Part shown: in pieces, positions 1 to 64,000 of the stretch
Position numbering within the stretch: position 1 is the stretch's first letter
How the letters are laid out: every line of letters begins with the position of its first letter
NCBI RefSeq assembly: GCF_005405925.1
Contig: NZ_BJHV01000001.1
Coordinates: 10,664,001-10,728,000, forward strand
Source of the DNA: Streptomyces antimycoticus
Lineage (GTDB): Bacteria > Actinomycetota > Actinomycetes > Streptomycetales > Streptomycetaceae
Direction of reading: 5' to 3'
Length of the DNA: 64,000 nt
Notes under the pieces: generated by a model
Told to the model about the DNA's origin: nothing
Seen by the model: only the letters and a program-made list of their open reading frames with translations
The model's database searches: none
Position numbers and translations under genes: made by a program

Positions 1-1719
1 ACGCCTGGTCCGCGCCGCGGGTGCGGAATCCGTAGCGGCCGAGCAGGGTGTGCGGGGGGAAGCGGACGTCGTAGGTGTAGCGGAAGGTCAGAGTCCAGTC
101 GGCGGCCCGCCGGGCGAGGTCGAGCCACCGGCCGTCCTCGTCGTCCGCCTCGTGCAGGAGGGTGTAGGCGATGACGGCGTTGTAGCCGTCCTCGGACGTG
201 GGGGCGAGCGAGACGTCCTCCGGCGCTCCGCACAGGAACTCGGAGGTGACGTCGGCCGCGAACGCCGCTCCCGCGCGCCGGGCGGCCTCCAGGTGGTCGG
301 GATCGCCGAACAGGTCGGCGGCCTCGACGAGCGCGCCGACGAACGCGAGCCCGGCCGAGCCGCGGTGGTCGACGGCGGCGCCGGTTTCGCGGTGGTGGGC
401 CGCGGCGAGTCGTCCGGTGGTGGCGTCCTGGCCCTCCAGGGCGGCCGCCAGGTTGGACCGTACCGCCTGTTCCCACAGCGGGTGGTCGACGCCTCGGGCG
501 CGTTCGGCGCGCAGGGCGCGCAGCGTGAAGAGGGTGGCATCGCCGAGGGTGCGGGCGTGCAGCCGGTCGCGGTGGCCCGTCCAGCCGGCGGACCAGCCGC
601 CGTCGCGGGTCCACTGGCCCAGAAGGTCCCGCCGGGAGTGAGGTGGGCGCAGATGTGGTCCAGTACGCCGATCGCGGCTTCGGCCCGGGGCGTGTCGCCG
701 GTGCGGCGGGCGTGGAGCAGCAGGGCGTGCGCGTACGGTGCGCCGCTGATCCACGAGACGTGCATGGCCTGCCGGTCGCCGCGGGCGCCGAGCGCCTCCC
801 GGTCGAAGGCGGCGGTCTCCAGCAGGACGGGCGGGTCGGGGCGGTAGTGCCAGCGGTGCAGGCCCTCCGCGCTCAGGGCGGCCGCCTCGCGGACGCCGAC
901 CCACGCGGCGGGCTCCGGCGGCGTACCGGTGGCCGTGTGCAGGGCGCGGAGCACGGGCGCGTAGGCGTGCGGGTCGGCGTCGAGTAGGTGCACGGTGAAG
1001 TGCAGGATGTGCCGCTCGCCCGGCTGCCACAGGTGCTCCGGGAGGTCCGCGGGGCGGGGCTTTTCCGAGCCGTAGTACGACACCGGCTCCTCGCGGTAGG
1101 GGGCGTGCAGCCGCAGGACCGGACGGTCCCCCTCGGCCAGGGCGAAGCCGACGCCCTGCTGGCCCAGGCTGCCGTGTTCCGCGACGGCGAGCGCGGCGCC
1201 CCCGCGCCGGTCGCGGGCGAACACGGCGGGCGTGGCGCACCGGTCGGCCCGGAAGGACCAGGCGAGGGCGGTGAGGCCCGTCGGGTCCCCCTCCGGGGCC
1301 GCGAAACGCGGGAAGGGGCGCGTGGAGCCGGGCAGCCGGTTCTGCCCGTAGAACACGCCGGGGACCAGCCAGCCGGGGTCGTCGCCGGGGCCGAGCCGCA
1401 GCTCGACCCGGAGTCCGGCGACGGCGGCGTCGGGGGCGGTGCGGGTGACGGTCAGGGTCGCCGCGCGCATACCGGGGCCGGCGGGTTCCAGGCGCAGCTC
1501 GGCGTGGAAGCCGGCGGCGGTGCCCGTCGCGTCCACCACACCCGTGGCGTCGCGCACTACCGCGTCCGGCAGCACGGGGAGGCAGGCCCCGTCAGGGGCC
1601 AGGAGGCCGACCAGGTAGGGGAACTGCGCCAGGCCGTCGGCCTCCTCGCGCAGGACGAGCTCCGGCGGCAGGGGTATGCCAAGGGCCGGCGGGGTCGGGT
1701 CAGTCGAGGACGCGGGCAC
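1..1719 (-). pseudogene. Putative carbohydrate-active protein with alpha/alpha-barrel-like C-terminus, frameshifted and cut by the window edge
   Basis: Last gene of the mannoside operon. Its ATG lies inside the end of the upstream GH2 gene (20-nt overlap), implying translational coupling. The first ~365 codons are one frame: a beta-rich N-terminal part, then helical repeats. The continuation, rich in Trp/Gly and repeated helical hairpins as in (alpha/alpha)6 glycosidases or epimerases, is in another frame that stays open to the window edge. Restoring one G in the short homopolymer at 616-620 joins them (TFWGQW instead of TFWASG). I cannot name a family; position among glycosidases suggests glycan processing. 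No signal peptide is visible. It could be a true pseudogene or a sequencing indel. Confidence 0.6.
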
Positions 1720-4210
1720 GGATGTTCCAGCCTTCGAGAAGCAGGGCGCGGCCTTCGGTCGGGGCGTCGCGCCAGGTGACGGGGATGCGGATGCTCTCTC
1801 CCGGCAGCAGGTCGAGCATCGAGTCGTCGGGTGTGCCCCATCCGGGGGCCGTGATGGGCCGGGCGTCGGACAGGCACAGCCCGAGTGCCGCCGGGCCGCC
1901 GGTGTGGGTCAGGCGTACGGCGGTGAGCCCGGGTTCGGTCGCGGCCTCGATCCCGGCCGGTGCGAGGTCGAACAGCGGTCCCAGGTCGCCGGTCGTGCTG
2001 TGGACGTAGCGGTTGGCCGCGAGCAGCGTGCCGTCGTCGTCGCGCAGGGCCAGGTCGAGGAGGAACAGCTCCCCGGGGACGTCGGTGCGGGGGACGCTCA
2101 GCGTGCCGTCGCTCTCGCCGACGGTCTCGCCCCGCACCGTCAGGACGCGGGCCAGCACGGTGGCACCGCGCAGGGGGCCACCGGAGCCGGGACGGCCGCG
2201 CCAGGCGTGGGGAGTGGCCGTGAACACGGTGTGACCGCCCCATGCCTGGGTGGCGAAGGAGGCGCAGACGTGGTCGGGCCGGTAGGCACGGCGTACTCCG
2301 TAGTAGGCCGGTTTGGGGTCACCCCGGTGGTCCACGGCGCTCGTGCACCAGGCGTTGGGGAACGGTTCGTCGAACTGCCACGGCAGGGCGCCGCTGCTGC
2401 GCGGGGCCCGGCGGAGATTGGCCTCGACGGCGTACCGCAGGCCGTCGTACTGGAGTTGCTGGCTGGCCCGGCGCATGCCGTCCACGTCCGTGGGCCGGCC
2501 GCCGAACGCGGCCCGTACCAGCGGGGTGTTGTTCCACCAGGCGCCGAGGTGCTCCATGAGGGGGTTGTCGCGTCCGGTGGGCCACTGGCGGTCCGCGGGT
2601 ACGACGGCGTCCCAGGTACGGCGATTGGCCATGCCCTCGACTCCGAATTCCGAGTGCAGCAGGCACGTTCCCGCGTCGTACAGCCTCTGGTGGGCGCCGT
2701 GTCCCTGGTGCTCCCACGGCCCGTGCACGTCGTGTTGCGCGTCGGGGTCGGCCCGGATCAGGTCGAGCCGGTTCAGGAACGCAGCTCCGGAGGGGGAGCC
2801 GGGCAACCAGGCCCGGCCGGGGTCGAGTTCGGCGACGACGCGGGCGAGGACGGCGATGACGGGGGCGTCCGCCTCCGCCAGGGGGCGCGCGGTCGCGGTG
2901 TCGTGCAGCTCGTTCCCCGGGCCCCACACCGCCAGTGCGGGGTGGTGGCGCAGCGCGGGGACGATGTGCCGCGCCTCGCGCTCCATGAGCGCGAGGTAGG
3001 CGGGGTCCGCCGAGGGCACGCTGTCGATGCCGGAGCTGGACAGGCTGAACTCCTGCCACACCAGCAGGCCCAGCCGGTCGCAGGCGGCGTAGAACTCCTC
3101 GGTCTCGATCAGCCCACCGCCCCACACCCGCAGCAGGGTCACGTGCGCGTCGGCGGCGAGCGTGAGCAGGTGGTCCAGGCGGCCCGGACGTGCGGCGCCG
3201 TACAGGGCGTCGTGGGGGACCCAGTTCCATCCCTTGGCGTACAGCCGCCGACCGTTGACCTCCAGGGTGTACGGGAGCGCGCCGGCGGGTGCGCCGGGGT
3301 TGGGGCGCAGCGCGACGCGGCGGAAGCCGCAGTGGCGTTCGGCCCGGCCGACGGTGTTTCCGGCGGAGTCCCGCAGGTCCACGGTGACCGTGTACAGCGG
3401 TCGGTCGCCGTGGCCGTTGGGCCACCACAGGCGCGGCCGGCGGACGGTGAGGCAGGCCGTGACCTCGTCGGTGCCGGCCGTGTGGTCCGCCCGCGTCCGC
3501 GCGACGACGTGTCGCTCGGGGTCGCGGACGGTGATGTGGACGCTGCCCGGTGCGGCGGCGTCGAGGCGGACCGAGACGTCCACCGTCGCGTGGGTGTGGT
3601 CCTCGGCCAGGGTGGCCGCGACGGTGGTGTCCGCCAGGCGCAGCGGCCCGGCGACCTCCCATTGGACCGGCTTCCATATGCCCTGGTGGATCATGCGCGG
3701 ACAGAAGTCCCAGCCGTAGCCCATCCGGGACTTGTGGGTGCGGACCCGGTCGGTCCTGCCCACCTGCGGCTCGCCGGGAGGCGCGGCGTGGACGGCGACG
3801 GCGAGCAGTACGGCGCCGCCGCCGTCGGGTACCCGGTCGGTGATGTCACACGTGAAGGGCGTGTACATCCCGGCGTGGTGGCCCACCTCGACGCCGTCGA
3901 CGAGGACGGTCGCCTCGTGGTCGACCCCCTCGAAGTGCAGCAGCACCCGCCGGCCGGACCCGTGCGGCGGTACGGTCAGCCGGCGCCGGTAGAGCCAGGT
4001 GCGCTGGGGCACCCACTCACCGAGCAGGCTGTCCGCCGCGTGGTACGGGTCGGGTATGGCGCCGGCTTCGCGCAGGTCGTCGAGGACGGAGCCGGGGACC
4101 CGGGCGGGCAGCCACCCTGGTTCCCCTTCCGGCCTGCCCGGACCGCTCAGCCAGCGCCAGGTGTCGCCGAGACAGCCGCGCAGCTCCCAGCCGTCTGTGG
4201 GGAGGCGCAC
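1700..4210 (-). CDS. GH2-family beta-mannosidase-like exo-glycosidase (836 aa)
   Basis: Full-length GH2 protein of beta-mannosidase type. The N-terminal sugar-binding jelly roll (about residues 1-190) carries GW-DFCPR and GIWKPV motifs, followed by an Ig-like domain and a TIM barrel from about 315. The likely acid/base is E434 in WGPGNELH and the nucleophile E521 in LLHSEFG. No signal peptide, so it should cleave imported beta-mannosides in the cytoplasm. It starts with GTG one base after the stop of the GH38 gene, and its end overlaps the next gene, so it is mid-operon. Beside an alpha-mannosidase it would remove the beta-linked mannose core of an N-glycan or mannan fragment. Related GH2 specificities (exo-glucosaminidase) cannot be excluded. 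Confidence 0.88.
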   Translation of the reverse strand: MRLPTDGWELRGCLGDTWRWLSGPGRPEGEPGWLPARVPGSVLDDLREAGAIPDPYHAADSLLGEWVPQRTWLYRRRLTVPPHGSGRRVLLHFEGVDHEATVLVDGVEVGHHAGMYTPFTCDITDRVPDGGGAVLLAVAVHAAPPGEPQVGRTDRVRTHKSRMGYGWDFCPRMIHQGIWKPVQWEVAGPLRLADTTVAATLAEDHTHATVDVSVRLDAAAPGSVHITVRDPERHVVARTRADHTAGTDEVTACLTVRRPRLWWPNGHGDRPLYTVTVDLRDSAGNTVGRAERHCGFRRVALRPNPGAPAGALPYTLEVNGRRLYAKGWNWVPHDALYGAARPGRLDHLLTLAADAHVTLLRVWGGGLIETEEFYAACDRLGLLVWQEFSLSSSGIDSVPSADPAYLALMEREARHIVPALRHHPALAVWGPGNELHDTATARPLAEADAPVIAVLARVVAELDPGRAWLPGSPSGAAFLNRLDLIRADPDAQHDVHGPWEHQGHGAHQRLYDAGTCLLHSEFGVEGMANRRTWDAVVPADRQWPTGRDNPLMEHLGAWWNNTPLVRAAFGGRPTDVDGMRRASQQLQYDGLRYAVEANLRRAPRSSGALPWQFDEPFPNAWCTSAVDHRGDPKPAYYGVRRAYRPDHVCASFATQAWGGHTVFTATPHAWRGRPGSGGPLRGATVLARVLTVRGETVGESDGTLSVPRTDVPGELFLLDLALRDDDGTLLAANRYVHSTTGDLGPLFDLAPAGIEAATEPGLTAVRLTHTGGPAALGLCLSDARPITAPGWGTPDDSMLDLLPGESIRIPVTWRDAPTEGRALLLEGWNIRARVLD

Positions 4211-4211
4211 G

Positions 4212-6686
4212 TCAGGCGTCCTCGGCGGCGGTGGTGTCGTCCGGAGCGAGCTCCAGCAGGTCGGTCTCGATCACCGGCAGTACCGGGTCGCGCGGCACCC
4301 GGAACGTCCTGATCTCGTACGGCCCGAAGTCGGCCTCGATCGCGCGTTCGCCGAGCAGGGGCAGCGTGATCCGGGCGGCAGCCGCCCGGCCGTGGGACTC
4401 GTAGGCCCGGACCACCAGGTCTCCCGAACCGTCTTCGGCGCCCTTGACCACGCTGACGGTGACCGCTCCCGCGCCGTCGTCGACGTTGGCCCGCACCTGC
4501 GGGATCGGGCCGCCGTGGAAGGTCTCCAGGAGGGTGAAGACGGGCTGGTTCAGTTCGGCGGCGCGCCGTGCGGGATCGGCGGCACGCCAGTCGGCGCCGT
4601 GCGGCAGGAGCAGGTAGCGGAACTCCTGCCGGCCCTGGTCCAGGTACGCGTACACGCCGTCGTCATCGAGGACCTTCGGCTCGTGCCAGGCGTAGACGGG
4701 ACTGCGCAGCGCGGTCATCCCGATCTCGCCGCCGCGCACGTCGTGGCCGTACTTGCTGTCGTTGACCACGGTCAGTCCGGCCCGCGCGCCACCGGGCAGG
4801 GTGCCGGTGACGTCCACCCACGCCTGGGTGGGCTCCTCGGTGCCGTCGGGGGTGCGCTCCAGATGCCCGTAGGGGATCTCGTGGGTGGCGGTCACGTCGG
4901 TGAGCGCGGTGGGGAAGCGCAGCTTGAGCAGGGTCAGCCGCTCGTGCCAGTCGACGACGGTACGCACCTCCACGTGGCGCGAGCCGGCGGACAGGACGAG
5001 TTCCTCCGCCATCTCCGAGCGGCCGTAGGCGCTCTCGACGCGCAGGACGGCACGGACCGGGCCGGACTCGACCAGACGGCAGCAGCGGGCCGTGAAGGCG
5101 CCGATCGCCTTGTCATACGAGTGGATCCGGTGCCCCCAGGTGTCGCTGGGGTCGTCGACGACGACGGCGTGGTCGCCCGGGGCCTCGGGCATCAGCTCGG
5201 CGCCGGTCTCCTTGTCGGCCAGGGAACGCAGCCAGCCGGTGGCGGGGTCGATCTCGACGCGGAGGTACTCGTTCTCCAGGCTGGTGTCGGTGGCCGTCAC
5301 GGGCCCCGCACCGTCCCGCTCGGCGCCGGCCAGCAGGTGGTAGACGCGGTGGCCGAGCGGCGGGACACTCGCGCGGAAGGCGAGGCGCCCGCGACTGCCC
5401 GCCATGGTCGACTCCGAGCGGGTCGGCTGGACGGGTACGGCAGCGCCGGTGTCGTCCGTCAGGCGCACGGTGGCCGCCTGGCCGAACTCGAACTCCACGT
5501 CGCCGTCGAGGGTCCAGGGGTGCGGGTTGAAGACGACGAGGGGCGTGGTGCCCTCCCGCATCGGGATGTCGATGCGGCGGGCGATGGCCTGCACGGACCG
5601 GTTGAGGACGTCGGCGGCGATCGAGCGGGCGTGGCCGTACTCGTCGCGCGCGTCCTCGTAGGCGGACCGGATGGAGGTGCCCGCCAGGATGTCGTGGAAC
5701 TGGTTGAACAGCACGAGCTTCCACGCCTCGGTGAGCCGGTCGCCGGGGTAGGGCTCCCCGGCGACGGCCGCGACGGACGCCCACTTCTCGGCCCGCATCA
5801 ACTCGTTCTCGGCGCGGCGGTTCCACGCCTTCACCCCGGAGTGTGCCGAGTAGCAGCCGGGGCCGTGGTGCTGCAACTCCCCGGCGTACACCGGGATGTC
5901 CTCGCGGTCGCGTATCCGCGCGAAGAACGCCTCGGGGTGGCTCAGGCGGAGGGTGGGCAGGCCACCGAGGGAGTCCAGGCGGGCAATGGACTCGAGGTTC
6001 GCCTTGGTGGGCCCGCCGCCGTGGTTGCCGACGCCGTAGAACACCATGAGCTCGGGCTCGTCCGGCGGCATCAGCGCCAGGGACTTGTCGAGGTGGTTGC
6101 CGATGTCGGCGCCGGGCGCGCAGTACTCGTTGGGCAGGCGGTAGGCGGTGACGCGGGAGCCGTCCGGGGACTCCCAGTGGAAGAACTGGCCCGGCAGCAC
6201 CTGCTCATGCGGGCCAGGACGCAGGAAGACGTAGCCCTCCATGCCCGACCTGCGCAGCAGTTGCGGGATGGTGGCGTTGTGGCCGAACGGGTCGAGGTTG
6301 CTGCCGATCGTGGCGGCCCTGCCGAACTTCTCCAACAGGTAGCGCTGTCCGTACAGCGCCTGGCGAACAAAGGACTCGCCGGCCGGGATGTTGCAGTCCG
6401 GCTCGATCCACCAGCCGCCGATGACCTGCCAGCGGCCCTCCGTGACGCGCTTGGCGATGGTGTCGAACAGCTCGGGGTCGTGCTGTTCGATCCACTCGAG
6501 GTACATCACGGAGTCACACGTGAACACGAAGTCGGGGTACTCCTCCATGCGGTCGACGGCGGACTGGAAGGTGGCGCGTATCTCCTGGAGGCCCTCGGGC
6601 TTGCGCCACAGCCACACGGGGTCGATGTGGGCGTTGCCCACCAGGTGCAGCAGCCGGTCGCGGGAGGAGGGGCGGGGCGTGCTCAT
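4212..6686 (-). CDS. GH38 alpha-mannosidase (824 aa)
   Basis: Zinc-dependent alpha-mannosidase. The N-terminal catalytic domain shows the family HxD zinc motif (H20 and D22 in AHIDPVW), the WIEPD motif near residue 95 and the likely nucleophile D132 in LDPFGH. A middle helical domain and the C-terminal beta domains follow, at a length usual for bacterial cytosolic GH38. No signal peptide. It overlaps the upstream SIS gene by 4 nt (ATGA) and is separated by 1 nt from the GH2 gene, so the three are cotranscribed. Together with beta-mannosidase, ABC importer and ROK/SIS sugar genes it indicates uptake and cytoplasmic trimming of mannose-containing oligosaccharides. Confidence 0.93.
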   Translation of the reverse strand: MSTPRPSSRDRLLHLVGNAHIDPVWLWRKPEGLQEIRATFQSAVDRMEEYPDFVFTCDSVMYLEWIEQHDPELFDTIAKRVTEGRWQVIGGWWIEPDCNIPAGESFVRQALYGQRYLLEKFGRAATIGSNLDPFGHNATIPQLLRRSGMEGYVFLRPGPHEQVLPGQFFHWESPDGSRVTAYRLPNEYCAPGADIGNHLDKSLALMPPDEPELMVFYGVGNHGGGPTKANLESIARLDSLGGLPTLRLSHPEAFFARIRDREDIPVYAGELQHHGPGCYSAHSGVKAWNRRAENELMRAEKWASVAAVAGEPYPGDRLTEAWKLVLFNQFHDILAGTSIRSAYEDARDEYGHARSIAADVLNRSVQAIARRIDIPMREGTTPLVVFNPHPWTLDGDVEFEFGQAATVRLTDDTGAAVPVQPTRSESTMAGSRGRLAFRASVPPLGHRVYHLLAGAERDGAGPVTATDTSLENEYLRVEIDPATGWLRSLADKETGAELMPEAPGDHAVVVDDPSDTWGHRIHSYDKAIGAFTARCCRLVESGPVRAVLRVESAYGRSEMAEELVLSAGSRHVEVRTVVDWHERLTLLKLRFPTALTDVTATHEIPYGHLERTPDGTEEPTQAWVDVTGTLPGGARAGLTVVNDSKYGHDVRGGEIGMTALRSPVYAWHEPKVLDDDGVYAYLDQGRQEFRYLLLPHGADWRAADPARRAAELNQPVFTLLETFHGGPIPQVRANVDDGAGAVTVSVVKGAEDGSGDLVVRAYESHGRAAAARITLPLLGERAIEADFGPYEIRTFRVPRDPVLPVIETDLLELAPDDTTAAEDA

Positions 6687-7348
6687 ACGGCGGCGGTCTC
6701 CTGTCGGTCGTCGTGCGGTGCTGTCGTGGCGTCGTCGCCCGTCCCGTCGGCTCCGGCGGCCCAGGCGTCGACGTGTTCACTGAGCAGGTGCAGGAGGGTG
6801 AGGTGGGTCTCCTGGATGCGGGCGGTGGTGGTGGCGGGGGTGACGAGGGCGAAGTCCGCGTGTTCGCGGGCGGGCATGCCGTCCGCGGTCCCGCCGGCGA
6901 ACAGGACGGTCACGGCTCCGCGGTCGCGGGCCTCCTGCAGGCCCCGGACGACGTTGCGGGAGCGGCCGGAGGTGGTGAAGGCGATCACCATGTCCGCGGG
7001 CGTGGCCAGCGCCTTGATCTGGCGGGCGAAGACCTCGTCGAAGGAGTAGTCGTTGCCGATGCACGACACGACGGTGGGGTCGGTGACCAGCGAGACGGCG
7101 GGTAGCGGGCGGCGCTCGCGCAGGTAACGCCCGATCAGCTCACCGGCGAGGTGCTGGGCGTCGGCGGCGCTGCCGCCGTTGCCGAAGGTGTACAGGCGGC
7201 CGTCGCGGCGGTAGACCTCGATCAGCCGGTCGCCCACGGCGCGGAGCGCGGGCAGCAGGGCGTACAGCCCTTCCACCGCGGCGAGGTGGTCGGCGAGCTG
7301 GTCGGCCGGGGCGATGGGCGCGCCAGGGCGGGGGGCAGGGGCGGACAT
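6683..7348 (-). CDS. SIS-domain phosphosugar-binding protein, GmhA-like (221 aa)
   Basis: A single SIS fold. The phosphate-binding motif FGNGGSAADAQH lies near residues 55-66 and a second Ser/Thr-rich loop (FTTSGRSRN) near 125. Size and layout match sedoheptulose-7-phosphate isomerase (GmhA)/DiaA-type proteins. In a sugar operon the role is more likely isomerisation or sensing of a sugar phosphate made by the neighbouring ROK kinase; substrate unknown. AGGAGA stands 3-4 nt before the ATG. A 216-nt gap separates it from the ROK gene, so an internal promoter is possible. Its end overlaps the GH38 start by 4 nt. Confidence 0.85.
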   Translation of the reverse strand: MSAPAPRPGAPIAPADQLADHLAAVEGLYALLPALRAVGDRLIEVYRRDGRLYTFGNGGSAADAQHLAGELIGRYLRERRPLPAVSLVTDPTVVSCIGNDYSFDEVFARQIKALATPADMVIAFTTSGRSRNVVRGLQEARDRGAVTVLFAGGTADGMPAREHADFALVTPATTTARIQETHLTLLHLLSEHVDAWAAGADGTGDDATTAPHDDRQETAAV

Positions 7349-7526
7349 GTGTCTCCTGGGAGGACGAGCGTGCGCTGTGGCCGTGCGGTACGGCCGTGCG
7401 GGGCGCCCGTGCGGGGCGTGGTGGGACGGGCGGAGGCCGGTGCCGGGAGGGGCGGGTGCGTGTGGTCGTGCGGGTGAGGACGTGTCGTGCCCGGTTCGCG
7501 AGCGCGGGTCAGCCGACCCGCGGCGG

Positions 7527-7565
7527 GAGGCGGCTGTGGGGGAGGCGGCTGTGGGGGAGGCGGTT
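7527..7565. repeat. Tandem 15-bp direct repeat beside the ROK stop codon
   Basis: Two perfect copies of a 15-base unit (GAGGCGGCTGTGGGG) at 7527-7541 and 7542-7556, then a partial third copy running into the ROK stop. The rest of this 216-nt spacer (7349-7564) is G-rich and also holds short GCCGTGCGG repeats. Probably polymerase slippage. No function is evident, though it lies where a processing site or weak terminator between ROK and SIS genes could sit. Confidence 0.7.
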
Positions 7566-8593
7566 CAGTTCGGCGCTGCCGCCTCCTGGACCCGCCGCAG
7601 GTCGCGGGCGTCGGGCAACCGTTCGAAGGCGATGGCGGCGGCGCCGAGCACGCCGGCCCGGTCGCCGTTCGCCGCCCGCACGACGCGGACCGTCCGGGCC
7701 GCGGGACCCATGGCGAGGCGCGTGACCGTGCGGCGCACGGGGTCCAGCAGTTGCTCCCCGGCACGGGTGACTCCGCCGCCCAGGACGGCGACCTCGGGCT
7801 CGTAGAGGTTGACGATGGAGGTCAGGCCCTGGCCGAGCAGGGCGGTGGTCTCGTCCCACAGGCGGACGGACAGCGGGTCGCCGGCGCGTGCCTCGCGGGA
7901 GACGTCGGCGGCGGTGGCGTCGGCCGGCAGCGAGCTGGCTTCGCCCCGGGCGACGGCCTCCCGGGCCCGCTCACCCAGGGAGGTGCCGGAGGCGTACGCC
8001 TCCAGGCACCCGGCCCTGCCGCAGCCGCGGCAGGGCCGGCCGTCGGAGCGGACGGTGATGTGACCGGGCTCGCCGCCGTTGCCGGCGGCGCCGCGGTAGG
8101 TGCGCCCGTCGACGACGAAGCCGCCGCCGATTCCCGTCGAAACGGTGAGGTAGACGAGGTGACGCGTACCGCGCCCGGCTCCGAAGCGCCACTCCCCGGC
8201 GGCACCCGCGGTGCCGTCGTTGTCCAGGACGGCGGGGAGGCCGAAGGCGCTCTCGGCGAGCCGGGCGAGGGGGACGTCGATCCAGCCCGGCAGGTGGGGC
8301 GGGCACAGCAACACGCCCCGCTCGGGGTCCAGGGGCCCGCCGCAACCGATGCCGCAGCCGGTCAGCCGTTCCGGTGCGTCACCCGGGTCGACACCCGCCC
8401 GGTCCAGCGCGTGCTTGCCCAAGGCGAACAGGCGCGCGAGCGAGGCGTCGGGCCCGTCCGCCGCTCCGGTGGGGCAGGTCACGAACGACAGGACCTCACC
8501 GTCCGGGCGTACGACACCGGCGGCGAGCTTGGTGCCGCCGACGTCCAGCGCGAGTACGGCGCCGCGGGCGCGGTCGTGTGGGGGGTGGGGCAT
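7565..8593 (-). CDS. ROK-family sugar kinase (342 aa)
   Basis: ROK protein without an N-terminal winged helix, so a kinase rather than a NagC/Mlc-type repressor. The ATP phosphate loop DVGGTK is at residues 17-22, the catalytic LDNDGTAGA near 143-151, the second glycine-rich loop (STGIGGG) near 172, and a zinc-binding cysteine cluster CxxCGRAGC near 203-211. Likely phosphorylates the hexose released by the operon glycosidases (mannose or glucose). Begins 7 nt after the permease stop. The C-terminal half is complete up to the conserved AVLGGGV segment and end helix. Confidence 0.88.
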   Translation of the reverse strand: MPHPPHDRARGAVLALDVGGTKLAAGVVRPDGEVLSFVTCPTGAADGPDASLARLFALGKHALDRAGVDPGDAPERLTGCGIGCGGPLDPERGVLLCPPHLPGWIDVPLARLAESAFGLPAVLDNDGTAGAAGEWRFGAGRGTRHLVYLTVSTGIGGGFVVDGRTYRGAAGNGGEPGHITVRSDGRPCRGCGRAGCLEAYASGTSLGERAREAVARGEASSLPADATAADVSREARAGDPLSVRLWDETTALLGQGLTSIVNLYEPEVAVLGGGVTRAGEQLLDPVRRTVTRLAMGPAARTVRVVRAANGDRAGVLGAAAIAFERLPDARDLRRVQEAAAPN

Positions 8594-8600
8594 TGCTTAC

Positions 8601-9542
8601 TCATCCCTTGCTTCCGGTGGTCGCCACGCCCTCGGTGAAGTGCCGCTGGCAGACGAGGAAAGCGATGATCATGGGTACGGTGACGACGACGGACGCGGCG
8701 CACACGATCTCCCAGCGCATCTCACCGCCGGCGCCGAACTGATCCAGCACCGCCTTGAGTCCACGGGGCACGGTGTACAGGTCCGGGTTGCGGAGGTAGA
8801 TCAGGGGGCGTACGAGGTCGGTCCAGGACGCCTGCACCTCGAAGATGAAGGTGACGACGAGCGCCGGCCGGCACAGGGGAACGGCGATCCGCCAGAACAG
8901 CGCCCAGTAGCCGGCCCCGTCGACGCGGGCGGCCTCGAACAGTTCACGGGGCAGTCCGAGGAAGAACTGGCGCAGCAGGAAAATGTAGAAGGCGCTGCCG
9001 AACAGATTGGGTGCCCACAGCGGCACCTGACTGCTGGCGAGGTGCAGCCAGTTCCACACCAGGTACTGCGGCACCATCGTGACGGCGGCCGGCAGCATCA
9101 TCGTGCCGATCACCACGGCGAACAGGGCGTTGCGGCCGGGGAAGCGGAAGTAGGCGAACCCGAAGGCCACCAGCGCGCTGCTCACGGTGACGCTGACGGC
9201 GGCGGCGAGGGTCACCGCGACACTGTTGCCGACCCAGGTCAGCAGCGGCACCGCGTCCCAGATGGCGGAGTAGTTCCGCCACTGCCACACGTGCGGGACA
9301 AGCGCGTTGTCGAAGACGTCCTGGGAGGGCTTGACGGAGGCGCTGAGCAGCCAGACGAAGGGGTAGAGGAACACCACGGCCGCGGCGGTGAGACCGAGCC
9401 AGTGCAGGGCCCGGCTCAGGGGCCTCGCTTTGTCCCGGCCCCGGCGTGCGGCGCCGTCCGCGGTGTCATGGGGTGTCTGCTCGCTCCGGTTATCCCGGTG
9501 TGCGCGGCGGGCGTCCGCCTCGGTCGCGGAGAGCTGTGTCAC
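8601..9542 (-). CDS. Carbohydrate ABC transporter permease, MalG type (313 aa)
   Basis: Six membrane segments preceded by a charged ~55-residue cytoplasmic N-terminus. The family EAARVDGAG(Y) loop that docks to the ATPase is near residue 215. I choose the GTG at 9542 because its GTGA overlaps the stop of the upstream permease; upstream sequence in this frame is shadow coding. With the binding lipoprotein and the other permease it forms a CUT1-type sugar importer. No ATPase gene is present, as usual in Streptomyces where a shared MsiK-type ATPase serves many such importers (established knowledge, not seen here). Confidence 0.9.
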   Translation of the reverse strand: MTQLSATEADARRAHRDNRSEQTPHDTADGAARRGRDKARPLSRALHWLGLTAAAVVFLYPFVWLLSASVKPSQDVFDNALVPHVWQWRNYSAIWDAVPLLTWVGNSVAVTLAAAVSVTVSSALVAFGFAYFRFPGRNALFAVVIGTMMLPAAVTMVPQYLVWNWLHLASSQVPLWAPNLFGSAFYIFLLRQFFLGLPRELFEAARVDGAGYWALFWRIAVPLCRPALVVTFIFEVQASWTDLVRPLIYLRNPDLYTVPRGLKAVLDQFGAGGEMRWEIVCAASVVVTVPMIIAFLVCQRHFTEGVATTGSKG

Positions 9543-10500
9543 CGCTCCTCCCCTTCGTAGTAGACGAAACGCTTGCTGACCTTGGTCTGGACGAGGGTGA
9601 TGGCGACGATCACGAGGAAGAGCAGCCACGCCAGGGCGGAGGCGTAGCCCATGTGCAGGTACTGGAAGGCCTGCTGGAAAAGGTAGACCGCGTAGAACAG
9701 AGCGGCGTCGTTGCTGTACGTCTGGGAGTTGGCGCTGCCGAAGAAGGCGGTGTAGGCCTCGGTGAAGGTCTGCAGCGACGCGATGGTGTTGACGATGAGC
9801 GTGAAGAAGAGCGTGCCGGAGATCTGCGGCACGGTCACGTGGCGGAACCGGTTCCAGCGCCCTACACCGTCGAGCTCGGCCGCCTCGTACAGCTCGCGCG
9901 GTACGTTGCGCAGCGCGGCGAAGTAGATGATCACCGTCGATCCGACCGACCACAGGCTGGTCAGCACCAGGCCCGGCTTTATCCAGGGCGCGTCCGTCGT
10001 CCAGCTGGGCCCGGTGATCCCCACCCAGCCCAGGACCTCGTTGATCAGGCCGACGTTGCCGTTGAACAGCAGCAGGAAGAGGATGCCGACGGCGACGGGG
10101 GAGTCATCACCGGCAGGTAGAAGAGGGTGCGGAAGACTCCTGACGCCCGGCCGGCCTTCATCAGCAGCATCGCCAGCACCAGGGCGACGGCCATCTGCAG
10201 GGGTACCCGCAGCGCGGTGAACACCAGGGTGTTGGTGAGGGCCTTGGCCACCGAGGGGTCGTCGAACAGCTGCCGGTAGTTGGCGGTCCCGACGCTGTGC
10301 GTGGTGCCGATACCGTCGTAGTCCGTGAACGACAGGACGAGGCTGGCGATCATCGGGCCGGCGGTGAAGACGAGGAAACCGATGACCCACGGGGACAGGA
10401 AGCCGTAGGCGGCCCAGGTCTCGCGGCGGCTGCGGCGCTTGCCGGCCGCGGTCGCGGCGACCGCGCGCGGTGCGGTGGTGTTGGTCATGAGCCCGGTCAC
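9539..10500 (-). pseudogene. Carbohydrate ABC transporter permease, MalF type, with a 1-nt frameshift
   Basis: The N-terminal half (from the GTG at 10500, overlapping the binding-protein stop as GTGA) encodes the first three membrane segments up to FYLPVMTP. The C-terminal half, with the EAAELDGVG docking loop and later segments, is in another frame ending at 9539. Adding one base to the G5 run at 10097-10101 restores a normal ~320-residue permease (MTPPVAVGIL). Every other gene of the importer is intact, so a sequencing indel is more likely than real loss. If real, the importer would be dead. Confidence 0.85.
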
Positions 10501-11855
10501 CTGCCCTCGTTGGCGATGTCCAGGGCGCTCTGGGCTACCTTCTGGGCCTGGTCGAGGGCCTGCTGCGGGCTCTGCTCACCCGACAGCACCCGGTTCACCG
10601 CGTTCTGCCAGGCGTTCTTGAACTCCGTACCGGCGGCGTTGGAGGGCACGGCGAAACCTTCCCGGGAGATGTCGAAGAGGGTGCGGGTGGCGCGGTCGAA
10701 CGCCGGGTTGCCCGTGGGTTTCCAGACCTCTTGCTCGATGATGCGGTCGGCCCGCAGATTGCCCGTCACGTCTCCCGTGTAGGCGTGACCCGCGTCCCTG
10801 ACCTCTTCGGCTTTCGTCCGTGCGGCGTGCACCCAGGTGCTGGTGGCGGTCATGGTCTTGATGAACGTGCAGGCCCGCGCGAGGTGGCGGGTGCCCCGGG
10901 GGATGGCCCATCCGAAGCCGGAGGTCCAGTTCAGGGCCTTGCCACGGCGGTCCTTGAACGCGCCGGTCGAGAGCGGCACGTCGGGGGAGGAGTCGGCGAG
11001 GACGTCGATGTACCAGTCCTCCATCGGCATCGCCCCGACCTGGTCCGTCGCGAACTGGTTCTTGGCGCCGAACTGGTCGAACGAGTCGCGCAGGGACTTG
11101 AAGCGGCCCCAGCCTCCCTGCGCGTTGATCAGGCCGACCGCGTAGGTGAGTGCCTGGACGACGTGCGGGTCGTTCAGGTGCGCGGTGCGTCCGTCGGCGC
11201 TGATGAGATCCGCGCCGTTGGCCTTGGCCCACAGGGGGAAGAACTCGGGGATCTTGGGGTCGAAGCCGATGCGGGTGAGCTTCGCACCGTCGGTCTTCTT
11301 CAACCGCTCGGTGAGTGTCCGCAGTGCGTGCCAGTCGTCGGTGCGCACATCGGACTCCCGCATGCCGTTCTGCTTCACCACGTTGTCGTCGATGAGCAGC
11401 AGGCGGCTGTTGTACGAGTCGGGCAGAGCGTAGACGGTGCCGTCGAGTGACCCCTCGGTGAGCGCGGTTTTGTTGAACACGCCCAGGTCGATGTGTTCCT
11501 TCCGTATGCAGTCGGTCAGCGGTACGAGGGCACCGCGGGCGGCGTAGCCGCCGATCAGGGTCCGGTCCATGTGTACGGCGTCGGGCGGGTCGCCGGCGGC
11601 GACCGCCGACAGGAACTGCTGCTCGTCGAACTGCCCCTCGTTGACCTGGACGTGCAGACCCTTCAGCGCGGCGCGCGCTGTGTCCACCCGGTCGGAGGCC
11701 AGGGCGTCGTCCATGCCGTAGCCGAGGGTGGTGAAGGTAGGGGACTCGGTGTCCGCGAAGCTCACTCCGCCGCACCCCGCGAGGACGGGGAGCGCGGCGG
11801 TCACGGAGACCAGCGCGAGGATGCGGTGTGCGGTGCGGTGATGTGCTGCCACCAT
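10497..11855 (-). CDS. Extracellular sugar-binding lipoprotein of ABC importer (452 aa)
   Basis: Begins with a lipoprotein signal: charged start, hydrophobic stretch and lipobox LAGC with the lipidated Cys at 28. The mature part has the composition and length of CUT1-family solute-binding proteins, with Trp-rich ligand-pocket segments (GGWGRF, MEDWY, SGFGWAIP). A strong AAAGGAG ribosome site stands 6 nt before the ATG. First gene of the mannoside operon, with the predicted LacI-type operator 83 nt upstream. It captures the imported oligosaccharide outside the membrane and overlaps the next permease by 4 nt. Confidence 0.92.
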   Translation of the reverse strand: MVAAHHRTAHRILALVSVTAALPVLAGCGGVSFADTESPTFTTLGYGMDDALASDRVDTARAALKGLHVQVNEGQFDEQQFLSAVAAGDPPDAVHMDRTLIGGYAARGALVPLTDCIRKEHIDLGVFNKTALTEGSLDGTVYALPDSYNSRLLLIDDNVVKQNGMRESDVRTDDWHALRTLTERLKKTDGAKLTRIGFDPKIPEFFPLWAKANGADLISADGRTAHLNDPHVVQALTYAVGLINAQGGWGRFKSLRDSFDQFGAKNQFATDQVGAMPMEDWYIDVLADSSPDVPLSTGAFKDRRGKALNWTSGFGWAIPRGTRHLARACTFIKTMTATSTWVHAARTKAEEVRDAGHAYTGDVTGNLRADRIIEQEVWKPTGNPAFDRATRTLFDISREGFAVPSNAAGTEFKNAWQNAVNRVLSGEQSPQQALDQAQKVAQSALDIANEGR

Positions 11856-11917
11856 CGGCTCTCCTTTGAGGAAGCTGGCTACACGGGGAGATCGAAGGCT
11901 GACGCGACAGCAGGCTG

Positions 11918-11951
11918 GTCAAGCGATCCCAGGGATGTGGCATCGATCCCA
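11918..11951. promoter_or_regulatory. Predicted LacI-family operator(s) before the mannoside importer operon
   Basis: 11938-11951 reads TGGCATCGATCCCA, a near-palindrome with the central CG typical of LacI-family sites. Its reverse complement TGGGATCGATGCCA differs by one base from the two sites at 16960 and 16976. A half-conserved copy (sharing CGATCCCA) starts 20 nt away at 11918. The site is about 83 nt before the lipoprotein start, suited to repress that promoter. The remainder of the 11856-12207 spacer shows no gene. Confidence 0.72.
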
Positions 11952-12207
11952 CATGAGAACGTAACCACACGGTGTCCGCGCGTCAACGGGTCGCAAGACA
12001 CTGATTACGTGGAGGCCCCGCATCGTTGTCCCGGTACGGCTACGGGCCGTTGACGGCACCGGCCGGAGTCGTGCGTCGGCAGCCGGCGCGGCGTGCGAGC
12101 AGGCGCTACGGCACGCCTCGCCGCGGTGAGCGCACTGCGGGCGGGAGAAGTCCGCCGGGGGAAGTCCGCGGGGAGGAGAAGCCTGCGGGCAGGGGGAATC
12201 TGCGGGT

Positions 12208-13245
12208 TCAGCCGCGAGGCGCGGACGTGGAGTCGCGTACCGCCAGTTCCGGCTCCAGGACAACGGAGACGCTACGACCGCCACCCCCACGGCGTACCCG
12301 CTCCAACAGCAGCCCGGCAGCGCGCTCCCCCATGGCGAACACCGGCTGGCGCACCGCCGTCACGCCAGGGTCCACCATGCGCATCCACGGCAGGTCGTCG
12401 AAGGAGACGAGGGAGCACTGGTCGGGCACGGACACCCCCCGCCGTTTCAGCTCCAGCCACACCAGCTCGGCCACCACGTTGTTGGCCGCGAAGACCGCGG
12501 TCAGCGTGGGCTCCGCGTCGAGGAACTGCCACACTTCCTCCTGCGCGGAGCGAGCGGTGTGCCCCAGGTCGAGGACGTGTCGGCGCCCGGCGGTCACTCC
12601 CGCGGCGCGCAGCGCGGCACGGTAGCCCTTTAGCCGGTCGCGGCCGGTGTCCCAGAACGTCTCGTCGACGACGATCCCGATGGCCCGGTGCCCGAGCGCC
12701 AGGAGGTGGTCGACGGCGGCGCGGGCCCCCGCCCGGCTGTCGATGGTGACCACGTCGCATCCCCGCACGCCGGAGCGGCGGTCGACCTCCGTCACCGGCA
12801 TGCCGTGCTCCACGAGCAGTTCGGTGGCCCCCCGACCGACGGGGGCGAGGAGGACCCCGTCGGCGCGCATCGCGAGGAAGGCGCGGGCGGCGTCCACGGC
12901 CCGCTCCGCGCTGCCGTGGTCATCGACCAGCACCACCTGGTAGCCCTCGGACGACAGGGTGTGCTCCACCCCGGCGGCGAGCTCCGCGTAGAACTGGTTG
13001 CGCAGGTCGGAGACCAGGAGACCGATGACACCGCTTGAGCGACCCTTCAGGGTGCGGGCGGACACGTCCGGCACGTAGCCGAGGCGGTCCGCCGCCGCCT
13101 GCACACGTTCCTTGATGTGCTCCGCGACATAACCGGTGCCGCTCAGTGCCCGGGACGCGGTCGACCGCGAGGTACCCGCCAACTCGGCGACGTCGCGCAG
13201 AGTTACCCGGGACCGTTTGCCCCGCACCGGTCCACCGGATGCCAT
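12208..13245 (-). CDS. LacI-family transcriptional regulator (345 aa)
   Basis: The N-terminal LacI helix-turn-helix (TLRDVAELAGTSRSTASRAL, about residues 14-33) and hinge helix are followed by a periplasmic-binding-like sugar sensor domain (DGVLLAPV, FDDLPWMRMV motifs). I start at the ATG at 13245, preceded by AAGGCGGGGG, not at an earlier in-frame ATG, since the HTH then sits at the normal place. It lies in the 3' end of the GH36-like gene (43-nt overlap), so it is coupled to the second glycan operon. It probably binds the TGGGAWCGATGCCA sites at 11938 and 16960-16989 and is released by an imported sugar. Confidence 0.92.
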   Translation of the reverse strand: MASGGPVRGKRSRVTLRDVAELAGTSRSTASRALSGTGYVAEHIKERVQAAADRLGYVPDVSARTLKGRSSGVIGLLVSDLRNQFYAELAAGVEHTLSSEGYQVVLVDDHGSAERAVDAARAFLAMRADGVLLAPVGRGATELLVEHGMPVTEVDRRSGVRGCDVVTIDSRAGARAAVDHLLALGHRAIGIVVDETFWDTGRDRLKGYRAALRAAGVTAGRRHVLDLGHTARSAQEEVWQFLDAEPTLTAVFAANNVVAELVWLELKRRGVSVPDQCSLVSFDDLPWMRMVDPGVTAVRQPVFAMGERAAGLLLERVRRGGGGRSVSVVLEPELAVRDSTSAPRG

Positions 13246-15077
13246 CGACCCCCGCCTTTCTCCATGTCCCGGAGACGTGCACGCCACCGGCTCCACAGCT
13301 CACGCAGCGCAGCGTAGTCGAGTTCCTCGAGCGGCTCGCCCGTCCTGTCCAGATGACTGGAGACGTACAGGGCGGGAACGCCGAGTTGGTCCTTCACACG
13401 GGTGTAGGCGCGCCACTGCTCCAGGTCGGGGGCGCACCAGTCATCGGTGTCGATCAGGGTTCCGGGGCAGGCCGCCGCGGCCACGGCGGCGCGCAGGCGC
13501 ATCTGCGGCACCACCGGCGCGTACGGGTCGGGATCGTCCAGGCGCAGCATGTCGTTCAGGCGCACCATGTCCGTCACATCGGCGAAGCCCGGGTGGGGGG
13601 TGTGCGTGACGATCAGCGCGTCGGACCTGGCCGACTTGGCGGACCGGTAGAGGGTGTCGAGGTACTGGTGCAGCAGCGCGATGCCCCACCGCCCCCCGCG
13701 TCCGGTCAAGGACTCCCCGGTGGGGCTGTCGGCCGTGAAATCGACCTTGAGCCCGTCGGCGCCCAGACCGTCGGGGGCGAGAACGCGGCGGACGTTCTCG
13801 GCGAGCCAGGCACGGGCTTCGGGGTGTCCGGGGTCGAGGGTGACGGGTCTGCCGTCCGGCGTGCGCACGCACAGCTCGTCGGGCACACCCTCCGCGGACC
13901 ACGCCCGCCACCACAGCAGCACCCGCCGGCCGTGCCCGTGCTGCTCGTCGATCCAGGACCGCAGGTCGGGCCAGCGCCGCTCGTCCGGCTCCCAGGAGCC
14001 GTACCGCAGCTGCCACTTGTCGTCCACGACGACCGTACCCGGGTCGAGGCCGTGCCGGCGCAGCGTCCCCAGGTGTGCGTCGTACTCCGCCCGCGTGCTC
14101 ATCTCCGGGGCGGGCAGGCCGGTCTCGCGGGCTCGGGCCATCTGGGCACCCCACCCGCAGAACATCGGCTCCCTCCACCAGGCCGGCCGTTCCGTGCCGC
14201 GCGCCACGGCGGCCCAGCCACGCCCGTCCAGCCAGCGCCGGTGGGCGAGCAGCCCCTCGTACGGGTCCGCGTGGCCCGGCGAGACGAGGACGGCGGGGGT
14301 GCGATACCAGCCGTCCACCTCGGTGTGCCCTTCGTGGTCCAGTCTGAGGTGGAAGCCGTCGTCGGACGGCACGTAGTGCATCTGCGTGAAGGTCAGGTCC
14401 GCCACCGGGGCACCGGTCGACACGGTCCACCAGGACAGCGTGCCACGGGCGCGCGCCGGGTCGGTGGTGTCGGGGAAGCGGTCCTGCGTGAGTGCCAGGC
14501 AGAGCGGCGCGGGCGTGAAGAACCAGTGTCCCCGCCCGGGGCGGGCATCCCCCACCACGCCGATGACCGCGCTCTCCCGCGCACCGCGCAACAGGCGTGC
14601 GGGCGCGCCGGGATTGGGGCTGAACAGGGTCTGCCACGCGTGGCCACTGGGACGCAGTCCTCCGCCACGGCCACCGAACGCGGCACGCACGGCGAGGGGC
14701 AGCACATCGCGCAGTGCTCCCCGGCCCCGCACCTCCCAGCTCAGCTCGGGTCCCTCGTCGGTACACAGCACCCTGGTGATCGCTTCCTGCCAGACGGTGC
14801 TGCGGCGCGGCAGGATCAGTGCCGGGCGGCCGTCCTCGGTGTGCCATTCGGCGGGTCCGGCGTCCAGCGTCTCGTCCACGGCGTCGGTACGGTCGAGCAC
14901 ACCGGCCAGTTGCAGCTCGACCGGGTGGCCGCCGTCGGACGCGTGCAGCAGCGCCGTCAGCCCGTCCGCCGCCACGGTCATCCGCCAGCGGGCGGCACGG
15001 ACCTCGCTGGTGCCGTCCCGGTGGTGCACGACCTCGGGACGGACGGCCGCGGTGCGGTGACCCGTCGTATCCGTCAT
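13203..15077 (-). CDS. GH36/melibiase-like glycoside hydrolase (624 aa)
   Basis: N-terminal beta-sandwich, then a TIM barrel with GH-D clan landmarks: VDDKWQ near 337, LLWWRAW near 374, and GADGLKVDF near 430 whose Asp is the likely nucleophile. A TDDW motif later could supply substrate contacts. No signal peptide is visible. The specificity (alpha-galactosidase, alpha-N-acetylgalactosaminidase or other) cannot be read from sequence. It overlaps the MBL-fold gene by 4 nt (ATGA) and the LacI gene by 43 nt, placing it in the second LacI-controlled unit. Confidence 0.8.
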   Translation of the reverse strand: MTDTTGHRTAAVRPEVVHHRDGTSEVRAARWRMTVAADGLTALLHASDGGHPVELQLAGVLDRTDAVDETLDAGPAEWHTEDGRPALILPRRSTVWQEAITRVLCTDEGPELSWEVRGRGALRDVLPLAVRAAFGGRGGGLRPSGHAWQTLFSPNPGAPARLLRGARESAVIGVVGDARPGRGHWFFTPAPLCLALTQDRFPDTTDPARARGTLSWWTVSTGAPVADLTFTQMHYVPSDDGFHLRLDHEGHTEVDGWYRTPAVLVSPGHADPYEGLLAHRRWLDGRGWAAVARGTERPAWWREPMFCGWGAQMARARETGLPAPEMSTRAEYDAHLGTLRRHGLDPGTVVVDDKWQLRYGSWEPDERRWPDLRSWIDEQHGHGRRVLLWWRAWSAEGVPDELCVRTPDGRPVTLDPGHPEARAWLAENVRRVLAPDGLGADGLKVDFTADSPTGESLTGRGGRWGIALLHQYLDTLYRSAKSARSDALIVTHTPHPGFADVTDMVRLNDMLRLDDPDPYAPVVPQMRLRAAVAAAACPGTLIDTDDWCAPDLEQWRAYTRVKDQLGVPALYVSSHLDRTGEPLEELDYAALRELWSRWRARLRDMEKGGGRWHPVDRCGANGPG

Positions 15078-16918
15078 CGCACACTCACCAGCGCTTCCGC
15101 CTGCTGCCCGAGTGCCACCTGACCGACCGTCATGTCGACCGCGAACCGCTGCCTCGGGGCGCGCTGTCCGGCAGCGGGTATCCGTATGTCGAACGTCTCC
15201 GTCACCGTCTCCCCGGCGCCGACCTTCACCTCACGCACCGCGGGCTCGGCGCTCCAGCCCGTCGGCAGCACCGGGAGCAGACGGACGACCTCTGCCCGAG
15301 GCAGGGGGTTGCGCGCCTCCACGGTGACCCGCAGCGTGTCGCCCGGCGCCAGGACGGAGCGGTAGGGCGAGAGGCGGGCGCTGAATCCCTCCGCCTCGGC
15401 GTCGAAGCCCGACGGCAGGATCTCCCGGTGCAGCCGTGCCAGGCGGTGGCCCTCGACCGCCAGCATGTCCAGGTAGGCGTCGGTGACCTCGCGGGGCGGC
15501 CAGTGACCGCTGATCATGATGTCCGGTCTCAGCCTCCGGTACAGATCGGCGCTCCGTGTGAAGTCGTCGATCCGAAAGCGGTTGCGGTACTGGTAGTTGA
15601 GGATCTCCGGCTCGCCGCGCGCCGGGTCCCACGCGGTGTTCTGCTGGTCGCCGGAGGCCACGACGCGGCGCCCGTCGACGGTGAAGGAGTACGCGGCGGC
15701 GTAAAGGGTGTGCCCGGGGAGGTCGTGGACGCCGATCTCGTACTCACGCCAGCGGAACGTGCCCTCCCCGGGCAGCACACGGTCCACGGGGATGGGCTCG
15801 TACCACAGGCAGGGCAGGTCCCAGTGGCCGGGCGCGGCCAGGACGTCGGCAATGTGCCCGGGTGACCACACCTCGGTACCGTGCACCTCGCGCAGCAGGT
15901 TGAACCCGGCGACGTGATCGTCGTGGTAGTGCGTGGGCAGCGCCACCTCGACCCGGTCCACGCCGTGCAGACGGCGCAGCGCCTCGATCGAGGCGAGCAG
16001 GGGCCGCCGCGCGGAGCGGTCGTGCCCGCCGGGGAGCCCGGTGGTGAGGTCGTAGCCGAAGTCCAGCAGGAGCGCCACGCCCTGTTCGGAGAGCAAGGCG
16101 TAGGACTGGGCCACGCTCGTGGTGTTGCGCAGCAGATGAGGCGTGACGTGCTGCCAGGGCCGCTCCAGCATCGCGTCCGGATCCCACGGGGTCCGCCGCC
16201 GGGAGTCGAGCAGCTCGCGCAGCAGGGGCGTGAGACGGGCCACGGCCGCCTCCGGGTCGGGGACCGGCTCTCCGTGCGACGGCAGGAGGATGTCGGGCCG
16301 CTCCCGCAGCAGCAGGCGGCAGGACAGGACCGTCGCGGCGACCCCCTCGAGCCCGGCGTTCGGGTGGAATCCCGAGTAGGCCCACTGGGTGGCGGCGAGG
16401 GACCAGACCCGTCCCTCGCCATGGATCAGGTCACCGGTGAACGCGATCCTCCGGCCGTGGAGTTCGACGAGATAGCCGACCGAGCCAGGGGTGTGCCCCG
16501 GAAGCGGCAGCGTGCACACGTCGAAGGCACCGAAACGCCGGGTGCGGTACTCCGGCACGGTTCCGGTGACGGGGACCTGCCACAGCAAGGAGAACCGGTC
16601 CTGCCGGACGTCGTAGTCGTTGTCCAGGGGGCGGGTGCGCCAGTGCTCGTCGACGTCGTCGATCAGATGGCGTTCGACGGGCGGCACCCAGATGCGGATG
16701 CCCCGGGCCGCAGCTCGTGACAGACCTTGCACCTGATCGCGATGGTGGTGGGTCACCAGGACGTCGGTGATCCGATACACCCCGAGCTCCGACAGGTGTT
16801 CCAGCGCCTTCCCGGAGCCGAAGTCGATCAGCACCCCCTCGTCCGCGCACCGCAGGAGGTAGACGTGACAGGTGTCCTCCCAGCGGTAGACGTCTTGACC
16901 GACCTGGATCCAGCGCAC
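15074..16918 (-). CDS. Tandem metallo-beta-lactamase-fold protein with C-terminal beta-sandwich (614 aa)
   Basis: Two MBL-fold units in one chain. Unit 1 (about 1-260) has a degenerate metal motif VTHHHRDQ and later PLPGHTPGS, FTGD and PSHGE. Unit 2 (about 265-500) has a complete THYHDDH plus DLPGHT, SGDQQ and SGHWP motifs. Residues ~510-614 look like an NPCBM/NEW3-type immunoglobulin domain. No signal peptide. GTG start with GGAAG upstream. It leads the GH36-like/LacI operon, behind two copies of the predicted operator. An MBL hydrolase at the head of a glycosidase operon is unusual; lactone or ester cleavage of a sugar derivative is a guess. Confidence 0.75.
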   Translation of the reverse strand: MRWIQVGQDVYRWEDTCHVYLLRCADEGVLIDFGSGKALEHLSELGVYRITDVLVTHHHRDQVQGLSRAAARGIRIWVPPVERHLIDDVDEHWRTRPLDNDYDVRQDRFSLLWQVPVTGTVPEYRTRRFGAFDVCTLPLPGHTPGSVGYLVELHGRRIAFTGDLIHGEGRVWSLAATQWAYSGFHPNAGLEGVAATVLSCRLLLRERPDILLPSHGEPVPDPEAAVARLTPLLRELLDSRRRTPWDPDAMLERPWQHVTPHLLRNTTSVAQSYALLSEQGVALLLDFGYDLTTGLPGGHDRSARRPLLASIEALRRLHGVDRVEVALPTHYHDDHVAGFNLLREVHGTEVWSPGHIADVLAAPGHWDLPCLWYEPIPVDRVLPGEGTFRWREYEIGVHDLPGHTLYAAAYSFTVDGRRVVASGDQQNTAWDPARGEPEILNYQYRNRFRIDDFTRSADLYRRLRPDIMISGHWPPREVTDAYLDMLAVEGHRLARLHREILPSGFDAEAEGFSARLSPYRSVLAPGDTLRVTVEARNPLPRAEVVRLLPVLPTGWSAEPAVREVKVGAGETVTETFDIRIPAAGQRAPRQRFAVDMTVGQVALGQQAEALVSVR

Positions 16919-16959
16919 GCCTGTGACTTCCTTTCAACCCACGGCAGATCGCGGCACTA

Positions 16960-16989
16960 TGGGAACGATGCCATGTGGGAACGATGCCA
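16960..16989. promoter_or_regulatory. Two tandem predicted LacI-family operators before the MBL/GH36 operon
   Basis: TGGGAACGATGCCA occurs at 16960-16973 and again at 16976-16989, a 16-nt period. Both match, with one base different, the site before the sugar-binding lipoprotein. They lie 42-71 nt before the GTG of the MBL gene. Sharing of a 14-mer between the two operon fronts, and nowhere inside the genes I checked, supports one regulon under the local LacI protein. Confidence 0.75.
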
Positions 16990-17329
16990 GTACGGGTCGG
17001 CATCGTCAACGGCCTGCGCGGAAAAGGAGCGTCATGGCCCGTGTGCGACCGCCCGGGATCCCAGGGCGAAGCGGTTGGCTCCGCTCTTCGGTGTCCCGCC
17101 CGCGACCGTGTGCCGGGTGATCCAGCGGCTCGGCCCGCTTCACGCGCTCGCGCCGACGCGAGTCTCCCGGGTGGCCGTCGAGCGATGTGGGCCGTGGACG
17201 GCGCTCGCGTCCCGGCCCGTGATCGGAGGTCGGCACATCCTCCCGCGACTGCCGGTTCTCGGCGGGCGCACGGTCCATCGTGGGCGCGGAGCTCCGCCTC
17301 GTGGTGGCCGCGGATGCGAGGGCAGGGCG

Positions 17330-17837
17330 TGAGCTGGGATTTTACGACTTCACCTCGCACGCTGCGAAGCGGCGCCGCAGCGAGTTGCGGGATCTGAGGG
17401 TGCCACGAGCGCACGAAGACCGACTTGGTCAAGCTCGTCTCGCACCTGGTGGACGTGATCTGGCACCGTGAACGCCGCGAGGAGCAGGTGCGGGCCGAGC
17501 TGCTGCGGCAGATGCGCGTGGACCTGATCGAGCCGCCGACAGCGCCCCGGGGCACCACGACATCCGCTCCGCGCTGCCCCGGGCCGACGAGCGGGCCGCA
17601 GCCGAGGTCGCCGCTCGGCTCGCACAGGCGGGCAGATGCCCCCGGCGGCTGGACGCTCTGGTCTTCACTGACCCGACCGGAGGCGACACCAAGCAGGGCG
17701 ACGGTGCGGCCGTGGACGGCGACACCTCGGAAGAGGACGAAGGCGACGTACCGCATCAACGCGCGAGCGGAGTCGTCTGGGGCTCGGCCTGCTCTTACCC
17801 GGGCCTCCTGCGCCGCGCCCAGCCCTTGGCACACTGA
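17330..17837 (+). pseudogene. Decayed coding remnant of unknown function
   Basis: The 960-nt gap between the MBL operon and the glutamate-synthase-like gene has no complete gene. From about 17330 two plus-strand frames show high GC at third positions: one with a helical, charged stretch (RREEQVRAELLRQ near 17480), continued in another frame (ADERAAAEVAARLAQAGRCPRR near 17580-17640) to a stop at 17837. A frameshift near 17530 would join them. I do not recognise the family. The part 16990-17330 shows nothing I can support. Confidence 0.35.
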
Positions 17838-17882
17838 CCTGGCCCGGCCGCCGACCGCGTCCGGACCTGTGGCCGCGCCGGG

Positions 17883-19465
17883 TCAGACGGTGAACTGGCC
17901 GGGGTTGGCGGCGGCCCAGTCCTCGGCCCACGTCGCCGGGGGCTCGGTGAGCAGCTGCCCCGGAGCCAGCCACTCGGACAGCTCCGCGTGGGAGCGGACG
18001 GTGAAGGGGTCGACCCGCGTCCGCAGCATGTGCGGACGCAGCTCGGTGGGGTCATGGACGCCCATGGACGCCATGATCTGCATCGCCCCGTATACCGTGG
18101 CCCGCTGGAACCGCTCCACGCGCGCCGACTTGTCACCCACGTCCAGTGCGCGGGCCCGCCGAGGATCCTGTGTGGCCACCCCGACGGGCAGGTGTTGGTG
18201 TGGCAGCGCTGGGCCTGGATGCACCCGGTGGCGAATATCATCGCCCGTGCCGCGTTGGTGTAATCCGCCCCCTGCACCATCCGCTTCACCATGTCGCTCC
18301 CGGTGGCCACCTTGCCGCTGGCGCCGACCCTGATCCGGTCCCGCAACCCCGTGCCGACCAGCGCGTTGTGCACCGTGATCAGGCCCTCGGTCAGCGGCGT
18401 GCCAACATGGTCGGCGAACTCCAGCGGGGCCGCGCCGGTGCCCCCTTCGGCCCCGTCCACCACGATGAAGTCCGGAGTGACGCCCTCGCTCAGCATGGCC
18501 TTGCACACGGCCAGAAACTGCCGCCGCGAGGTGAGGCACAGCTTGAAGCCGGTGGGCTTGCCACCCGCCAGCTCCCGCATCCGGCCGATGAACCGCACCA
18601 GCTCGCGGGGTGTGGAGAACACCCGATGGTACGGCGGCGACACCACCGTCTGCCCCTGCGGCACCTCGCGCACCTTCGCGATCTCCGCGTTGACCTTGCT
18701 GCCCGGCAGCACTCCGCCCATGCCCGGCTTCGCGCCCTGCGACAGCTTGAGGGAAACACACTGCACCTGGTCATGGGCCGCCTTCTCGGCGAACATGGCC
18801 GCATCGAAGTCACCGTCGTCCGTCCGGCACCCGAAATACCCGGTTCCGATCTCCCAGATCAGATCGCCACCGTGGCGCAGATGGTATTCCGAAAGACCGC
18901 CCTCACCCGTGTCCTGCGCGAAACCGCCCAGGGCCGCACCACGGTTGAGCGCGAGGATCGCGTTGGCCGACAGAGATCCGAAGCTCATCGCCGAGATGTT
19001 CAACAGCGCCATGTCGTAAGGCTTGGCACAGTCCGGCCCGCCAATCCGGACCCTGGGCGGCTGGTCCGGCGTGGCCTTGGGCGCCAGCGAAGGGACCAGG
19101 AACTCGTACCCCGCCGCACCGACGTCCCGCTCCGTCCCGAACGGCTCCTCGGCGTCCACACCCTTCGCCCGTTCGTACACGATGCTGCGCACATCACGGT
19201 CGTACGGGCGACCGTCGTAGTCGCGCTCGATGAAGTACTGCTGCAGCTCCGGCCGTAGCGCCTCCAACAGGAACCGCAGATGGCCCAGTAGCGGATAGTT
19301 GCGCAGGACGGAGTGCTCGCGCTGCACCACATCCCGGACCGCCACCGCCGTCATGGCCGCCGCCACCACGACCAGAAGCCACCACCACGGCGATACCCAC
19401 CACGCGAGCGCCGCGCCGAGCGCCGTCGTCAGGGCAGGACCGGTCATCAATACGAGTCTCAGCAC
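17883..19465 (-). pseudogene. FMN-binding glutamate synthase domain protein, frameshifted
   Basis: Resembles stand-alone glutamate-synthase-like (GltB central/FMN domain) proteins of ~525 residues. An N-terminal membrane segment (WWVSPWWWLLVVVAA) is followed by the FMN barrel with SAMSFGSLS, GEGGLS, VKLSQGAKPG, VDGAEGGTGAAP and the Cys-containing GCIQAQRCHTNTCP iron-sulfur-like motif. After that the frame is lost; the true C-terminus (VGVATQDP to the stop at 17883) is one base off. Adding a base to the G3 run at 18186-18188 restores it. Start is GTG at 19465, or ATG at 19447. The role in these membrane-anchored homologues is not established. Likely a sequencing indel. Confidence 0.85.
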
Positions 19466-19501
19466 GTCGCACGGCTACCCCACTCGCACCAGTCGATGCG
19501 G

Positions 19502-19684
19502 TCAACTCCGCCGGGTCGAACCGGACCGTGTGCGAAGTGTGCGCACGGCCTGGCGGATGACGGCCACGGCGGACACTCCATGGGGACCTCGGCCGAGCCG
19601 GGACGGGGTGCCGGTCGGGCGCTTCCTCCGGGACAACCCGATGAGGCGCAGTCCCCTGTCCAGGCGGTGCAGGGCGGAAGTCAT
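19502..19684 (-). CDS. Possible small basic protein (60 aa)
   Basis: Short frame with ATG 6 nt after GGGAGA, very rich in Arg and Leu, no recognised domain. It lies alone in the 412-nt gap between the glutamate-synthase-like gene and the Mrr-like gene. It could be chance in high-GC DNA; only the ribosome site speaks for it. Confidence 0.2.
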   Translation of the reverse strand: MTSALHRLDRGLRLIGLSRRKRPTGTPSRLGRGPHGVSAVAVIRQAVRTLRTRSGSTRRS

Positions 19685-19877
19685 GGCAGATCTCCCATCG
19701 TCACAATGGCGAAAATGGCGGGGCGCCCGACTATCGGCTTCCCCTCAGCTGACGCGCTATGCGTGGTGGATACATCGGCCCGCCACACCGCTGATTTTGC
19801 AGCGGGTGTGGAGGCGGCGTACCGGGGCAGTCGGCAGTAACGATCTTGATGTCACCACACGAGGGGGACCGCCACCC

Positions 19878-20510
19878 ATGGCCACTTCCGGCCGTCGGCC
19901 GTGTATCGGGCGTCAGTACGCCTTCAGCCTGCGGAATCTCTCAGTCTGCTTCGGGCTGATCGCCATCGTTGTCTTCGGAGTGGGGGTCACCGTAAGAGCC
20001 GCCGGCGGCGCGACCGACGCCCAACCTGCCGGTGCCGTGGCCGTGGGACTGCTCATGCTTTTGGCCGCCGTCGTGATGCGCCACCGTCGTACGGCCCCCG
20101 CTTCCCCCGAGGAGGATTCCCTCGGAGCAGCCGACTTCGAGGCGATGACGGCCAGTGAATTCGAGCAGGCGGTGGCGGACCTGTGTGAACGGGACGGCTG
20201 CCAGGTCAGCCGGGTGGAGGGCGGCGCGGGCGACCTGGGCGCGGATGTCCTCGCCACCGCCCCCGACGGCCGGCGCATTGTCATCCAGTGCAAGCGGTAC
20301 GACGCGACTCACAAGGTCGGCTCGCAGGATGTGCAGCGCTTCGGCGGAACGTGCTTCACCGTCCACGACGCCCAGATCGCCGCGGTGGTCACGACCAGCG
20401 AGTTCACCAAGCCCGCCGCCGAGTACGCCACGCAGTGCGGAATCCTGTGCGTCGATGGGCAGGAGCTCGCCACGTGGGCAAGCACGGGCCCGGCTCCGTG
20501 GACGGAGTAA
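19878..20510 (+). CDS. Membrane-anchored Mrr-type restriction endonuclease-like protein (210 aa)
   Basis: Two predicted membrane helices (about residues 16-40 and 50-68), then a PD-(D/E)xK nuclease domain of Mrr type. EFEQAVADLCERDG lies near 98, the metal-binding Asp in GAGDLGADV near 124, and QCKRY near 145 gives the x-K of the active site. The end has the usual SEFTKPA and DG segments. Start chosen at the ATG at 19878 with GAGGGGG 10 nt upstream; the longer frame upstream is not coding. Such membrane-tethered Mrr domains are known in actinomycetes, possibly acting on foreign or modified DNA at the membrane; function here is inferred. Confidence 0.85.
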   Translation: MATSGRRPCIGRQYAFSLRNLSVCFGLIAIVVFGVGVTVRAAGGATDAQPAGAVAVGLLMLLAAVVMRHRRTAPASPEEDSLGAADFEAMTASEFEQAVADLCERDGCQVSRVEGGAGDLGADVLATAPDGRRIVIQCKRYDATHKVGSQDVQRFGGTCFTVHDAQIAAVVTTSEFTKPAAEYATQCGILCVDGQELATWASTGPAPWTE

Positions 20511-20528
20511 CGCAACGGCGCCATCCCA

Positions 20529-20708
20529 TTAGCCTCTGTAGTCGATGTCGCCTCGCTCGCAGATCTGCCGGGCGATGTCCCGCGGCTTGATGTCGCGTTC
20601 CTGGGACACGCGCCGCAGTAGGCCGAAGGTCTCGTCCTCGCTGATCTTGCGGCGTTTCATGAGGATGTCGAGCTGCTCAAGCAGACCGTCGGGCCGGCTG
20701 CGCATCAC
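20529..20708 (-). pseudogene. ANTAR-domain regulator, C-terminal remnant
   Basis: About 59 codons matching the RNA-binding ANTAR domain: a helix with LLEQLDILMKRRKIS, then EDETFGLLRRVSQE and DIARQIC, ending in a stop at 20529. The N-terminal GAF or receiver domain normally present is missing and the upstream sequence is unrelated, so this is a truncated relic, though an in-frame GTG/ATG exists. Confidence 0.65.
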
Positions 20709-20720
20709 AGGGGGTACGAA

Positions 20721-20888
20721 GTGAGCCCCCAGTCACAAGCCGCCGTCGGTGCGCCACTGTCCCGGGTCGACGGGCGCCTGAAAGTGACCGGCAAGGCGAC
20801 GTACGCCGCCGAGTACGACGTGGATGGGGCGGTGCACGCGATCCTCGTCGACAGCAGGATCGGTCGCGGCCGCTTCCGGCGCCGGTGA
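20721..20888 (+). pseudogene. Xanthine dehydrogenase family molybdopterin subunit, N-terminal remnant
   Basis: The 55 codons from the GTG at 20721 (GGGG upstream) read SRVDGRLKVTGKATYAAEY, the typical start of CoxL/XdhA-type molybdenum hydroxylase large subunits, continuing to ILVDSRIGRGR. Then the frame ends; the remaining ~650 residues are absent. It is cut by the following mobile-element-associated gene. Confidence 0.7.
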
Positions 20889-21187
20889 CGGCCTCGGCGA
20901 AGCAGAAGTCGCAGGTGCCGGTGTGGCGCGAAGGGCTGGCCTGGTCGGCGCTGTCGATCGACTACCAGCGCATCCTCACGACACTCGGGGACCGGTCCCG
21001 GCTCGGACAGGGGCCGCTGACCTGCGAGGAGATGGCCGCGCTGTTCGGTATGGAGGTGGTGCCGGCGCGTGTGGAGGCCCTGCGGTCGAAGGCGAAACGC
21101 CTGGTCGCGTGTGGCTGGCTGGCCGAGGATGCGCCGGGCCGCTTCACGCTCGCCCGCGGCATCAGCGGGCCGGGCGGCGGGTCATGA
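20885..21187 (+). CDS. Small winged-helix-like protein, C-terminal part of an element-associated family (100 aa)
   Basis: GTG start overlapping the previous stop. The residues TCEEMAALFGMEVVPARVEALRSKAKRLVACGWL form a winged-helix pattern seen in Streptomyces proteins that accompany insertion sequences. The related gene at 59977 in this window has a coiled coil in front of a comparable module, which this copy lacks. Probably a truncated DNA-binding protein; function unknown. A decayed IS5-type transposase follows directly. Confidence 0.5.
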   Translation: MTASAKQKSQVPVWREGLAWSALSIDYQRILTTLGDRSRLGQGPLTCEEMAALFGMEVVPARVEALRSKAKRLVACGWLAEDAPGRFTLARGISGPGGGS

Positions 21188-21543
21188 GCCCGATCATCGA
21201 CCAGTAGACCATCGCCTCGACGCTGGTGGTGCGCCGACGAAGCCACGGCCGTCGTCGCCGCGTTTGGATCGCCAACACCAGGGCGAGCGCGGGCAGGCAG
21301 TATTCGACCAGGCTGCCGGTGTAGCCGCCACCAGCCCAGATGAGGGCGAGGCGGTGGTGGGCACCGGCCACCACGGCGGGAAGTCTGCCGGCATCGCCGC
21401 CACTTGATGCCGATGTCCACGAGACAGCGGACCGCATCGAACATCACACGGTGGCAGTACCCCTCCGGCCGGCCTCCCCGACCGCGCAGCCAGCCCGGCT
21501 CCGGCAGCAGCGGCCGGGTCGCCGCCCACTCGGTATCCGTCAA
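21162..21543 (-). mobile_element. IS5-family transposase remnant with internal deletion
   Basis: The N-terminus (MTDTEWAATRPLLPEP, then GYCHRVMFDAVRCLVDIGIKW) is in one frame from 21543. The C-terminal piece in another frame contains LIWAGGGYTGSLVEYC, the region of the second catalytic Asp, and ends with EAMVYWSMIGLMTRR. The middle third with the first Asp and the final Glu region is gone. No intact ends are visible. Inactive. Confidence 0.7.
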
Positions 21544-21793
21544 GTCCGACGGATACCGACGCTCCGCTGGGGCCAGTCAGCCGCGTTGCCGTACACGGGC
21601 GCGAGGCAATCACACAATGAAGCAGCCGAGTTGGACCGCCCGGCCACCGGCACGGAAGACTGCAGCACAGGGGCCTCCTGATGCTCTATGGAATTGACAC
21701 CCACGAGCTGTTCAGGAGGCCCCATCTTCATGCTCTCGCCGACCAGGATCACCTCACCGGGAACCACGTCCGACTACCACTGCTCAAGATCGG

Positions 21794-22000
21794 ATGGACC
21801 GGCGCGGCCTGAGCGCCCTGTCCTGGTCCAACGTCAACCCGTACGGCACCTTCGGCCTCGACATGGACAAGCGGCTCGACCTGGCTCCGGTGGCCGTTCC
21901 CCATGCGCGTACGCCGTCGGACGCCTTCGCGCTTGTGCGGGCCGGGGCAGCTCGCACAAGCTGCCCGACTGATTCCACCATCGCCTTCACGACGGTGGAG
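21794..22000 (+). pseudogene. Possible transposase C-terminal remnant
   Basis: The frame reads LSALSWSNVNPYGTFGLDMDKRLDL and then degenerates. This resembles the tail of some Streptomyces transposases, possibly Tn3-like, but the assignment is weak. The rest of the 21544-22039 gap holds nothing I can support. Confidence 0.25.
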
Positions 22001-22039
22001 GCTTCGGCAGCCCGTATCACCGCCGTGTCACCGTCGAGG

Positions 22040-22498
22040 TCAGCTGCCGACGGGGTATCGGCTGGTGATCGCGACGCGGTTGAAGGCGTTCATCACGGTT
22101 GCCAGCCAGGCGATTGCCGAGACCTGGTCTGCGGTGAGCACGGCCGCGGCGGCATTGAAGTCCTCGTCGCTGACGTGTCCGTCCGGCACGCGTGTGATCG
22201 CCTCGGTCAGGCGGAGGGCGGCGCGGTCGGTCTCAGAGAAGTAGCCGGTCTCTGCCCATCCGGGCAGCACGGCGATCCGGTCGGGGTTTTCGCCCTTCTT
22301 GAGAGCGTCGCGGGTGTGCATGCGCAGGCAGAACGCGCAGCCGTTGATCTGGGAGGTGCGGATCCTCAGCAGCTCGACCAGGAGCGGGTCAAGGCCCGCT
22401 GCGGCGGCGGCCTCTTCCACCTCCGACGACAGGGCGATGAGGACCTTGTAGGCGGCCGGGTGCTGCTTGCCGATGTTGATGCGCTGGGGGTCGGTCAT
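22040..22498 (-). CDS. Carboxymuconolactone decarboxylase/AhpD-family peroxidase-like protein (152 aa)
   Basis: All-helical CMD domain with the redox motif CAFCLRMHTRDA near residues 54-65 (CxxC plus the downstream His), and the second half-repeat at the C-terminus. Length fits the AhpD-like single-domain group that reduces peroxides or alkylperoxides. ATG at 22498 chosen because the domain begins shortly after it; the same frame stays open far upstream only because of a damaged neighbour. Preceded by a cupin lipoprotein and a quinone-reductase-like gene on the same strand, forming a probable redox-stress unit. Confidence 0.88.
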   Translation of the reverse strand: MTDPQRINIGKQHPAAYKVLIALSSEVEEAAAAAGLDPLLVELLRIRTSQINGCAFCLRMHTRDALKKGENPDRIAVLPGWAETGYFSETDRAALRLTEAITRVPDGHVSDEDFNAAAAVLTADQVSAIAWLATVMNAFNRVAITSRYPVGS

Positions 22499-22623
22499 GG
22501 TTCCTTCGATTCGTTTCGTGTGGTCTGCGCCGCGCCCTTCGGGCGCGTCTTGGCGGCGGGTGATGTGTGTTCTGACAGGGGCAGAGTTCGTGAAGAGCGT
22601 TGCCGCCCGCTGCGTGCCCCGGG

Positions 22624-23088
22624 CTATGACTTCGGGTCGTCGACCTTGAGCTTTTCTCCGGTGTTGGAGACGAAGACGACCAGGAGCTTGGCCCGTTTGA
22701 TCGGGCTGGTGTTCTCGGTGAGGACGTGGTGGGCACCTGGCTGCTCGACCCAGTTCTCCCCCTGGTGGTAGGCGCGCACGGGCTTGCCGGCGAGCCGGCT
22801 GCGCACGGTGCCTTCGAGGACGTAGGCGTAGACGAACGCCTGGCCGTGCCGGTGCGGCATCGCGCGTGCTTTGGGCGGGAAGTCGACGATCACCGAGGTG
22901 AACGTCTTGCCCTTCACATTCGGAAGGGCCTGTTGGAGCAGCGGTTCGAGGGTTTCGGAGGGGCGCGTCGATGCCGCGGCCGTCATCGGCATCTTGGCGT
23001 GGGCGGGCTCGTCGGAGGTCGAGCAGGCCGTGGCCGCGGCCAGCGTGGCGACAGCCAGAAGGCCGGCGGCGATGCGTACTCCGATCAC
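22624..23088 (-). CDS. Secreted cupin-domain lipoprotein (154 aa)
   Basis: The GTG at 23088 follows AGGAG by 7 nt. A short hydrophobic signal ends at a Cys (ATACSTS) around residue 22, a relaxed lipobox. The mature part is a single cupin: HRHGQAFVYAYVLEG near 85-99 and ENWVEQPGAHHV near 115 supply the His/Glu metal ligands. Typical of extracytoplasmic cupins beside oxidoreductase genes. It lies between a quinone-reductase-like gene and an AhpD-like gene. Confidence 0.8.
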   Translation of the reverse strand: MIGVRIAAGLLAVATLAAATACSTSDEPAHAKMPMTAAASTRPSETLEPLLQQALPNVKGKTFTSVIVDFPPKARAMPHRHGQAFVYAYVLEGTVRSRLAGKPVRAYHQGENWVEQPGAHHVLTENTSPIKRAKLLVVFVSNTGEKLKVDDPKS

Positions 23089-24021
23089 GATGGGTCTCCT
23101 GATCGTCTTCCGTGACCCGGATGATCGTCTTGCTCGGCGTGCGCTTGCCGGGGGCGAACGCGGCGGGTGCCTCGGTGAGCGGCCGCACAGCACCGACGAC
23201 CGGCTTGAGCCGGCCGTCCCTCAGCCTCGCGGCGAGATCGGTGAGCCGGGCGCGGTCGGGTTCGACGACGAAGAAGATTGCCCGTCCGTCCTTGGGCTGG
23301 ACTTTGGGCGGCATGACGATGGTGACCAGCGTGCCGCCGACCCGGACCAGGGCGGTCGAGCGGTCGAGGATGTCGCCGCCGATCACGTCGAACACGACGT
23401 CGACCTCGCCGGCGTCCTCCAGTTTCTCGGTCTGCAGGTCGATGAAGGTGTCGACGCCGAGTGCGAGCGCGGCGTCCCGGTCGGCGGACCGTCCGGTGAG
23501 ATGACGGGGGCGCCGGCCTCGCGGGCGAGCTGTACCGCGATCGAGCCGACGCCGCCCGTGGCGCCGTTGATCAGGACGGTCTGGCCGGTGGTGAGGTGGC
23601 CGTGGTCGAACAGGCCCTGCCAGGCGGTGAGCCCGGAGATGGGCAGTGCGGCGGCCAGGGTGTGGTCGATGTCCGCCGGCAGCGGGGCGAGGTTGCGGGC
23701 CTCCACCGCGACGTACTCGGCGAGCGAGCCGTCGCGGGCCCAGTCGGCCAGGCCGAACACCCGCTGTCCGACACTCAGGCCGGTGGTGCCGAATCCCAGC
23801 TCTTCGACGACACCGGACAGCTCGTGCCCGGGCACGCTCGGCGTCCGATCGCGGCCGGCGCGATCGGTCCACGTGCCCGGCCAGTCCAGCTCGCCAGGGG
23901 TGAAGCCAGTGGCGTGTACCCGCACGATGACGTCGTTCTCGGCCGCGTGGGGGTAGGGCATGTCCGTCAGGGTCAGCCCGGCGAGGCCGGCGTTACGGTC
24001 ACGCACGGTGATGGCTTGCAT
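23089..24021 (-). pseudogene. NADPH:quinone reductase-like alcohol dehydrogenase, frameshifted
   Basis: Zinc-free MDR family. The N-terminus from the ATG at 24021 (AAAGGA upstream) has GHELSGVV and the nucleotide-binding NGATGGVGSIAVQLAREAGA, then the frame is lost near 23496-23502. The rest (TGRSADRDAALALGVD to KTIIRVTED) is one base off. In that second frame no stop appears where the family normally ends, so the reading runs over the cupin gene; the exact 3' end is uncertain. One or two indels would explain this. No zinc cysteines are present. Confidence 0.75.
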
Positions 24022-24203
24022 CTAGGTCCTTTACTGGGGAGGGCGACCCGAGCGCACAGCCCGCTCGTGCGCAGGGCTCATAGCGGCTGCAGGGGGATGC
24101 ATGCCGTTCTGCATGATCGATCTCACCTGCTCGCGCGTATCCCTTCGTCGCCCGTTTTGCGTTCTCAACAGGGAGACGAGGTAGCCCCTCGGGGTGTGAC
24201 AGC

Positions 24204-24272
24204 TCAGACGTGAGAAAGCTTGTCCGGGTTGATGACCCTGCGGTACGCGGCGATCAGACCGTCTGTGATCCA
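24204..24272 (-). pseudogene. ECF sigma factor (SigJ-like), C-terminal remnant
   Basis: The last 20 codons before the stop at 24204 read ITDGLIAAYRRVINPDKLSHV, characteristic of the end of the SnoaL-like tail of ECF41/SigJ-type sigma factors. Everything upstream is missing. Confidence 0.55.
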
Positions 24273-24299
24273 TCTTTGAAGACAGCTCCGCGGAAGCGA

Positions 24300-24535
24300 G
24301 CCAGCCCGCTCTGACACGGCAGCCGTAGGACGCCGAGCAGACCCACGACATACACCGCGACCGCGAAGATCACCGTCAGCATCGTGACCGACAGACCCCA
24401 ACGCTCCCGGTACAGCGGGTAGAGCCGTGACGGTGCGCTGCCGTGGCCGGGCCATCATCACCAAGCACGGCGAAGGCCGCACCCCGCCCGAGACGACGCC
24501 CGCCGCGAGGGCGACTCACACGTTTCATCACGATG
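24300..24535 (-). pseudogene. MFS transporter, N-terminal remnant
   Basis: A minus-strand stretch at about 24305-24430 reads LYPLYRERWGLS, then a membrane helix TVIFAVAVYVVGLLG, matching the first helices of drug-type MFS exporters. It is fused to the sigma-factor tail and lacks the other helices. The 24022-24553 interval holds only this and the sigma remnant. Confidence 0.45.
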
Positions 24536-24553
24536 TCTTTTATGGCGTCTTGA

Positions 24554-25192
24554 TCAGCTCGGCCAGGGAGCGCCAATAATGCGCTCGACCGTGGTTATGC
24601 GACGGAAGCCGGGAACGAAGTGCTCCAGCACATCCGAATTCACGGTTCCGTTCGTGGTCTCCGGGCGGTGCTTGAATCCGTCGACGAAGGCTTGCAAAAA
24701 CTCGTTCTTGAAGTCGCCCCGCGGATGGACGGCGGTGATCTCGTCCACTTGGCCGCGATCCAGCTCGTCCAGACCCAAGCCGAGCACGTCGGTCAGAACC
24801 CCGAAATTCGTGATGGCGATCTCCGGGCCCATCCGCCCGGGAATTTCCGGGGTCGTGTGCAGCGCGATCGCCGTCCACACCACGTCGGCGGCCGAGGCCG
24901 GGAAACCGCGATCGAGCATGAACTTACGTGCGTGGTCGGCTCCATCGACCTCGAAGCGCTGCTCTACGTCGGAAAACGGCGTCAAGAGGCCGGTGTCATG
25001 AAACATGGTGGATAGGTAGAGAAGCTCCGGGTCGGGCTCCAAGCCGAGCCTGCGCGCATGAATGACGCCAAAGACGAAAACGCGCCGGGAGTGATGGTAG
25101 ATGAGAGGGCTGGTCATCTCCTGCATGAGGCGGGTGGCTTCGGCAACCGCCGCCGTTTCAGGAATCTCTACCCCCGCGATGATCTCGCTCAT
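24554..25192 (-). CDS. HD-domain hydrolase, cyanamide hydratase-like (212 aa)
   Basis: HD-type metal phosphohydrolase fold. H33/H34 in HHSRRV, H65-D66 in FHDTGL and a later D/H pair (DGADHA, near 81) provide the metal ligands, then ALHTTPEIP. Size and spacing match the HD proteins annotated as cyanamide hydratase-like. ATG at 25192 chosen; AAGG lies 13-16 nt upstream. It is divergent from a GlxA-type regulator 137 nt away, suggesting that regulator controls it. Substrate not determinable. Confidence 0.82.
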   Translation of the reverse strand: MSEIIAGVEIPETAAVAEATRLMQEMTSPLIYHHSRRVFVFGVIHARRLGLEPDPELLYLSTMFHDTGLLTPFSDVEQRFEVDGADHARKFMLDRGFPASAADVVWTAIALHTTPEIPGRMGPEIAITNFGVLTDVLGLGLDELDRGQVDEITAVHPRGDFKNEFLQAFVDGFKHRPETTNGTVNSDVLEHFVPGFRRITTVERIIGAPWPS

Positions 25193-25329
25193 GACCTCTG
25201 CGCCTTCCGATATCAGTGTGCTACGAATGGACGGTGCGTCCGTCTTCCACACTGCCAACCACCCGGTGCCCGGCGCCGCCTCGGTCCGGCCATGAGTCAC
25301 CCGAATCCGGACAGGCGGACGGCGGGGGT

Positions 25330-26304
25330 GTGGGCTCCGCCGCGCATCGGGTCGCGATCCTTGTCTATGACGGGGTCAAACTCCTGGACGTCGCGGGCCC
25401 CGCGGAGGTGTTTGCGGAAGCGAACCGGCTCGGTGCCGACTACAAGATCGTGCTGGTGTCACCGACCGGTGCCGATGTCACCTCGTCCATCGGGATCCGG
25501 ATCGCGGTCGACGCCGCCGCCACCACAGAGCCTGCTCCCGGCACGTTCCTGGTGGCCGGTGCAGACCTCTACCCGCGCACACCTGTCCCGCGTGATCTGG
25601 TCGAGGCCGCGCGAACGCTGGCGGTCCGGGGTGGCCGGGTCGCGTCCATCTGCACCGGAGCGTTCATCCTCGGCGCCGCCGGCCTCCTGGACGGCAAGCG
25701 TGCGACCACGCACTGGAAGGTCGCGCACGAGCTCGCCGCCCGCTGCCGGGCCACCCGTGTCGAACCCGACGCGATCTACGTCCGTGACGGCACCACGTAC
25801 ACCTCGGCGGGCGTGACCGCCGGCATCGACCTGGCACTGGCACTCGTCGAGGAGGATCATGGCCCTGATCTAACCCGCGACGTCGCCCGCGCCCTGGTGG
25901 TCTATTTGCAGCGTTCGGGCGGCCAGTCACAGTTCTCCGCCCCGCTGCAAGGACCGCCGCCCCGATCTCCGGCCCTCCGCAAAATCACCGACTTGGTGAC
26001 GGCGAATCCCGCGGGAAAACACTCACTCGGCGAACTCGCCAAGCACCTCAACGTGAGCCCTCGGCATCTCACGCGGCTCTTTCGCGACGAGCTGTCCACC
26101 ACGCCGGCCCGGTACGTGGAGATGATCCGGTTCGACATGGCGAAAGCTCTACTCGACCAAGGGCATACCGCAACGCAGACGGCATCCCTTGCCGGATTCC
26201 CGAGTTACGAGAGCATGCGGAGAGTTTTCGTGAGGAAATTGTCGATCAGTCCCGCCGCCTATCAGCGACGCTTCAGCACAGCGCGCCGAGCCAACGCGGG
26301 GTAG
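25330..26304 (+). CDS. GlxA-family transcriptional regulator, DJ-1/PfpI plus AraC HTH (324 aa)
   Basis: Residues ~5-190 form a DJ-1/PfpI domain with the nucleophile-position Cys in SICTGAFILG and LLDGKRATTHW. Residues ~225-320 form a double AraC helix-turn-helix (SLGELAKHLNVSPRHLTRLF; AGFPSYESMRRVF). I use the GTG at 25330 after GGCGGGGG; the domain starts at once, and the longer frame to 25216 has no domain. Divergently arranged with the HD hydrolase, its likely target. Confidence 0.88.
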   Translation: MGSAAHRVAILVYDGVKLLDVAGPAEVFAEANRLGADYKIVLVSPTGADVTSSIGIRIAVDAAATTEPAPGTFLVAGADLYPRTPVPRDLVEAARTLAVRGGRVASICTGAFILGAAGLLDGKRATTHWKVAHELAARCRATRVEPDAIYVRDGTTYTSAGVTAGIDLALALVEEDHGPDLTRDVARALVVYLQRSGGQSQFSAPLQGPPPRSPALRKITDLVTANPAGKHSLGELAKHLNVSPRHLTRLFRDELSTTPARYVEMIRFDMAKALLDQGHTATQTASLAGFPSYESMRRVFVRKLSISPAAYQRRFSTARRANAG

Positions 26305-26559
26305 CAGTAAGGCGAAGTTATCGCTGCACGGACGCCGATGCGTTACACGCGGTTGCGCTGCCCGGGGGCGATGTTCCACACGACGGGTTCGGTCACCGCA
26401 TCCGCGACGCCTCGCGCGACAGCACAGCCTTCCCAGGCGAGCTCAGCGAGTACGTCCACCGCCTGGCCTGCTCACCAGAGTCCCTCCTGCGGGCCGACCT
26501 CGACCTGCCCGATCTCCCTGGCCCCCGACCTCCGCACCATCGCAGCCGCGCCAACCGAC

Positions 26560-26750
26560 CGCATCGCGGTACGACGGGAAGCTACACGACCGCGTCTTCA
26601 CACGGGCTCGACGACGCCGGCCTGATCGACGTCACCGCGTCGTCCTCGACACCGCCCACGTCAGGGCCGAAAAGGGGGCGAACACACAGGTCAGAGCCCC
26701 GTAAGCGCATCGGAGTACGCATCGCCCGCAAAGGCACGGCGAACGATTAG
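26560..26750 (+). mobile_element. IS5-family transposase remnant
   Basis: One frame reads VVLDTAHVRAEKGAN, the segment around a catalytic Asp in Streptomyces IS5-type transposases. A second frame then gives KRIGVRIARKG from further downstream, so the part between is deleted. Flanks show no ends. The stretch 26305-26559 contains a third frame of coding-like sequence (GFGHRIRDASRDSTAF) that I cannot name. Confidence 0.55.
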
Positions 26751-27187
26751 GGCGCCGCCGCTGGTCCTATGTTGCTACAAGCGCCTTGTCCGCCTCACCG
26801 CATAGGACACGGTCTATGTGGGGTGTGACCGAGATACGCACCAAAGGGGCAACGGGATGATCTTGAAGTCCTGATGCCCTCGGACTCACCTGCGGCGGCG
26901 ATCGCGTTCTCCAGGGTGATGTTAGACCGCGATCACCAGCATGGCGTCTTTCCCTCATTTGCCGTGACAGCAAACAGCCTTGCTTGTGTTGTCGGGGCGA
27001 GCGCACCATCCAAACCATCGACACGACCGGTCGGACCGCGACGGTCGGGCGTACGCGCAGACGCGCCGCATGACGGCATGCGGCCTTGCGGCGACCATCG
27101 ACCGGCCGTCGAACCGGTCGAGGTTCCCGGCCGGCGGTAAGTCCTGACGGCGGTCGCGGGGGACCGCCACCTAGAGAGGAGAACACT
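26751..27187. other. No supported gene
   Basis: A 437-nt stretch of lower GC than its surroundings, with no frame having Streptomyces-type codon bias and no clear repeats. Probably residual DNA of the transposon remnant to its left. Its right end carries GAGAGGAG, the ribosome site of the next gene. Confidence 0.4.
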
Positions 27188-28036
27188 GTGTCCAGCGAGT
27201 GCTTCGATGGTGACGACGCGTTGACCAGGTACGACAGGTGGCGTCGGAGCCGGTGGGAGGAGGTTGCGGGCCCGGACGGGAAGGCGAGTCTGATCGCCTA
27301 TCGGACGATCACGGAACCGGGTCAGGAAGTGCCCGAGGTTCCGGGCCGGTGGACGTCCACCGGCCCCTCAGGGAGCCTGACGCTGACCGCGACCCGTGAC
27401 CAGGGCGTGTCCGTCGATGGCCAGACCGTGGACGGCACAGTGGAATTGATGACCGGCGCCGTGGGCTTGTCCTTCCCCGGCGGGCGGCGCGGCACCATCG
27501 AGGAACTCGCGGGGGCCCATGCTCTGGCTGTGTGGGACCCGGCCGCGCCCACCCTCGTCGGCCTGCGCGGGATCGACGCATGGCCATGGGACCCGGCCTG
27601 GACCGTCGAGGCGGAGTACCGACCGGCGGACGCCGGACGCATCCTGGAGCTGACCCGGACGACCAGCCCGGTTATACGGGACACCATCCCGGCCGCTGGT
27701 GATCTTGTCTTCGATCTGCGGGGCGAGCGGCACACACTCCGGGCGTTCGATATGGGCAGCGACGTCCTGCTGATCACGTTCACCGACGACACCAGCGGCA
27801 CGGACACGCCCAGCATGGGCCGGTGGCTGATCTTGTCCCGACCCCAGCACACCACGGGTACGGTCCGTATCGACTTCAACCGGGCCTTGCTCCCCCACCA
27901 CATGTTCTCGGCGGCCTTCCCCTGCCCCCTGCCGCTCCAGGAGAACCACCTCCCCCTACGCGTCGAAGCGGGAGAGCGTGCCCCCGTCTTCGAAGAAGAA
28001 GCGGCCGTCAGCACCACAACCGGCCCCGCCGTCTGA
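27188..28036 (+). CDS. DUF1684-domain protein (282 aa)
   Basis: Conserved DUF1684 layout: a charged start with the RW/W repeat, GRRGTIEEL near residue 100, then WPWDPAWTVEAEY, and the C-terminal SMGRWLILSRP / TVRIDFNRALLPHHMFS block. These are cytosolic all-beta proteins with no assigned reaction. The GTG at 27188 follows GAGAGGAG by 7-8 nt. A SnoaL-like gene follows 38 nt downstream, so the two probably form an operon. Confidence 0.85.
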   Translation: MSSECFDGDDALTRYDRWRRSRWEEVAGPDGKASLIAYRTITEPGQEVPEVPGRWTSTGPSGSLTLTATRDQGVSVDGQTVDGTVELMTGAVGLSFPGGRRGTIEELAGAHALAVWDPAAPTLVGLRGIDAWPWDPAWTVEAEYRPADAGRILELTRTTSPVIRDTIPAAGDLVFDLRGERHTLRAFDMGSDVLLITFTDDTSGTDTPSMGRWLILSRPQHTTGTVRIDFNRALLPHHMFSAAFPCPLPLQENHLPLRVEAGERAPVFEEEAAVSTTTGPAV

Positions 28037-28074
28037 CATTCGCCGCGACCGGCACACTCCGAAAGGATAAGACG

Positions 28075-28479
28075 ATGACACCCGACCAGGACCTTCGGGC
28101 AGCAGCGGTGCACTACCTCCGGCAGTGGGAGGTGCGGGACTACGCCACGATGCGGTCCCTGTGCACCGACACCGCCACCGTGTGGCACAACGACGGAAGC
28201 GGTGACCAGCCGATCGACGAGAACATGGAACTGCTGAAGAAACTGGCCGCCGACGTCGACACACTTCGGTACGACATCGTGCGACAGTTCCAGGACGGCG
28301 ACGAAGTGCTCCAGCAGCAAGTACTCCACCTGACCATGACCGACGGGTCACGCAGTGACGTACACGCGGCGATGTACTTCCGGTTCGACGGCGGCCTCAT
28401 CGACCACATCGAGGAATACTTCAACGTCGTGCCGCTCAACGAATCCATGCCGTCGTCCGGCTCACCCGAACAGCGCTGA
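28075..28479 (+). CDS. SnoaL-like (NTF2-fold) protein (134 aa)
   Basis: Single NTF2-like cone: AAAVHYLRQWEVRDYATMRSLCTDTATVWHNDG at the start, a strand with HLTMTDGS, and the end segment GGLIDHIEEYFN. GAAAGGA stands 7 nt before the ATG. No catalytic residues can be named with certainty. Downstream of the DUF1684 gene. The fold is used by sigma-factor tails, polyketide cyclases and limonene hydrolases, so function is open. Confidence 0.85.
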   Translation: MTPDQDLRAAAVHYLRQWEVRDYATMRSLCTDTATVWHNDGSGDQPIDENMELLKKLAADVDTLRYDIVRQFQDGDEVLQQQVLHLTMTDGSRSDVHAAMYFRFDGGLIDHIEEYFNVVPLNESMPSSGSPEQR

Positions 28480-28889
28480 TCACGACCGCTCCCGCCAAGC
28501 GGTCGGCGAGGCAGGGCTCCGGACGCAGCCACCGGCCCGGCCCGGCCCTGCCTCGTACGAGGAGACCGCAACCTCGTCTGTGCCGACCCGATGACAGGCG
28601 GCAGAGCCGCTTCTGGCGAACGCGCCTCGCGCGCGCTCGGTCGAAGTGTCCACCGGGCCGCGCGGTCACGCCCGTTGACCGTGGCACAGATTCACGACCT
28701 CGCCCGTGACATCGTTCGCCGAGCATCAGTCGGCCTTCCATCGCCGACGGCGGGTCTCCATTGAACCGTGCCTCGGGGGGCAAGAGGCCGGAGCCGGTGT
28801 GCTGCGGTCCGACGTCCCGGCGGGAAGGCGATGGGCAAGTGCCGGCTCGAAGAGCTGGCTGTTGCCTCAGCCGTTGACATCGTCGCCTG
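28480..28889. other. No supported gene
   Basis: 410 nt between the SnoaL gene and the Tn3-type remnant. No frame on either strand shows domain similarity or sustained codon bias, and I see no inverted repeat that would mark a Tn3 end. Confidence 0.4.
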
Positions 28890-29120
28890 CTACACGGCGA
28901 AGATCCCCATCTCTTGCACCCGCGAGTCCCCACCGAGTACCCGGTTTCGGGTCGCGTCGGGCTGGATTCCGAGTTCGTGCGGGCCGTACTCGCCGAACGG
29001 GTTGATGTGCTCGGTCAGGTACGGCGAGATGTGCGCCAGATCCTCCGGGTCGATCTCCCACCCTTCGTCCAGCAGTTGCCGCACGATCTCGGCGATGTCC
29101 AGGGCGTTGTGAAAGATCAC
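28890..29120 (-). mobile_element. Tn3-family transposase, C-terminal remnant
   Basis: 76 codons read FHNALDIAEIVRQLLDEG, then DPEDLAHISPYLTEHIN and FGEYGPHELGI, the highly conserved C-terminus of Tn3-family transposases. The ~900 N-terminal residues and the catalytic triad are absent. It borders the DUF6236 gene, which may have been cargo. Confidence 0.75.
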
Positions 29121-29211
29121 CGCTTCTCTGAACTACGACCACGGCTTCAGGTCACTGGCCGTGCGGCAGTGGCGAGAGAGACATCAGTTGGGGACGCTGC
29201 GATGGCTCGGG

Positions 29212-30423
29212 CTATCGTCCGTGGGTGCGGCGCTGCAGTGCGCCAAGCAGTGTGCGCCCGGAGAGTTCGCGATCGGCGGCCAGCAGGTAGGCCACGGGCG
29301 ATGCCCCAACTTGTTGGCGTCGAGCCTCAACCTTGCCGGCGATGTATGGCACGAGCGTTACCGCAACTGCGGCGCTGGCGACGGCGAGTTGTCCGCCTGC
29401 CGCGGCGACACTGCCCAGAAGGGTCCCGGCAGCGGCGTTGAGGTCTACCTTCTGGACCAATGTTCCCGCTGACGACTCGATGCCCTGTGCTCGCAACGCT
29501 CTGCGCAGTTCGTTGAGCTGTGGTCTTGTTTCGCTCTCGTACAACGACTTGAGGTGAGCCGACGCCACCTCCAAATTCTCCACCTCGGCGATGGCCTGCA
29601 GCTCTGTGGTCAGACTCGCGACGTGCTCGTGGAAGGCGGCCAGTTCATCCCGGTGGGCTTCGCGGAATCTGATGAGCTTGGCTACGGGCACCTCGGCCAG
29701 CTTTTCCGGTTCGATCACGGTCCGCAGGGCCACGTGCATGTACGCGCTCTCGGCATGTTCAACCGCCAGGACACGGGCGTGATCATCGAGAAGCAGGTTG
29801 GTCAACTGGTCAAGCGCACCTACCGCCTTGTGGATCCGCGGGTCGTCGGTTGCAGGGGAGAGCATTTCGCTGCGTGCCATGACGTCGGTGAGCACGGCCA
29901 GGTAGATTGATCCCAGTTTTGGATGCATTAGCACCCACGGACCGCCAGACGGTTCCGCAAGGCCCATATCGACGAGCTTTTCGCTCAGGTCGGTCGCCAT
30001 TTTCGAGTCGTTGCCGCCGGTGTGCATTCGCAACATGTAGACGCTGCGCACCATATCCCACGTCCCTTGGGGAACGGGAGGTTCGTAGCCAAGCCAATCG
30101 GTTGAGTACCGCAGGTCATGGGGACTCGGATCAAACTCTTCGCGAAAAGAATCCCTGAGCCCGTATCGCTCGACGATGCGATGCGGGTCGGTGTCAATGA
30201 TCTCGGTGAACTTCTCCGCAACCGTCGTCAATACCGTCGGACTGGGAGCCGCCTCCACAATGAAATCAGTCTCGGCACGGAGCTGTCGGACGAGCTCTCG
30301 ATCCCTGTCTTCCACCCTCCCCGGTCGCATACGGACGATGCGACCCCAGGTCAGTAGGGCAAGCTTCAGCCAGTTGTCGTCCTGAAAGTGCATCCACGGG
30401 TAGTACAGGGCGATCGACGGCAC
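29212..30423 (-). CDS. DUF6236-like protein (403 aa)
   Basis: The GTG at 30423 has GGAGGAG 3 nt before it and begins the conserved N-terminus PSIALYYPWMHFQDDNWLKLALL. The middle is helical with few motifs; near residues 345-375 an Ala/Gly-rich hydrophobic segment (AAAGGQLAVASAAVAVTL) could enter a membrane. Codon use is less biased and GC lower than in neighbouring genes, a sign of transfer. It sits between a Tn3 remnant and an integrase remnant on the same strand. Function unknown; cargo of a lost mobile element is an inference. Confidence 0.75.
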   Translation of the reverse strand: MPSIALYYPWMHFQDDNWLKLALLTWGRIVRMRPGRVEDRDRELVRQLRAETDFIVEAAPSPTVLTTVAEKFTEIIDTDPHRIVERYGLRDSFREEFDPSPHDLRYSTDWLGYEPPVPQGTWDMVRSVYMLRMHTGGNDSKMATDLSEKLVDMGLAEPSGGPWVLMHPKLGSIYLAVLTDVMARSEMLSPATDDPRIHKAVGALDQLTNLLLDDHARVLAVEHAESAYMHVALRTVIEPEKLAEVPVAKLIRFREAHRDELAAFHEHVASLTTELQAIAEVENLEVASAHLKSLYESETRPQLNELRRALRAQGIESSAGTLVQKVDLNAAAGTLLGSVAAAGGQLAVASAAVAVTLVPYIAGKVEARRQQVGASPVAYLLAADRELSGRTLLGALQRRTHGR

Positions 30424-30509
30424 CGCTCCTCCATCCAGGTGGGGCAAACAGTATGTCAAAAGAGGGCAGCGGTCTTCTACTGTTCTGTGATGGACGGCCG
30501 GTGATCGTG

Positions 30510-31345
30510 GAAATTCGGAGGTCAATGACGCCGCGGTGGGCTGGGCGTCGGTCAAGTCGGGCGAGTTTCTCCTGCGCTCCGGCAAGGCTCACCTGCAGCC
30601 CTTCCACCTCGCCGAGCCATCCTTCGCGTTCGGCTTCGGTGATGCGGGCGAGGAGGTTGTCGCGGATCTCGACGAGCCGGTCGCGCTGGGTGGGGCCGGG
30701 CCAGAGCATCGGGGAGCGGACGCAGGCGTGTTCGTGAATGCAGGGGGTGCCGAACGCGCGGCCGCGGGCGCCGATGGAGATCTTGCGCCGCTCGAAGTGG
30801 CCGAGAATCTCCTGCCATTCCTCGTCGGTGGGACGCGGTATTCCTCGCTCGGGCGGAGGGATCGGCGGCGGGCGAGGAAGGCCATGTGCGCCTGGATCGC
30901 CTCTTCGGGATAGACGGCCTTGTAGCCGAGAGTCACGTTGATGTCCTGATGGCCTGCGATCACCTGGGCGATGTCCGGTGCGGTGGTAGTTCGTTGAGGA
31001 CGGCGTCGGTGATGAACAGCCGTCGGAAGTCGTGTGGTGTGTAGCGGAGCGGAGCGGAGCGGGGCGCCGGCGGCGTCGGTCAGGCCGGTGTCGATGAGGG
31101 GCCTGGTCCAGCATGGTGCGGACGGTTTCATCGGTGAACGCGCGGTCCTCGCCGCAGATGCGCCGTTGGAACAGCAGCGGGGCGGGCTTCTGCCACTCGC
31201 ATTCGCCGCGGTCGTAGGAGCGGACCAGGGAACGGCGCCGGTGGTATTCCGGACTCGGCGGATGATCGCGCTCAGGACGTCGGCGAGCTCGGGGTCGACC
31301 GGAAGCAGCCGCTCGGTGTCCGAGCGGACCAGGAAGACTGCTGCG
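30510..31345 (-). pseudogene. Tyrosine recombinase (phage/ICE-type integrase) remnant, multiply frameshifted
   Basis: Consecutive pieces in different frames match one Streptomyces integrase: LLPVDPELADVLSAIIRRVRN, then VIAGHQDINVTLGYKAVYPEEAIQAHMAFL (the region of the C-terminal His and Tyr), then PTDEEWQEILGHFERRK, CIHEHACVR and EIRDNLLARITEAE. The N-terminal arm-binding part is missing and at least two frameshifts occur. No attachment site is recognisable nearby. It marks an old integration event. Confidence 0.75.
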
Positions 31346-31356
31346 GGAGCCGCCTC

Positions 31357-31865
31357 ATGACCGCCCAGACGCCCCGCTCCGGGCCGGTCGCGGCCCGGCT
31401 GTCGTTCCTGGACCGGTTCCCGGCGGTCTGGATCCTGCTCGCGATGGCCGCCGGCCTCGGCCTGGGACGGCTCGTTCCCGGCCTGGGCGAGGCGCTGGCG
31501 AAGGTGACCGTCACCGGTGTCTCGCTGCCGATCGCGCTCGGCCTGCTGGTGATGATGTACCCGGTGCCGGACCAAGATCCACTACGACCGCCTGGACACC
31601 GTCACCCGGGACCGCCGCCTGCTCATCCCCTCCTTGGCCGTGAACTGGATCGCGGGACCGGCGGCGATGTTCGCCTTGGCCTGGCTTTTCCCGCCGGACC
31701 TGCCGCAGTGCCGGACCGGCCTGATCATCGTCGGTCTGGCCCGTCGCATCGCCATGGTCATCATCTGGAACGACCTCGGCCACCGCGAGGCGGCCGCCGT
31801 CCTGGTGGCGCCCAACAGCGTGTTCCAGGTGATCGCCTTCTCCGCGCTCGGCTGGTTCTGCTCGC
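31357..31865 (+). pseudogene. ACR3-type arsenite efflux permease, broken
   Basis: ATG at 31357 gives LSFLDRFPAVWILLAMAAGLGLG and VSLPIALGLLVMMYPV, the start of ACR3. A frameshift near 31573 follows; the other frame continues with YDRLDTVTRDRR, LAVNWIAGPAAMFALAWLF, CRTGLIIVGLARRIAMVIIWNDL and NSVFQVIAFSALGWF, where the homology stops. The C-terminal half is missing. The conserved Cys at the C-RTGLIIVGLAR site is present. Not functional as read. Confidence 0.75.
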
Positions 31866-32256
31866 CATTGAGGACGCTGTCTCCAGGCCATCGCTGGAGC
31901 AGCGTGCTCCGATTTTGCGCGCAGGGGCGACATGCGGCGTCGGGAGCTGGGGGAGAGGGCCGACTCTACTGCGGTGACCACTGCCCGACAGCGAGCTGAC
32001 AAGTGGATTCGCGTCGGCGAACAGAGCTCGAGGAGTCGTACGCGGGCGTGGTCGCAGGCTATGCGGTAGGGCAGCACGGTGGACAGGTTGAGCTGGGCGG
32101 CTGCGGAGTCCTTCACCGGCCCGGGGGCTTGTTCATCGAGATCCACGTCGGCGTCCCGCACTGATGCGAGGGTAGGTCCCGGCCTGCGCGTTACTGTGTT
32201 TGTGCAGGTATTCCTGGATCGACCCTGTCTCGGCATGCCAACGCCAGGAGATCGTG
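31866..32256. other. Gap with a possible short minus-strand coding piece
   Basis: On the minus strand from a GTG at 32161 to about 31960 codon bias is actinobacterial (DADVDLDEQAPGPVKD, then LNLSTVLPYRIACDHARVRLLE), but no family is recognised and the frame degenerates into the antisense of the ACR3 remnant. Otherwise empty. Confidence 0.25.
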
Positions 32257-33039
32257 GTGAGTACCGTTTCGCCTCTTCCGCGCCGGCTACCCCTGGTGTG
32301 TGCCGTCGACGAGTTCGCGCTCACCACCGTCCTGCTGTTCATCGCGGTGACTGTCGTCCGGTGGCTGCGTGATTCGGGCTCCCCCCTTTACGTGGCCGAC
32401 CTGCACGTCGCACTCGGTGCTGTCGGCGTTCTCATCGGGGCTGTCCTCACCGGGCTGATCCTCACCCCACCGGGCAGGCGCAGCGGAGGGCACATGAATC
32501 CCGCCGTGACGGTTGCCCTGTGGCTGGTGGACGCCTTTCCCGGTCGCAGTGTCCCGCCCTATGTGCTCGCCCAACTCGCGGGCTCCGTGGCGGGGACAGG
32601 CCTGGCGCGCCTGGTGTGGGGTGATGCGGTCTCCCTGCCACCGGTCGTTTACGGCGCGATCAGGCCCGCAGCCACCTGGGAGCCCGCGTCGGTCTTTCTC
32701 GCCGAGGCGGGATGCGTGATGGCCCTGATCCTCGCTGTCGCATTCTTCCTGGGCCATACCCGCTACATCCGCCTGCTGCCGTACGTCATCGGACTGTCCA
32801 TCGCCTTGGTGATCGCTCTCCTCGGCCCCCTCAGCGGGGGCTCGATCAACCCCGCCCGCCAATTCGGGCCTGCCGCGCTCTCCGGGCAGACCACCGCTCT
32901 GTGGATCTATCTGATCGCACCGATCCTGGGAGCGGTTATAGGGGCCGCGATCTATCACCTGTTCATGTGGCGGTTCCATGCGTGCCAGCCCCTGACGCAC
33001 AAGCTGGCGGGTGACGACGACAGGGAGAAGGGCGACTGA
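32257..33039 (+). CDS. Aquaporin/glycerol-channel family (MIP) protein (260 aa)
   Basis: Six membrane helices with both half-helix NPA signatures: HMNPAVT near residue 84 and SINPARQ near 198, each in its usual place. Length fits bacterial aquaporins. Of two adjacent GTG codons I take the second (32257), 6 nt after AGGAG. It stands 390 nt from an ACR3 remnant on the same strand; aquaporins do occur in ars clusters as arsenite or metalloid channels, but that role here is only suggested. The C-terminal ~20 residues are charged. Confidence 0.9.
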   Translation: MSTVSPLPRRLPLVCAVDEFALTTVLLFIAVTVVRWLRDSGSPLYVADLHVALGAVGVLIGAVLTGLILTPPGRRSGGHMNPAVTVALWLVDAFPGRSVPPYVLAQLAGSVAGTGLARLVWGDAVSLPPVVYGAIRPAATWEPASVFLAEAGCVMALILAVAFFLGHTRYIRLLPYVIGLSIALVIALLGPLSGGSINPARQFGPAALSGQTTALWIYLIAPILGAVIGAAIYHLFMWRFHACQPLTHKLAGDDDREKGD

Positions 33040-33470
33040 AGTCGGCATCCCTGCCGTTGGCGTACGCCGATGGTCCTCCCGCCCGGCATCGGCCTCAACC
33101 CGGGCCCCTGGCCGGTCGGCTATCGCCCGGGGCGTCGTCGACCTGTCGGTGTCCGCTCTGGTCAAAAGCAGAAGCTCTGGGGGCAGGGGCGCGTGGGCAG
33201 TGCGAGTGCGCCTATTCGTCGAGATAGGTGGTTTGGCCGCTGAACGAACGGGGCCGCTATGTGATGGCCTGATCACGTAAGGTGTTCGGCTTCCGTGAGG
33301 TGGGGTCGGCAGTGATTTGAGTGAAGGGAGCCTTGGTGAATTGCGGACTCGCCGGGGGAGCGTCGACGGTGGCCATGACGGAAGCCCGGGTCGTGTGCCG
33401 CGCGGCGTTCGGCGCCCATGCGTCAACGGCGCTCGCGATCACCAGCGCACGTTGGGCGGTGGGGGAGTAG
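33040..33470. other. No supported gene
   Basis: 431 nt between the aquaporin and the sigma factor. No frame shows a domain. The last 15 nt contain GGGGGAG, the ribosome site of the sigma-factor gene, whose promoter should lie here, but I cannot point to clear -35/-10 boxes. Confidence 0.4.
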
Positions 33471-34015
33471 ATGTGCAGCAACGTACCGGACGAGCCGCCC
33501 CTCGATTTTCAGGCGTTCTACCAGCAGTACCACCGCCCCTGCCTGCGCTACGCCATGCTGCACTTCGGCGACCCCGCGGCCGCAGTCGAGACGGTGGAAA
33601 CCACCTTCGCCGAGCTGCTCCAGTCCTGGACAGATGGGCTGACCGCCCCCAGCGTCCAGCGCTACGCGCACTCGGTGCTCCGCTCCGCGAACACCTCCCG
33701 ACCGGTGGCCACCGGGCGGGACAGCGCGCGTTCGTGCAGACCACCACCTTCGCCCAGGTGCGTGCCGCCACCCGTCGGCAACTGGAGGTACGGGAATCCT
33801 CCCTTTGCCTCTATGTGGCGATAGCGCGACTTCCTGAGCGCCAGATGGACGTCATCATCTTCCGCTTCGTACTGGGCTACGACCTCGACGAGGTCGCGGA
33901 GATGATGGGCGTCTCCAACGGCACCGTTCGCTCGCACACCCACGCGGCACGCCGACAGCTGGCCAAGGACTTGGGTATCCGAGGGAACAGCCTGGAAGAG
34001 GAGGAGATCGTATGA
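33471..34015 (+). pseudogene. Sigma-70-like (ECF-type) factor, frameshifted
   Basis: N-terminal region 2-like part from the ATG at 33471: FQAFYQQYHRPCLRYAMLHFGD. Region 4 is in another frame: LPERQMDVIIFRFVLGYDLDEVAEMMGVSNGTVRSHTHAARRQL, a clear helix-turn-helix, ending at 34015. One missing base around 33700-33720 breaks the chain. The end overlaps the next gene as ATGA. Such sigma factors in Streptomyces are followed by the same partner gene. Confidence 0.8.
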
Positions 34016-34772
34016 CTGGCAGAAGGGACTAACTCGCCCATATCGACGCGACATTGCCAATGGCGGAAGTCCTGGCCGACGCGTTCGGCGACTTCGACTG
34101 TGAGGCATCGCTGAAGCGCATCGCCCAACTGGCGGTCAGCCGGGTCACCGACAAGATGGATCACTGCGCACGCATGGTGAAGGCCGAGTCCTGTTCCCGG
34201 GCGCGACCCCAGAACTACGGCCTGCCGGTCTACCGGCAGGCCGCGGCCGAGCTGGACAGGCTCTCCTCTGAGGTGGTGCGCGACCCGGACACGGTGGACG
34301 CGATGACGCGACTCGTGGATGACCGCTCCCGCATCGACCCGGCAGGGGCGCTGACTTTCGCCTGCCTGCTGTACCTGTCCGACCGTCACGAGGGCGCCCA
34401 GTTCTGGTGGCAATTCGCCGCCGGCGCGGAGTCGCCACCGCTGCCTACTGCCTCTACCTGCACCACGCGCAGTACAGCGAGGACGACATGGCGCAGTTCT
34501 GGTACTGCCAGGCGTTCCTGCTCCACCATCCCGTCGGCGATGACCTTTCCTCTGCCATCGCTATCGGGCCCCCTACTCCTCTGTCGCCCACCCCACGCCC
34601 TGTCGCCGCCGCGACGGCAGCCGTCCCTGCGGAGATGTCCAGCTGGGCTTTGGACCACGCGAAGCTCGCTGACGCCGTGTGCCGCCTGGACGCCTCCACG
34701 GATGAGGACTACGGCCATGTACCCCGGCCCGATCCCGCACTCGCCGCCGAGCTCGAAGAGCATTTCGCATAG
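34012..34772 (+). pseudogene. Sigma-factor partner protein of unknown function, nonsense codon and frameshift
   Basis: The ATG at 34012 overlaps the sigma stop. Codon 7 is TAA (34030-34032), where the flanking residues (GRRD-stop-LAHIDATLP) suggest an ancestral CAA. The frame then continues with AEVLADAFGDFDCEASLKRIAQLA and GALTFACLLYLSDRHEGAQFWWQFAAGA. Near 34422 one base is lost; the other frame reads AAYCLYLHHAQYSEDDMAQFWYCQ to a stop at 34772. Restart at ATG 34054 is possible. The helical middle resembles tetratricopeptide-like packing. Function unknown. Confidence 0.7.
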
Positions 34773-34800
34773 CCAGCAAGAACAACACATCAACCATCGT

Positions 34801-34837
34801 GGCCGGGCCGGTACGCAGACGTCGTACCGGCCCGGCC
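34801..34837. terminator. Strong hairpin, bidirectional terminator candidate
   Basis: Perfect 15-bp stem (GGCCGGGCCGGTACG at 34801-34815 against 34823-34837) with a 7-nt loop, 29 nt after the partner-gene stop. There is no U-run, as common for actinobacterial terminators. It could end the sigma/partner transcript. Confidence 0.75.
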
Positions 34838-34853
34838 GGGTGCTACTTACCTC

Positions 34854-34980
34854 GCCCGGCTACGAGGCTGGCCGCTTCCTGGCGCTCTTCTTCGCTGTCT
34901 TCTTGCCGGCTGTTCCACGTGCGGAGGTGATCGCGCCGGGCGGTGACCAGGCCACGCCAGCGCCGGCGGGTGGGCTCTCG
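34854..34980 (-). pseudogene. Lys/Ala-rich C-terminal remnant
   Basis: A minus-strand frame ends at about 34854 with GTAGKKTAKKSARKRPAS, a typical basic tail of actinobacterial DNA-binding proteins, preceded by sequence with high third-position GC. The rest of the gene is absent. On the plus strand, 34985-35095, a short frame (KLVGIVGYVAERDG) also looks like a cut gene next to the IS110 boundary. Both are uncertain. Confidence 0.3.
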
Positions 34981-35097
34981 CAAGCTGGTGGGGATCGTCG
35001 GGTACGTCGCCGAGCGGGATGGGGATCCGCTGCCGTTGCTCACGAGGTATCCACAGGTGCCGGAAATCCCCTGGGGCGTTGATGCTCCTATTGCTGG

Positions 35098-36318
35098 TCA
35101 AGCAGTTTGGAGCCAGTCGCGGTAGGCGTGGGCGAGGTCGTCGAGACGGCGAGTTCCGCGTTCGACGTCGGAGATCCTGTTCGGCCAGACTCCGAGGTGT
35201 CGTGCGGCGGCGGTGAGGGTGATGTTCTTGGACTGCCGCAGGGGGCGCAGATCGGCGATCTCGGGAACGTTGACCGTGGTGGTCAGGCAGCGGAAGACCT
35301 CGCGGGCGATGGCTCGTTTCAGCAGCCGGATGATCTCTTTCTTCGTGCGTCCGGCGGCGGTCTGGCGTGCGGCGTACTCGCGGGTGCGGGAATCGCTGCC
35401 CATGCGGACCAGGGCGATGCGGTAGAGGGCGGCGTTGGCGGCTCGATCGCCGCCCCGGGAGAGGCGGTGGCGGTTGGTTCTGCCGCTGGAGGCGGGGACT
35501 GGGGCGGCTCCGCAGAGGGCGGCGAAGGAGGCTTCGGTCCGCATGCGTTCGGGGTTGCCGCCTGCCGTGATCAGCAGTTGTGCGGCAGTGTCGGGGCCAA
35601 CTCCGTGAGCGGCTCGCAGGCCGGGGTTGCCGGCGGTGACCGCGGTGTCCAGGGCCTTGGTCAGGGCTTCATGTTCAGCGGTCAGCTCCTTGACGCGCCG
35701 GGCAAGGGTTCTCAGTGCGGTCAGGACCGCGGTGTGGACCGCGTCTCCGGCCGGCCGCTGCCGGGCAAGGGCATCAGCACGGTCCGTTGATTTCAGCGGG
35801 CCGTACTTGGCGCGGATGGCCTCGGGGGCACAGACGAGGATGCTGCCGATCTGGTTGAGTGCGGCGGTCCGGGCTTTCACGGCGGAACGGGCGGCGTTGT
35901 GCAGGGCACGTATGCCGGTGACGGTGTCGTCCTTCGGCGCGCTGGAGGCCCGTCCGGACAGGGCGGCGCGGGCTGCGGCGTAGGCGTCGATGGGGTCGGA
36001 CTTGCCGATCCGGCGGCGTTCGGCCTTGTCTGGGCGGTTGACCTCGATGACCCGGTGCCCGCGCGAGCGGGCGGCACGAGTGAAGCCGGCTCCGTAGGAG
36101 GATGTGCCCTCCACACCGATCGCCGTCACCTGGCCGTGGGCGTCGATGAAGGCCAGGGCCGCGGCGTATCCGGCGGGTGTGGTGGCGAACTCGGCGTCGG
36201 CGAGGTGGCCGCCGTTGTCGCTGATGACTGCGACATGGAGGGTGTCGGTGTGGGAGTCGACGCCTCCGAACACCTTCTGGCCAGTGCCAGCGGTGTCTTC
36301 CGGGGCCTGTGCTGCCAT
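35098..36318 (-). CDS. IS110-family transposase with C-terminal XRE-like helix-turn-helix (406 aa)
   Basis: RuvC-like DEDD domain: D21 in GGVDSHTD, E70 in GVEGTSSYG, D108 and D111 in KSDPIDAYAAAR. A coiled linker follows, then the Tnp_20 domain with GVGPDTAAQLL and the Ser-rich PASSGRTNRHRLSRGGDRAAN stretch, where the catalytic Ser of this family lies. Residues ~355-404 (LTAAARHLGVWPNRISDVERG) add an XRE-type HTH after the usual end. The frame is complete and looks active. IS110 enzymes insert through a bridge RNA encoded in a flanking non-coding end (established for IS621). Confidence 0.93.
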   Translation of the reverse strand: MAAQAPEDTAGTGQKVFGGVDSHTDTLHVAVISDNGGHLADAEFATTPAGYAAALAFIDAHGQVTAIGVEGTSSYGAGFTRAARSRGHRVIEVNRPDKAERRRIGKSDPIDAYAAARAALSGRASSAPKDDTVTGIRALHNAARSAVKARTAALNQIGSILVCAPEAIRAKYGPLKSTDRADALARQRPAGDAVHTAVLTALRTLARRVKELTAEHEALTKALDTAVTAGNPGLRAAHGVGPDTAAQLLITAGGNPERMRTEASFAALCGAAPVPASSGRTNRHRLSRGGDRAANAALYRIALVRMGSDSRTREYAARQTAAGRTKKEIIRLLKRAIAREVFRCLTTTVNVPEIADLRPLRQSKNITLTAAARHLGVWPNRISDVERGTRRLDDLAHAYRDWLQTA

Positions 36319-36500
36319 GCTGGTGAACGCCTTCCTAGCTGGAGGTGGCGTCGGCCGGGTGGCTCAGACAGGACATTGAAGGGGCTTCTGACCAAGCTCC
36401 TATCAGGTCATGGTCCGCCCGGCCGGAGCCATGAGAACCAGTTCCGGCGATCGGGCAGAACAACGCGAAGACAGCCCAGCAGGGCGTCAGTCAGTGGCAG
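36319..36500 (-). ncRNA. Candidate bridge-RNA region of the IS110 element
   Basis: About 180-240 nt of non-coding DNA upstream of the transposase, the place where IS110-group elements encode the bridge RNA. It contains several self-complementary blocks and no frame of its own. The outer boundary is not determinable by eye; the MFS gene starts at 36563. Assignment rests on position, not on a recognised RNA motif. Confidence 0.4.
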
Positions 36501-36562
36501 AGCCACGACCGCCAGAACCGCTTACGAGTATCAGTGTCAGTGCCGGCCTCTAGCGTCGCCGC

Positions 36563-37849
36563 ATGAGCTACCGCGACGTCGCCTCGAGGCAGGTCCTGAT
36601 CTGGTCCTGCACCACCGTCGGCGCCCGCATGCCGGTGGCCATGGCCCCGTTGGCCCTGGTCTTCCTGGTGCGCGAACGCCCCGGCGGCTATTCCCTGGGC
36701 GCGATCCTCGCGGCGGCCTACGTCATCGGCGAGATCGCCGGCGCCCCCATTCTCGGGATGCGCATGCGCCCCGACCGAGCCCGCGCTCACCTGGCCGTCG
36801 GGCTCGCGGTCGGAGCCGCCGCCTTCGCGGGCCTCGGGGTGTTCCCCGACGCGTATCCGGCGGTCCTCGCCGGGTTTGCCTGTCTCGCCGGTGCCGCCCC
36901 GGCGGCTGTCACCGGTGGCCTGCGCACGCTGCTCACCGTGCTCGTCCCGGAGCGTGCGACAGCGCATGCGCTGTCCGTCGAGTCGATACTGACGGCCGGC
37001 ATCTGGGCCGTCTCCCCGGCCGCGGTGGCCGGTCTGGCCCTCGGTGTCGCATCGCCCGTCCCGCTGTTCCTCGGCGCCGCCCTGATGGCGTCGTCGATCG
37101 CGGGTCTGTGGCTGCTTCCGGCCGGCTGGGGCGCGGACGATACGGGCGGCGAGGACCGGACGGGCGCGTCGCTGCTGCGACTCCTGACCGGCGCCTGGCC
37201 GGTGTACGTCATGGGCGCGGCCAGTCTGGCCCTGCTGGGTCTGGCCGAACTCGTGCTCCCGGCCCTGCTCGAACAGCGCGGCGTCGGCGTCGGCTGGTCC
37301 GGTCCGCTGCTGACCGGGATGGCGGTGGGTGGGGGGCTCGGCGCCTTCGTTCACGGTCTTCGGTCCTGGCCCGGGCGGCTGCGCATCCGCAGCGTGGTGC
37401 TGATGGCCGGGACATCGGCCTGCGTGGCCCTCACGGCGCTGACGCCTCACCCGGCCGGGATCACCGCCGCGCTGGTCGTGGGGGGCACGCTCCAGTCGTG
37501 CGCGATGCTCACCCGCAATCTGTCCCTGCGCGAGGCACTTCCGCCGGGCGCTCTGGCCGCGGATTACTCAGTGATGTACGCGGCGGCGGGTGCGGGTTAC
37601 GCGGCGACAGGGTCGCTCGCCGGTGCGCTCCTGAAGGTGGTGGCACCGTCCACGGCCATCCTGGCCGGAGTCGGCCTCACCCTGGTGCTGACGGGGGTCG
37701 GCTGGTGGGGCGAGGTACGCCGGGCCGGCCGTTCAGCGCCGGGAGCCGACACCGCCGTCACTCTCGGCTCCGCCGCTTCCCATCCCGTCGTTCCCGGCCC
37801 GGAAAAGCCGGCGATAGGCGGTCGGGGTGACGCCGAGCGCCTGTTGTAG
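36563..37849 (+). CDS. MFS transporter (428 aa)
   Basis: About twelve hydrophobic segments; the first pair begins TVGARMPVAMAPLALVFLV and the loop R-MRPDRAR follows segment 2. Related to small actinobacterial MFS exporters of unknown substrate. No convincing ribosome site precedes the ATG, and the IS110 element ends just upstream, so the native promoter may have been displaced. The last ~40 residues are not membrane-like and overlap, antisense, the end of an AraC-type remnant, so the natural C-terminus may be shorter. Confidence 0.8.
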   Translation: MSYRDVASRQVLIWSCTTVGARMPVAMAPLALVFLVRERPGGYSLGAILAAAYVIGEIAGAPILGMRMRPDRARAHLAVGLAVGAAAFAGLGVFPDAYPAVLAGFACLAGAAPAAVTGGLRTLLTVLVPERATAHALSVESILTAGIWAVSPAAVAGLALGVASPVPLFLGAALMASSIAGLWLLPAGWGADDTGGEDRTGASLLRLLTGAWPVYVMGAASLALLGLAELVLPALLEQRGVGVGWSGPLLTGMAVGGGLGAFVHGLRSWPGRLRIRSVVLMAGTSACVALTALTPHPAGITAALVVGGTLQSCAMLTRNLSLREALPPGALAADYSVMYAAAGAGYAATGSLAGALLKVVAPSTAILAGVGLTLVLTGVGWWGEVRRAGRSAPGADTAVTLGSAASHPVVPGPEKPAIGGRGDAERLL

Positions 37850-37905
37850 GTGCTGCCGCATCGACTGGGCCGTGCCGAACACCAGCAACCAGGCCTCCTG
37901 ATAGG
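37733..37905 (-). pseudogene. AraC/GlxA-type regulator, C-terminal remnant
   Basis: Reading on the minus strand, FGTAQSMRQHLQQALGVTPTAYRRLF is the second HTH of GlxA-type AraC regulators, then ~22 further residues to a stop at 37733. All upstream domains are missing. It overlaps the 3' end of the MFS gene in convergent orientation. The next 150 nt hold nothing identifiable. Confidence 0.6.
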
Positions 37906-38059
37906 GCTCTTTGAAATTGGCTCTGGCCGCAGTTCCGTGAAAGCGCAGGTCAGAGGCGGAAATGTGACATCCTTCGCCTGGGTGTCCGCTTCGTGGTGAT
38001 CATTCGGGGACGTATGGACAGCGGTCGGCTGTCTTGCGATGTTCGATGACGTGGCCGGT

Positions 38060-38593
38060 TCACGCCTGGAACTCGGTGAGGTCGATGGTGTGAACGCGCA
38101 GCGGATAGGCATACACCGGGTGCGCCGTCTCTCGCTCGGGCACCATGCCGAGCTTGCGGATGACGTTCTCGGAGGCGTCGTCACCCACCCGGTTGATGCT
38201 GATGATGCGGTCGAGGCCGCGGTCCTGGAGCGCGAACTCCAGCGTGGCGTGGGCGGCTTCGGACGCGTATCCCTGGCCCCAGAACGGTGAGCCGAGTCGC
38301 CAGCTGATGGCCACGGCGGGCAGTACCTCCGGCAGGAACTCGGGCACGGACAGACCCGTGAAGCCTGCCAGTTCACCCGAGGCCAGCAGTTCGACGGCGA
38401 AGAGTCCGAAGCCCTCCTCGTCCCACTCCTCCTCCCACCGCTCGATGGCCTCTGCCGTGTGGTCCAGGTCGCGCACCGAGCCGTCGTCAATCCAGCGCAT
38501 GACCCGCGGGTCCGCGTTGATGTCCGCCATCGGCGCGAGGTCGTCGTCATGCCAGCGACGGAGGAGGAGGCGGGGTGTGCGGATCTCGGTCAT
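38060..38593 (-). CDS. GNAT-family N-acetyltransferase, RimJ/RimL type (177 aa)
   Basis: Acetyltransferase_3 layout: TPRLLLRRWHDDDLAPMADIN at the start, GFTGLSVPEF and the acetyl-CoA loop FWGQGYASEAAHATLEFAL near residues 103-121, then NRVGDDASENVIRKLGM. Length normal. ATG at 38593 chosen with an AGG 9 nt before; an alternative ATG lies 9 nt upstream. Likely acetylates an N-terminal or side-chain amine; substrate unknown. It stands alone between decayed segments. Confidence 0.88.
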   Translation of the reverse strand: MTEIRTPRLLLRRWHDDDLAPMADINADPRVMRWIDDGSVRDLDHTAEAIERWEEEWDEEGFGLFAVELLASGELAGFTGLSVPEFLPEVLPAVAISWRLGSPFWGQGYASEAAHATLEFALQDRGLDRIISINRVGDDASENVIRKLGMVPERETAHPVYAYPLRVHTIDLTEFQA

Positions 38594-38602
38594 GGCGCCC
38601 AT

Positions 38603-38999
38603 CCTGCCGAAGGCAACGGCCGCATCGGTAATCTGGCGCTCGCCCGTTGCTGCCGCTCCGGGACGCAGGGCATCAAGCCGCCTGCACCGCACACCGTGAA
38701 ACGGATGAAACATCGAGCCGACGGCCGACAGATGACGCGCCACTTCGGCAACGAAAGCGGGGGAGGGCCTCGTACGTGGGCACGGCGATCTCCTCCGGGA
38801 AGCACGAAGCCCCCGGGCGGCGCCGGGGGCGGTGCTGGTGCGCTGCGAACCGAACGCGATGCGCCGCACGCTCGTGGAGCGGGCGAAGATCCCGGCCCTG
38901 TTCCACCCGTGCGTCACGGAGGACAAGAACAGCCCGTCGGCCGTCGGCGGCTCGGGCTGTGTGTGCCACCGAGCCTTCTATGACCCCGAGTTCGGGCTG
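38603..38999. other. Decayed stretch, no supported gene
   Basis: A plus-strand frame at ~38830-38990 (VRCEPNAMRRTLVERAKIPALFHPC) has coding-like codon bias but no start, stop or family I can name. The remaining sequence is featureless. Confidence 0.3.
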
Positions 39000-39325
39000 C
39001 CCGGCTTCGTGGAGGCGCCGGGCCATGGTCGCCGGGTCGGCCCAGCCCGGGGTGCCGGCGTCGAGGTAGACCCAGGTGTTGGGGGCCTGGCGGCTGAACT
39101 GGGCGAGGGCGCCGGTGAGCATGCCCTCGCGTCCCGGCACCTGGTCCACACCGTGCGGCAGTCCTTCGTCGACGGCCGGCAGCAGGCCAGGTGGGCAGGC
39201 GTCGCCGTCATGGGCGTGCTGCTCGTCTACGTCGCCCTGCGCGGCCCGAAGAACACCGCCCGGCCGACGACGAGGCAGCAACCCCGGAGGCCAGGCCCGC
39301 GGAGAACGTCACCGCCCGCTGACGC
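39000..39325 (-). pseudogene. GH6-type cellulase/cellobiohydrolase, N-terminal remnant
   Basis: A signal-peptide-like piece (VTFSAGLASGVAASSSAG) near 39320 shifts frame into a segment with GLPHGVDQVPG, LTGALAQFSRQAPNTWVYLDAG and WADPATMARRLHEAG. The last two match the conserved tyrosine/aspartate strand of GH6 enzymes. The rest is missing or scrambled. Secretion signal and frame are both broken. Confidence 0.5.
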
Positions 39326-39843
39326 AGCAGAACCCTGCCGTTCGGACAGTGCGCGAACGCCGTCACGTGGCAGCGCACCGGCATCGTGGCGCGCCCGACG
39401 GCCCCGAACCTCTCTCCGAGAAATCGGTCACGACACTGAGGGTGCGTGCCGGCTGATCGCGACGTCTCTCCCATCGGTCACTCGGCGCCGCCACCACCGC
39501 GGTCCTCGAGGTCAGTTCAACGAGACGCCGCCGGTGCGACAGCGGGATCCGGCTGATAGCCACGCCGGGGGGACTCCATGCGGCGGCGCGAGCAGGCCGC
39601 CGCCGACAGACTCGATGACCCAGCTGTGCCGCACAGTCTTCCCGCCGCCGGCGCCGCCCCTTGTGCGGCCCACTGTTGTACGGAGGCTGTCCCCGGAAAG
39701 GCGGTCGCGAGGAGCGGCGTTTCCCTTCACCGGTCCGGCGCTGTGCCGTTCGGAAACGCACGCGCCCGCCGGGGGTTGTCTCTCCGCAAAAAGACCTCGT
39801 CAGCCGGCCGGTGTGCCGGGCTTCCGCGCTCCGGGCCCTGCCT
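39326..39843. other. No supported gene
   Basis: 518 nt between the cellulase remnant and the GntR gene. No frame with a domain or steady codon bias on either strand. Several frames are open only through high GC. Confidence 0.4.
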
Positions 39844-40551
39844 TCACGGGGAGGAGGGGCCGCGGTCCTGCTTGCCTTCCTCCTCGCGCCGCCCGTAGTC
39901 GTTGAGCAGCAGGTGCGTGGTGATGTTGATGTGCCGGCTGAGCGCCTCGACGACGCCTGGTACGTCCCGTTCGATGGCGCGCTCGCAAATGGTCTTGTGC
40001 TCTGCCGCGATATCGCGGTTGCTGTGCTCGGTCGGTGTGCGGGCCCAGCAGCGGTAGACCTCCGCTGCCTCGCGCAGCTGTGTTGCGATGTCCCGCAGCT
40101 GCCGGTTGGAGCATCCCTCCAGCAGGACACGGTGGAAGCGGGCGTGGGCGTTCAGCCAGCCTTCGTTGATCTCGCCGGTGTCGGCGACGAGGGGAACGCG
40201 GGCGAGATGGTGGTGCGCGGCGAGCAGATCGGACTCCCACTCGATGGTGCCGGCGGTGACGGACTCCCGGACAAGGTGGGTCTCGATGAACACACGGGCC
40301 TCGGTCAGCTCCTCCAGGCGCTCGGGTGAGACGGTGACGACGCGGAACCCCTGCTGCGGCGCGAAGGTCGCCAGCCCCTGGCCGACCAGCCGGGGCAGTG
40401 CCTCCCGCAGTACCCCGCTGCTGGCGTCGTACTTCTCCTTCAGCGCCTCTACCCGCAGACGTGAACCGGGTTCGTGTCGTCCGTTGAGGATGTCCGCGCG
40501 CAGCCGCTGGTAGATCTCCTCGGCACGGGTCATGGAGCTGGTAGTCGCCAT
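39844..40551 (-). CDS. GntR-family regulator, FadR/FCD subfamily (235 aa)
   Basis: An N-terminal winged helix (IYQRLRADILNGRHEPGSRL; SSGVLREALPRL) and an all-helical FCD domain whose metal/ligand residues appear as ESDLLAAHHHLA near 106 and NAHARFHRVLLEGCSN near 135, with a final H-NITTHLL. FCD regulators respond to organic acids. It is divergent from the aromatic operon and a 14-bp perfect palindrome lies in the 118-nt spacer, so it very likely controls that operon and itself. Confidence 0.92.
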   Translation of the reverse strand: MATTSSMTRAEEIYQRLRADILNGRHEPGSRLRVEALKEKYDASSGVLREALPRLVGQGLATFAPQQGFRVVTVSPERLEELTEARVFIETHLVRESVTAGTIEWESDLLAAHHHLARVPLVADTGEINEGWLNAHARFHRVLLEGCSNRQLRDIATQLREAAEVYRCWARTPTEHSNRDIAAEHKTICERAIERDVPGVVEALSRHINITTHLLLNDYGRREEEGKQDRGPSSP

Positions 40552-40585
40552 GTCGCAGATTCTAGCGCACCTAGATATTCCAAAG

Positions 40586-40599
40586 AAATCTCGAGATTT
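40586..40599. promoter_or_regulatory. Candidate GntR operator (14-bp palindrome)
   Basis: AAATCTCGAGATTT is a perfect palindrome in an AT-rich patch that stands out from its surroundings. It is directly beside TTGACG (40602-40607), a -35-like box for the plus-strand operon, and 35 nt from the GntR start. On the minus strand TAGAAT ends 7 nt before the GntR ATG, suggesting a leaderless regulator transcript. Confidence 0.6.
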
Positions 40600-40669
40600 T
40601 CTTGACGTGTCGACGGTGGAGGGCGTTGACTCCAGTCATCCAGAAGCAGGAAGACGGAGGCGGCGCGCT

Positions 40670-41506
40670 ATGCGGACGACGACCAGAGCAGGACGGATGT
40701 GCCTGGTGACCGGGGAGGCGGTGATCGATGTAGAGCAGGCCAGTGCAGGCCGGTTCCCGGCTGATCCGCTGACAGTGTTCGAGGAGTGGGACGCCTTCCG
40801 GTCCTGGGCCGCTGCGCTGGAGGCCGCGGTTGTCCAGACGCCGGTGGGGCCGGACGGCAGCGTCTCGCCGACACCGCGGCAGGTGTTCGCGATCGGGCTG
40901 AACTACCGCGACCACGCCGAGGAGGCCGGCCTGGCGGCGCCTGAGTCCCCGTCGGTCTTCACCAAGTTCGCCACGTCCCTCACCGGCCCCGACACACAGC
41001 TGCGGCTGCCCGGCGGCCGCGTTGACTGGGAGGCCGAGCTGGTGGTGGTGATGGGGCGCCGGGCGGAGCACGTTGCCGCGGGGGACGCCTGGTCCTACGT
41101 GGCCGGGCTGACCGTGGGGCAGGACTACTCCGAGCGCGATGTGCAGTCCGTGGGCCCCGTGCCGCAGTTCTCCCTCGGCAAGTCCTTCCCCGGATTCGCG
41201 CCGACCGGCCCGGTACTGGTCACGGCCGACGAGTTTGCCGATCCGGACGACCTGGCGATCGAGTGCCTCGTCAACGGGGAGAGCGTCCAGAAGTCACGCA
41301 CCTCTTCGATGATCTTCCCGGTCCCGGAACTGATCGCACGGCTGTCCGCGGTGTGCCCGCTGCTGCCGGGCGACCTGATCTTCACCGGCACGCCCTCAGG
41401 AGTGGGACACGCCCGCACCCCCCAGCGCTACCTGCGGCCGGGAGACGAGGTCCTCACACGTATCGAGGGCATCGGACAGCTCCGACAGACCTGCGTCGCC
41501 GCCTGA
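40670..41506 (+). CDS. Fumarylacetoacetate hydrolase-family protein, acylpyruvase-like (278 aa)
   Basis: FAH fold of the FAHD1/small hydrolase type. GLNYRDHAEE near residues 76-85, metal ligands E121 and E123 in DWEAELVVVMGR and D152 in GQDYSERD, then FPVPELIARLS and TGTPSGVGHARTP. Its ~280-residue length fits acylpyruvate hydrolases and decarboxylases rather than the ~420-residue fumarylacetoacetase. GGAGG stands 9 nt before the ATG. First gene of the operon. Expected to cleave a 2,4-diketo acid produced by ring cleavage. Confidence 0.9.
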   Translation: MRTTTRAGRMCLVTGEAVIDVEQASAGRFPADPLTVFEEWDAFRSWAAALEAAVVQTPVGPDGSVSPTPRQVFAIGLNYRDHAEEAGLAAPESPSVFTKFATSLTGPDTQLRLPGGRVDWEAELVVVMGRRAEHVAAGDAWSYVAGLTVGQDYSERDVQSVGPVPQFSLGKSFPGFAPTGPVLVTADEFADPDDLAIECLVNGESVQKSRTSSMIFPVPELIARLSAVCPLLPGDLIFTGTPSGVGHARTPQRYLRPGDEVLTRIEGIGQLRQTCVAA

Positions 41507-41522
41507 GAGAGGGGCACACCCC

Positions 41523-42449
41523 ATGGCTTTGCACAGGCTTCAGTCACTCACCGTCGGAGTGCCGGATGTGGCCGAGGCGGCCGATTACTACGCCGACTTC
41601 GGACTCGAGCAGGTGGCACCCGGACGGTTCGCCACCGTCGAGGGCGGTGAGCAGTTCTTCCTCGAGTACTCTCCCGTCCGGCGGCTGCTGGGGATGGCGG
41701 TCGCCGCCGACGACGGCGAGGACCTGGACCGGATCGCAGCGAACCTGGACCGGCTCCAGCTGCCGTGCGAACGCGACACCGGCTCCCTGCGCACCAGGGA
41801 ACCCATCGCCGGTATATCGGTCGAGGTCCGTGTCGCACCCCGGCTGACCCGGGTCACCGTCGCGGTCACCCCGTACAACGGCCCCGGACGCCTGGACCGC
41901 GCCGGCACCCGGGCGCCCGTGCTCTCCCGCACCGACCCGGTCCGGCCCCTGGCCCTCGGCCACGTCGTCATCGGTTCGGTGGAGCAGGAGTCGACCCAGC
42001 GGTTCTTCACCGAAGGGCTCGGTTTCAAGGTCAGCGATGTCGTCCCCGGCACGGCCGCGTTCATGCGCTGCTCCACCGACCACCACAACGTCCTGGTGCA
42101 GCAGGCGCCATTGAACTTCCTGCACCACACCTCGTGGCAGGTGACGGATGTCGACGAGGTGGGCCGGGGTGCCACGCGCATGCTCACCGAGCACCCGGAA
42201 CGTCATGTGTGGGGGCTCGGCCGCCACCACATCGGGTCGAATTTCTTCTGGTACCTCAAGGACCCGGCCGGCAACTTCAGCGAGTACTACGCCGACATGG
42301 ACTGCATCGTCGACGACCAACTGTGGACGCCACGCTCCTTCGAGGGCATGCAGGCGCTCTATGCCTGGGGACCTCCGCCTCCGCCGTCGTTCCTCGCCCC
42401 CGAGGACCTGGCCGCACTGATGGCCGGTGCCCACACGGCCAACGGCTGA
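41523..42449 (+). CDS. Extradiol ring-cleavage dioxygenase, VOC type (308 aa)
   Basis: Two vicinal-oxygen-chelate domains as in BphC/2,3-dihydroxybiphenyl dioxygenases. The C-terminal domain carries the 2-His-1-Glu iron site: H147 in LALGHVVIG, H201/H202 in FLHHTSW and E254 in NFSEYYADM. The catalytic His/Tyr region HHNV and W-GLGRHHIGSNFFWY precede it. Starts 16 nt after the FAH gene, with GAGAGGGG before the ATG. It should open a catechol- or hydroxyquinol-like ring at the expense of oxygen; exact substrate not readable. Confidence 0.9.
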   Translation: MALHRLQSLTVGVPDVAEAADYYADFGLEQVAPGRFATVEGGEQFFLEYSPVRRLLGMAVAADDGEDLDRIAANLDRLQLPCERDTGSLRTREPIAGISVEVRVAPRLTRVTVAVTPYNGPGRLDRAGTRAPVLSRTDPVRPLALGHVVIGSVEQESTQRFFTEGLGFKVSDVVPGTAAFMRCSTDHHNVLVQQAPLNFLHHTSWQVTDVDEVGRGATRMLTEHPERHVWGLGRHHIGSNFFWYLKDPAGNFSEYYADMDCIVDDQLWTPRSFEGMQALYAWGPPPPPSFLAPEDLAALMAGAHTANG

Positions 42450-42653
42450 GCGTCCCCGACACCGTGAAGCGCGGCGGGACACGCGGTCCCGCCCCACGCC
42501 CCGCCGCGTCACACCGACGAGGCCCGAACCGCCCCTCCTCGAGCCGACCCGCTGTCGGCGCCGCACAGAAGTACCTTCGCCCTTTCCCGCAGCGCCGCGG
42601 TCAGCGGTCGCGACGGGTGAGAGCGCCGAGATCGGAGTCGGGGTGAACACCTG

Positions 42654-43193
42654 GTGCCGCAGCTGATGCAGACGGCGGACTATCCGCTGCAGGACTCACA
42701 GACCTTCCTCATCCTGCTGAACTTCGGCGCCACGGTCGGCGGGCTGGCCATGTCGCTCCTGGCCGACCGTGCCGGATCACGGGAGCCGATCACGGCCTGC
42801 TTCCTCCTCGGAGCCGCGGCGATCGTCACCATGAGCACCCGGCTTCCGCTGCCGGCGCGCTACGCCATCGTCATCGTCGGCGGCTGCGGCGCGGTCGGGG
42901 TCCAGGGGCTGATCAACGTGTACATCTCGCGCTCCTACCCGGTGACCGCGAGGGCCGGCGCGGTGGGCGTCGCGCTCGGAGCGGGCCGCATCGGCGCCAT
43001 CGCCGGCCCCACGCTCGGCGGCTGGATTCTCGCGGCCGGCCTCCAACCCCGTTGGGACTTCATCCTCTTCGCCGTCCCCGCCGTCCTCGGTGCGGCCCTC
43101 ACCCTGGCGGCCGGCGGACGAACACCGCGGAATCAGGGCCGCCCGGCTCCCTCGCCACGCGCCAAGGAGCCGACGGCCGGACACCCACAATGA
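42654..43193 (+). pseudogene. MFS aromatic acid transporter, N-terminally deleted
   Basis: The frame encodes only the C-terminal five or six helices of an aromatic acid/H+ symporter (PQLMQTADYPLQDSQTFLILLNFGATVGG, then YISRSYPVTARAGAVG). Just before it, around 42650, one base is lost (AACACCTGG-TGCCGCAG; NTWLPQL expected), and the N-terminal half is absent from 42450-42653. So uptake by this protein is lost, unless another carrier serves the pathway. Its stop overlaps the next possible start as ATGA. Confidence 0.75.
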
Positions 43194-43204
43194 GAGAGCA
43201 CACC

Positions 43205-44692
43205 ATGGACACCTACGATGTCGCCGTCGTCGGCTGCGGCCCGGTGGGGCTGGCCCTCGCACGGCTGCTGGCGATGAAGGGGCTGCGGGTCGCCGCCATC
43301 GACCCCAACCGGCTCGTCTGCCATCATCCGCGCGCCACCCATCTCGACGACGAGATCATGCGCCTACTGCAGACCCTGGGCGCGCAGGACATGGAACACC
43401 GGTTCCTGCGCCAGACCGCCTGGACACTGCACCGGGAGGACGGGCGGGCCTTCCTGCAGCAGATGCTGCCCGAGGAGGAGTCGGACCAGGGCTGGCGCAC
43501 CGACTACCAGTTCCACCAGCCGGACTTCGAGTCGCGGCTGCGGGGGCTGCTCGCGGCCGACGCGAACGTGGACCTCCGGTTCGGCTGGACGGTCAGCGCG
43601 ATGGAGCAAGATGACACAGCGGTGCGGCTGACGCTGCTCGACCGGTCGACCGGAGCCGAAACCACGCTCACGGCCGGCTACGCCGTCGGCTCGGACGGCG
43701 CCAACTCCTTCGTCCGGCAGGCGATGAACGTGGAAGTCGAGGACCTCCACGGCACTCAGCGCTCCCTCATCGTCGACATCCACCCCTTCGAACACCCCGC
43801 ACAGCTTCCGGCGGACAGCGGATTCATCCTGTGCCGTGGGAAGCGGCCCGTGACCTACCTGCCGATCTTCCCGCCGATGCTCCGCTTCGAGTTCATGCTG
43901 CTCGACGAGGACGACGCCGCAGAACTCGAACGACCGCAGTCGGTGTACGACCTGCTGAGCCGCTGGCTGGAACCGGGCAGCTACCGGATCATGCGCACCG
44001 ACACCTACGAGTGGCACGCCCGGCTCGTGCGCGGCTGGCGGTCCGACCGCCTCCTACTCGCCGGCGATGCCGCACACCAGATGCCGCCCATGCTCGGCCA
44101 GGGCATGTGCTCCGGGCTGCGCGATGCCGCGAACCTGGCATGGAAGCTCGCCGCCGTCGTGAAGGGCGAGAGTCCCTCAGCGCTGCTCGATACCTACGAA
44201 AGTGAGCGCGCCCCGCATGTGCGCCCCTACATCGAGGAATCCGCCCGGCAGTCCAACCTGATCGAAGCGCTCGGTACGGGCGCGGTTCCCGAGCCGAACG
44301 GAACGCAGACGATCGAGAGGTTCCGGCCGCTGCTGGGACCGGGCCTGGCCACCCGGCCCGGCGGCGCCATCGGGCAGCTGAGCCCGCAGCCGCGCGGCCC
44401 GAGGGGGGAGAGGCTGGACGATACGAGCGGATACAGCTTCACCGTTGTCGGGAACCCGGGGGTGACCTCCGCCGTGTCCGCGGACGTGCGGCAGATGTGG
44501 CGCCGGCTGGACGCCGTGGTCGTCCCGGAGACCGGACCGGCCATCGACCGCTGGCTGGCCGCCCACTCGGTGGCCGCGGCGATCATCCGTCCGGACCGCT
44601 ACGCCTTCGCGCTGGCCACCGACACGGCGGAACTGGAGCAGGCCACCCGCGACCTGGCGCGGGCGCTATCGATACAGGAGGCGGTGGCGTGA
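43205..44692 (+). CDS. FAD-dependent aromatic monooxygenase, MhpA/PheA-like (495 aa)
   Basis: Group A flavoprotein hydroxylase: GxGxxG in VVGCGPVGLALARLL at the N-terminus, the DG motif GSDGANSFVR near residue 180, and the GD motif LLLAGDAAHQMPPMLGQGM near 290. Length and the R-TD-Y-WHARLV stretch match 3-(3-hydroxyphenyl)propionate hydroxylase-type enzymes. ATG at 43205 chosen; an in-frame ATG 15 nt upstream overlaps the transporter stop. It ends in a GTGA overlap with the SMP-30 gene. Expected to add an ortho-hydroxyl to a phenol before ring cleavage. Confidence 0.92.
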   Translation: MDTYDVAVVGCGPVGLALARLLAMKGLRVAAIDPNRLVCHHPRATHLDDEIMRLLQTLGAQDMEHRFLRQTAWTLHREDGRAFLQQMLPEEESDQGWRTDYQFHQPDFESRLRGLLAADANVDLRFGWTVSAMEQDDTAVRLTLLDRSTGAETTLTAGYAVGSDGANSFVRQAMNVEVEDLHGTQRSLIVDIHPFEHPAQLPADSGFILCRGKRPVTYLPIFPPMLRFEFMLLDEDDAAELERPQSVYDLLSRWLEPGSYRIMRTDTYEWHARLVRGWRSDRLLLAGDAAHQMPPMLGQGMCSGLRDAANLAWKLAAVVKGESPSALLDTYESERAPHVRPYIEESARQSNLIEALGTGAVPEPNGTQTIERFRPLLGPGLATRPGGAIGQLSPQPRGPRGERLDDTSGYSFTVVGNPGVTSAVSADVRQMWRRLDAVVVPETGPAIDRWLAAHSVAAAIIRPDRYAFALATDTAELEQATRDLARALSIQEAVA

Positions 44693-45531
44693 AGGAGTAC
44701 GCGGCCGGGATGAGGTGGGGGGAGGGCCCCCGCTGGCAGCGCGGTGCGCTGTGGCTGTCCGACACACAGGGCGGGAAGCTGTGGACCGACCACGACGGCC
44801 CCTGGCGGGGCATCCCGCTGGACGCGGTACCCAATGGCCTGTGGTTCCTGCCGGACGGGCGGCTGGCCGGCGCCATGATGCATGAGCGGCGCATCGGAAT
44901 GTGGACCGGTGAGAAGTTCGCCACCTACGCGGACCTGAGCGCGGTGGCCACCGGTCCGCTCGGCGACATGGTCGGTGACCCGCACGGCAACCTCTACGTG
45001 GACGATGTCGGCTTCGCCGCGCACGCCGGTGAGCCGCCACGGCCCGGCCGGTTGGTGCGCGTCGCGGCGGACGGGTCGGTACGCGTGGCCACCGAAGACG
45101 TCGAGTTCCCCAACGGTCTGGCCCTCGTCGACGGCGGTCGCACCCTGCTCGTCGCGGAGACCACCCGGCAACGGCTGACCGCCTTCACCGTCGCGGACGA
45201 CGGGGCGCTCACGGACCGGCGCACCTACGCCGACCTTGCCCGTCTGGTCGGCACCCACGCCCGGCCGGACGGTATCTGGCCGGCACAGGACGGCGTCTGG
45301 GTGGCCACCACCACCGGACACGCCGTCGCCCTGGTCCGGGAGAACGAGCTGGTCACCTCGGTGGACACCGGGGCGCTGCTGCCGATCGCGTGCTGCGGCG
45401 ACGGCGGGAACCGGCTGTTCGTCACCCTCGCCGACACCCATGGCCTCCCTCTGGGGGAGGCCATGGCCGCGAAAGCGGTGCACACGACGGTCGCACTGCT
45501 CGAGGCCACGAAGGAGGGGGACGCCGGATGA
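44689..45531 (+). CDS. SMP-30/gluconolactonase-family hydrolase (280 aa)
   Basis: Six-bladed propeller of the SGL type. The first metal ligand is in MRWGEGPRW near residue 12, followed by FPNGLALV, the Asn ligand strand, and HARPDGIWPAQDGVWVA with the catalytic Asp. Such proteins hydrolyse lactones; in aromatic operons they may open a lactone intermediate or a lactone form of the substrate. GTG start overlapping the monooxygenase stop, and ATGA overlap with the next gene. Confidence 0.88.
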   Translation: MKEYAAGMRWGEGPRWQRGALWLSDTQGGKLWTDHDGPWRGIPLDAVPNGLWFLPDGRLAGAMMHERRIGMWTGEKFATYADLSAVATGPLGDMVGDPHGNLYVDDVGFAAHAGEPPRPGRLVRVAADGSVRVATEDVEFPNGLALVDGGRTLLVAETTRQRLTAFTVADDGALTDRRTYADLARLVGTHARPDGIWPAQDGVWVATTTGHAVALVRENELVTSVDTGALLPIACCGDGGNRLFVTLADTHGLPLGEAMAAKAVHTTVALLEATKEGDAG

Positions 45532-47525
45532 GCACGAAGCAACCGGACTGGACTCCGACGCCACAGGCCGTCGAAAACTCCCGGATCACCGACTTCGCGC
45601 GGTTCGCCTCACCGCGCGCCGGACGTGACCTGGGCGGTGACTACCACGCGCTGTGGGCGTGGTCGGTCGACGACGTGAACGGCTTCTGGGCGGCGGTGTG
45701 GGACTACTTCCGTCTGCCCGAGCGCCCGGCGGGGCCCGCGCTGGCGGCCGAGGCGCTTCCGGGAGGCGTGTGGTTTCCCGGCAGCACGCTGAACTACACG
45801 GCCGAAGTCTTCCGCGACCGGACCGGCACCGACACCGCCGTCATCACGGTGACCGAGGACACCGGCCCGGTGGCCATCACCTGGCACGAACTGCGCCGTC
45901 AGGTCGCCTCACTCGCGCAGGCGCTCACCGAACTCGGCGTGCGCATGGGCGACAGGGTGGTGGGGTACCTCCCCAACGGCGTGCAGGCCGTCGTGGCCTT
46001 CCTCGCCACCGCCGGTCTGGGCGCGACCTGGGCGGTGTGCGGGCAGGACTACACCGCCGCCGCGGCCGAAGCGCGGTTGGCGCAGCTCCGGCCGGCCGTG
46101 CTGATCGCCGCGACCGGCTGTCTCCACGGCGGAAAGCACATCGACCGCCGCGCCGATGTGCAGGCCCTGCGCGACGCGCTGCCGACCCTCACGGCGACCA
46201 TCGCCGTGGGGGACGCGGCAGGGGCGGTGCCCGGTGCCCTCCCGTGGTCCGCGCTCATCGAGCGCGACGCCGAACTGGCCCCCGTGCCAGTTCCGTTCGA
46301 CCACCCGCTGTGGGTCGTGTTCTCCTCGGGCACGACGGGACGGCCGAAGGGCATCGTGCACGGGCACGGCGGGGTCGTGCTCGAGCAGCTCAAGAACCTG
46401 GGCCTGCACCTGGGCCTGCGCTCCGGGGACCGTTTGCTCTGGCACACCACACCGAGCTGGATGATGTGGAACGTGCTGGTGGCCGGCCTGCTACTGGGCG
46501 CAACGCCCGTCTGTTACGAGGGCAGCCCCGCCCATCCCGGCACCGATGCGCTCTGGCGGCTCGCGGCCCGACTGGAGGTGAACGTCCTGGGCACCAGCCC
46601 CGGCTACCTGGCGGCGTGCCGCAAGGCCGGTGTGCGGTTCGCCGACCACCATCCGGCCTCTCTCGAGCGACTGGGGGTCACCGGCTCGGCGTTCCCCGCC
46701 GACCTGCAACACTGGGTCGCCGGCGAACTCGGGTCCCGGACACAGGTCGTGTGCACCAGTGGTGGCACCGACGTGGTTACCGCGTTCCTCGGCGCCGCAC
46801 CCACCACGCCGGTCTGGGCCGGTGAGCTGTCCGCCCCCTGCCTGGGCGTGGCCGTGGAAGCCTTCGGCCCGGACGGCAGGCCGGTGCGGGGCGAGGTGGG
46901 GGAGCTGGTGGTGCTCCGGCCGATGCCGTCGATGCCGCTGTACTTCTGGGACGACCCGGACGGCTCGCGCTACCGCGGCGCCTACTTCGACGTCTACCCG
47001 GGGGTATGGCGGCACGGCGACTGGATCACCATCACCGACCACGGCTCGGTGATCCTGCACGGCCGGTCCGACGCGACGCTGAACCGCCACGGCATACGCA
47101 TGGGAAGCAGCGACATCTACGGTCCGGTGGAGCAGCTCGAGGAGATCGCGGAAGCCCTCGTCGTCGGAGTCGAGCAGGACGGCGGCGGCTACTGGATGCC
47201 GCTGTTCGTCACCACCACCGACGGCATCGACGTCGACGCCGTGCTGAGCGAGAAGATCCGTGACGCCATACGCCACGGCGCCTCCCCCCGCCATGTCCCC
47301 GACGAGATCATCCAAGCCCCCGGCATACCGCACACCCGCACAGGCAAGAAACTCGAAGTCCCCGTGAAACGTCTGCTGCGTGGAGAGGCCCAGCGCTCCG
47401 TGGTCGACCCCGGCAGCGTCGACAGACCCGAACTCATCGACTGGTACGCCTGCGTCGGCGTCGCCCACCGTAGGCGCGACGGCACCGCTGCCGGTTCCGT
47501 CGCGTCCCGGTCACCGAACGGCTGA
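45528..47525 (+). CDS. Acetoacetate--CoA ligase (665 aa)
   Basis: Adenylate-forming enzyme of the acetoacetyl-CoA synthetase branch. N-terminal ACS segment (VWDYFRLPER; WFPGSTLNYTAEVF), P-loop VFSSGTTGRPKGIVHGHGG near residues 263-280, HTTPSWMMWN, the hinge region RSDATLNRHGIRMGSSDIY, and the catalytic Lys in TRTGKKLEVPVKRLL near 605. About 650-665 residues is the family length. It converts acetoacetate plus CoA and ATP to acetoacetyl-CoA, feeding thiolase. Its presence tells what the pathway above it releases. Confidence 0.9.
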   Translation: MSTKQPDWTPTPQAVENSRITDFARFASPRAGRDLGGDYHALWAWSVDDVNGFWAAVWDYFRLPERPAGPALAAEALPGGVWFPGSTLNYTAEVFRDRTGTDTAVITVTEDTGPVAITWHELRRQVASLAQALTELGVRMGDRVVGYLPNGVQAVVAFLATAGLGATWAVCGQDYTAAAAEARLAQLRPAVLIAATGCLHGGKHIDRRADVQALRDALPTLTATIAVGDAAGAVPGALPWSALIERDAELAPVPVPFDHPLWVVFSSGTTGRPKGIVHGHGGVVLEQLKNLGLHLGLRSGDRLLWHTTPSWMMWNVLVAGLLLGATPVCYEGSPAHPGTDALWRLAARLEVNVLGTSPGYLAACRKAGVRFADHHPASLERLGVTGSAFPADLQHWVAGELGSRTQVVCTSGGTDVVTAFLGAAPTTPVWAGELSAPCLGVAVEAFGPDGRPVRGEVGELVVLRPMPSMPLYFWDDPDGSRYRGAYFDVYPGVWRHGDWITITDHGSVILHGRSDATLNRHGIRMGSSDIYGPVEQLEEIAEALVVGVEQDGGGYWMPLFVTTTDGIDVDAVLSEKIRDAIRHGASPRHVPDEIIQAPGIPHTRTGKKLEVPVKRLLRGEAQRSVVDPGSVDRPELIDWYACVGVAHRRRDGTAAGSVASRSPNG

Positions 47526-47686
47526 CCGGGCGGGATCGCCCCCGGCAGCGGGCCGGGCCGTCCGGAATCCGCCGGGCGGGGGCGGACACGTCTCGCCCCC
47601 GCCCGGCAGGCAGCCGGTCTTCGGGCTCATCCCGTCGCCGGCCACCGGCACACCACCACAAGGACATGCGACGAAGGAGTCCTGCC

Positions 47687-48649
47687 ATGACCTACATCGC
47701 GCTGGAAGAAGCCTTCATCATCCCCGAGCTGTTCGCGCGCCAGCCCTCGACGCCCCAGAAGATCCAGGTCAACGACGAGTACGCCAAGGACTGCCGACGC
47801 CGCCTGGCCGACTTCGAGGAGCACCGTCTTCCCGAGATGGACGCGCACGGCATCGACATCCAGGTCCTGTCGCTGAGTGTCCCCGGCATCCAGGCCGACA
47901 CCGATGCCGGCGCCGCCGTCGACAACGCCCGGTTCGCCAACGATCACCTGGCCCGGGCCATCGCCCGCCACCCGACCCGCTTCAAGGGGTTCGCCGCCCT
48001 GCCTCTGCAGGACCCCGCCGCCGCCGTGATCGAACTCGAACGCTGCGTCGAACAGCTCGGCTTCAGGGGAGCGCTGGTCAACGACCACACGCAGGGCCGG
48101 TACCTGGACCATCCCGCGTACGGGGAACTGTGGAGCGCACTGGAGGAACTCCGTGTGCCGTTGTACCTCCACCCCGGCTCACTGCCCCGCGATGACTGGC
48201 ACGTGATGCGCGGACGGCCGGAGATGTACGGGGCCAGCTGGAGTTGGCAGGCCGAGACCGGCGGCCACGCCATGCGGCTGATCTATGCCGGAGTGTTCGA
48301 CCGGCACCCCGGTGCGACCCTGATCCTTGGGCACCTCGGTGAGTTCCTGCCGTTCCAGCGCTCCCGCTTCGACTCGCGCTACCGCTCGCTCCAGGTCGCC
48401 GCGCCGCTTGAGCGGATGCCGTCGCAGTACTTCGGGAGCAACATCCTGATCACCACGAGCGGGGTACTGGCCCCGGAGGCCGTGCAGGCCGCCGTGCTGA
48501 GCATCGGGGCCGACGCGGTCATGTTCGCGATCGACTACCCGTACGAGTCCACCGCCGAAGCGGTGGACTCGATCGAGAAGTGTGACCTCTCACCCGAGGT
48601 GAAGGAGAAGATCGCCCATCTGAACGCCCGGCGCGTGCTGGACATCTGA
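47687..48649 (+). CDS. Amidohydrolase-family aromatic decarboxylase, LigW/gamma-resorcylate decarboxylase-like (320 aa)
   Basis: TIM-barrel amidohydrolase. E7 in ALEEAF, H162 in LYLHPG, H216 in LGHLGE and D283 in AIDYPYE are the metal and catalytic positions. The EEAF motif (Ala where gamma-resorcylate decarboxylase has a His ligand) and NDHTQGRYLD are shared with LigW, a 5-carboxyvanillate decarboxylase, so the site is not defective. GAAGGAG stands 7 nt before the ATG. It follows the ligase after 161 nt and ends the operon. Expected to remove the carboxyl of a hydroxybenzoate. Confidence 0.9.
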   Translation: MTYIALEEAFIIPELFARQPSTPQKIQVNDEYAKDCRRRLADFEEHRLPEMDAHGIDIQVLSLSVPGIQADTDAGAAVDNARFANDHLARAIARHPTRFKGFAALPLQDPAAAVIELERCVEQLGFRGALVNDHTQGRYLDHPAYGELWSALEELRVPLYLHPGSLPRDDWHVMRGRPEMYGASWSWQAETGGHAMRLIYAGVFDRHPGATLILGHLGEFLPFQRSRFDSRYRSLQVAAPLERMPSQYFGSNILITTSGVLAPEAVQAAVLSIGADAVMFAIDYPYESTAEAVDSIEKCDLSPEVKEKIAHLNARRVLDI

Positions 48650-48880
48650 CCAGCACGGAGCCGGGTGCTCGCGGCAACCAGCGCAGGCACCGCGTGGCCG
48701 ACGTCGGCTGTCGACTGCGGTTCGCCGGCGTGACGTCCGGCGCCGCCTCATCCGGCGAGGGACGGCCGACGGCCGCGCCAGGACGCGGGGAGAGACATGG
48801 TCGCCCCACCGGTCACCGGCGCGGCGCCGGGTCCGCTCACAGGAGGCGGAAGCAGGTCGCCCATACCGATGCCACGGTCC

Positions 48881-49363
48881 CTACGCGCCTTGCAGACCGG
48901 CAGGTCCGGACGCCCCCTCGCCCTGGGGCAGGAGGACCTCGATCTCGGCCGCCGGCCGACCGGTGTGCAAGCTGATCAGGTCGGTGATCAGACCGTCCAA
49001 GGGCGGCCAGGGGATGGCGCCGTGGTCGTTGTAGAGGCTGACCAAACCGTGCAGGGCGGTCCAGAGCATGAGTCCGGCCTGCCACTGCTGATCCGCCGCG
49101 CACCGCTTCCGCTCCCCGGTGGTCGCAGCCGCCAGGGAGGCGACGACGGCGCCGAGCAGTTCGGCCCCGGCGCCGTGGGCCGTACCGGGGACGAGGTCGG
49201 CGGGCATCCGGCCGCCGAACAGGGTGCGGTAGTGGCCGCGCTGGTCGACTCCCCAGTGCACATAGGCCGCGCACCGGGCGACGAGGTCGGCCAGCGGGCT
49301 CGCGGCGGGCCGCGCAGCCTCGTCCATCAGCCGGGCCAGCTCCTCATAGCGCAGCCGCATCAC
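48881..49363 (-). pseudogene. TetR-family regulator, C-terminal (WHG) domain only
   Basis: The 160-residue frame starts directly in the ligand-binding part (LADLVARCAAYVHWGVDQRGHYRTLF, then AALHGLVSLYND) typical of WHG-domain TetR proteins. The N-terminal HTH of ~50 residues is missing because the upstream side runs into the neighbouring oxidoreductase promoter. Without the HTH it cannot bind DNA as a TetR protein. The 230 nt between it and the decarboxylase show nothing. Confidence 0.7.
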
Positions 49364-49383
49364 GTGTTCGATCAGTGCGCATC

Positions 49384-49995
49384 ATGCGCATCGCAGTACT
49401 CGGAGCCTCGGGCCGGACCGGCGGCACGCTCGTCGACCAGGCGCTGGAGCGCGGACACGAGGTCGTGGCCCTGGTCCGCACGCCGTCCAAGGTCACCGTG
49501 CCCGCGCCACGGCAGGTCGAGATCAGGCAGGCTGATGTCACCGCCCCGCAGAGCTTCCCCGGCCTGACCGACGTCGACGTGGTCGTCTCGGCCATCGGCA
49601 TTGGCAAGGGCGACGGTCCAGGCGCGCTGCTCGCTGCGGCCAGGAGGCTCGCCGCGGCGAACGTCCGCACGGTATGGCTCGGAGCCCTGGGCTCGGGCGT
49701 GTCGAGCCGGTCCGGCGGCCTGATCTACGCGGGGGTCATGCGGATGTTCGTCGGATCGGAACTGGCCGAGAAGGCCGAGGCCGACGAGATCGCCCTGAAG
49801 GCCGGCGCCACGGTGTTCCACGCGCCGGACGTCACGGACGGCCCCCTCAGTCCCACCCGTCGCGTCGTGCCGCTGGCGGAACTGCGGCGCCCGCTGCTCC
49901 CGCCCAGGATCTCCCGCACCACGCTGGCCGCGCTGCTGCTGGACGAGGCGGAGGCGGGCAACCACGGCAACGGTATCCTCGTGCCCCTCAGTTGA
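49384..49995 (+). CDS. NAD(P)H-binding atypical SDR protein (203 aa)
   Basis: Rossmann start MRIAVLGASGRTGGTLVDQALERGHEVVALVR with the TGxxG-like motif, then ADVTAPQSFPGLTDVDVVVSAIG. This is the NmrA/BVR-B-like group that binds NAD(P)H and reduces or senses quinones or flavins. No Tyr-x3-Lys pair is evident. ATG at 49384 chosen; a GTG 9 nt upstream is possible. The TetR remnant is divergent, suggesting it once regulated this gene. Confidence 0.85.
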   Translation: MRIAVLGASGRTGGTLVDQALERGHEVVALVRTPSKVTVPAPRQVEIRQADVTAPQSFPGLTDVDVVVSAIGIGKGDGPGALLAAARRLAAANVRTVWLGALGSGVSSRSGGLIYAGVMRMFVGSELAEKAEADEIALKAGATVFHAPDVTDGPLSPTRRVVPLAELRRPLLPPRISRTTLAALLLDEAEAGNHGNGILVPLS

Positions 49996-50029
49996 CCGTC
50001 GGCCGACGTGACAGCCCCGGGGTCCACGG

Positions 50030-50540
50030 GGCGAGCGGGTTTCCCGCCGGCGACCGTGACCGCGGTCGCGCGGCCGGTCGCGGCCGGAACCAAAATCAGG
50101 AAGGACGGCGGGGAGGCGCCGGCGGTCCGCGTCGAGATCGCCGACGAGGGGACGCGGTCCGGACGGCCGTCCAGCGCACGGTCGAGGCGTACGACGGCCT
50201 CGACTTCGCCGTGAACAACCCCGGCCTGTACGCGATCCCGACCGCCCCCGCCTATGTCGCCGCCGAGCACGGTCTCGTCGGTCTGACCAAGGTCGCCGCT
50301 GTGGACTACGCGCCGCGCGGTATCCGCGTCAACGCCGTCTGCCCCGCCCGGCCCGCACACCCGGGTTCGACCGGGTGGTGGCCGGCACCGGCATGATCGC
50401 GATATATAGAGGCGATCACCCCGCTCGGCCGGATGGCCACACCGGAGGCGGCCGCGGTCTGGCTCTGCTCGGACGCCGCGGCCTACGTCACCGGGATCGC
50501 GCTGTCGGTGGACGGGGCGGCGGGCGTGAGGATCGTCGCG
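50030..50540 (+). pseudogene. Short-chain dehydrogenase remnant with deletions
   Basis: Pieces in two frames: TVEAYDGLDFAVNNPGLY (the NNAG strand), then directly PAYVAAEHGLVGLTKVAAVDYAPRGIRVNAVCP (catalytic Tyr/Lys segment) and, in another frame, MATPEAAAVWLCSDAAAYVTGIALSVDG (C-terminus). The N-terminal TGxxxGxG part and the region between NNAG and YxxxK are lost. Confidence 0.7.
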
Positions 50541-50599
50541 GTCGAGGAGCGCCCGACCACCAAGAAGTTCCTGCACGCCGCGCACGGCCTGGACGTCGT

Positions 50600-54038
<3,439 letters not shown>

Positions 54039-54149
54039 CGGACCAGTGCGGCCCTCAGCAGCCGCCCCGGGCCTGGTCGTCCAGCACGGCCGGGCCCGGA
54101 CTACGCGATCTCATTCAGGCCTGGTCCGTGATTCGTCCGGGGCCCTGGC

Positions 54150-54420
54150 AGCGCCCTCACCGAGGACCTGGTGGCGGCGAAGGCGGGGCAGTTCGCGGAT
54201 CGACGGAGGCTGGCACGCGCGCCGCACAGGAGCACCCGCGCGGCGGCCCGGGGGGTGTACGAAGGGGACGCGCCGGTACGCTGGATCGCCGCCGAGCCGG
54301 GCGTCGGGATGGCGATCTGTCACCGCATCCACGGGGTGCCCATGCGGTCACAGCGCCGGCTTCGGCTGGGCATCATCGACATCAGCAGGCAGGGCCTGGC
54401 GTTGGCGATGACGAGGTTGC
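54150..54420 (+). pseudogene. Possible helix-turn-helix protein remnant
   Basis: A frame with GVYEGDAPVRWIAAEPGVGMAICHRIHGVPMRSQ resembles small Streptomyces HTH proteins that detect foreign DNA-like sequences (pattern APVRVIAAELGRSYGYVHRVL), but key helix residues differ and no proper start or stop is seen. 54039-54150 is empty. Confidence 0.3.
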
Positions 54421-54439
54421 GGAAGCGCCTCGCCGCTTG

Positions 54440-55102
54440 CTATGCGGGGCCTTCCAGACCGTGGGCGCGGGTGCCCAGAACGCGTCGTGACACTTCTGCT
54501 TCCATCGTGCCGTCGAACGGCGTTGCCGATGCTGCTTCGCGGGCCTCGGTGGCACGTCGGGCGTCTTCGAGGATGAGGTCCATGTTGATGGCGCCACCTG
54601 CGGTGTTTCCGGCGCCGGCGGACTGGGGCACGGCAGCGAGGACGTCGCTGACGTTCCCGGCGGCCCACACGCCCTGGACGCCGGTGAATCCGGAGGGGTC
54701 GACGGCGACCTGGACGCCGGGGACGGCGGGGGGAGCGTGAGGCCGAAGGTGCTGCCGCCACGCTCGACGCGTTCGACCCGGCCGTTGACGACTTCTCCGC
54801 CGTAGGGGGCGACTTCCTCCCGGCCTACGCGAAGGAGCTCCAGGGGGGAGATGCCTTCGCGGCCCAGGACGTTGTGGGCGCCGACTCGCGCGGCGGGGGC
54901 GTTGCGGGGTTCACCTGCGTCGATGACGAGGACGGAGTGCCGTACGCGAGTCAGCGGCAGCGCGGCGGACAGGCCGGCGGCGCCCCCGCCGACCACGACG
55001 ACGTCCCAGGTACGGCCTTCGGTGCTCTTCAGCTCATTGGTGCTCGGCAGCCGCTTCGCACCCGTCGACAGATCCGCTTCCTCGTCGCGGACCTGCGCAG
55101 CT
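54440..55102 (-). pseudogene. Thioredoxin-reductase-like FAD oxidoreductase with internal deletion
   Basis: N-terminal FAD motif WDVVVVGGGAAGLSAALPL and LVIDAGEPRNAPAARVGAHNVLGREG are normal. Then at about 54740 the chain jumps frame to the final part PSGFTGVQGVWAAGNVSDVLAAV...AGGAINMDLILEDARRA, which binds the FAD ribityl chain. The whole NADPH domain with its CxxC, about 350-400 nt, is missing. The start is uncertain. Upstream in the same frame (to 55269) the sequence is coding-like (PEELSEEAAQVRDEE) but unassigned. Confidence 0.7.
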
Positions 55103-55249
55103 TCTTCGGACAGCTCCTCAGGCACGCACCTGACGACACCCTCACCCGCTTCCGCCGTTTGCTGGATCAGCAACGCAGCTTGCCTACTGAGAAGCGGGTG
55201 GGGACTTTGGCCATGAGGGGCCGCCTTCCGCGCCTGTAAGGAGATCTTG

Positions 55250-55888
55250 ATGACCACACCTGACAGCATCGAGCCGGCCCGGTTCTGGGAGGACCGCTAC
55301 CGCAAGTGCGGACGCGTCTGGAGCGGTCAGCCGAACGAGCTGCTGGTCCGCGAAGCGGGCAATCTGACACCGGGAAGTGCACTGGAGCTGGGCTGCGGCG
55401 AGGGCGCGGACGCCTTGTGGCTGGCGTCCTGGGGCTGGCAGGTGACCGCTGTCGACATCTCCACCACAGCCTTGCGGCGGGCCGCCGTCCGCGCGATCGA
55501 GCTGGGCCTGTCCGCGCAGGTCACCTTTCAGCATTTCGACCTCGGGCAGACGTTTCCCAGCGGCAGTTTCGACCTCGTCGCCGCGCAGTACCTGCAGTCA
55601 CCGGTCGCTTTGGACCAGACGGCCATCCTGCGGCTGGCGGCCCGGGCCGTCGCACCGGGCGGCACATTGGTCATCGTCATGCACGCCGGATGGCCGACCT
55701 GGAGCACCGCCGCGCAGCAGCCCGCCGATGTCGTCTTCCCAACCCTGGAGGGCCTGCTGACCACCCTTGCCCTGCCTCCCACCTGGAAGGTGGACACCCT
55801 TGCCAGCGTCCAGCGGCCCGCCCCCTCATCCGAGGGGCGCCCCGGCACCCGCACCGACCATGTGTGGCGCCTGACCCGCACCACCTGA
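55250..55888 (+). CDS. Class I SAM-dependent methyltransferase (212 aa)
   Basis: Rossmann-type methyltransferase: motif I ALELGCGEGADALWLA near residues 45-60, VTAVDISTTALRRA near 66-79, FDLVAAQYLQ motif II and APGGTLVIVMH motif III. Similar to small methyltransferases of the thiol/tellurite-resistance (TehB-like) type. AAGGAG stands 8 nt before the ATG at 55250. Followed by an XRE-cupin regulator 69 nt downstream on the same strand. Given the sulfur genes nearby it might methylate a thiol or metalloid, which is inference. Confidence 0.88.
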   Translation: MTTPDSIEPARFWEDRYRKCGRVWSGQPNELLVREAGNLTPGSALELGCGEGADALWLASWGWQVTAVDISTTALRRAAVRAIELGLSAQVTFQHFDLGQTFPSGSFDLVAAQYLQSPVALDQTAILRLAARAVAPGGTLVIVMHAGWPTWSTAAQQPADVVFPTLEGLLTTLALPPTWKVDTLASVQRPAPSSEGRPGTRTDHVWRLTRTT

Positions 55889-55957
55889 ACCGCCCCCCCT
55901 CCGTACACCCGCAGCGAGCGGAGCCCCCTACCTCCCCACCCGATGAGGAAGAGAGTC

Positions 55958-56560
55958 ATGCCCATCACGCCGACCGACGACCAGCTCGTTCACGACACAG
56001 AGGCCGTGCTCGGCTCGGTCGGGCCCCGTCTGCGCGACGCCCGCCGAGCCCGCCGCATGACGCTCGCGGACGTCGCCGAACGCAGCGGCATCTCCATCAG
56101 CACCCTCTCCCGCCTGGAGGGCGGCCAGCGCCGCCCCAACCTGGATCTGCTGCTGCCGCTGGCCCACGTCTACCGGGTCGCCCTGGACGACCTGGTCGGA
56201 GCCCCGCCCACCGGTGACCCTCGTGTTCACGTCAGGCCGATCCGCAACAATGGCACCACGTTCGTCCCTCTCACGCGCGGTGGAGCGCCCGTGGAGGCGT
56301 TCAAAATGGTTCTCCCGCCCCTGCGGATCGCCCCGAAGCCCTCACTGCGCAGGCATGGCGGTTATGAATGGCTGTACGTCCTGACCGGTGCCATCGACCT
56401 CACCCTCGGCACCGCGACCACCCGCGTGAGCGCCGGCGAAGCCGCGGAATTCGACACCCGCATCCCCCACGCCCTGAGCAGCGCCGCCCACGACGCGGCA
56501 GCCGAAGTCCTGGCCCTGTTCTCCACCAGCGGCGAACGGCTCCACGTCCGCCAGTGTTGA
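55958..56560 (+). CDS. XRE-family regulator with C-terminal cupin (200 aa)
   Basis: XRE helix-turn-helix at about residues 24-78 (LRDARRARRMTLADVAERSGISISTLSRLEGG), then a single cupin sensor domain (GGYEWLYVLTGAIDLTLG; AEFDTRIPHALSS). The layout is that of many one-component regulators that sense small organic ligands. ATG at 55958, 4 nt after GAGGAAGAGAG. It sits between the methyltransferase and the sulfane-sulfur genes and could regulate either. Confidence 0.9.
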   Translation: MPITPTDDQLVHDTEAVLGSVGPRLRDARRARRMTLADVAERSGISISTLSRLEGGQRRPNLDLLLPLAHVYRVALDDLVGAPPTGDPRVHVRPIRNNGTTFVPLTRGGAPVEAFKMVLPPLRIAPKPSLRRHGGYEWLYVLTGAIDLTLGTATTRVSAGEAAEFDTRIPHALSSAAHDAAAEVLALFSTSGERLHVRQC

Positions 56561-56837
56561 TCACGGACACGTCCTGCGTTTGCGGCAGACGCAGCGCCCC
56601 GACCGCGCCAGTAGTGGCCACCCGATCCGCCGACGGTGTATCGGACCGCACCGACCGACTTGCCAGCTCAGCAAAGCTATTTGCCGCCTACCGGCCTGTG
56701 CGGGCAGGCTGCATCCAGAAAGTGCGGCTCACAAGCCAAAGCCGGCACCTCTCGGACCCGGCCGTGTTCCCTCATTTTCCGGGAACCTCTCCGGCGCGAG
56801 CAGCACGAATTGGCTTACAGGACAAAGGAGGCGGCAG

Positions 56838-57533
56838 ATGGAAAATCGCCATGTTGTGATCATTCCGATCGAGATCGACGAGGAGAAGGAAAGCGCGTAT
56901 CTCGACGCCTGGCGGGACGCCGCAGACGTGATGGCAGCTCAACCCGGTTTCATTCGGACGTACATGTTCCGCACGATCGTTCCGGGGAGCAAATTCTCTC
57001 TCGTCAACGTGGCGGAATGGGAGTCCACAGCTCACTGGGAAGAGGCGATGAACGTCTGCCCGATGATGGGACAACAGATAGCCGTCGCCCACGCCTCGAA
57101 CTACGAGGCGATCTGGACGGTCCTGCCCGCCACGAAGCAGGGCCCGGGCTCCGGCAACGGTCACACGCCCGCTGAACTGTCTCCCGTAGAGACACGTCGC
57201 CGCGTCGTGGACGGGGAACTCACGCTGGTCGATGTCCGTGAAGACGATGAATGGGCAGCGGGTCACCCAGCGGGCGCCCTCCACGCCGCGCTCAGCACGT
57301 TGCCGGCCTCGCTGTCAGAATTGCCTGACGGCCCACTGGCCTTCGTATGCCGCACGGGCAAACGCAGCGCGCAGGCCGGCACCCAGGCGTTCCGCGCAGG
57401 CCGGTCCTCCGTCTACAGCGTGACGGGCGGCCTTGAGGCATGGCAAGCGTCAGGGCTGCCAGTCACTCTTCCCGAGCGCGAGGACTCGGTGAACAACGGC
57501 GACCGTCTCAAAGCTGCCGTACGTGAGGACTGA
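56838..57533 (+). CDS. ABM-domain/rhodanese fusion protein (231 aa)
   Basis: Residues 1-98 form an antibiotic-biosynthesis-monooxygenase (dimeric alpha-beta barrel) domain (VVIIPIEIDEEKESAYLDAWRDAADVMAAQPGFI). Residues ~115-210 form a rhodanese domain with the active Cys in FVCRTGKRS. The combination joins a possible quinone or thiol-oxidising barrel with sulfane-sulfur transfer. AAAGGAG lies 7 nt before the ATG. The persulfide dioxygenase gene follows after 188 nt, supporting a sulfide-detoxification role. No metal or flavin site is recognisable. Confidence 0.85.
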   Translation: MENRHVVIIPIEIDEEKESAYLDAWRDAADVMAAQPGFIRTYMFRTIVPGSKFSLVNVAEWESTAHWEEAMNVCPMMGQQIAVAHASNYEAIWTVLPATKQGPGSGNGHTPAELSPVETRRRVVDGELTLVDVREDDEWAAGHPAGALHAALSTLPASLSELPDGPLAFVCRTGKRSAQAGTQAFRAGRSSVYSVTGGLEAWQASGLPVTLPEREDSVNNGDRLKAAVRED

Positions 57534-57721
57534 CGAAAACAGAACCGGCGGATAACCGTCGCATACGTCCGCCAGTATCAGGCCAGCCGGGCACGCCATT
57601 CGCCTCGCGCCTTTCGGGAAATTCCCTACCGCCATGTCAGGTGGCGATCGTTTGTGCACATGGCGACGGTTTCCCGAGACGGGAATTGCCCGCGTACGCC
57701 ATCCCAGAAAGGAGTCATACC

Positions 57722-59085
57722 GTGTTTTTTGTCGATACCCTGGAGTTCGAGGGGTTGGGCAATCGCAGTTACCTGGCCGGTGGTCAGACAGCGGCGGTCG
57801 TGGTCGATCCGCCGCGGGACGTCGACCAGGTGATCGCTGCCGCCGCCCGGCGGGGGTGCGCATCGCCTACGTGGCGGAGACGCACTTGCACAACGACTAC
57901 GTCACTGGCGGGCTGGAACTGGCCCGCCTCACCGGTGCCCGCTACCTGGTCCCGGCGGACGCCGGCGTCTCCTTCGGCCGTACTCCCGTCACGGACGGCG
58001 ACACGTGCGAGGTGGACGGGCACCTGGTGCTGCGTGCGATAGCCACCCCGGGCCACACCCCGCACCACACCTCATATGCCTTGGAGGAGGACGGACGCGC
58101 GGTGGCGGTCTTCACCGGCGGCTCGCTGCTGATCGGCACCGTGGGCCGTCCGGACCTGGTGGACCCGCGGCTGACCGAGCACCTGGCCCGCGCGCAGCAC
58201 GCCTCCGCCCACCGGCTGGCGGCAACGCTCGACGACGAGGTGCCTGTGCTGCCCACGCACGGCTTCGGCAGCTTCTGCTCCTCCTCCCAGGCCGAGGCCG
58301 ATGCGACCACGATCGGCGAAGAACGCACCAGCAACGACGCTTTCACCCTGGATGTGGACACCTTCGTGAAGCGGGTCCTGGCCGGGCTGGAAGATGTGCC
58401 CGCCTACTACACGCACATGGGCCCGGCCAACGCCGACGGCCCCGCGCCCGTCGACCTGACCCCGCCCGAGGCCGCCGACGCCGCACAGATCGCCGAACGG
58501 CTGGCGGCGGGTGAGTGGGTGGTGGACCTGCGCAGCCGGGTCGCCTTCGCCGACGGCCATGTGGCCGGATCGTTCAACTTCGAGGGCACCGGCAAGCTGG
58601 CCACCTATCTGGCCTGGCTGATCCCGTGGGGCAAGCCGGTCACCCTGCTCGGCGACACCCCGGCGCAGATTACCGACGCGCAGCGGGAGCTGACCCGGGT
58701 CGGCATCGATCGCCCGGCCGCCGCAGCCACCGGAGATCCAGCCACCTGGGTCCGTGAGGGAGAACAGCTCGCCTCCTTCCCCCGCGCAAGCTTCGCCGAC
58801 CTCTCCGATGCACACGAGCGCGGCGGGAACGTGGTGGTACTGGATGTGCGCCGGGATTCCGAACGCGCGAACGTCTTCATCGAGGGCTCTGTGCACATCC
58901 CGCTCCACGAACTGCACGGCCGAGTCGGCGACGTGCCGGACGGCACGGTGTGGGTGCACTGCGCCGGCGGCATGCGCGCGGCAATCGCCGCTTCCCTCCT
59001 GGACGCGACCGGACGACAGGTCATCGCCATCGATGACAGCTTCGAGGCGGCCGCCGACGCGGGCCTGAGCCTCACCCGGCCATGA
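57722..59085 (+). pseudogene. Persulfide dioxygenase-rhodanese fusion (MBL fold), 1-nt frameshift
   Basis: MBL domain with THLHNDYVTGG (metal His), ATPGHTPHH, FTGGSLL and PTHGFGSFC, as in ETHE1/CstB-type persulfide dioxygenases, followed by two rhodanese-like domains. The first (VVDLRSRVAFADGHVAGSFN) lacks a Cys; the second has VHCAGGMR with the active Cys. The GTG at 57722 after AAAGGAG starts the protein, but after 45 codons the frame breaks in the G5 run at 57852-57856; one added G gives RRGVRIAYVAETH. The remaining 400 codons are intact, so a sequencing indel is likely. Confidence 0.88.
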
Positions 59086-59230
59086 ATCCCTTGCTCCACC
59101 CGCACAGAAGGCACACGATGTTCCTCTACCGCCAGGGTCCTGGCCGCCTCGGCCCCGAACAGGCACACCCCCGCGTCACCGGGACCGGAATGCCGTCGGC
59201 CGGCGACAGCGGACACAGTGGGCGAATAGC

Positions 59231-59980
59231 GTGACCGCCCTGAACCTCGCCCTGATCGCAGGAGCCGTCGTCGGCCTGACGCTCGGCGCCCTCGGCGGCG
59301 GCGGCAGCGTCCTGGCGGTGCCCGCCCTGATCTACCTGCTCGGCTTCACCCCCGCCGCGGCCACCACCGCCAGCCTGATCATCGTCACCGCCACATCTCT
59401 GACCGCCCTGTACGCGCACGCCCGGGCCGGGCACGTGCGATGGAAGGCCGGAGCGGCATTCGCAGCCGCCGGGATTCTTCCGGCGGCTGCCGCTGGAACC
59501 GCCGCCACCCACATGCCCCAAGCCGTCCTCACCCTCGCCTTCGCCGCAACAGCCATCCTCGCCGCCGTCCACATGCTCCGGCCTGCTGACACCGGCCGCC
59601 CCGGGAGCGGCGACGTACGGCCGGGCAAGGCAGCCGGGGCCGGTGCCGGCCTGGGCACGCTGACCGGACTACTCGGTGTGGGCGGCGGCTTTCTCGCCGT
59701 CCCCGCCCTGATCACCGTCCTGGCCTTCGAGATGGAGGCCGCAGTCGGCACCAGCCTGCTGGTCATCACGGTCAACTCGCTGGCCTCCCTGGCCACTCGC
59801 TCCGGCGCCGCCGTCTCGCTCGACTGGGCGCTGATCGGCCCGTTCATCGCAACCGCGATCCTGGGCGCCTGGGACGGCAAGCGCATGGCCGCGAAGGTCT
59901 CCGGGCCCCGCCTGCAGCGCATTTTCGCGGTGGTCCTCCTGGCCGTGGCCGTCTTCATGCTTGCCGACGCCGTGACGTGA
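59231..59980 (+). CDS. TauE/SafE-family sulfite/organosulfur exporter (249 aa)
   Basis: Two repeats of the TauE/SafE fold: LGALGGGGSVLAVPALIYLLGF near residues 18-39 and GLLGVGGGFLAVPALITVL near 145-163, with about eight membrane helices. The GTG start has no strong ribosome site. Following persulfide dioxygenase and rhodanese genes, it probably exports sulfite or thiosulfate made by them, as in cst-type operons. It ends in GTGA overlap with the next gene. Confidence 0.9.
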   Translation: MTALNLALIAGAVVGLTLGALGGGGSVLAVPALIYLLGFTPAAATTASLIIVTATSLTALYAHARAGHVRWKAGAAFAAAGILPAAAAGTAATHMPQAVLTLAFAATAILAAVHMLRPADTGRPGSGDVRPGKAAGAGAGLGTLTGLLGVGGGFLAVPALITVLAFEMEAAVGTSLLVITVNSLASLATRSGAAVSLDWALIGPFIATAILGAWDGKRMAAKVSGPRLQRIFAVVLLAVAVFMLADAVT

Positions 59981-60461
59981 CGGCAGCTCAGGCCGACGAC
60001 AACTTCTCCGAGTCCGAGGAGGCCGCGGTCCGGGGGCGGGTGGAGCAACTCAGGTTGCAGTCGGCTGAGTTGACAGAGCGGCTGGAGGCTGAGCGGGAGA
60101 GACTCTCACGGCTGGAGATCACTCGTGAAACGGCCGGTGAACTCCTGACGAGGATGACAGACGGCAGCGCTGCGGACGAGCCGGCGCCGTCGGCCGGGGA
60201 CGCATCGCCGTTCGCTGGGGCCGAGCGTCAGGTCGTGGGGGTGTTGTCGGTGCCGCAGTGGCAGCCGGGCATGGGGTGAGTGTGCTGCTGCGGGTCTACC
60301 AGGACATTCTCGAGGTCGTCGATGATGCGCCGGGACCGTTGCGAGCCAAGCAGGTGGTGCCCAGAATCGGTCTGCTGGCTCGAGGACGGCGGCCCCGGCC
60401 TCACCGACCCGCTCCTCCGGCCAAGACCGACATCCTCGACGCCAGTGGCACCAGCGACTGA
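59977..60461 (+). pseudogene. Coiled-coil plus winged-helix protein, frameshifted
   Basis: The first frame has a coiled coil (VEQLRLQSAELTERLEAERERLSRLEITRETAGELL), a low-complexity linker and VVGVLSVPQWQPGMG; then a frame change near 60275 leads to LLRVYQDILEVVDDAPGPLRAKQVVPRIGL, the start of a winged helix. After 60390 the match fades, so the end is lost. Same family as the truncated gene at 20885. Probable DNA-binding protein of unknown role. Confidence 0.5.
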
Positions 60462-60469
60462 GTCCGGCA

Positions 60470-60812
60470 TACCGGATTCGCCAGGACCGCCTGCCCTCGT
60501 AGACAGGACCCTGTCGACAGGCGCCGCTCCTCGGCCAGCGGCACCCCGGTCGAGCGTAAGGCCGCGAACAGCTCCTTCTACCGCCCATCTGGCATCTGCC
60601 GAGACCGTGTCAGCTCGTGGCGCCCGCGCTGCGGGCGCCACGGCCACCCGCGGTGTACGGCGCTTACTACCCGTTGGAGGCGCGGACCGTCTTCCGGGAT
60701 CACCCAGTGATCGTTCAGCTGCCTGGCACGTGGCTATTGCGGCAGGTGTAGCGTGAAGCGGACTCGGCCGGTCCGTCCGGCGTACCTGTGTCCTGACGGG
60801 GGGCCTTTCGCC
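60470..60812. other. No supported gene
   Basis: 343 nt before the lipoprotein gene. One GGCGCCCGCGCTGCGGGCGCC inverted repeat at about 60621-60641 could act as a terminator for the upstream transcripts. The promoter of the lipoprotein must lie here but no clear boxes were found. Confidence 0.4.
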
Positions 60813-61325
60813 ATGCATCTTCCTCGCGTCGCCGCTTTCGGCGCGCTCGCCGCCGCCCTTCTCGCTCTCTCGGCCTGCTCCAGCGGCGGATCGGGCGATG
60901 CGTCGTCCGACGCCGGGAAGGACGGGAAGAAGAGCACGAGCGACAGCTCGCCGAGTTCGAAGACCACATCGTCGCCGTCCCCCTCGGCGAGCGGGTCGAC
61001 CGGCGGATCCGGCACCGCTCAGGCAGTGACGTCCAAAGCCGAGGTCAGCATCAAGTCGTGTCAGCTGCGCGACACATCCAAGCTGTTCGCGGTAGTCCAG
61101 CTCGACAACGCGAACGGCGCGGCGGACTACGCCTACACCGTCAAGGTCCGTTTCCTGAACTCCGCACATCCCGACAAGGCGGTCTACACCACCCTCACCA
61201 ACCAGCCCGTCCAAGCCGGAGCCATGAAGAGCGCACTCGCGTCAGCCGCGTGGAAGGGCGACTCCGCCGCCGTGCCGAAGACCTGCCAGGTTGCCACGGC
61301 GACCAAGGTGAAGACGGCTGGCTGA
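60813..61325 (+). CDS. Secreted lipoprotein with Ser/Gly-rich linker (170 aa)
   Basis: Lipoprotein signal with lipobox LSAC (Cys at residue 22), a Ser/Gly/Pro/Lys linker of ~50 residues typical of cell-wall-spanning Streptomyces lipoproteins, then a ~100-residue beta domain (VQLDNANGAADYAYTVKVRFLNSAHPDK). The domain pattern resembles immunoglobulin-like DUF4352/FxLYD modules. GGGGGG lies upstream of the ATG. Function unknown. Confidence 0.8.
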   Translation: MHLPRVAAFGALAAALLALSACSSGGSGDASSDAGKDGKKSTSDSSPSSKTTSSPSPSASGSTGGSGTAQAVTSKAEVSIKSCQLRDTSKLFAVVQLDNANGAADYAYTVKVRFLNSAHPDKAVYTTLTNQPVQAGAMKSALASAAWKGDSAAVPKTCQVATATKVKTAG

Positions 61326-61359
61326 CCCCGGCCCGCGTACGGCGCAAGGCGCGCCGAGG

Positions 61360-61645
61360 GCTCCTTGCGCAGGACGACCTTGCGGTGCCGCGCAGCGCGT
61401 CGAGTACGTACGCGTCGAAGCGGTACTCGGCGGCGGCCAGGTCGGCGACGCGGCCGCGGGCGTGGCTGATGGCCTGCGCACTGGCGCCGGACGCCGCGAG
61501 GACCTTGTCGACGGTGTCACCGGCCACGCGCCGGCTCCATCGCCGGGCGGCGGACTCGTGCCGGGCGCGGGCCGTGTCGCGCTGGCCACCCAGGAACTCG
61601 ACGTGGTCACGGAGAACCCCGCACCCATGGCGGAGACCACCCGTT
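61360..61645 (-). pseudogene. Helical protein remnant of unknown function
   Basis: Codon bias favours the minus strand here: RDHVEFLGGQRDTARARHESAARRW, then AGDTVDKVLAASGASAQAISHARGRVADLAAAEYRFDAYVLDAL. No start or clean stop is present and the family is not recognised. It may be the former neighbour of the AbiEii-like gene. Confidence 0.4.
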
Positions 61646-61681
61646 CCTCGTCGCCGGGCCGGCCCAGCGCGGCTTTGGCAG

Positions 61682-62133
61682 GTGAGAGAGGTGGGCGTGG
61701 ACCCGCTCTCCCGCCGCCTCGTGGTCACGGACCCCGCCGGCGGTGAGCGGTGCGAGGTCGACATCCTCAAAGAGACGTTCTGGCGCCCACCGGCGGTGAC
61801 CGAGTACGCTCCCGTCCTTGCCCTGGACGACGTCATCGGCACGAAGGTGCGCGCGCTGGCCGACCGCGGCGCCGTGTGTGACCTCGACGTCCACGCCACT
61901 TCACGCCTGCACACCACCGTGGACCTGGAACGGCCCGGCCGCCGCCCCGCCCGGGACGAGTTCTGTCCCCAGGATCGCCAGGCGCGCCTGGCAGGTGCGG
62001 AGTGGTACGAGGGGACGAGGAATTCATCGCGTACGGCCTCTCCGAGGCGGACACGGCCACCTTGCGAGCCTGGGCTCGGGACTGGGCCGACGACCTTGCC
62101 CAGCGGCCGCACGAGGAGATCACGGACGACTGA
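61682..62133 (+). pseudogene. AbiEii-like nucleotidyltransferase toxin, C-terminal remnant
   Basis: SRRLVVTDPAGGERCEVDILKE, VLALDDVIGTKVRALADRGAVCDL (the conserved Lys motif of the DUF1814/AbiEii fold) and FCPQDRQARLAGAEW lie in one frame. After a frameshift near 62010 the end reads DEEFIAYGLSEADTATLRAWARDWADDL to a stop at 62133. The N-terminal GSxxxD catalytic motif is missing. A decayed abortive-infection-type gene. Confidence 0.65.
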
Positions 62134-62362
62134 TCGGCCTTGTCCGGGGACGGACGAGTTCCACCGTCCCACTTCGCAGGCGAGGGATCGGCCCCCGCCA
62201 AGGTCCGGTCATCTGATGCTCCGTGGATGCCCCGGCCTTCAGACCGGGGAAAAATCGGACCCCTGCGGAGCAGGACAAGGGGCGGAGTTTCGCCGCCAAG
62301 GCGAAAGACCGTGCCCTGACCAGCAGTTTGGCTCTTACAAGTGGCCTGGCTAGTTTGTGAGT

Positions 62363-63571
62363 ATGGCTGAGGCTCATGTGAAGCGGGCGTACAAGTACCG
62401 CTTCTATCCGACCGGTGCGCAGGCGGCCGAGCTGTCGCGCACGTTCGGATGTGTCCGGAAGGTCTACAACATGGCGCTCGCGGCCCGTACCGAGGCACGG
62501 ACACGGCAGGAGCGCGTCAACTACAACGCCACGTCGGCGATGCTGACGGCGTGGAAGAAGACCGAGGAGCTGGCCTACCTCAACGAGGTCTCGTCAGTGC
62601 CGCTCCAGCAGTGTCTGCGGCACCTCCAAGCGGCGTTCACCAACTTGTTCGGCAAGCGGGCCAGATATCCGCGCTTCAAGTCGCGGAAGAAGTCCCGGGC
62701 GTCGGCTGAATACACCACATCCGGGTTCCGGTACCGGGACGGGGAACTGACCCTGGCGAAGATGACCGAGCCGCTGGACATCGTCTGGTCCCGGCCCTTG
62801 CCCGAGGGCGCGGCGCCGTCCACGGTGACGGTGTCGCAGGACGCGGCCGGACGCTGGTTCGTGTCCTTCCTCGTCGAGGACCCGACAGTTGAGCCGCTGT
62901 CCGCCACCGATACGGCGATCGGTATCGACGTCGGCCTGGACCACCTTCTGACTCTGTCCACCGGGGAGAAGGTCGCCAACCCCCGCTACGGGCGCCGGGA
63001 CCGGGTTCGCCTCGCCCGCGCCCAGCGGGAACTGTCCCGCAAGGCCAAGGGGTCCGCGAACCGGGTCAAGGCCCGGCTCAAGGTTGCCCCCGTGCACGCC
63101 CGGATCACTGACCGGCGCCGCGACCACCTGCACAAGCTGACCACTCGTCTCGTGCGTGAGAACCAAACGCTCGTGATCGAGGACCTGACCGTGCGCAACA
63201 TGGTCAGGAACCGGAAGCTCGCCCGCGCGATCTCGGATGCGTCGTGGGCCGAGTTCCGCGGCATGCTGGAGTACAAAGCCGCCTGGTATGGCCGCGAGGT
63301 GATCGCGGTCGACCGCTTCTTCCCTTCCTCCAGGCTGTGCTCTGACTGCGGCACCCTGCAAACCAAGATGCCGCTGCATGTCCGTACCTGGACGTGCGAT
63401 TGCGGCGTGACCCATGACCGCGATGTGAACGCGGCGAAGAACCTTTTGGCCGCCGGGCTGGCGGTGTCGGCCTGTGGAGCCGGTGTAAGACCTCAACGGA
63501 GAACTCCGGGCGGGCAGTCGGCTGTGAAGCAGGAACCCCAGCGGGCGACCGTTGGAATCCCCCGCCTTTAG
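62363..63571 (+). CDS. tnpB: RNA-guided endonuclease TnpB (402 aa)
   Basis: Complete TnpB. N-terminal KYRFYPTGAQAAEL and the wedge/REC part, then a RuvC-like nuclease with D (GIDVGLDHLL, about residue 189), E (VIEDLTVRNM, ~273) and D (HDRDVNAAKN, ~354). A four-Cys zinc ribbon CSDC...CDC stands between. All catalytic residues are intact. ATG at 62363 (GTG 6 nt earlier possible). The TAG stop lies in the right-end hairpin. TnpB proteins use an RNA from the element's 3' end to cut target DNA, which helps the element persist. Confidence 0.93.
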   Translation: MAEAHVKRAYKYRFYPTGAQAAELSRTFGCVRKVYNMALAARTEARTRQERVNYNATSAMLTAWKKTEELAYLNEVSSVPLQQCLRHLQAAFTNLFGKRARYPRFKSRKKSRASAEYTTSGFRYRDGELTLAKMTEPLDIVWSRPLPEGAAPSTVTVSQDAAGRWFVSFLVEDPTVEPLSATDTAIGIDVGLDHLLTLSTGEKVANPRYGRRDRVRLARAQRELSRKAKGSANRVKARLKVAPVHARITDRRRDHLHKLTTRLVRENQTLVIEDLTVRNMVRNRKLARAISDASWAEFRGMLEYKAAWYGREVIAVDRFFPSSRLCSDCGTLQTKMPLHVRTWTCDCGVTHDRDVNAAKNLLAAGLAVSACGAGVRPQRRTPGGQSAVKQEPQRATVGIPRL

Positions 63572-63584
63572 GCGGGGGAGGATG
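63440..63584 (+). ncRNA. Predicted omega/right-end RNA of the TnpB element
   Basis: The 3' end of tnpB and the right-end hairpin (63559-63578) form the place where omegaRNA is encoded in TnpB elements; the guide would be read from the bases after 63584, inside the TenA-like gene. Limits are approximate and based on position and the hairpin. Confidence 0.5.
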
Positions 63585-64000
63585 TCAACCGAACACCGCG
63601 TCGTGGAAGGCGATTTCCGCCTCCAGCATGCCGGCGAACCAGCGGGTCAGCCGCTCCTGGGGAATGTCGTCCGGCAGGGCGTCGACCTCCGCCGCGAGCG
63701 CCCGTACCCCGTCCCGGAACGCCTGGTCGGCGTGGAGCGCCACCCAGGCGCTCATCGCGCCGTCGGGGACGGCGCCGCGTTCGTGTGCCCGGGTGCACCA
63801 GGTGAGGTAGAGGCTCTCCGCGGCGAACAGCATGGTCATCACGGCCGGGTAGCCGCCTTCCCGCGCCGCGTCGAGTGCGTACCGCGACAGCACCTCGGCC
63901 CGCCGGGCGGCGCCCGGCCGGGCGGGGACGGGCCAGGCGGCGCGGGCTTCGCGGAAGTAGTCCGCCTGGGTGGTGGTCAGCGCGTGGACCGCGCGGGCGT
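63585..64000 (-). CDS. TenA-like (thiaminase II family) protein, partial at window edge
   Basis: All-helical TenA fold: DYFREARAAW near the window edge, LSRYALDAAREGGYPAVMTMLFAAESLYLTWC in the middle (the conserved Glu and Tyr cluster) and LTRWFAGMLEAEIAFHDAVF at the end. The N-terminus lies beyond 64000. Family members hydrolyse thiamin degradation products or act in heme/PQQ-like pathways. The stop codon touches the right end of the TnpB element, so the element may have been inserted exactly at, or supply, the stop. Confidence 0.8.
   Translation of the reverse strand, partial: ARAVHALTTTQADYFREARAAWPVPARPGAARRAEVLSRYALDAAREGGYPAVMTMLFAAESLYLTWCTRAHERGAVPDGAMSAWVALHADQAFRDGVRALAAEVDALPDDIPQERLTRWFAGMLEAEIAFHDAVFG

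Follow-up and report, generated by a model that had tools for sequence, protein, structure and literature searches.

We analysed a 64,000-nt window of the 11.17-Mb genome of Streptomyces antimycoticus (GCF_005405925.1; contig NZ_BJHV01000001.1, from position 10,664,001), and the coordinates given here are positions within that window. Six genes on its forward strand, all with open reading frames, encode the enzyme families that a first-pass annotation had assigned to a single operon for aromatic catabolism, and Pfam and NCBIfam profile matches bear out each of these assignments. That annotation listed the six genes correctly but overlooked a divergent GntR gene, a palindrome and a truncated MFS transporter.

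Gene content and active sites

The series begins with a FAH-family C-C hydrolase (40670..41506, the start possibly lying at 40697; PF01557, 227 bits), which is matched over nearly its full length by PDB 6v77, a 'putative HpcE protein'; none of its six matched NCBIfam models scores over its own cut-off. Residues H82, E85, E121, E123, D152 and K171 are kept in all 77 aligned rows, and we take E121, E123 and D152 to be metal carboxylates and H82 and E85 to be the His-Glu pair, which together would make up an acylpyruvase-type site. Next is a VOC-family extradiol ring-cleavage dioxygenase of 308 aa (41523..42449; PF00903, 44.5 bits), in which H147, H201, H202 and H235 occur in 81 of 81 rows and E254 in 80, with a gap in the remaining one; the extradiol 2-His-1-Glu iron site (H147, H201/H202 and E254) is thus present. 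The third enzyme is a single-component FAD aromatic hydroxylase (43190..44692; PF01494), MhpA-like by its match to NF004829 (448.8 bits, cut-off 390). Its gene overlaps by four bases that of an SMP-30/gluconolactonase-family protein, a putative lactonase or esterase (44689..45531; PF08450) with a presumed metal site (E12, N142, D194) found in each of 13 rows, and another four-base overlap joins the SMP-30 gene to that of an acetoacetate-CoA ligase (AACS; 45528..47525). The ligase exceeds the cut-offs of TIGR01217 and PRK03584, belongs to the former family at 730.1 bits against a curated whole-protein cut-off of 520.9, and matches PDB 4wd1 ('Acetoacetate-CoA ligase') at 691 bits. Outside the operon the genome holds one intact and one split AACS copy, at 47–54% identity.

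The last of the six genes (47687..48649; PF04909) encodes an amidohydrolase-superfamily aromatic acid decarboxylase of the gamma-resorcylate/LigW type. E7, H162 and H216 occur in 13 of 13 aligned rows, and D283 in all 12 that reach that position; E7, H162 and D283 supply the Glu-His-Asp metal ligands of the gamma-resorcylate, LigW and 2,3-DHB decarboxylase family, in which, according to the available part of PMC8187880, the Asp is the proton donor. Its earlier description as 'LigW-like' suits the active site, where Tyr286 aligns with LigW Tyr317 and gamma-resorcylate decarboxylase sequences have Phe, but the overall score lies nearer to gamma-resorcylate decarboxylase (PDB 2dvt, the best match at 243 bits, ahead of 3s4t at 231) than to the LigW entries (191–197 bits). 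Where gamma-resorcylate decarboxylase has His10 as a fourth metal ligand, the protein here has Ala9, with Ala in 12 of 13 rows including the window and His in one; because this ligand is missing, we file the protein as a relative of gamma-resorcylate decarboxylase and not as that enzyme proper. Beyond it lie a reverse-strand gene for a TetR-type regulator without its N-terminal part (48881..49360; TetR_C_33 is the sole domain match) and a forward-strand gene for an NmrA-like NAD(P)-binding protein (49375..49995; PF13460), and at 49380/49381 the window lacks 323–329 bp that are present in loci L004–L008.

Regulator, putative operator and broken transporter

A GntR/FCD-family regulator (39844..40551, reverse strand; PF00392 and PF07729 over cut-off) is encoded divergently from the operon, and its gene adjoins the FAH gene in related operons too. 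The GntR/FAH intergenic region contains an operator-like perfect palindrome, AATCTCGAGATT (40587..40598), with TTGAC following at 40602–40606. The palindrome is unchanged in the window and in all nine aligned relatives; across the 11.17-Mb genome it has a single perfect copy and four one-mismatch sites, the reversed-pattern control giving none, and among 197 loci it recurs exactly in 10 others, every one an operon relative. The whole unit has this one palindrome, with no separate copy upstream of the decarboxylase gene, and an FCD-type operator pattern has no site in the GntR/FAH intergenic region. The GntR protein probably controls the operon, and we infer that it binds AATCTCGAGATT as its putative operator.

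Within the operon lies the C-terminal remnant of an MFS transporter (42654..43193; MFS_1 over cut-off), the gene having been broken when about 749 bp were deleted. The junction falls at 42638..42641, where two alignments overlap by 4 bp in most comparisons; blastn against L004–L008 recovers 749–753 bp there that are missing from the window in five of five cases, while L003 is damaged otherwise. The counterpart in L004 is called at 402 aa. Against TIGR00895 the remnant covers positions 273–398 of 398 (63 bits) and the L004 copy 26–398 (195 bits), both below the cut-off of 418.55; since this is the best NCBIfam match and yet falls short of its cut-off, we call the transporter nearest to the aromatic acid/H+ symporters (AAHS) only.

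Recurrence of the operon and of CoA-activating genes

The same gene order, which the first-pass annotation proposed seeking in other genomes, was found in L003 and L005–L008, and L009, L011 and L013 keep it too, but with the decarboxylase gene shifted beside the VOC gene; the arrangement is therefore not due to chance. Relatives of the operon are spread over Streptomyces (S. hygroscopicus and S. himastatinicus among them), Amycolatopsis and Sphaerisporangium; in S. himastatinicus (L006) and Streptomyces sp. S465 (L007), for example, every operon gene has a whole match. Comparison was made across the best 80 of 348 VOC relatives, and 79 loci among the matches listed were scored from called genes for neighbouring families. 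An AACS gene, counted where at least 550 residues aligned within 8 kb, accompanies VOC in 33 loci of those best 80. Among the 79 scored loci of the matches listed, both subunits of 3-oxoacid CoA-transferase (SCOT) are present in four and a FadD-type ligase without AACS in five, one of which also has a thiolase (L082), whereas 38 have none of the CoA-activating types sought; tblastn adds AACS to two of these 38, L013 and L055. A single annotated plasmid locus combines BKACE with VOC, FAH, FMO and SMP-30. L010, L079 and L082 have FAH, VOC, FMO and SMP-30 without AACS, the AACS gene of L004 is partly deleted, and that of L005 is split over two frames. Away from such operons AACS is uncommon: around decarboxylase relatives that lack VOC (L152–L165; 5.9–19 kb each) it appears at one locus of 14, and the AACS tree has few copies in its sample that are unlinked to VOC.

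Because AACS, SCOT, a FadD-type ligase or BKACE recur by VOC-FAH pairs, the FAH enzyme probably releases a beta-keto acid; independent replacements are few, since four of the AACS and FadD types belong to one ligase superfamily. The earlier proposal of hydroxylation, extradiol cleavage, FAH hydrolysis and CoA activation of a beta-keto acid is thus supported by these recurring genes, though 38 loci have none of the types sought; the first-pass interpretation as a whole is partly supported.

The place of the decarboxylase varies. In related operons the gene may follow AACS, VOC or SMP-30, or adjoin GntR; L009, L011 and L013 have it inside the operon, whereas L003–L008 and L079 have it at a different place. 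The 12 operon-linked decarboxylases of the window type fail to group as a single clade (p-AU 0.00013); judged from this phylogeny, they come from more than one lineage. Of the 79 scored loci among the matches listed, 18 have a second amidohydrolase subfamily, 11 of them with AACS, three with FadD only and four with neither. Away from any VOC gene, the decarboxylase has NmrA and TetR genes as neighbours in L156–L159 and L165, and an NmrA gene in L160, so that the NmrA-like gene, too, accompanies it in some genomes; in L165 it lies beside an AACS gene though the core is missing. L166–L168 and L172 have FAH, VOC and SMP-30 with neither decarboxylase nor AACS nearby. Its claimed membership of the pathway is accordingly favoured by several positions in or beside related operons and by more than one lineage, and weakened by its standing apart with NmrA and TetR. 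Of 12 SMP-30 loci among the matches listed, 11 have a window-type decarboxylase within 8 kb; the tempting idea of SMP-30 as its partner was nevertheless dropped, because L166–L168 and L172 carry SMP-30 with no decarboxylase close by. The presence of SMP-30 thus follows that of the hydroxylase more closely than that of the decarboxylase.

Proposed pathway, alternatives and known systems

The sequences show the gene families, the synteny, the conserved catalytic residues, the exchange of acid-activating enzymes among relatives and the palindrome; from these we infer the individual reactions, their regulation, the substrate and what SMP-30 does, and on balance the operon probably serves catabolism of an aromatic acid. 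Uptake of the acid in relatives would be by the MFS transporter that is broken in the window; the amidohydrolase would decarboxylate an ortho-hydroxybenzoate, leaving a phenol, which the flavin enzyme would hydroxylate ortho to an existing hydroxyl to yield a trihydroxylated ring, and the VOC enzyme would cut this beside a hydroxyl. The resulting 2,4-dioxo acid would be hydrolysed by the FAH protein to pyruvate plus a beta-keto acid, which AACS would convert to its CoA ester ahead of thiolysis. SMP-30 might act in ester or lactone entry, or open a cyclised ring-cleavage product. As the ligase falls within the acetoacetate-CoA ligase family, acetoacetate is the most likely beta-keto acid, and as a product it would in turn indicate 2,3,5-trihydroxytoluene, orcinol and orsellinate upstream. 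In the classical orcinol pathway, ortho hydroxylation and extradiol cleavage yield 2,4,6-trioxoheptanoate, which is split to acetate and acetopyruvate; likened by chemistry, the window would share the hydroxylation and cleavage, whereas the presence of a single FAH protein together with AACS suggests that its products are pyruvate and acetoacetate. Orsellinate would thus be decarboxylated, hydroxylated and ring-opened, and the trioxoheptanoate split in one step. Orsellinate (a fungal compound) or orcinol is the best-fitting candidate substrate, with longer alkylresorcylates and other phenols as alternatives; should the general scheme hold, we put orsellinate itself at somewhat under an even chance.

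In the orsellinate/orcinol scheme the SMP-30 gene has no required step. It would gain one if the substrate were a longer 6-alkyl-resorcylate, its lactone or its depside, with SMP-30 opening the lactone or ester, the decarboxylase giving an alkylresorcinol and the ligase taking a 3-oxo acid longer than acetoacetate; the intact presumed metal site of SMP-30 (13 of 13 rows) is in keeping with this, and FadD-type loci, with FadD and thiolase together in L082, suggest longer 3-oxo acids in sister pathways. We nevertheless regard this as unlikely, the ligase being AACS by family cut-off and SMP-30 occurring also without a nearby decarboxylase (L166–L168, L172). Conversion of gamma-resorcylate through resorcinol to hydroxyquinol, with meta cleavage and an incidental AACS, agrees with the best PDB match of the decarboxylase, but that route would lead to malonate semialdehyde, which is not known to be an AACS substrate, and AACS, SCOT, FadD or BKACE recurs near the core; it is the least credible of the readings, and very improbable.

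The decarboxylase might also be a neighbour without a pathway step, the operon taking an alkylphenol or alkylresorcinol directly as ipp does 2-isopropylphenol. The eight-gene ipp table, as available, combines hydroxylase, extradiol, FAH and AACS genes without a decarboxylase (PMC12442392), L166–L168 and L172 have none nearby, and decarboxylase-NmrA-TetR sets stand separately in other genomes. Yet the gene lies within the operon in L009, L011 and L013 and elsewhere in L003–L008 and L079, from more than one lineage, has no upstream palindrome copy of its own, and adjoins AACS in L165 even without the core, so we consider a mere neighbour distinctly unlikely. A flavonoid or isoflavone pathway like fde (naringenin) or ifc (isoflavone), in which FMO and extradiol enzymes would open a resorcinol- or phloroglucinol-type A ring, is more doubtful still: flavin monooxygenases start oxidative ring opening in both (PMC11303751, PMC11069340), and FMO-VOC-FAH sets with 37–38% FMO identity occur in Variovorax and Martelella, but fde and ifc act on larger substrates with no AACS or decarboxylase seen in the available text of those papers, and neither AACS nor a hydroxybenzoate decarboxylase has an evident function in flavonoid breakdown. 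The homogentisate pathway was rejected, as the operon has a VOC dioxygenase with a 2-His-1-Glu extradiol site and an MhpA-like hydroxylase; the 4-hydroxypyridine pathway shares FAH but, in the part of PMC7356986 available, uses an amidohydrolase-1 protein as ring opener and is therefore a different pathway.

Two described clusters come closest. The induced ipp cluster of Rhodococcus sp. D-6 degrades 2-isopropylphenol and resembles the window in its flavin hydroxylase, extradiol dioxygenase, FAH-family and AACS-like genes, the functions of the last two being deduced only; it differs in a two-component hydroxylase, in an extradiol enzyme (IppB) of 211 aa against 308 here, and in a table that, in the accessible portion, shows no SMP-30 or transporter (PMC12442392). 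'Pathway VIII, unknown substrate' of R. jostii RHA1 and R. ruber Chol-4 likewise has a hydroxylase, an extradiol dioxygenase, an hpcE-type FAH and acetoacetyl-CoA synthetase, with other hydroxylase and dioxygenase types and, as far as the available text goes, no decarboxylase or SMP-30 (PMC6498646). The window brings together the hydroxylase, extradiol, FAH and AACS genes that define this module. The earlier statement that no operon with this exact set had been described holds in that none was found in the open-licence literature searched, but the FAH-extradiol-AACS core was already known, at least from the accessible parts of PMC12442392 and PMC6498646. The operon is a new assembly of known parts, with decarboxylase, transporter and SMP-30 added to that core. 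If the scheme is true, AACS, SCOT, FadD or BKACE by VOC-FAH pairs would mark ring cleavage that yields a beta-keto acid, a marker that would help to assign actinobacterial clusters of unknown substrate, pathway VIII included.

No bacterial orsellinate or lecanorate pathway of the proposed kind was found in the open-licence literature searched. The fullest reading, that the operon degrades orsellinate, and the depside lecanorate through SMP-30, to pyruvate and acetoacetate, and that the group eats or disarms compounds it elicits, is one that we advance tentatively, as rather improbable in its entirety. S. rapamycinicus and S. iranensis, kin in the same Streptomyces group, trigger the production of orsellinic and lecanoric acid in Aspergillus; neither is among the best 80 of 348 VOC relatives, from which near records may be left out. 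If the substrate is orsellinate, the operon would be a bacterial sink for the Streptomyces–Aspergillus interaction, a model of induced fungal metabolites, and the idea that a bacterial group, some members of which elicit orsellinate from Aspergillus, can also break it down is attractive and open to test. In an arginoketide check of this genome, the two arginase-family genes found, at 892 kb and 10.25 Mb, belong to none of the large modular PKS clusters.

Gene content, putative control and decay of the operon

The six enzymes named by the first-pass annotation were all recovered as open frames on one common strand (40670..48649), in the families FAA_hydrolase (FAH, hydrolase), Glyoxalase/dioxygenase (VOC, extradiol dioxygenase), FAD_binding_3 (FMO, hydroxylase), SGL (SMP-30), AMP-binding of the acetoacetate-CoA ligase type (AACS) and Amidohydro_2 (decarboxylase, 47687..48649), with 4-base overlaps at the FMO/SMP-30 and SMP-30/AACS junctions. 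Three more elements belong to the unit: a GntR/FCD regulator gene read divergently, a palindrome, and at 42654-43193 the C-terminal part of an MFS transporter. In NCBIfam this transporter remnant scores best against the aromatic acid/H+ symporter family, though below cut-off. The operon lies on a 10.9-Mb contig of an 11.17-Mb, three-contig genome.

Relatives were taken from a scan of GTDB contigs for VOC, keeping the best 80 of 348 (L numbers denote compared loci). Among these, L003-L008 represent Streptomyces niphimycinicus, rugosispiralis, sparsogenes, himastatinicus, sp. S465 and hygroscopicus, the operon DNA being 95-96% identical to that of the first two. The decarboxylase gene lies between VOC and transporter in Amycolatopsis nivea (L009), A. 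circi (L013) and Sphaerisporangium fuscum (L011). FAH, VOC, FMO and SMP-30 are retained in L010, L079 and L082, where AACS was not matched, and matches in S. violaceusniger NBRC 13459 (L012) are limited to GntR, pieces of FAH and part of VOC.

The palindrome, AATCTCGAGATT (40587-40598), is followed by TTGAC and is unchanged in the window and in 9/9 aligned relatives. It is the sole match in the window at up to two mismatches, which is unremarkable alone (31/100 shuffles contain one); across the whole genome there is exactly one perfect copy, four sites differ from it by one mismatch, and a reversed control pattern has no match. Exact copies occur in 13 of 197 loci, three being the window itself and ten operon relatives (L003-L009, L011-L013). 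We infer that the GntR protein binds here and, since the decarboxylase gene has no copy ahead of it, a single control region for the entire operon is the simplest reading. One of the one-mismatch sites (contig 1, 1982115-1982126) has two distant VOC paralogues about 3 kb away, in the interval 1974859-1979211.

The operon is damaged in this strain. Compared with L004-L008 it shows two gaps, each in 5/5 comparisons: 749-753 bases are lost at 42638-42641, and with them the first half of the transporter, while a loss of 323-329 bases at 49380/49381 takes away the start of a downstream TetR gene. Transporter damage in L003 differs from this, and AACS carries a deletion in L004 and a frame change in L005 (draft assemblies, in which errors are possible). 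A second locus in the same genome (L179:8306-10270; contig 1, approximately 6590305-6592270) has an intact 450-residue MFS transporter, 70% identical to the remnant over the shared part, adjoining a decayed decarboxylase copy; it thus mirrors the window, which has a broken transporter next to an intact decarboxylase operon gene set. Elsewhere, the SMP-30/AACS/decarboxylase end of the operon persists in decayed form at a contig edge of genome G385 (L180:1-5251), and no VOC relative was found in that genome at E 0.001.

A predicted route through a beta-keto acid

We consider it probable that the operon acts as follows: an aromatic acid would be transported, decarboxylated, hydroxylated ortho on the ring and opened by extradiol cleavage, after which FAH would hydrolyse the product to pyruvate and a beta-keto acid, to be ligated to CoA. 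Because the ligase is of the acetoacetate-CoA type, acetoacetate is the simplest such acid, and the chemistry read backwards from it presumably passes through 2,3,5-trihydroxytoluene, orcinol and orsellinate. This simplest reading, made from predicted functions, would agree with the orcinol/orsellinate proposal of the first-pass annotation; granted the scheme, orsellinate is a possible but somewhat doubtful substrate.

AACS (at least 550 aligned residues) lies within 8 kb of VOC in 33 of the best 80 of 348 VOC relatives. A gene-caller tally of 79 loci, leaving out L012, where no VOC was called, gave AACS in 32; both 3-oxoacid CoA-transferase subunits in four (a scan of one of these, L020, put TIGR02428/TIGR02429 over cut-off); and a FadD-type ligase without AACS in five, L082 adding a thiolase. 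A Streptomyces plasmid locus, L172, combines VOC (61%), FAH, the FMO type of the operon (49%) and SMP-30 with a beta-keto-acid cleavage enzyme (BKACE). As AACS and FadD share one ligase superfamily, these amount to three unrelated enzyme kinds for beta-keto acids, or acids generally, near the VOC-FAH pair. Counting against the beta-keto-acid reading, 38/79 loci have no AACS, CoA-transferase, FadD-type ligase or BKACE within 8 kb in the tally, though AACS was picked up by tblastn in L013 and L055. Any amidohydrolase is associated with AACS (18/30 vs 14/49, Fisher p 0.009), an association of little weight given the kinship of the loci. The full set of L172:9543-17744 is YciI, VOC, GntR, FAH, SDR, BKACE, FMO, SMP-30 and DoxX, without AACS.

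SMP-30 keeps E12, N142 and D194, which we take to have metal roles, in 13/13 rows. FMO lies within 8 kb in 12/12 SMP-30-bearing loci of the tally and in L166, L167 and L172, though not L168, so SMP-30 tracks the hydroxylase better than the decarboxylase. The FAH-VOC-SMP-30 clusters of L166, L167 and L168 lie near a GCV_T-domain protein, which we read as LigM-like from a scan of the L166 copy, and a weakly GrdB-like protein; they perhaps serve a methoxylated substrate.

Affinity and history of the decarboxylase

Among PDB entries the decarboxylase is most similar to two gamma-resorcylate decarboxylases (243 and 231 bits); LigW entries follow at 191-197 bits, and 2,3-DHB decarboxylases rank below LigW. 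Metal ligands described for gamma-resorcylate decarboxylase are Glu8, His10, His164 and Asp287, and for LigW Glu19, His188 and Asp314; in LigW, Tyr317 also stacks against the ring (PMC8187880). The window enzyme has Glu7, Ala9, His162, Asp283 and Tyr286 at corresponding places, a predicted three-ligand site of the LigW/DHBD type; position 9 is Ala in 12/13 rows and His in one, and position 286 Tyr in 9/13, Phe in 3/13 and a gap in one.

In a tree of 42 decarboxylases, a single clade of the 12 operon-linked sequences of this type is rejected (p-AU 0.00013), the test taking in the window and leaving out the more distant L082 and L070 (p-AU 1e-66 with both); the L010 gene, among the 12, is about 9 kb away on the opposite strand. 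The gene either entered such operons more than once or departed from some. It also stands without the ring-cleavage core, beside NmrA and TetR genes in L156-L159 and L165 and beside NmrA in L160, which counts against its membership of the operon. The same two kinds of gene lie downstream of the window gene, where 48881-49995 holds a TetR remnant, its N-terminal part lost, and an NmrA-like gene. The L165 gene also adjoins an AACS gene (52%), and the FAH-VOC-SMP-30-FMO set of that genome sits elsewhere, at L166.

Known systems and an ecological lead

The hydroxylase, extradiol, FAH and AACS core is shared with two described sets and is therefore not new: the ipp cluster of Rhodococcus sp. D-6, whose corresponding genes are all raised by 2-isopropylphenol (PMC12442392), and a similar set in RHA1, which a study of R. 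ruber Chol-4 lists among central pathways as one with an unknown substrate (PMC6498646). Searches of open-licence papers brought up no case of this core joined by a decarboxylase, a transporter, a single-component FMO and SMP-30.

S. rapamycinicus and S. iranensis are described as inducing orsellinic and lecanoric acid in Aspergillus nidulans via arginoketides (PMC9796313, PMC10322714). The NCBI S. violaceusniger group (13 taxa) includes both, with S. hygroscopicus and S. himastatinicus, which carry operon copies among the best 80 of 348 VOC relatives; the other named Streptomyces hosts are absent from that list of 13. Since the operon is also found outside Streptomyces, in Amycolatopsis and Sphaerisporangium, its possible tie to orsellinate elicitation is a lead only.

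On the R. jostii RHA1 plasmid pRHL2 (L178:3352-11590), FMO, FAH and VOC genes are accompanied by genes for hydratase, SDR and thiolase, a form of the module that resembles beta-oxidation.
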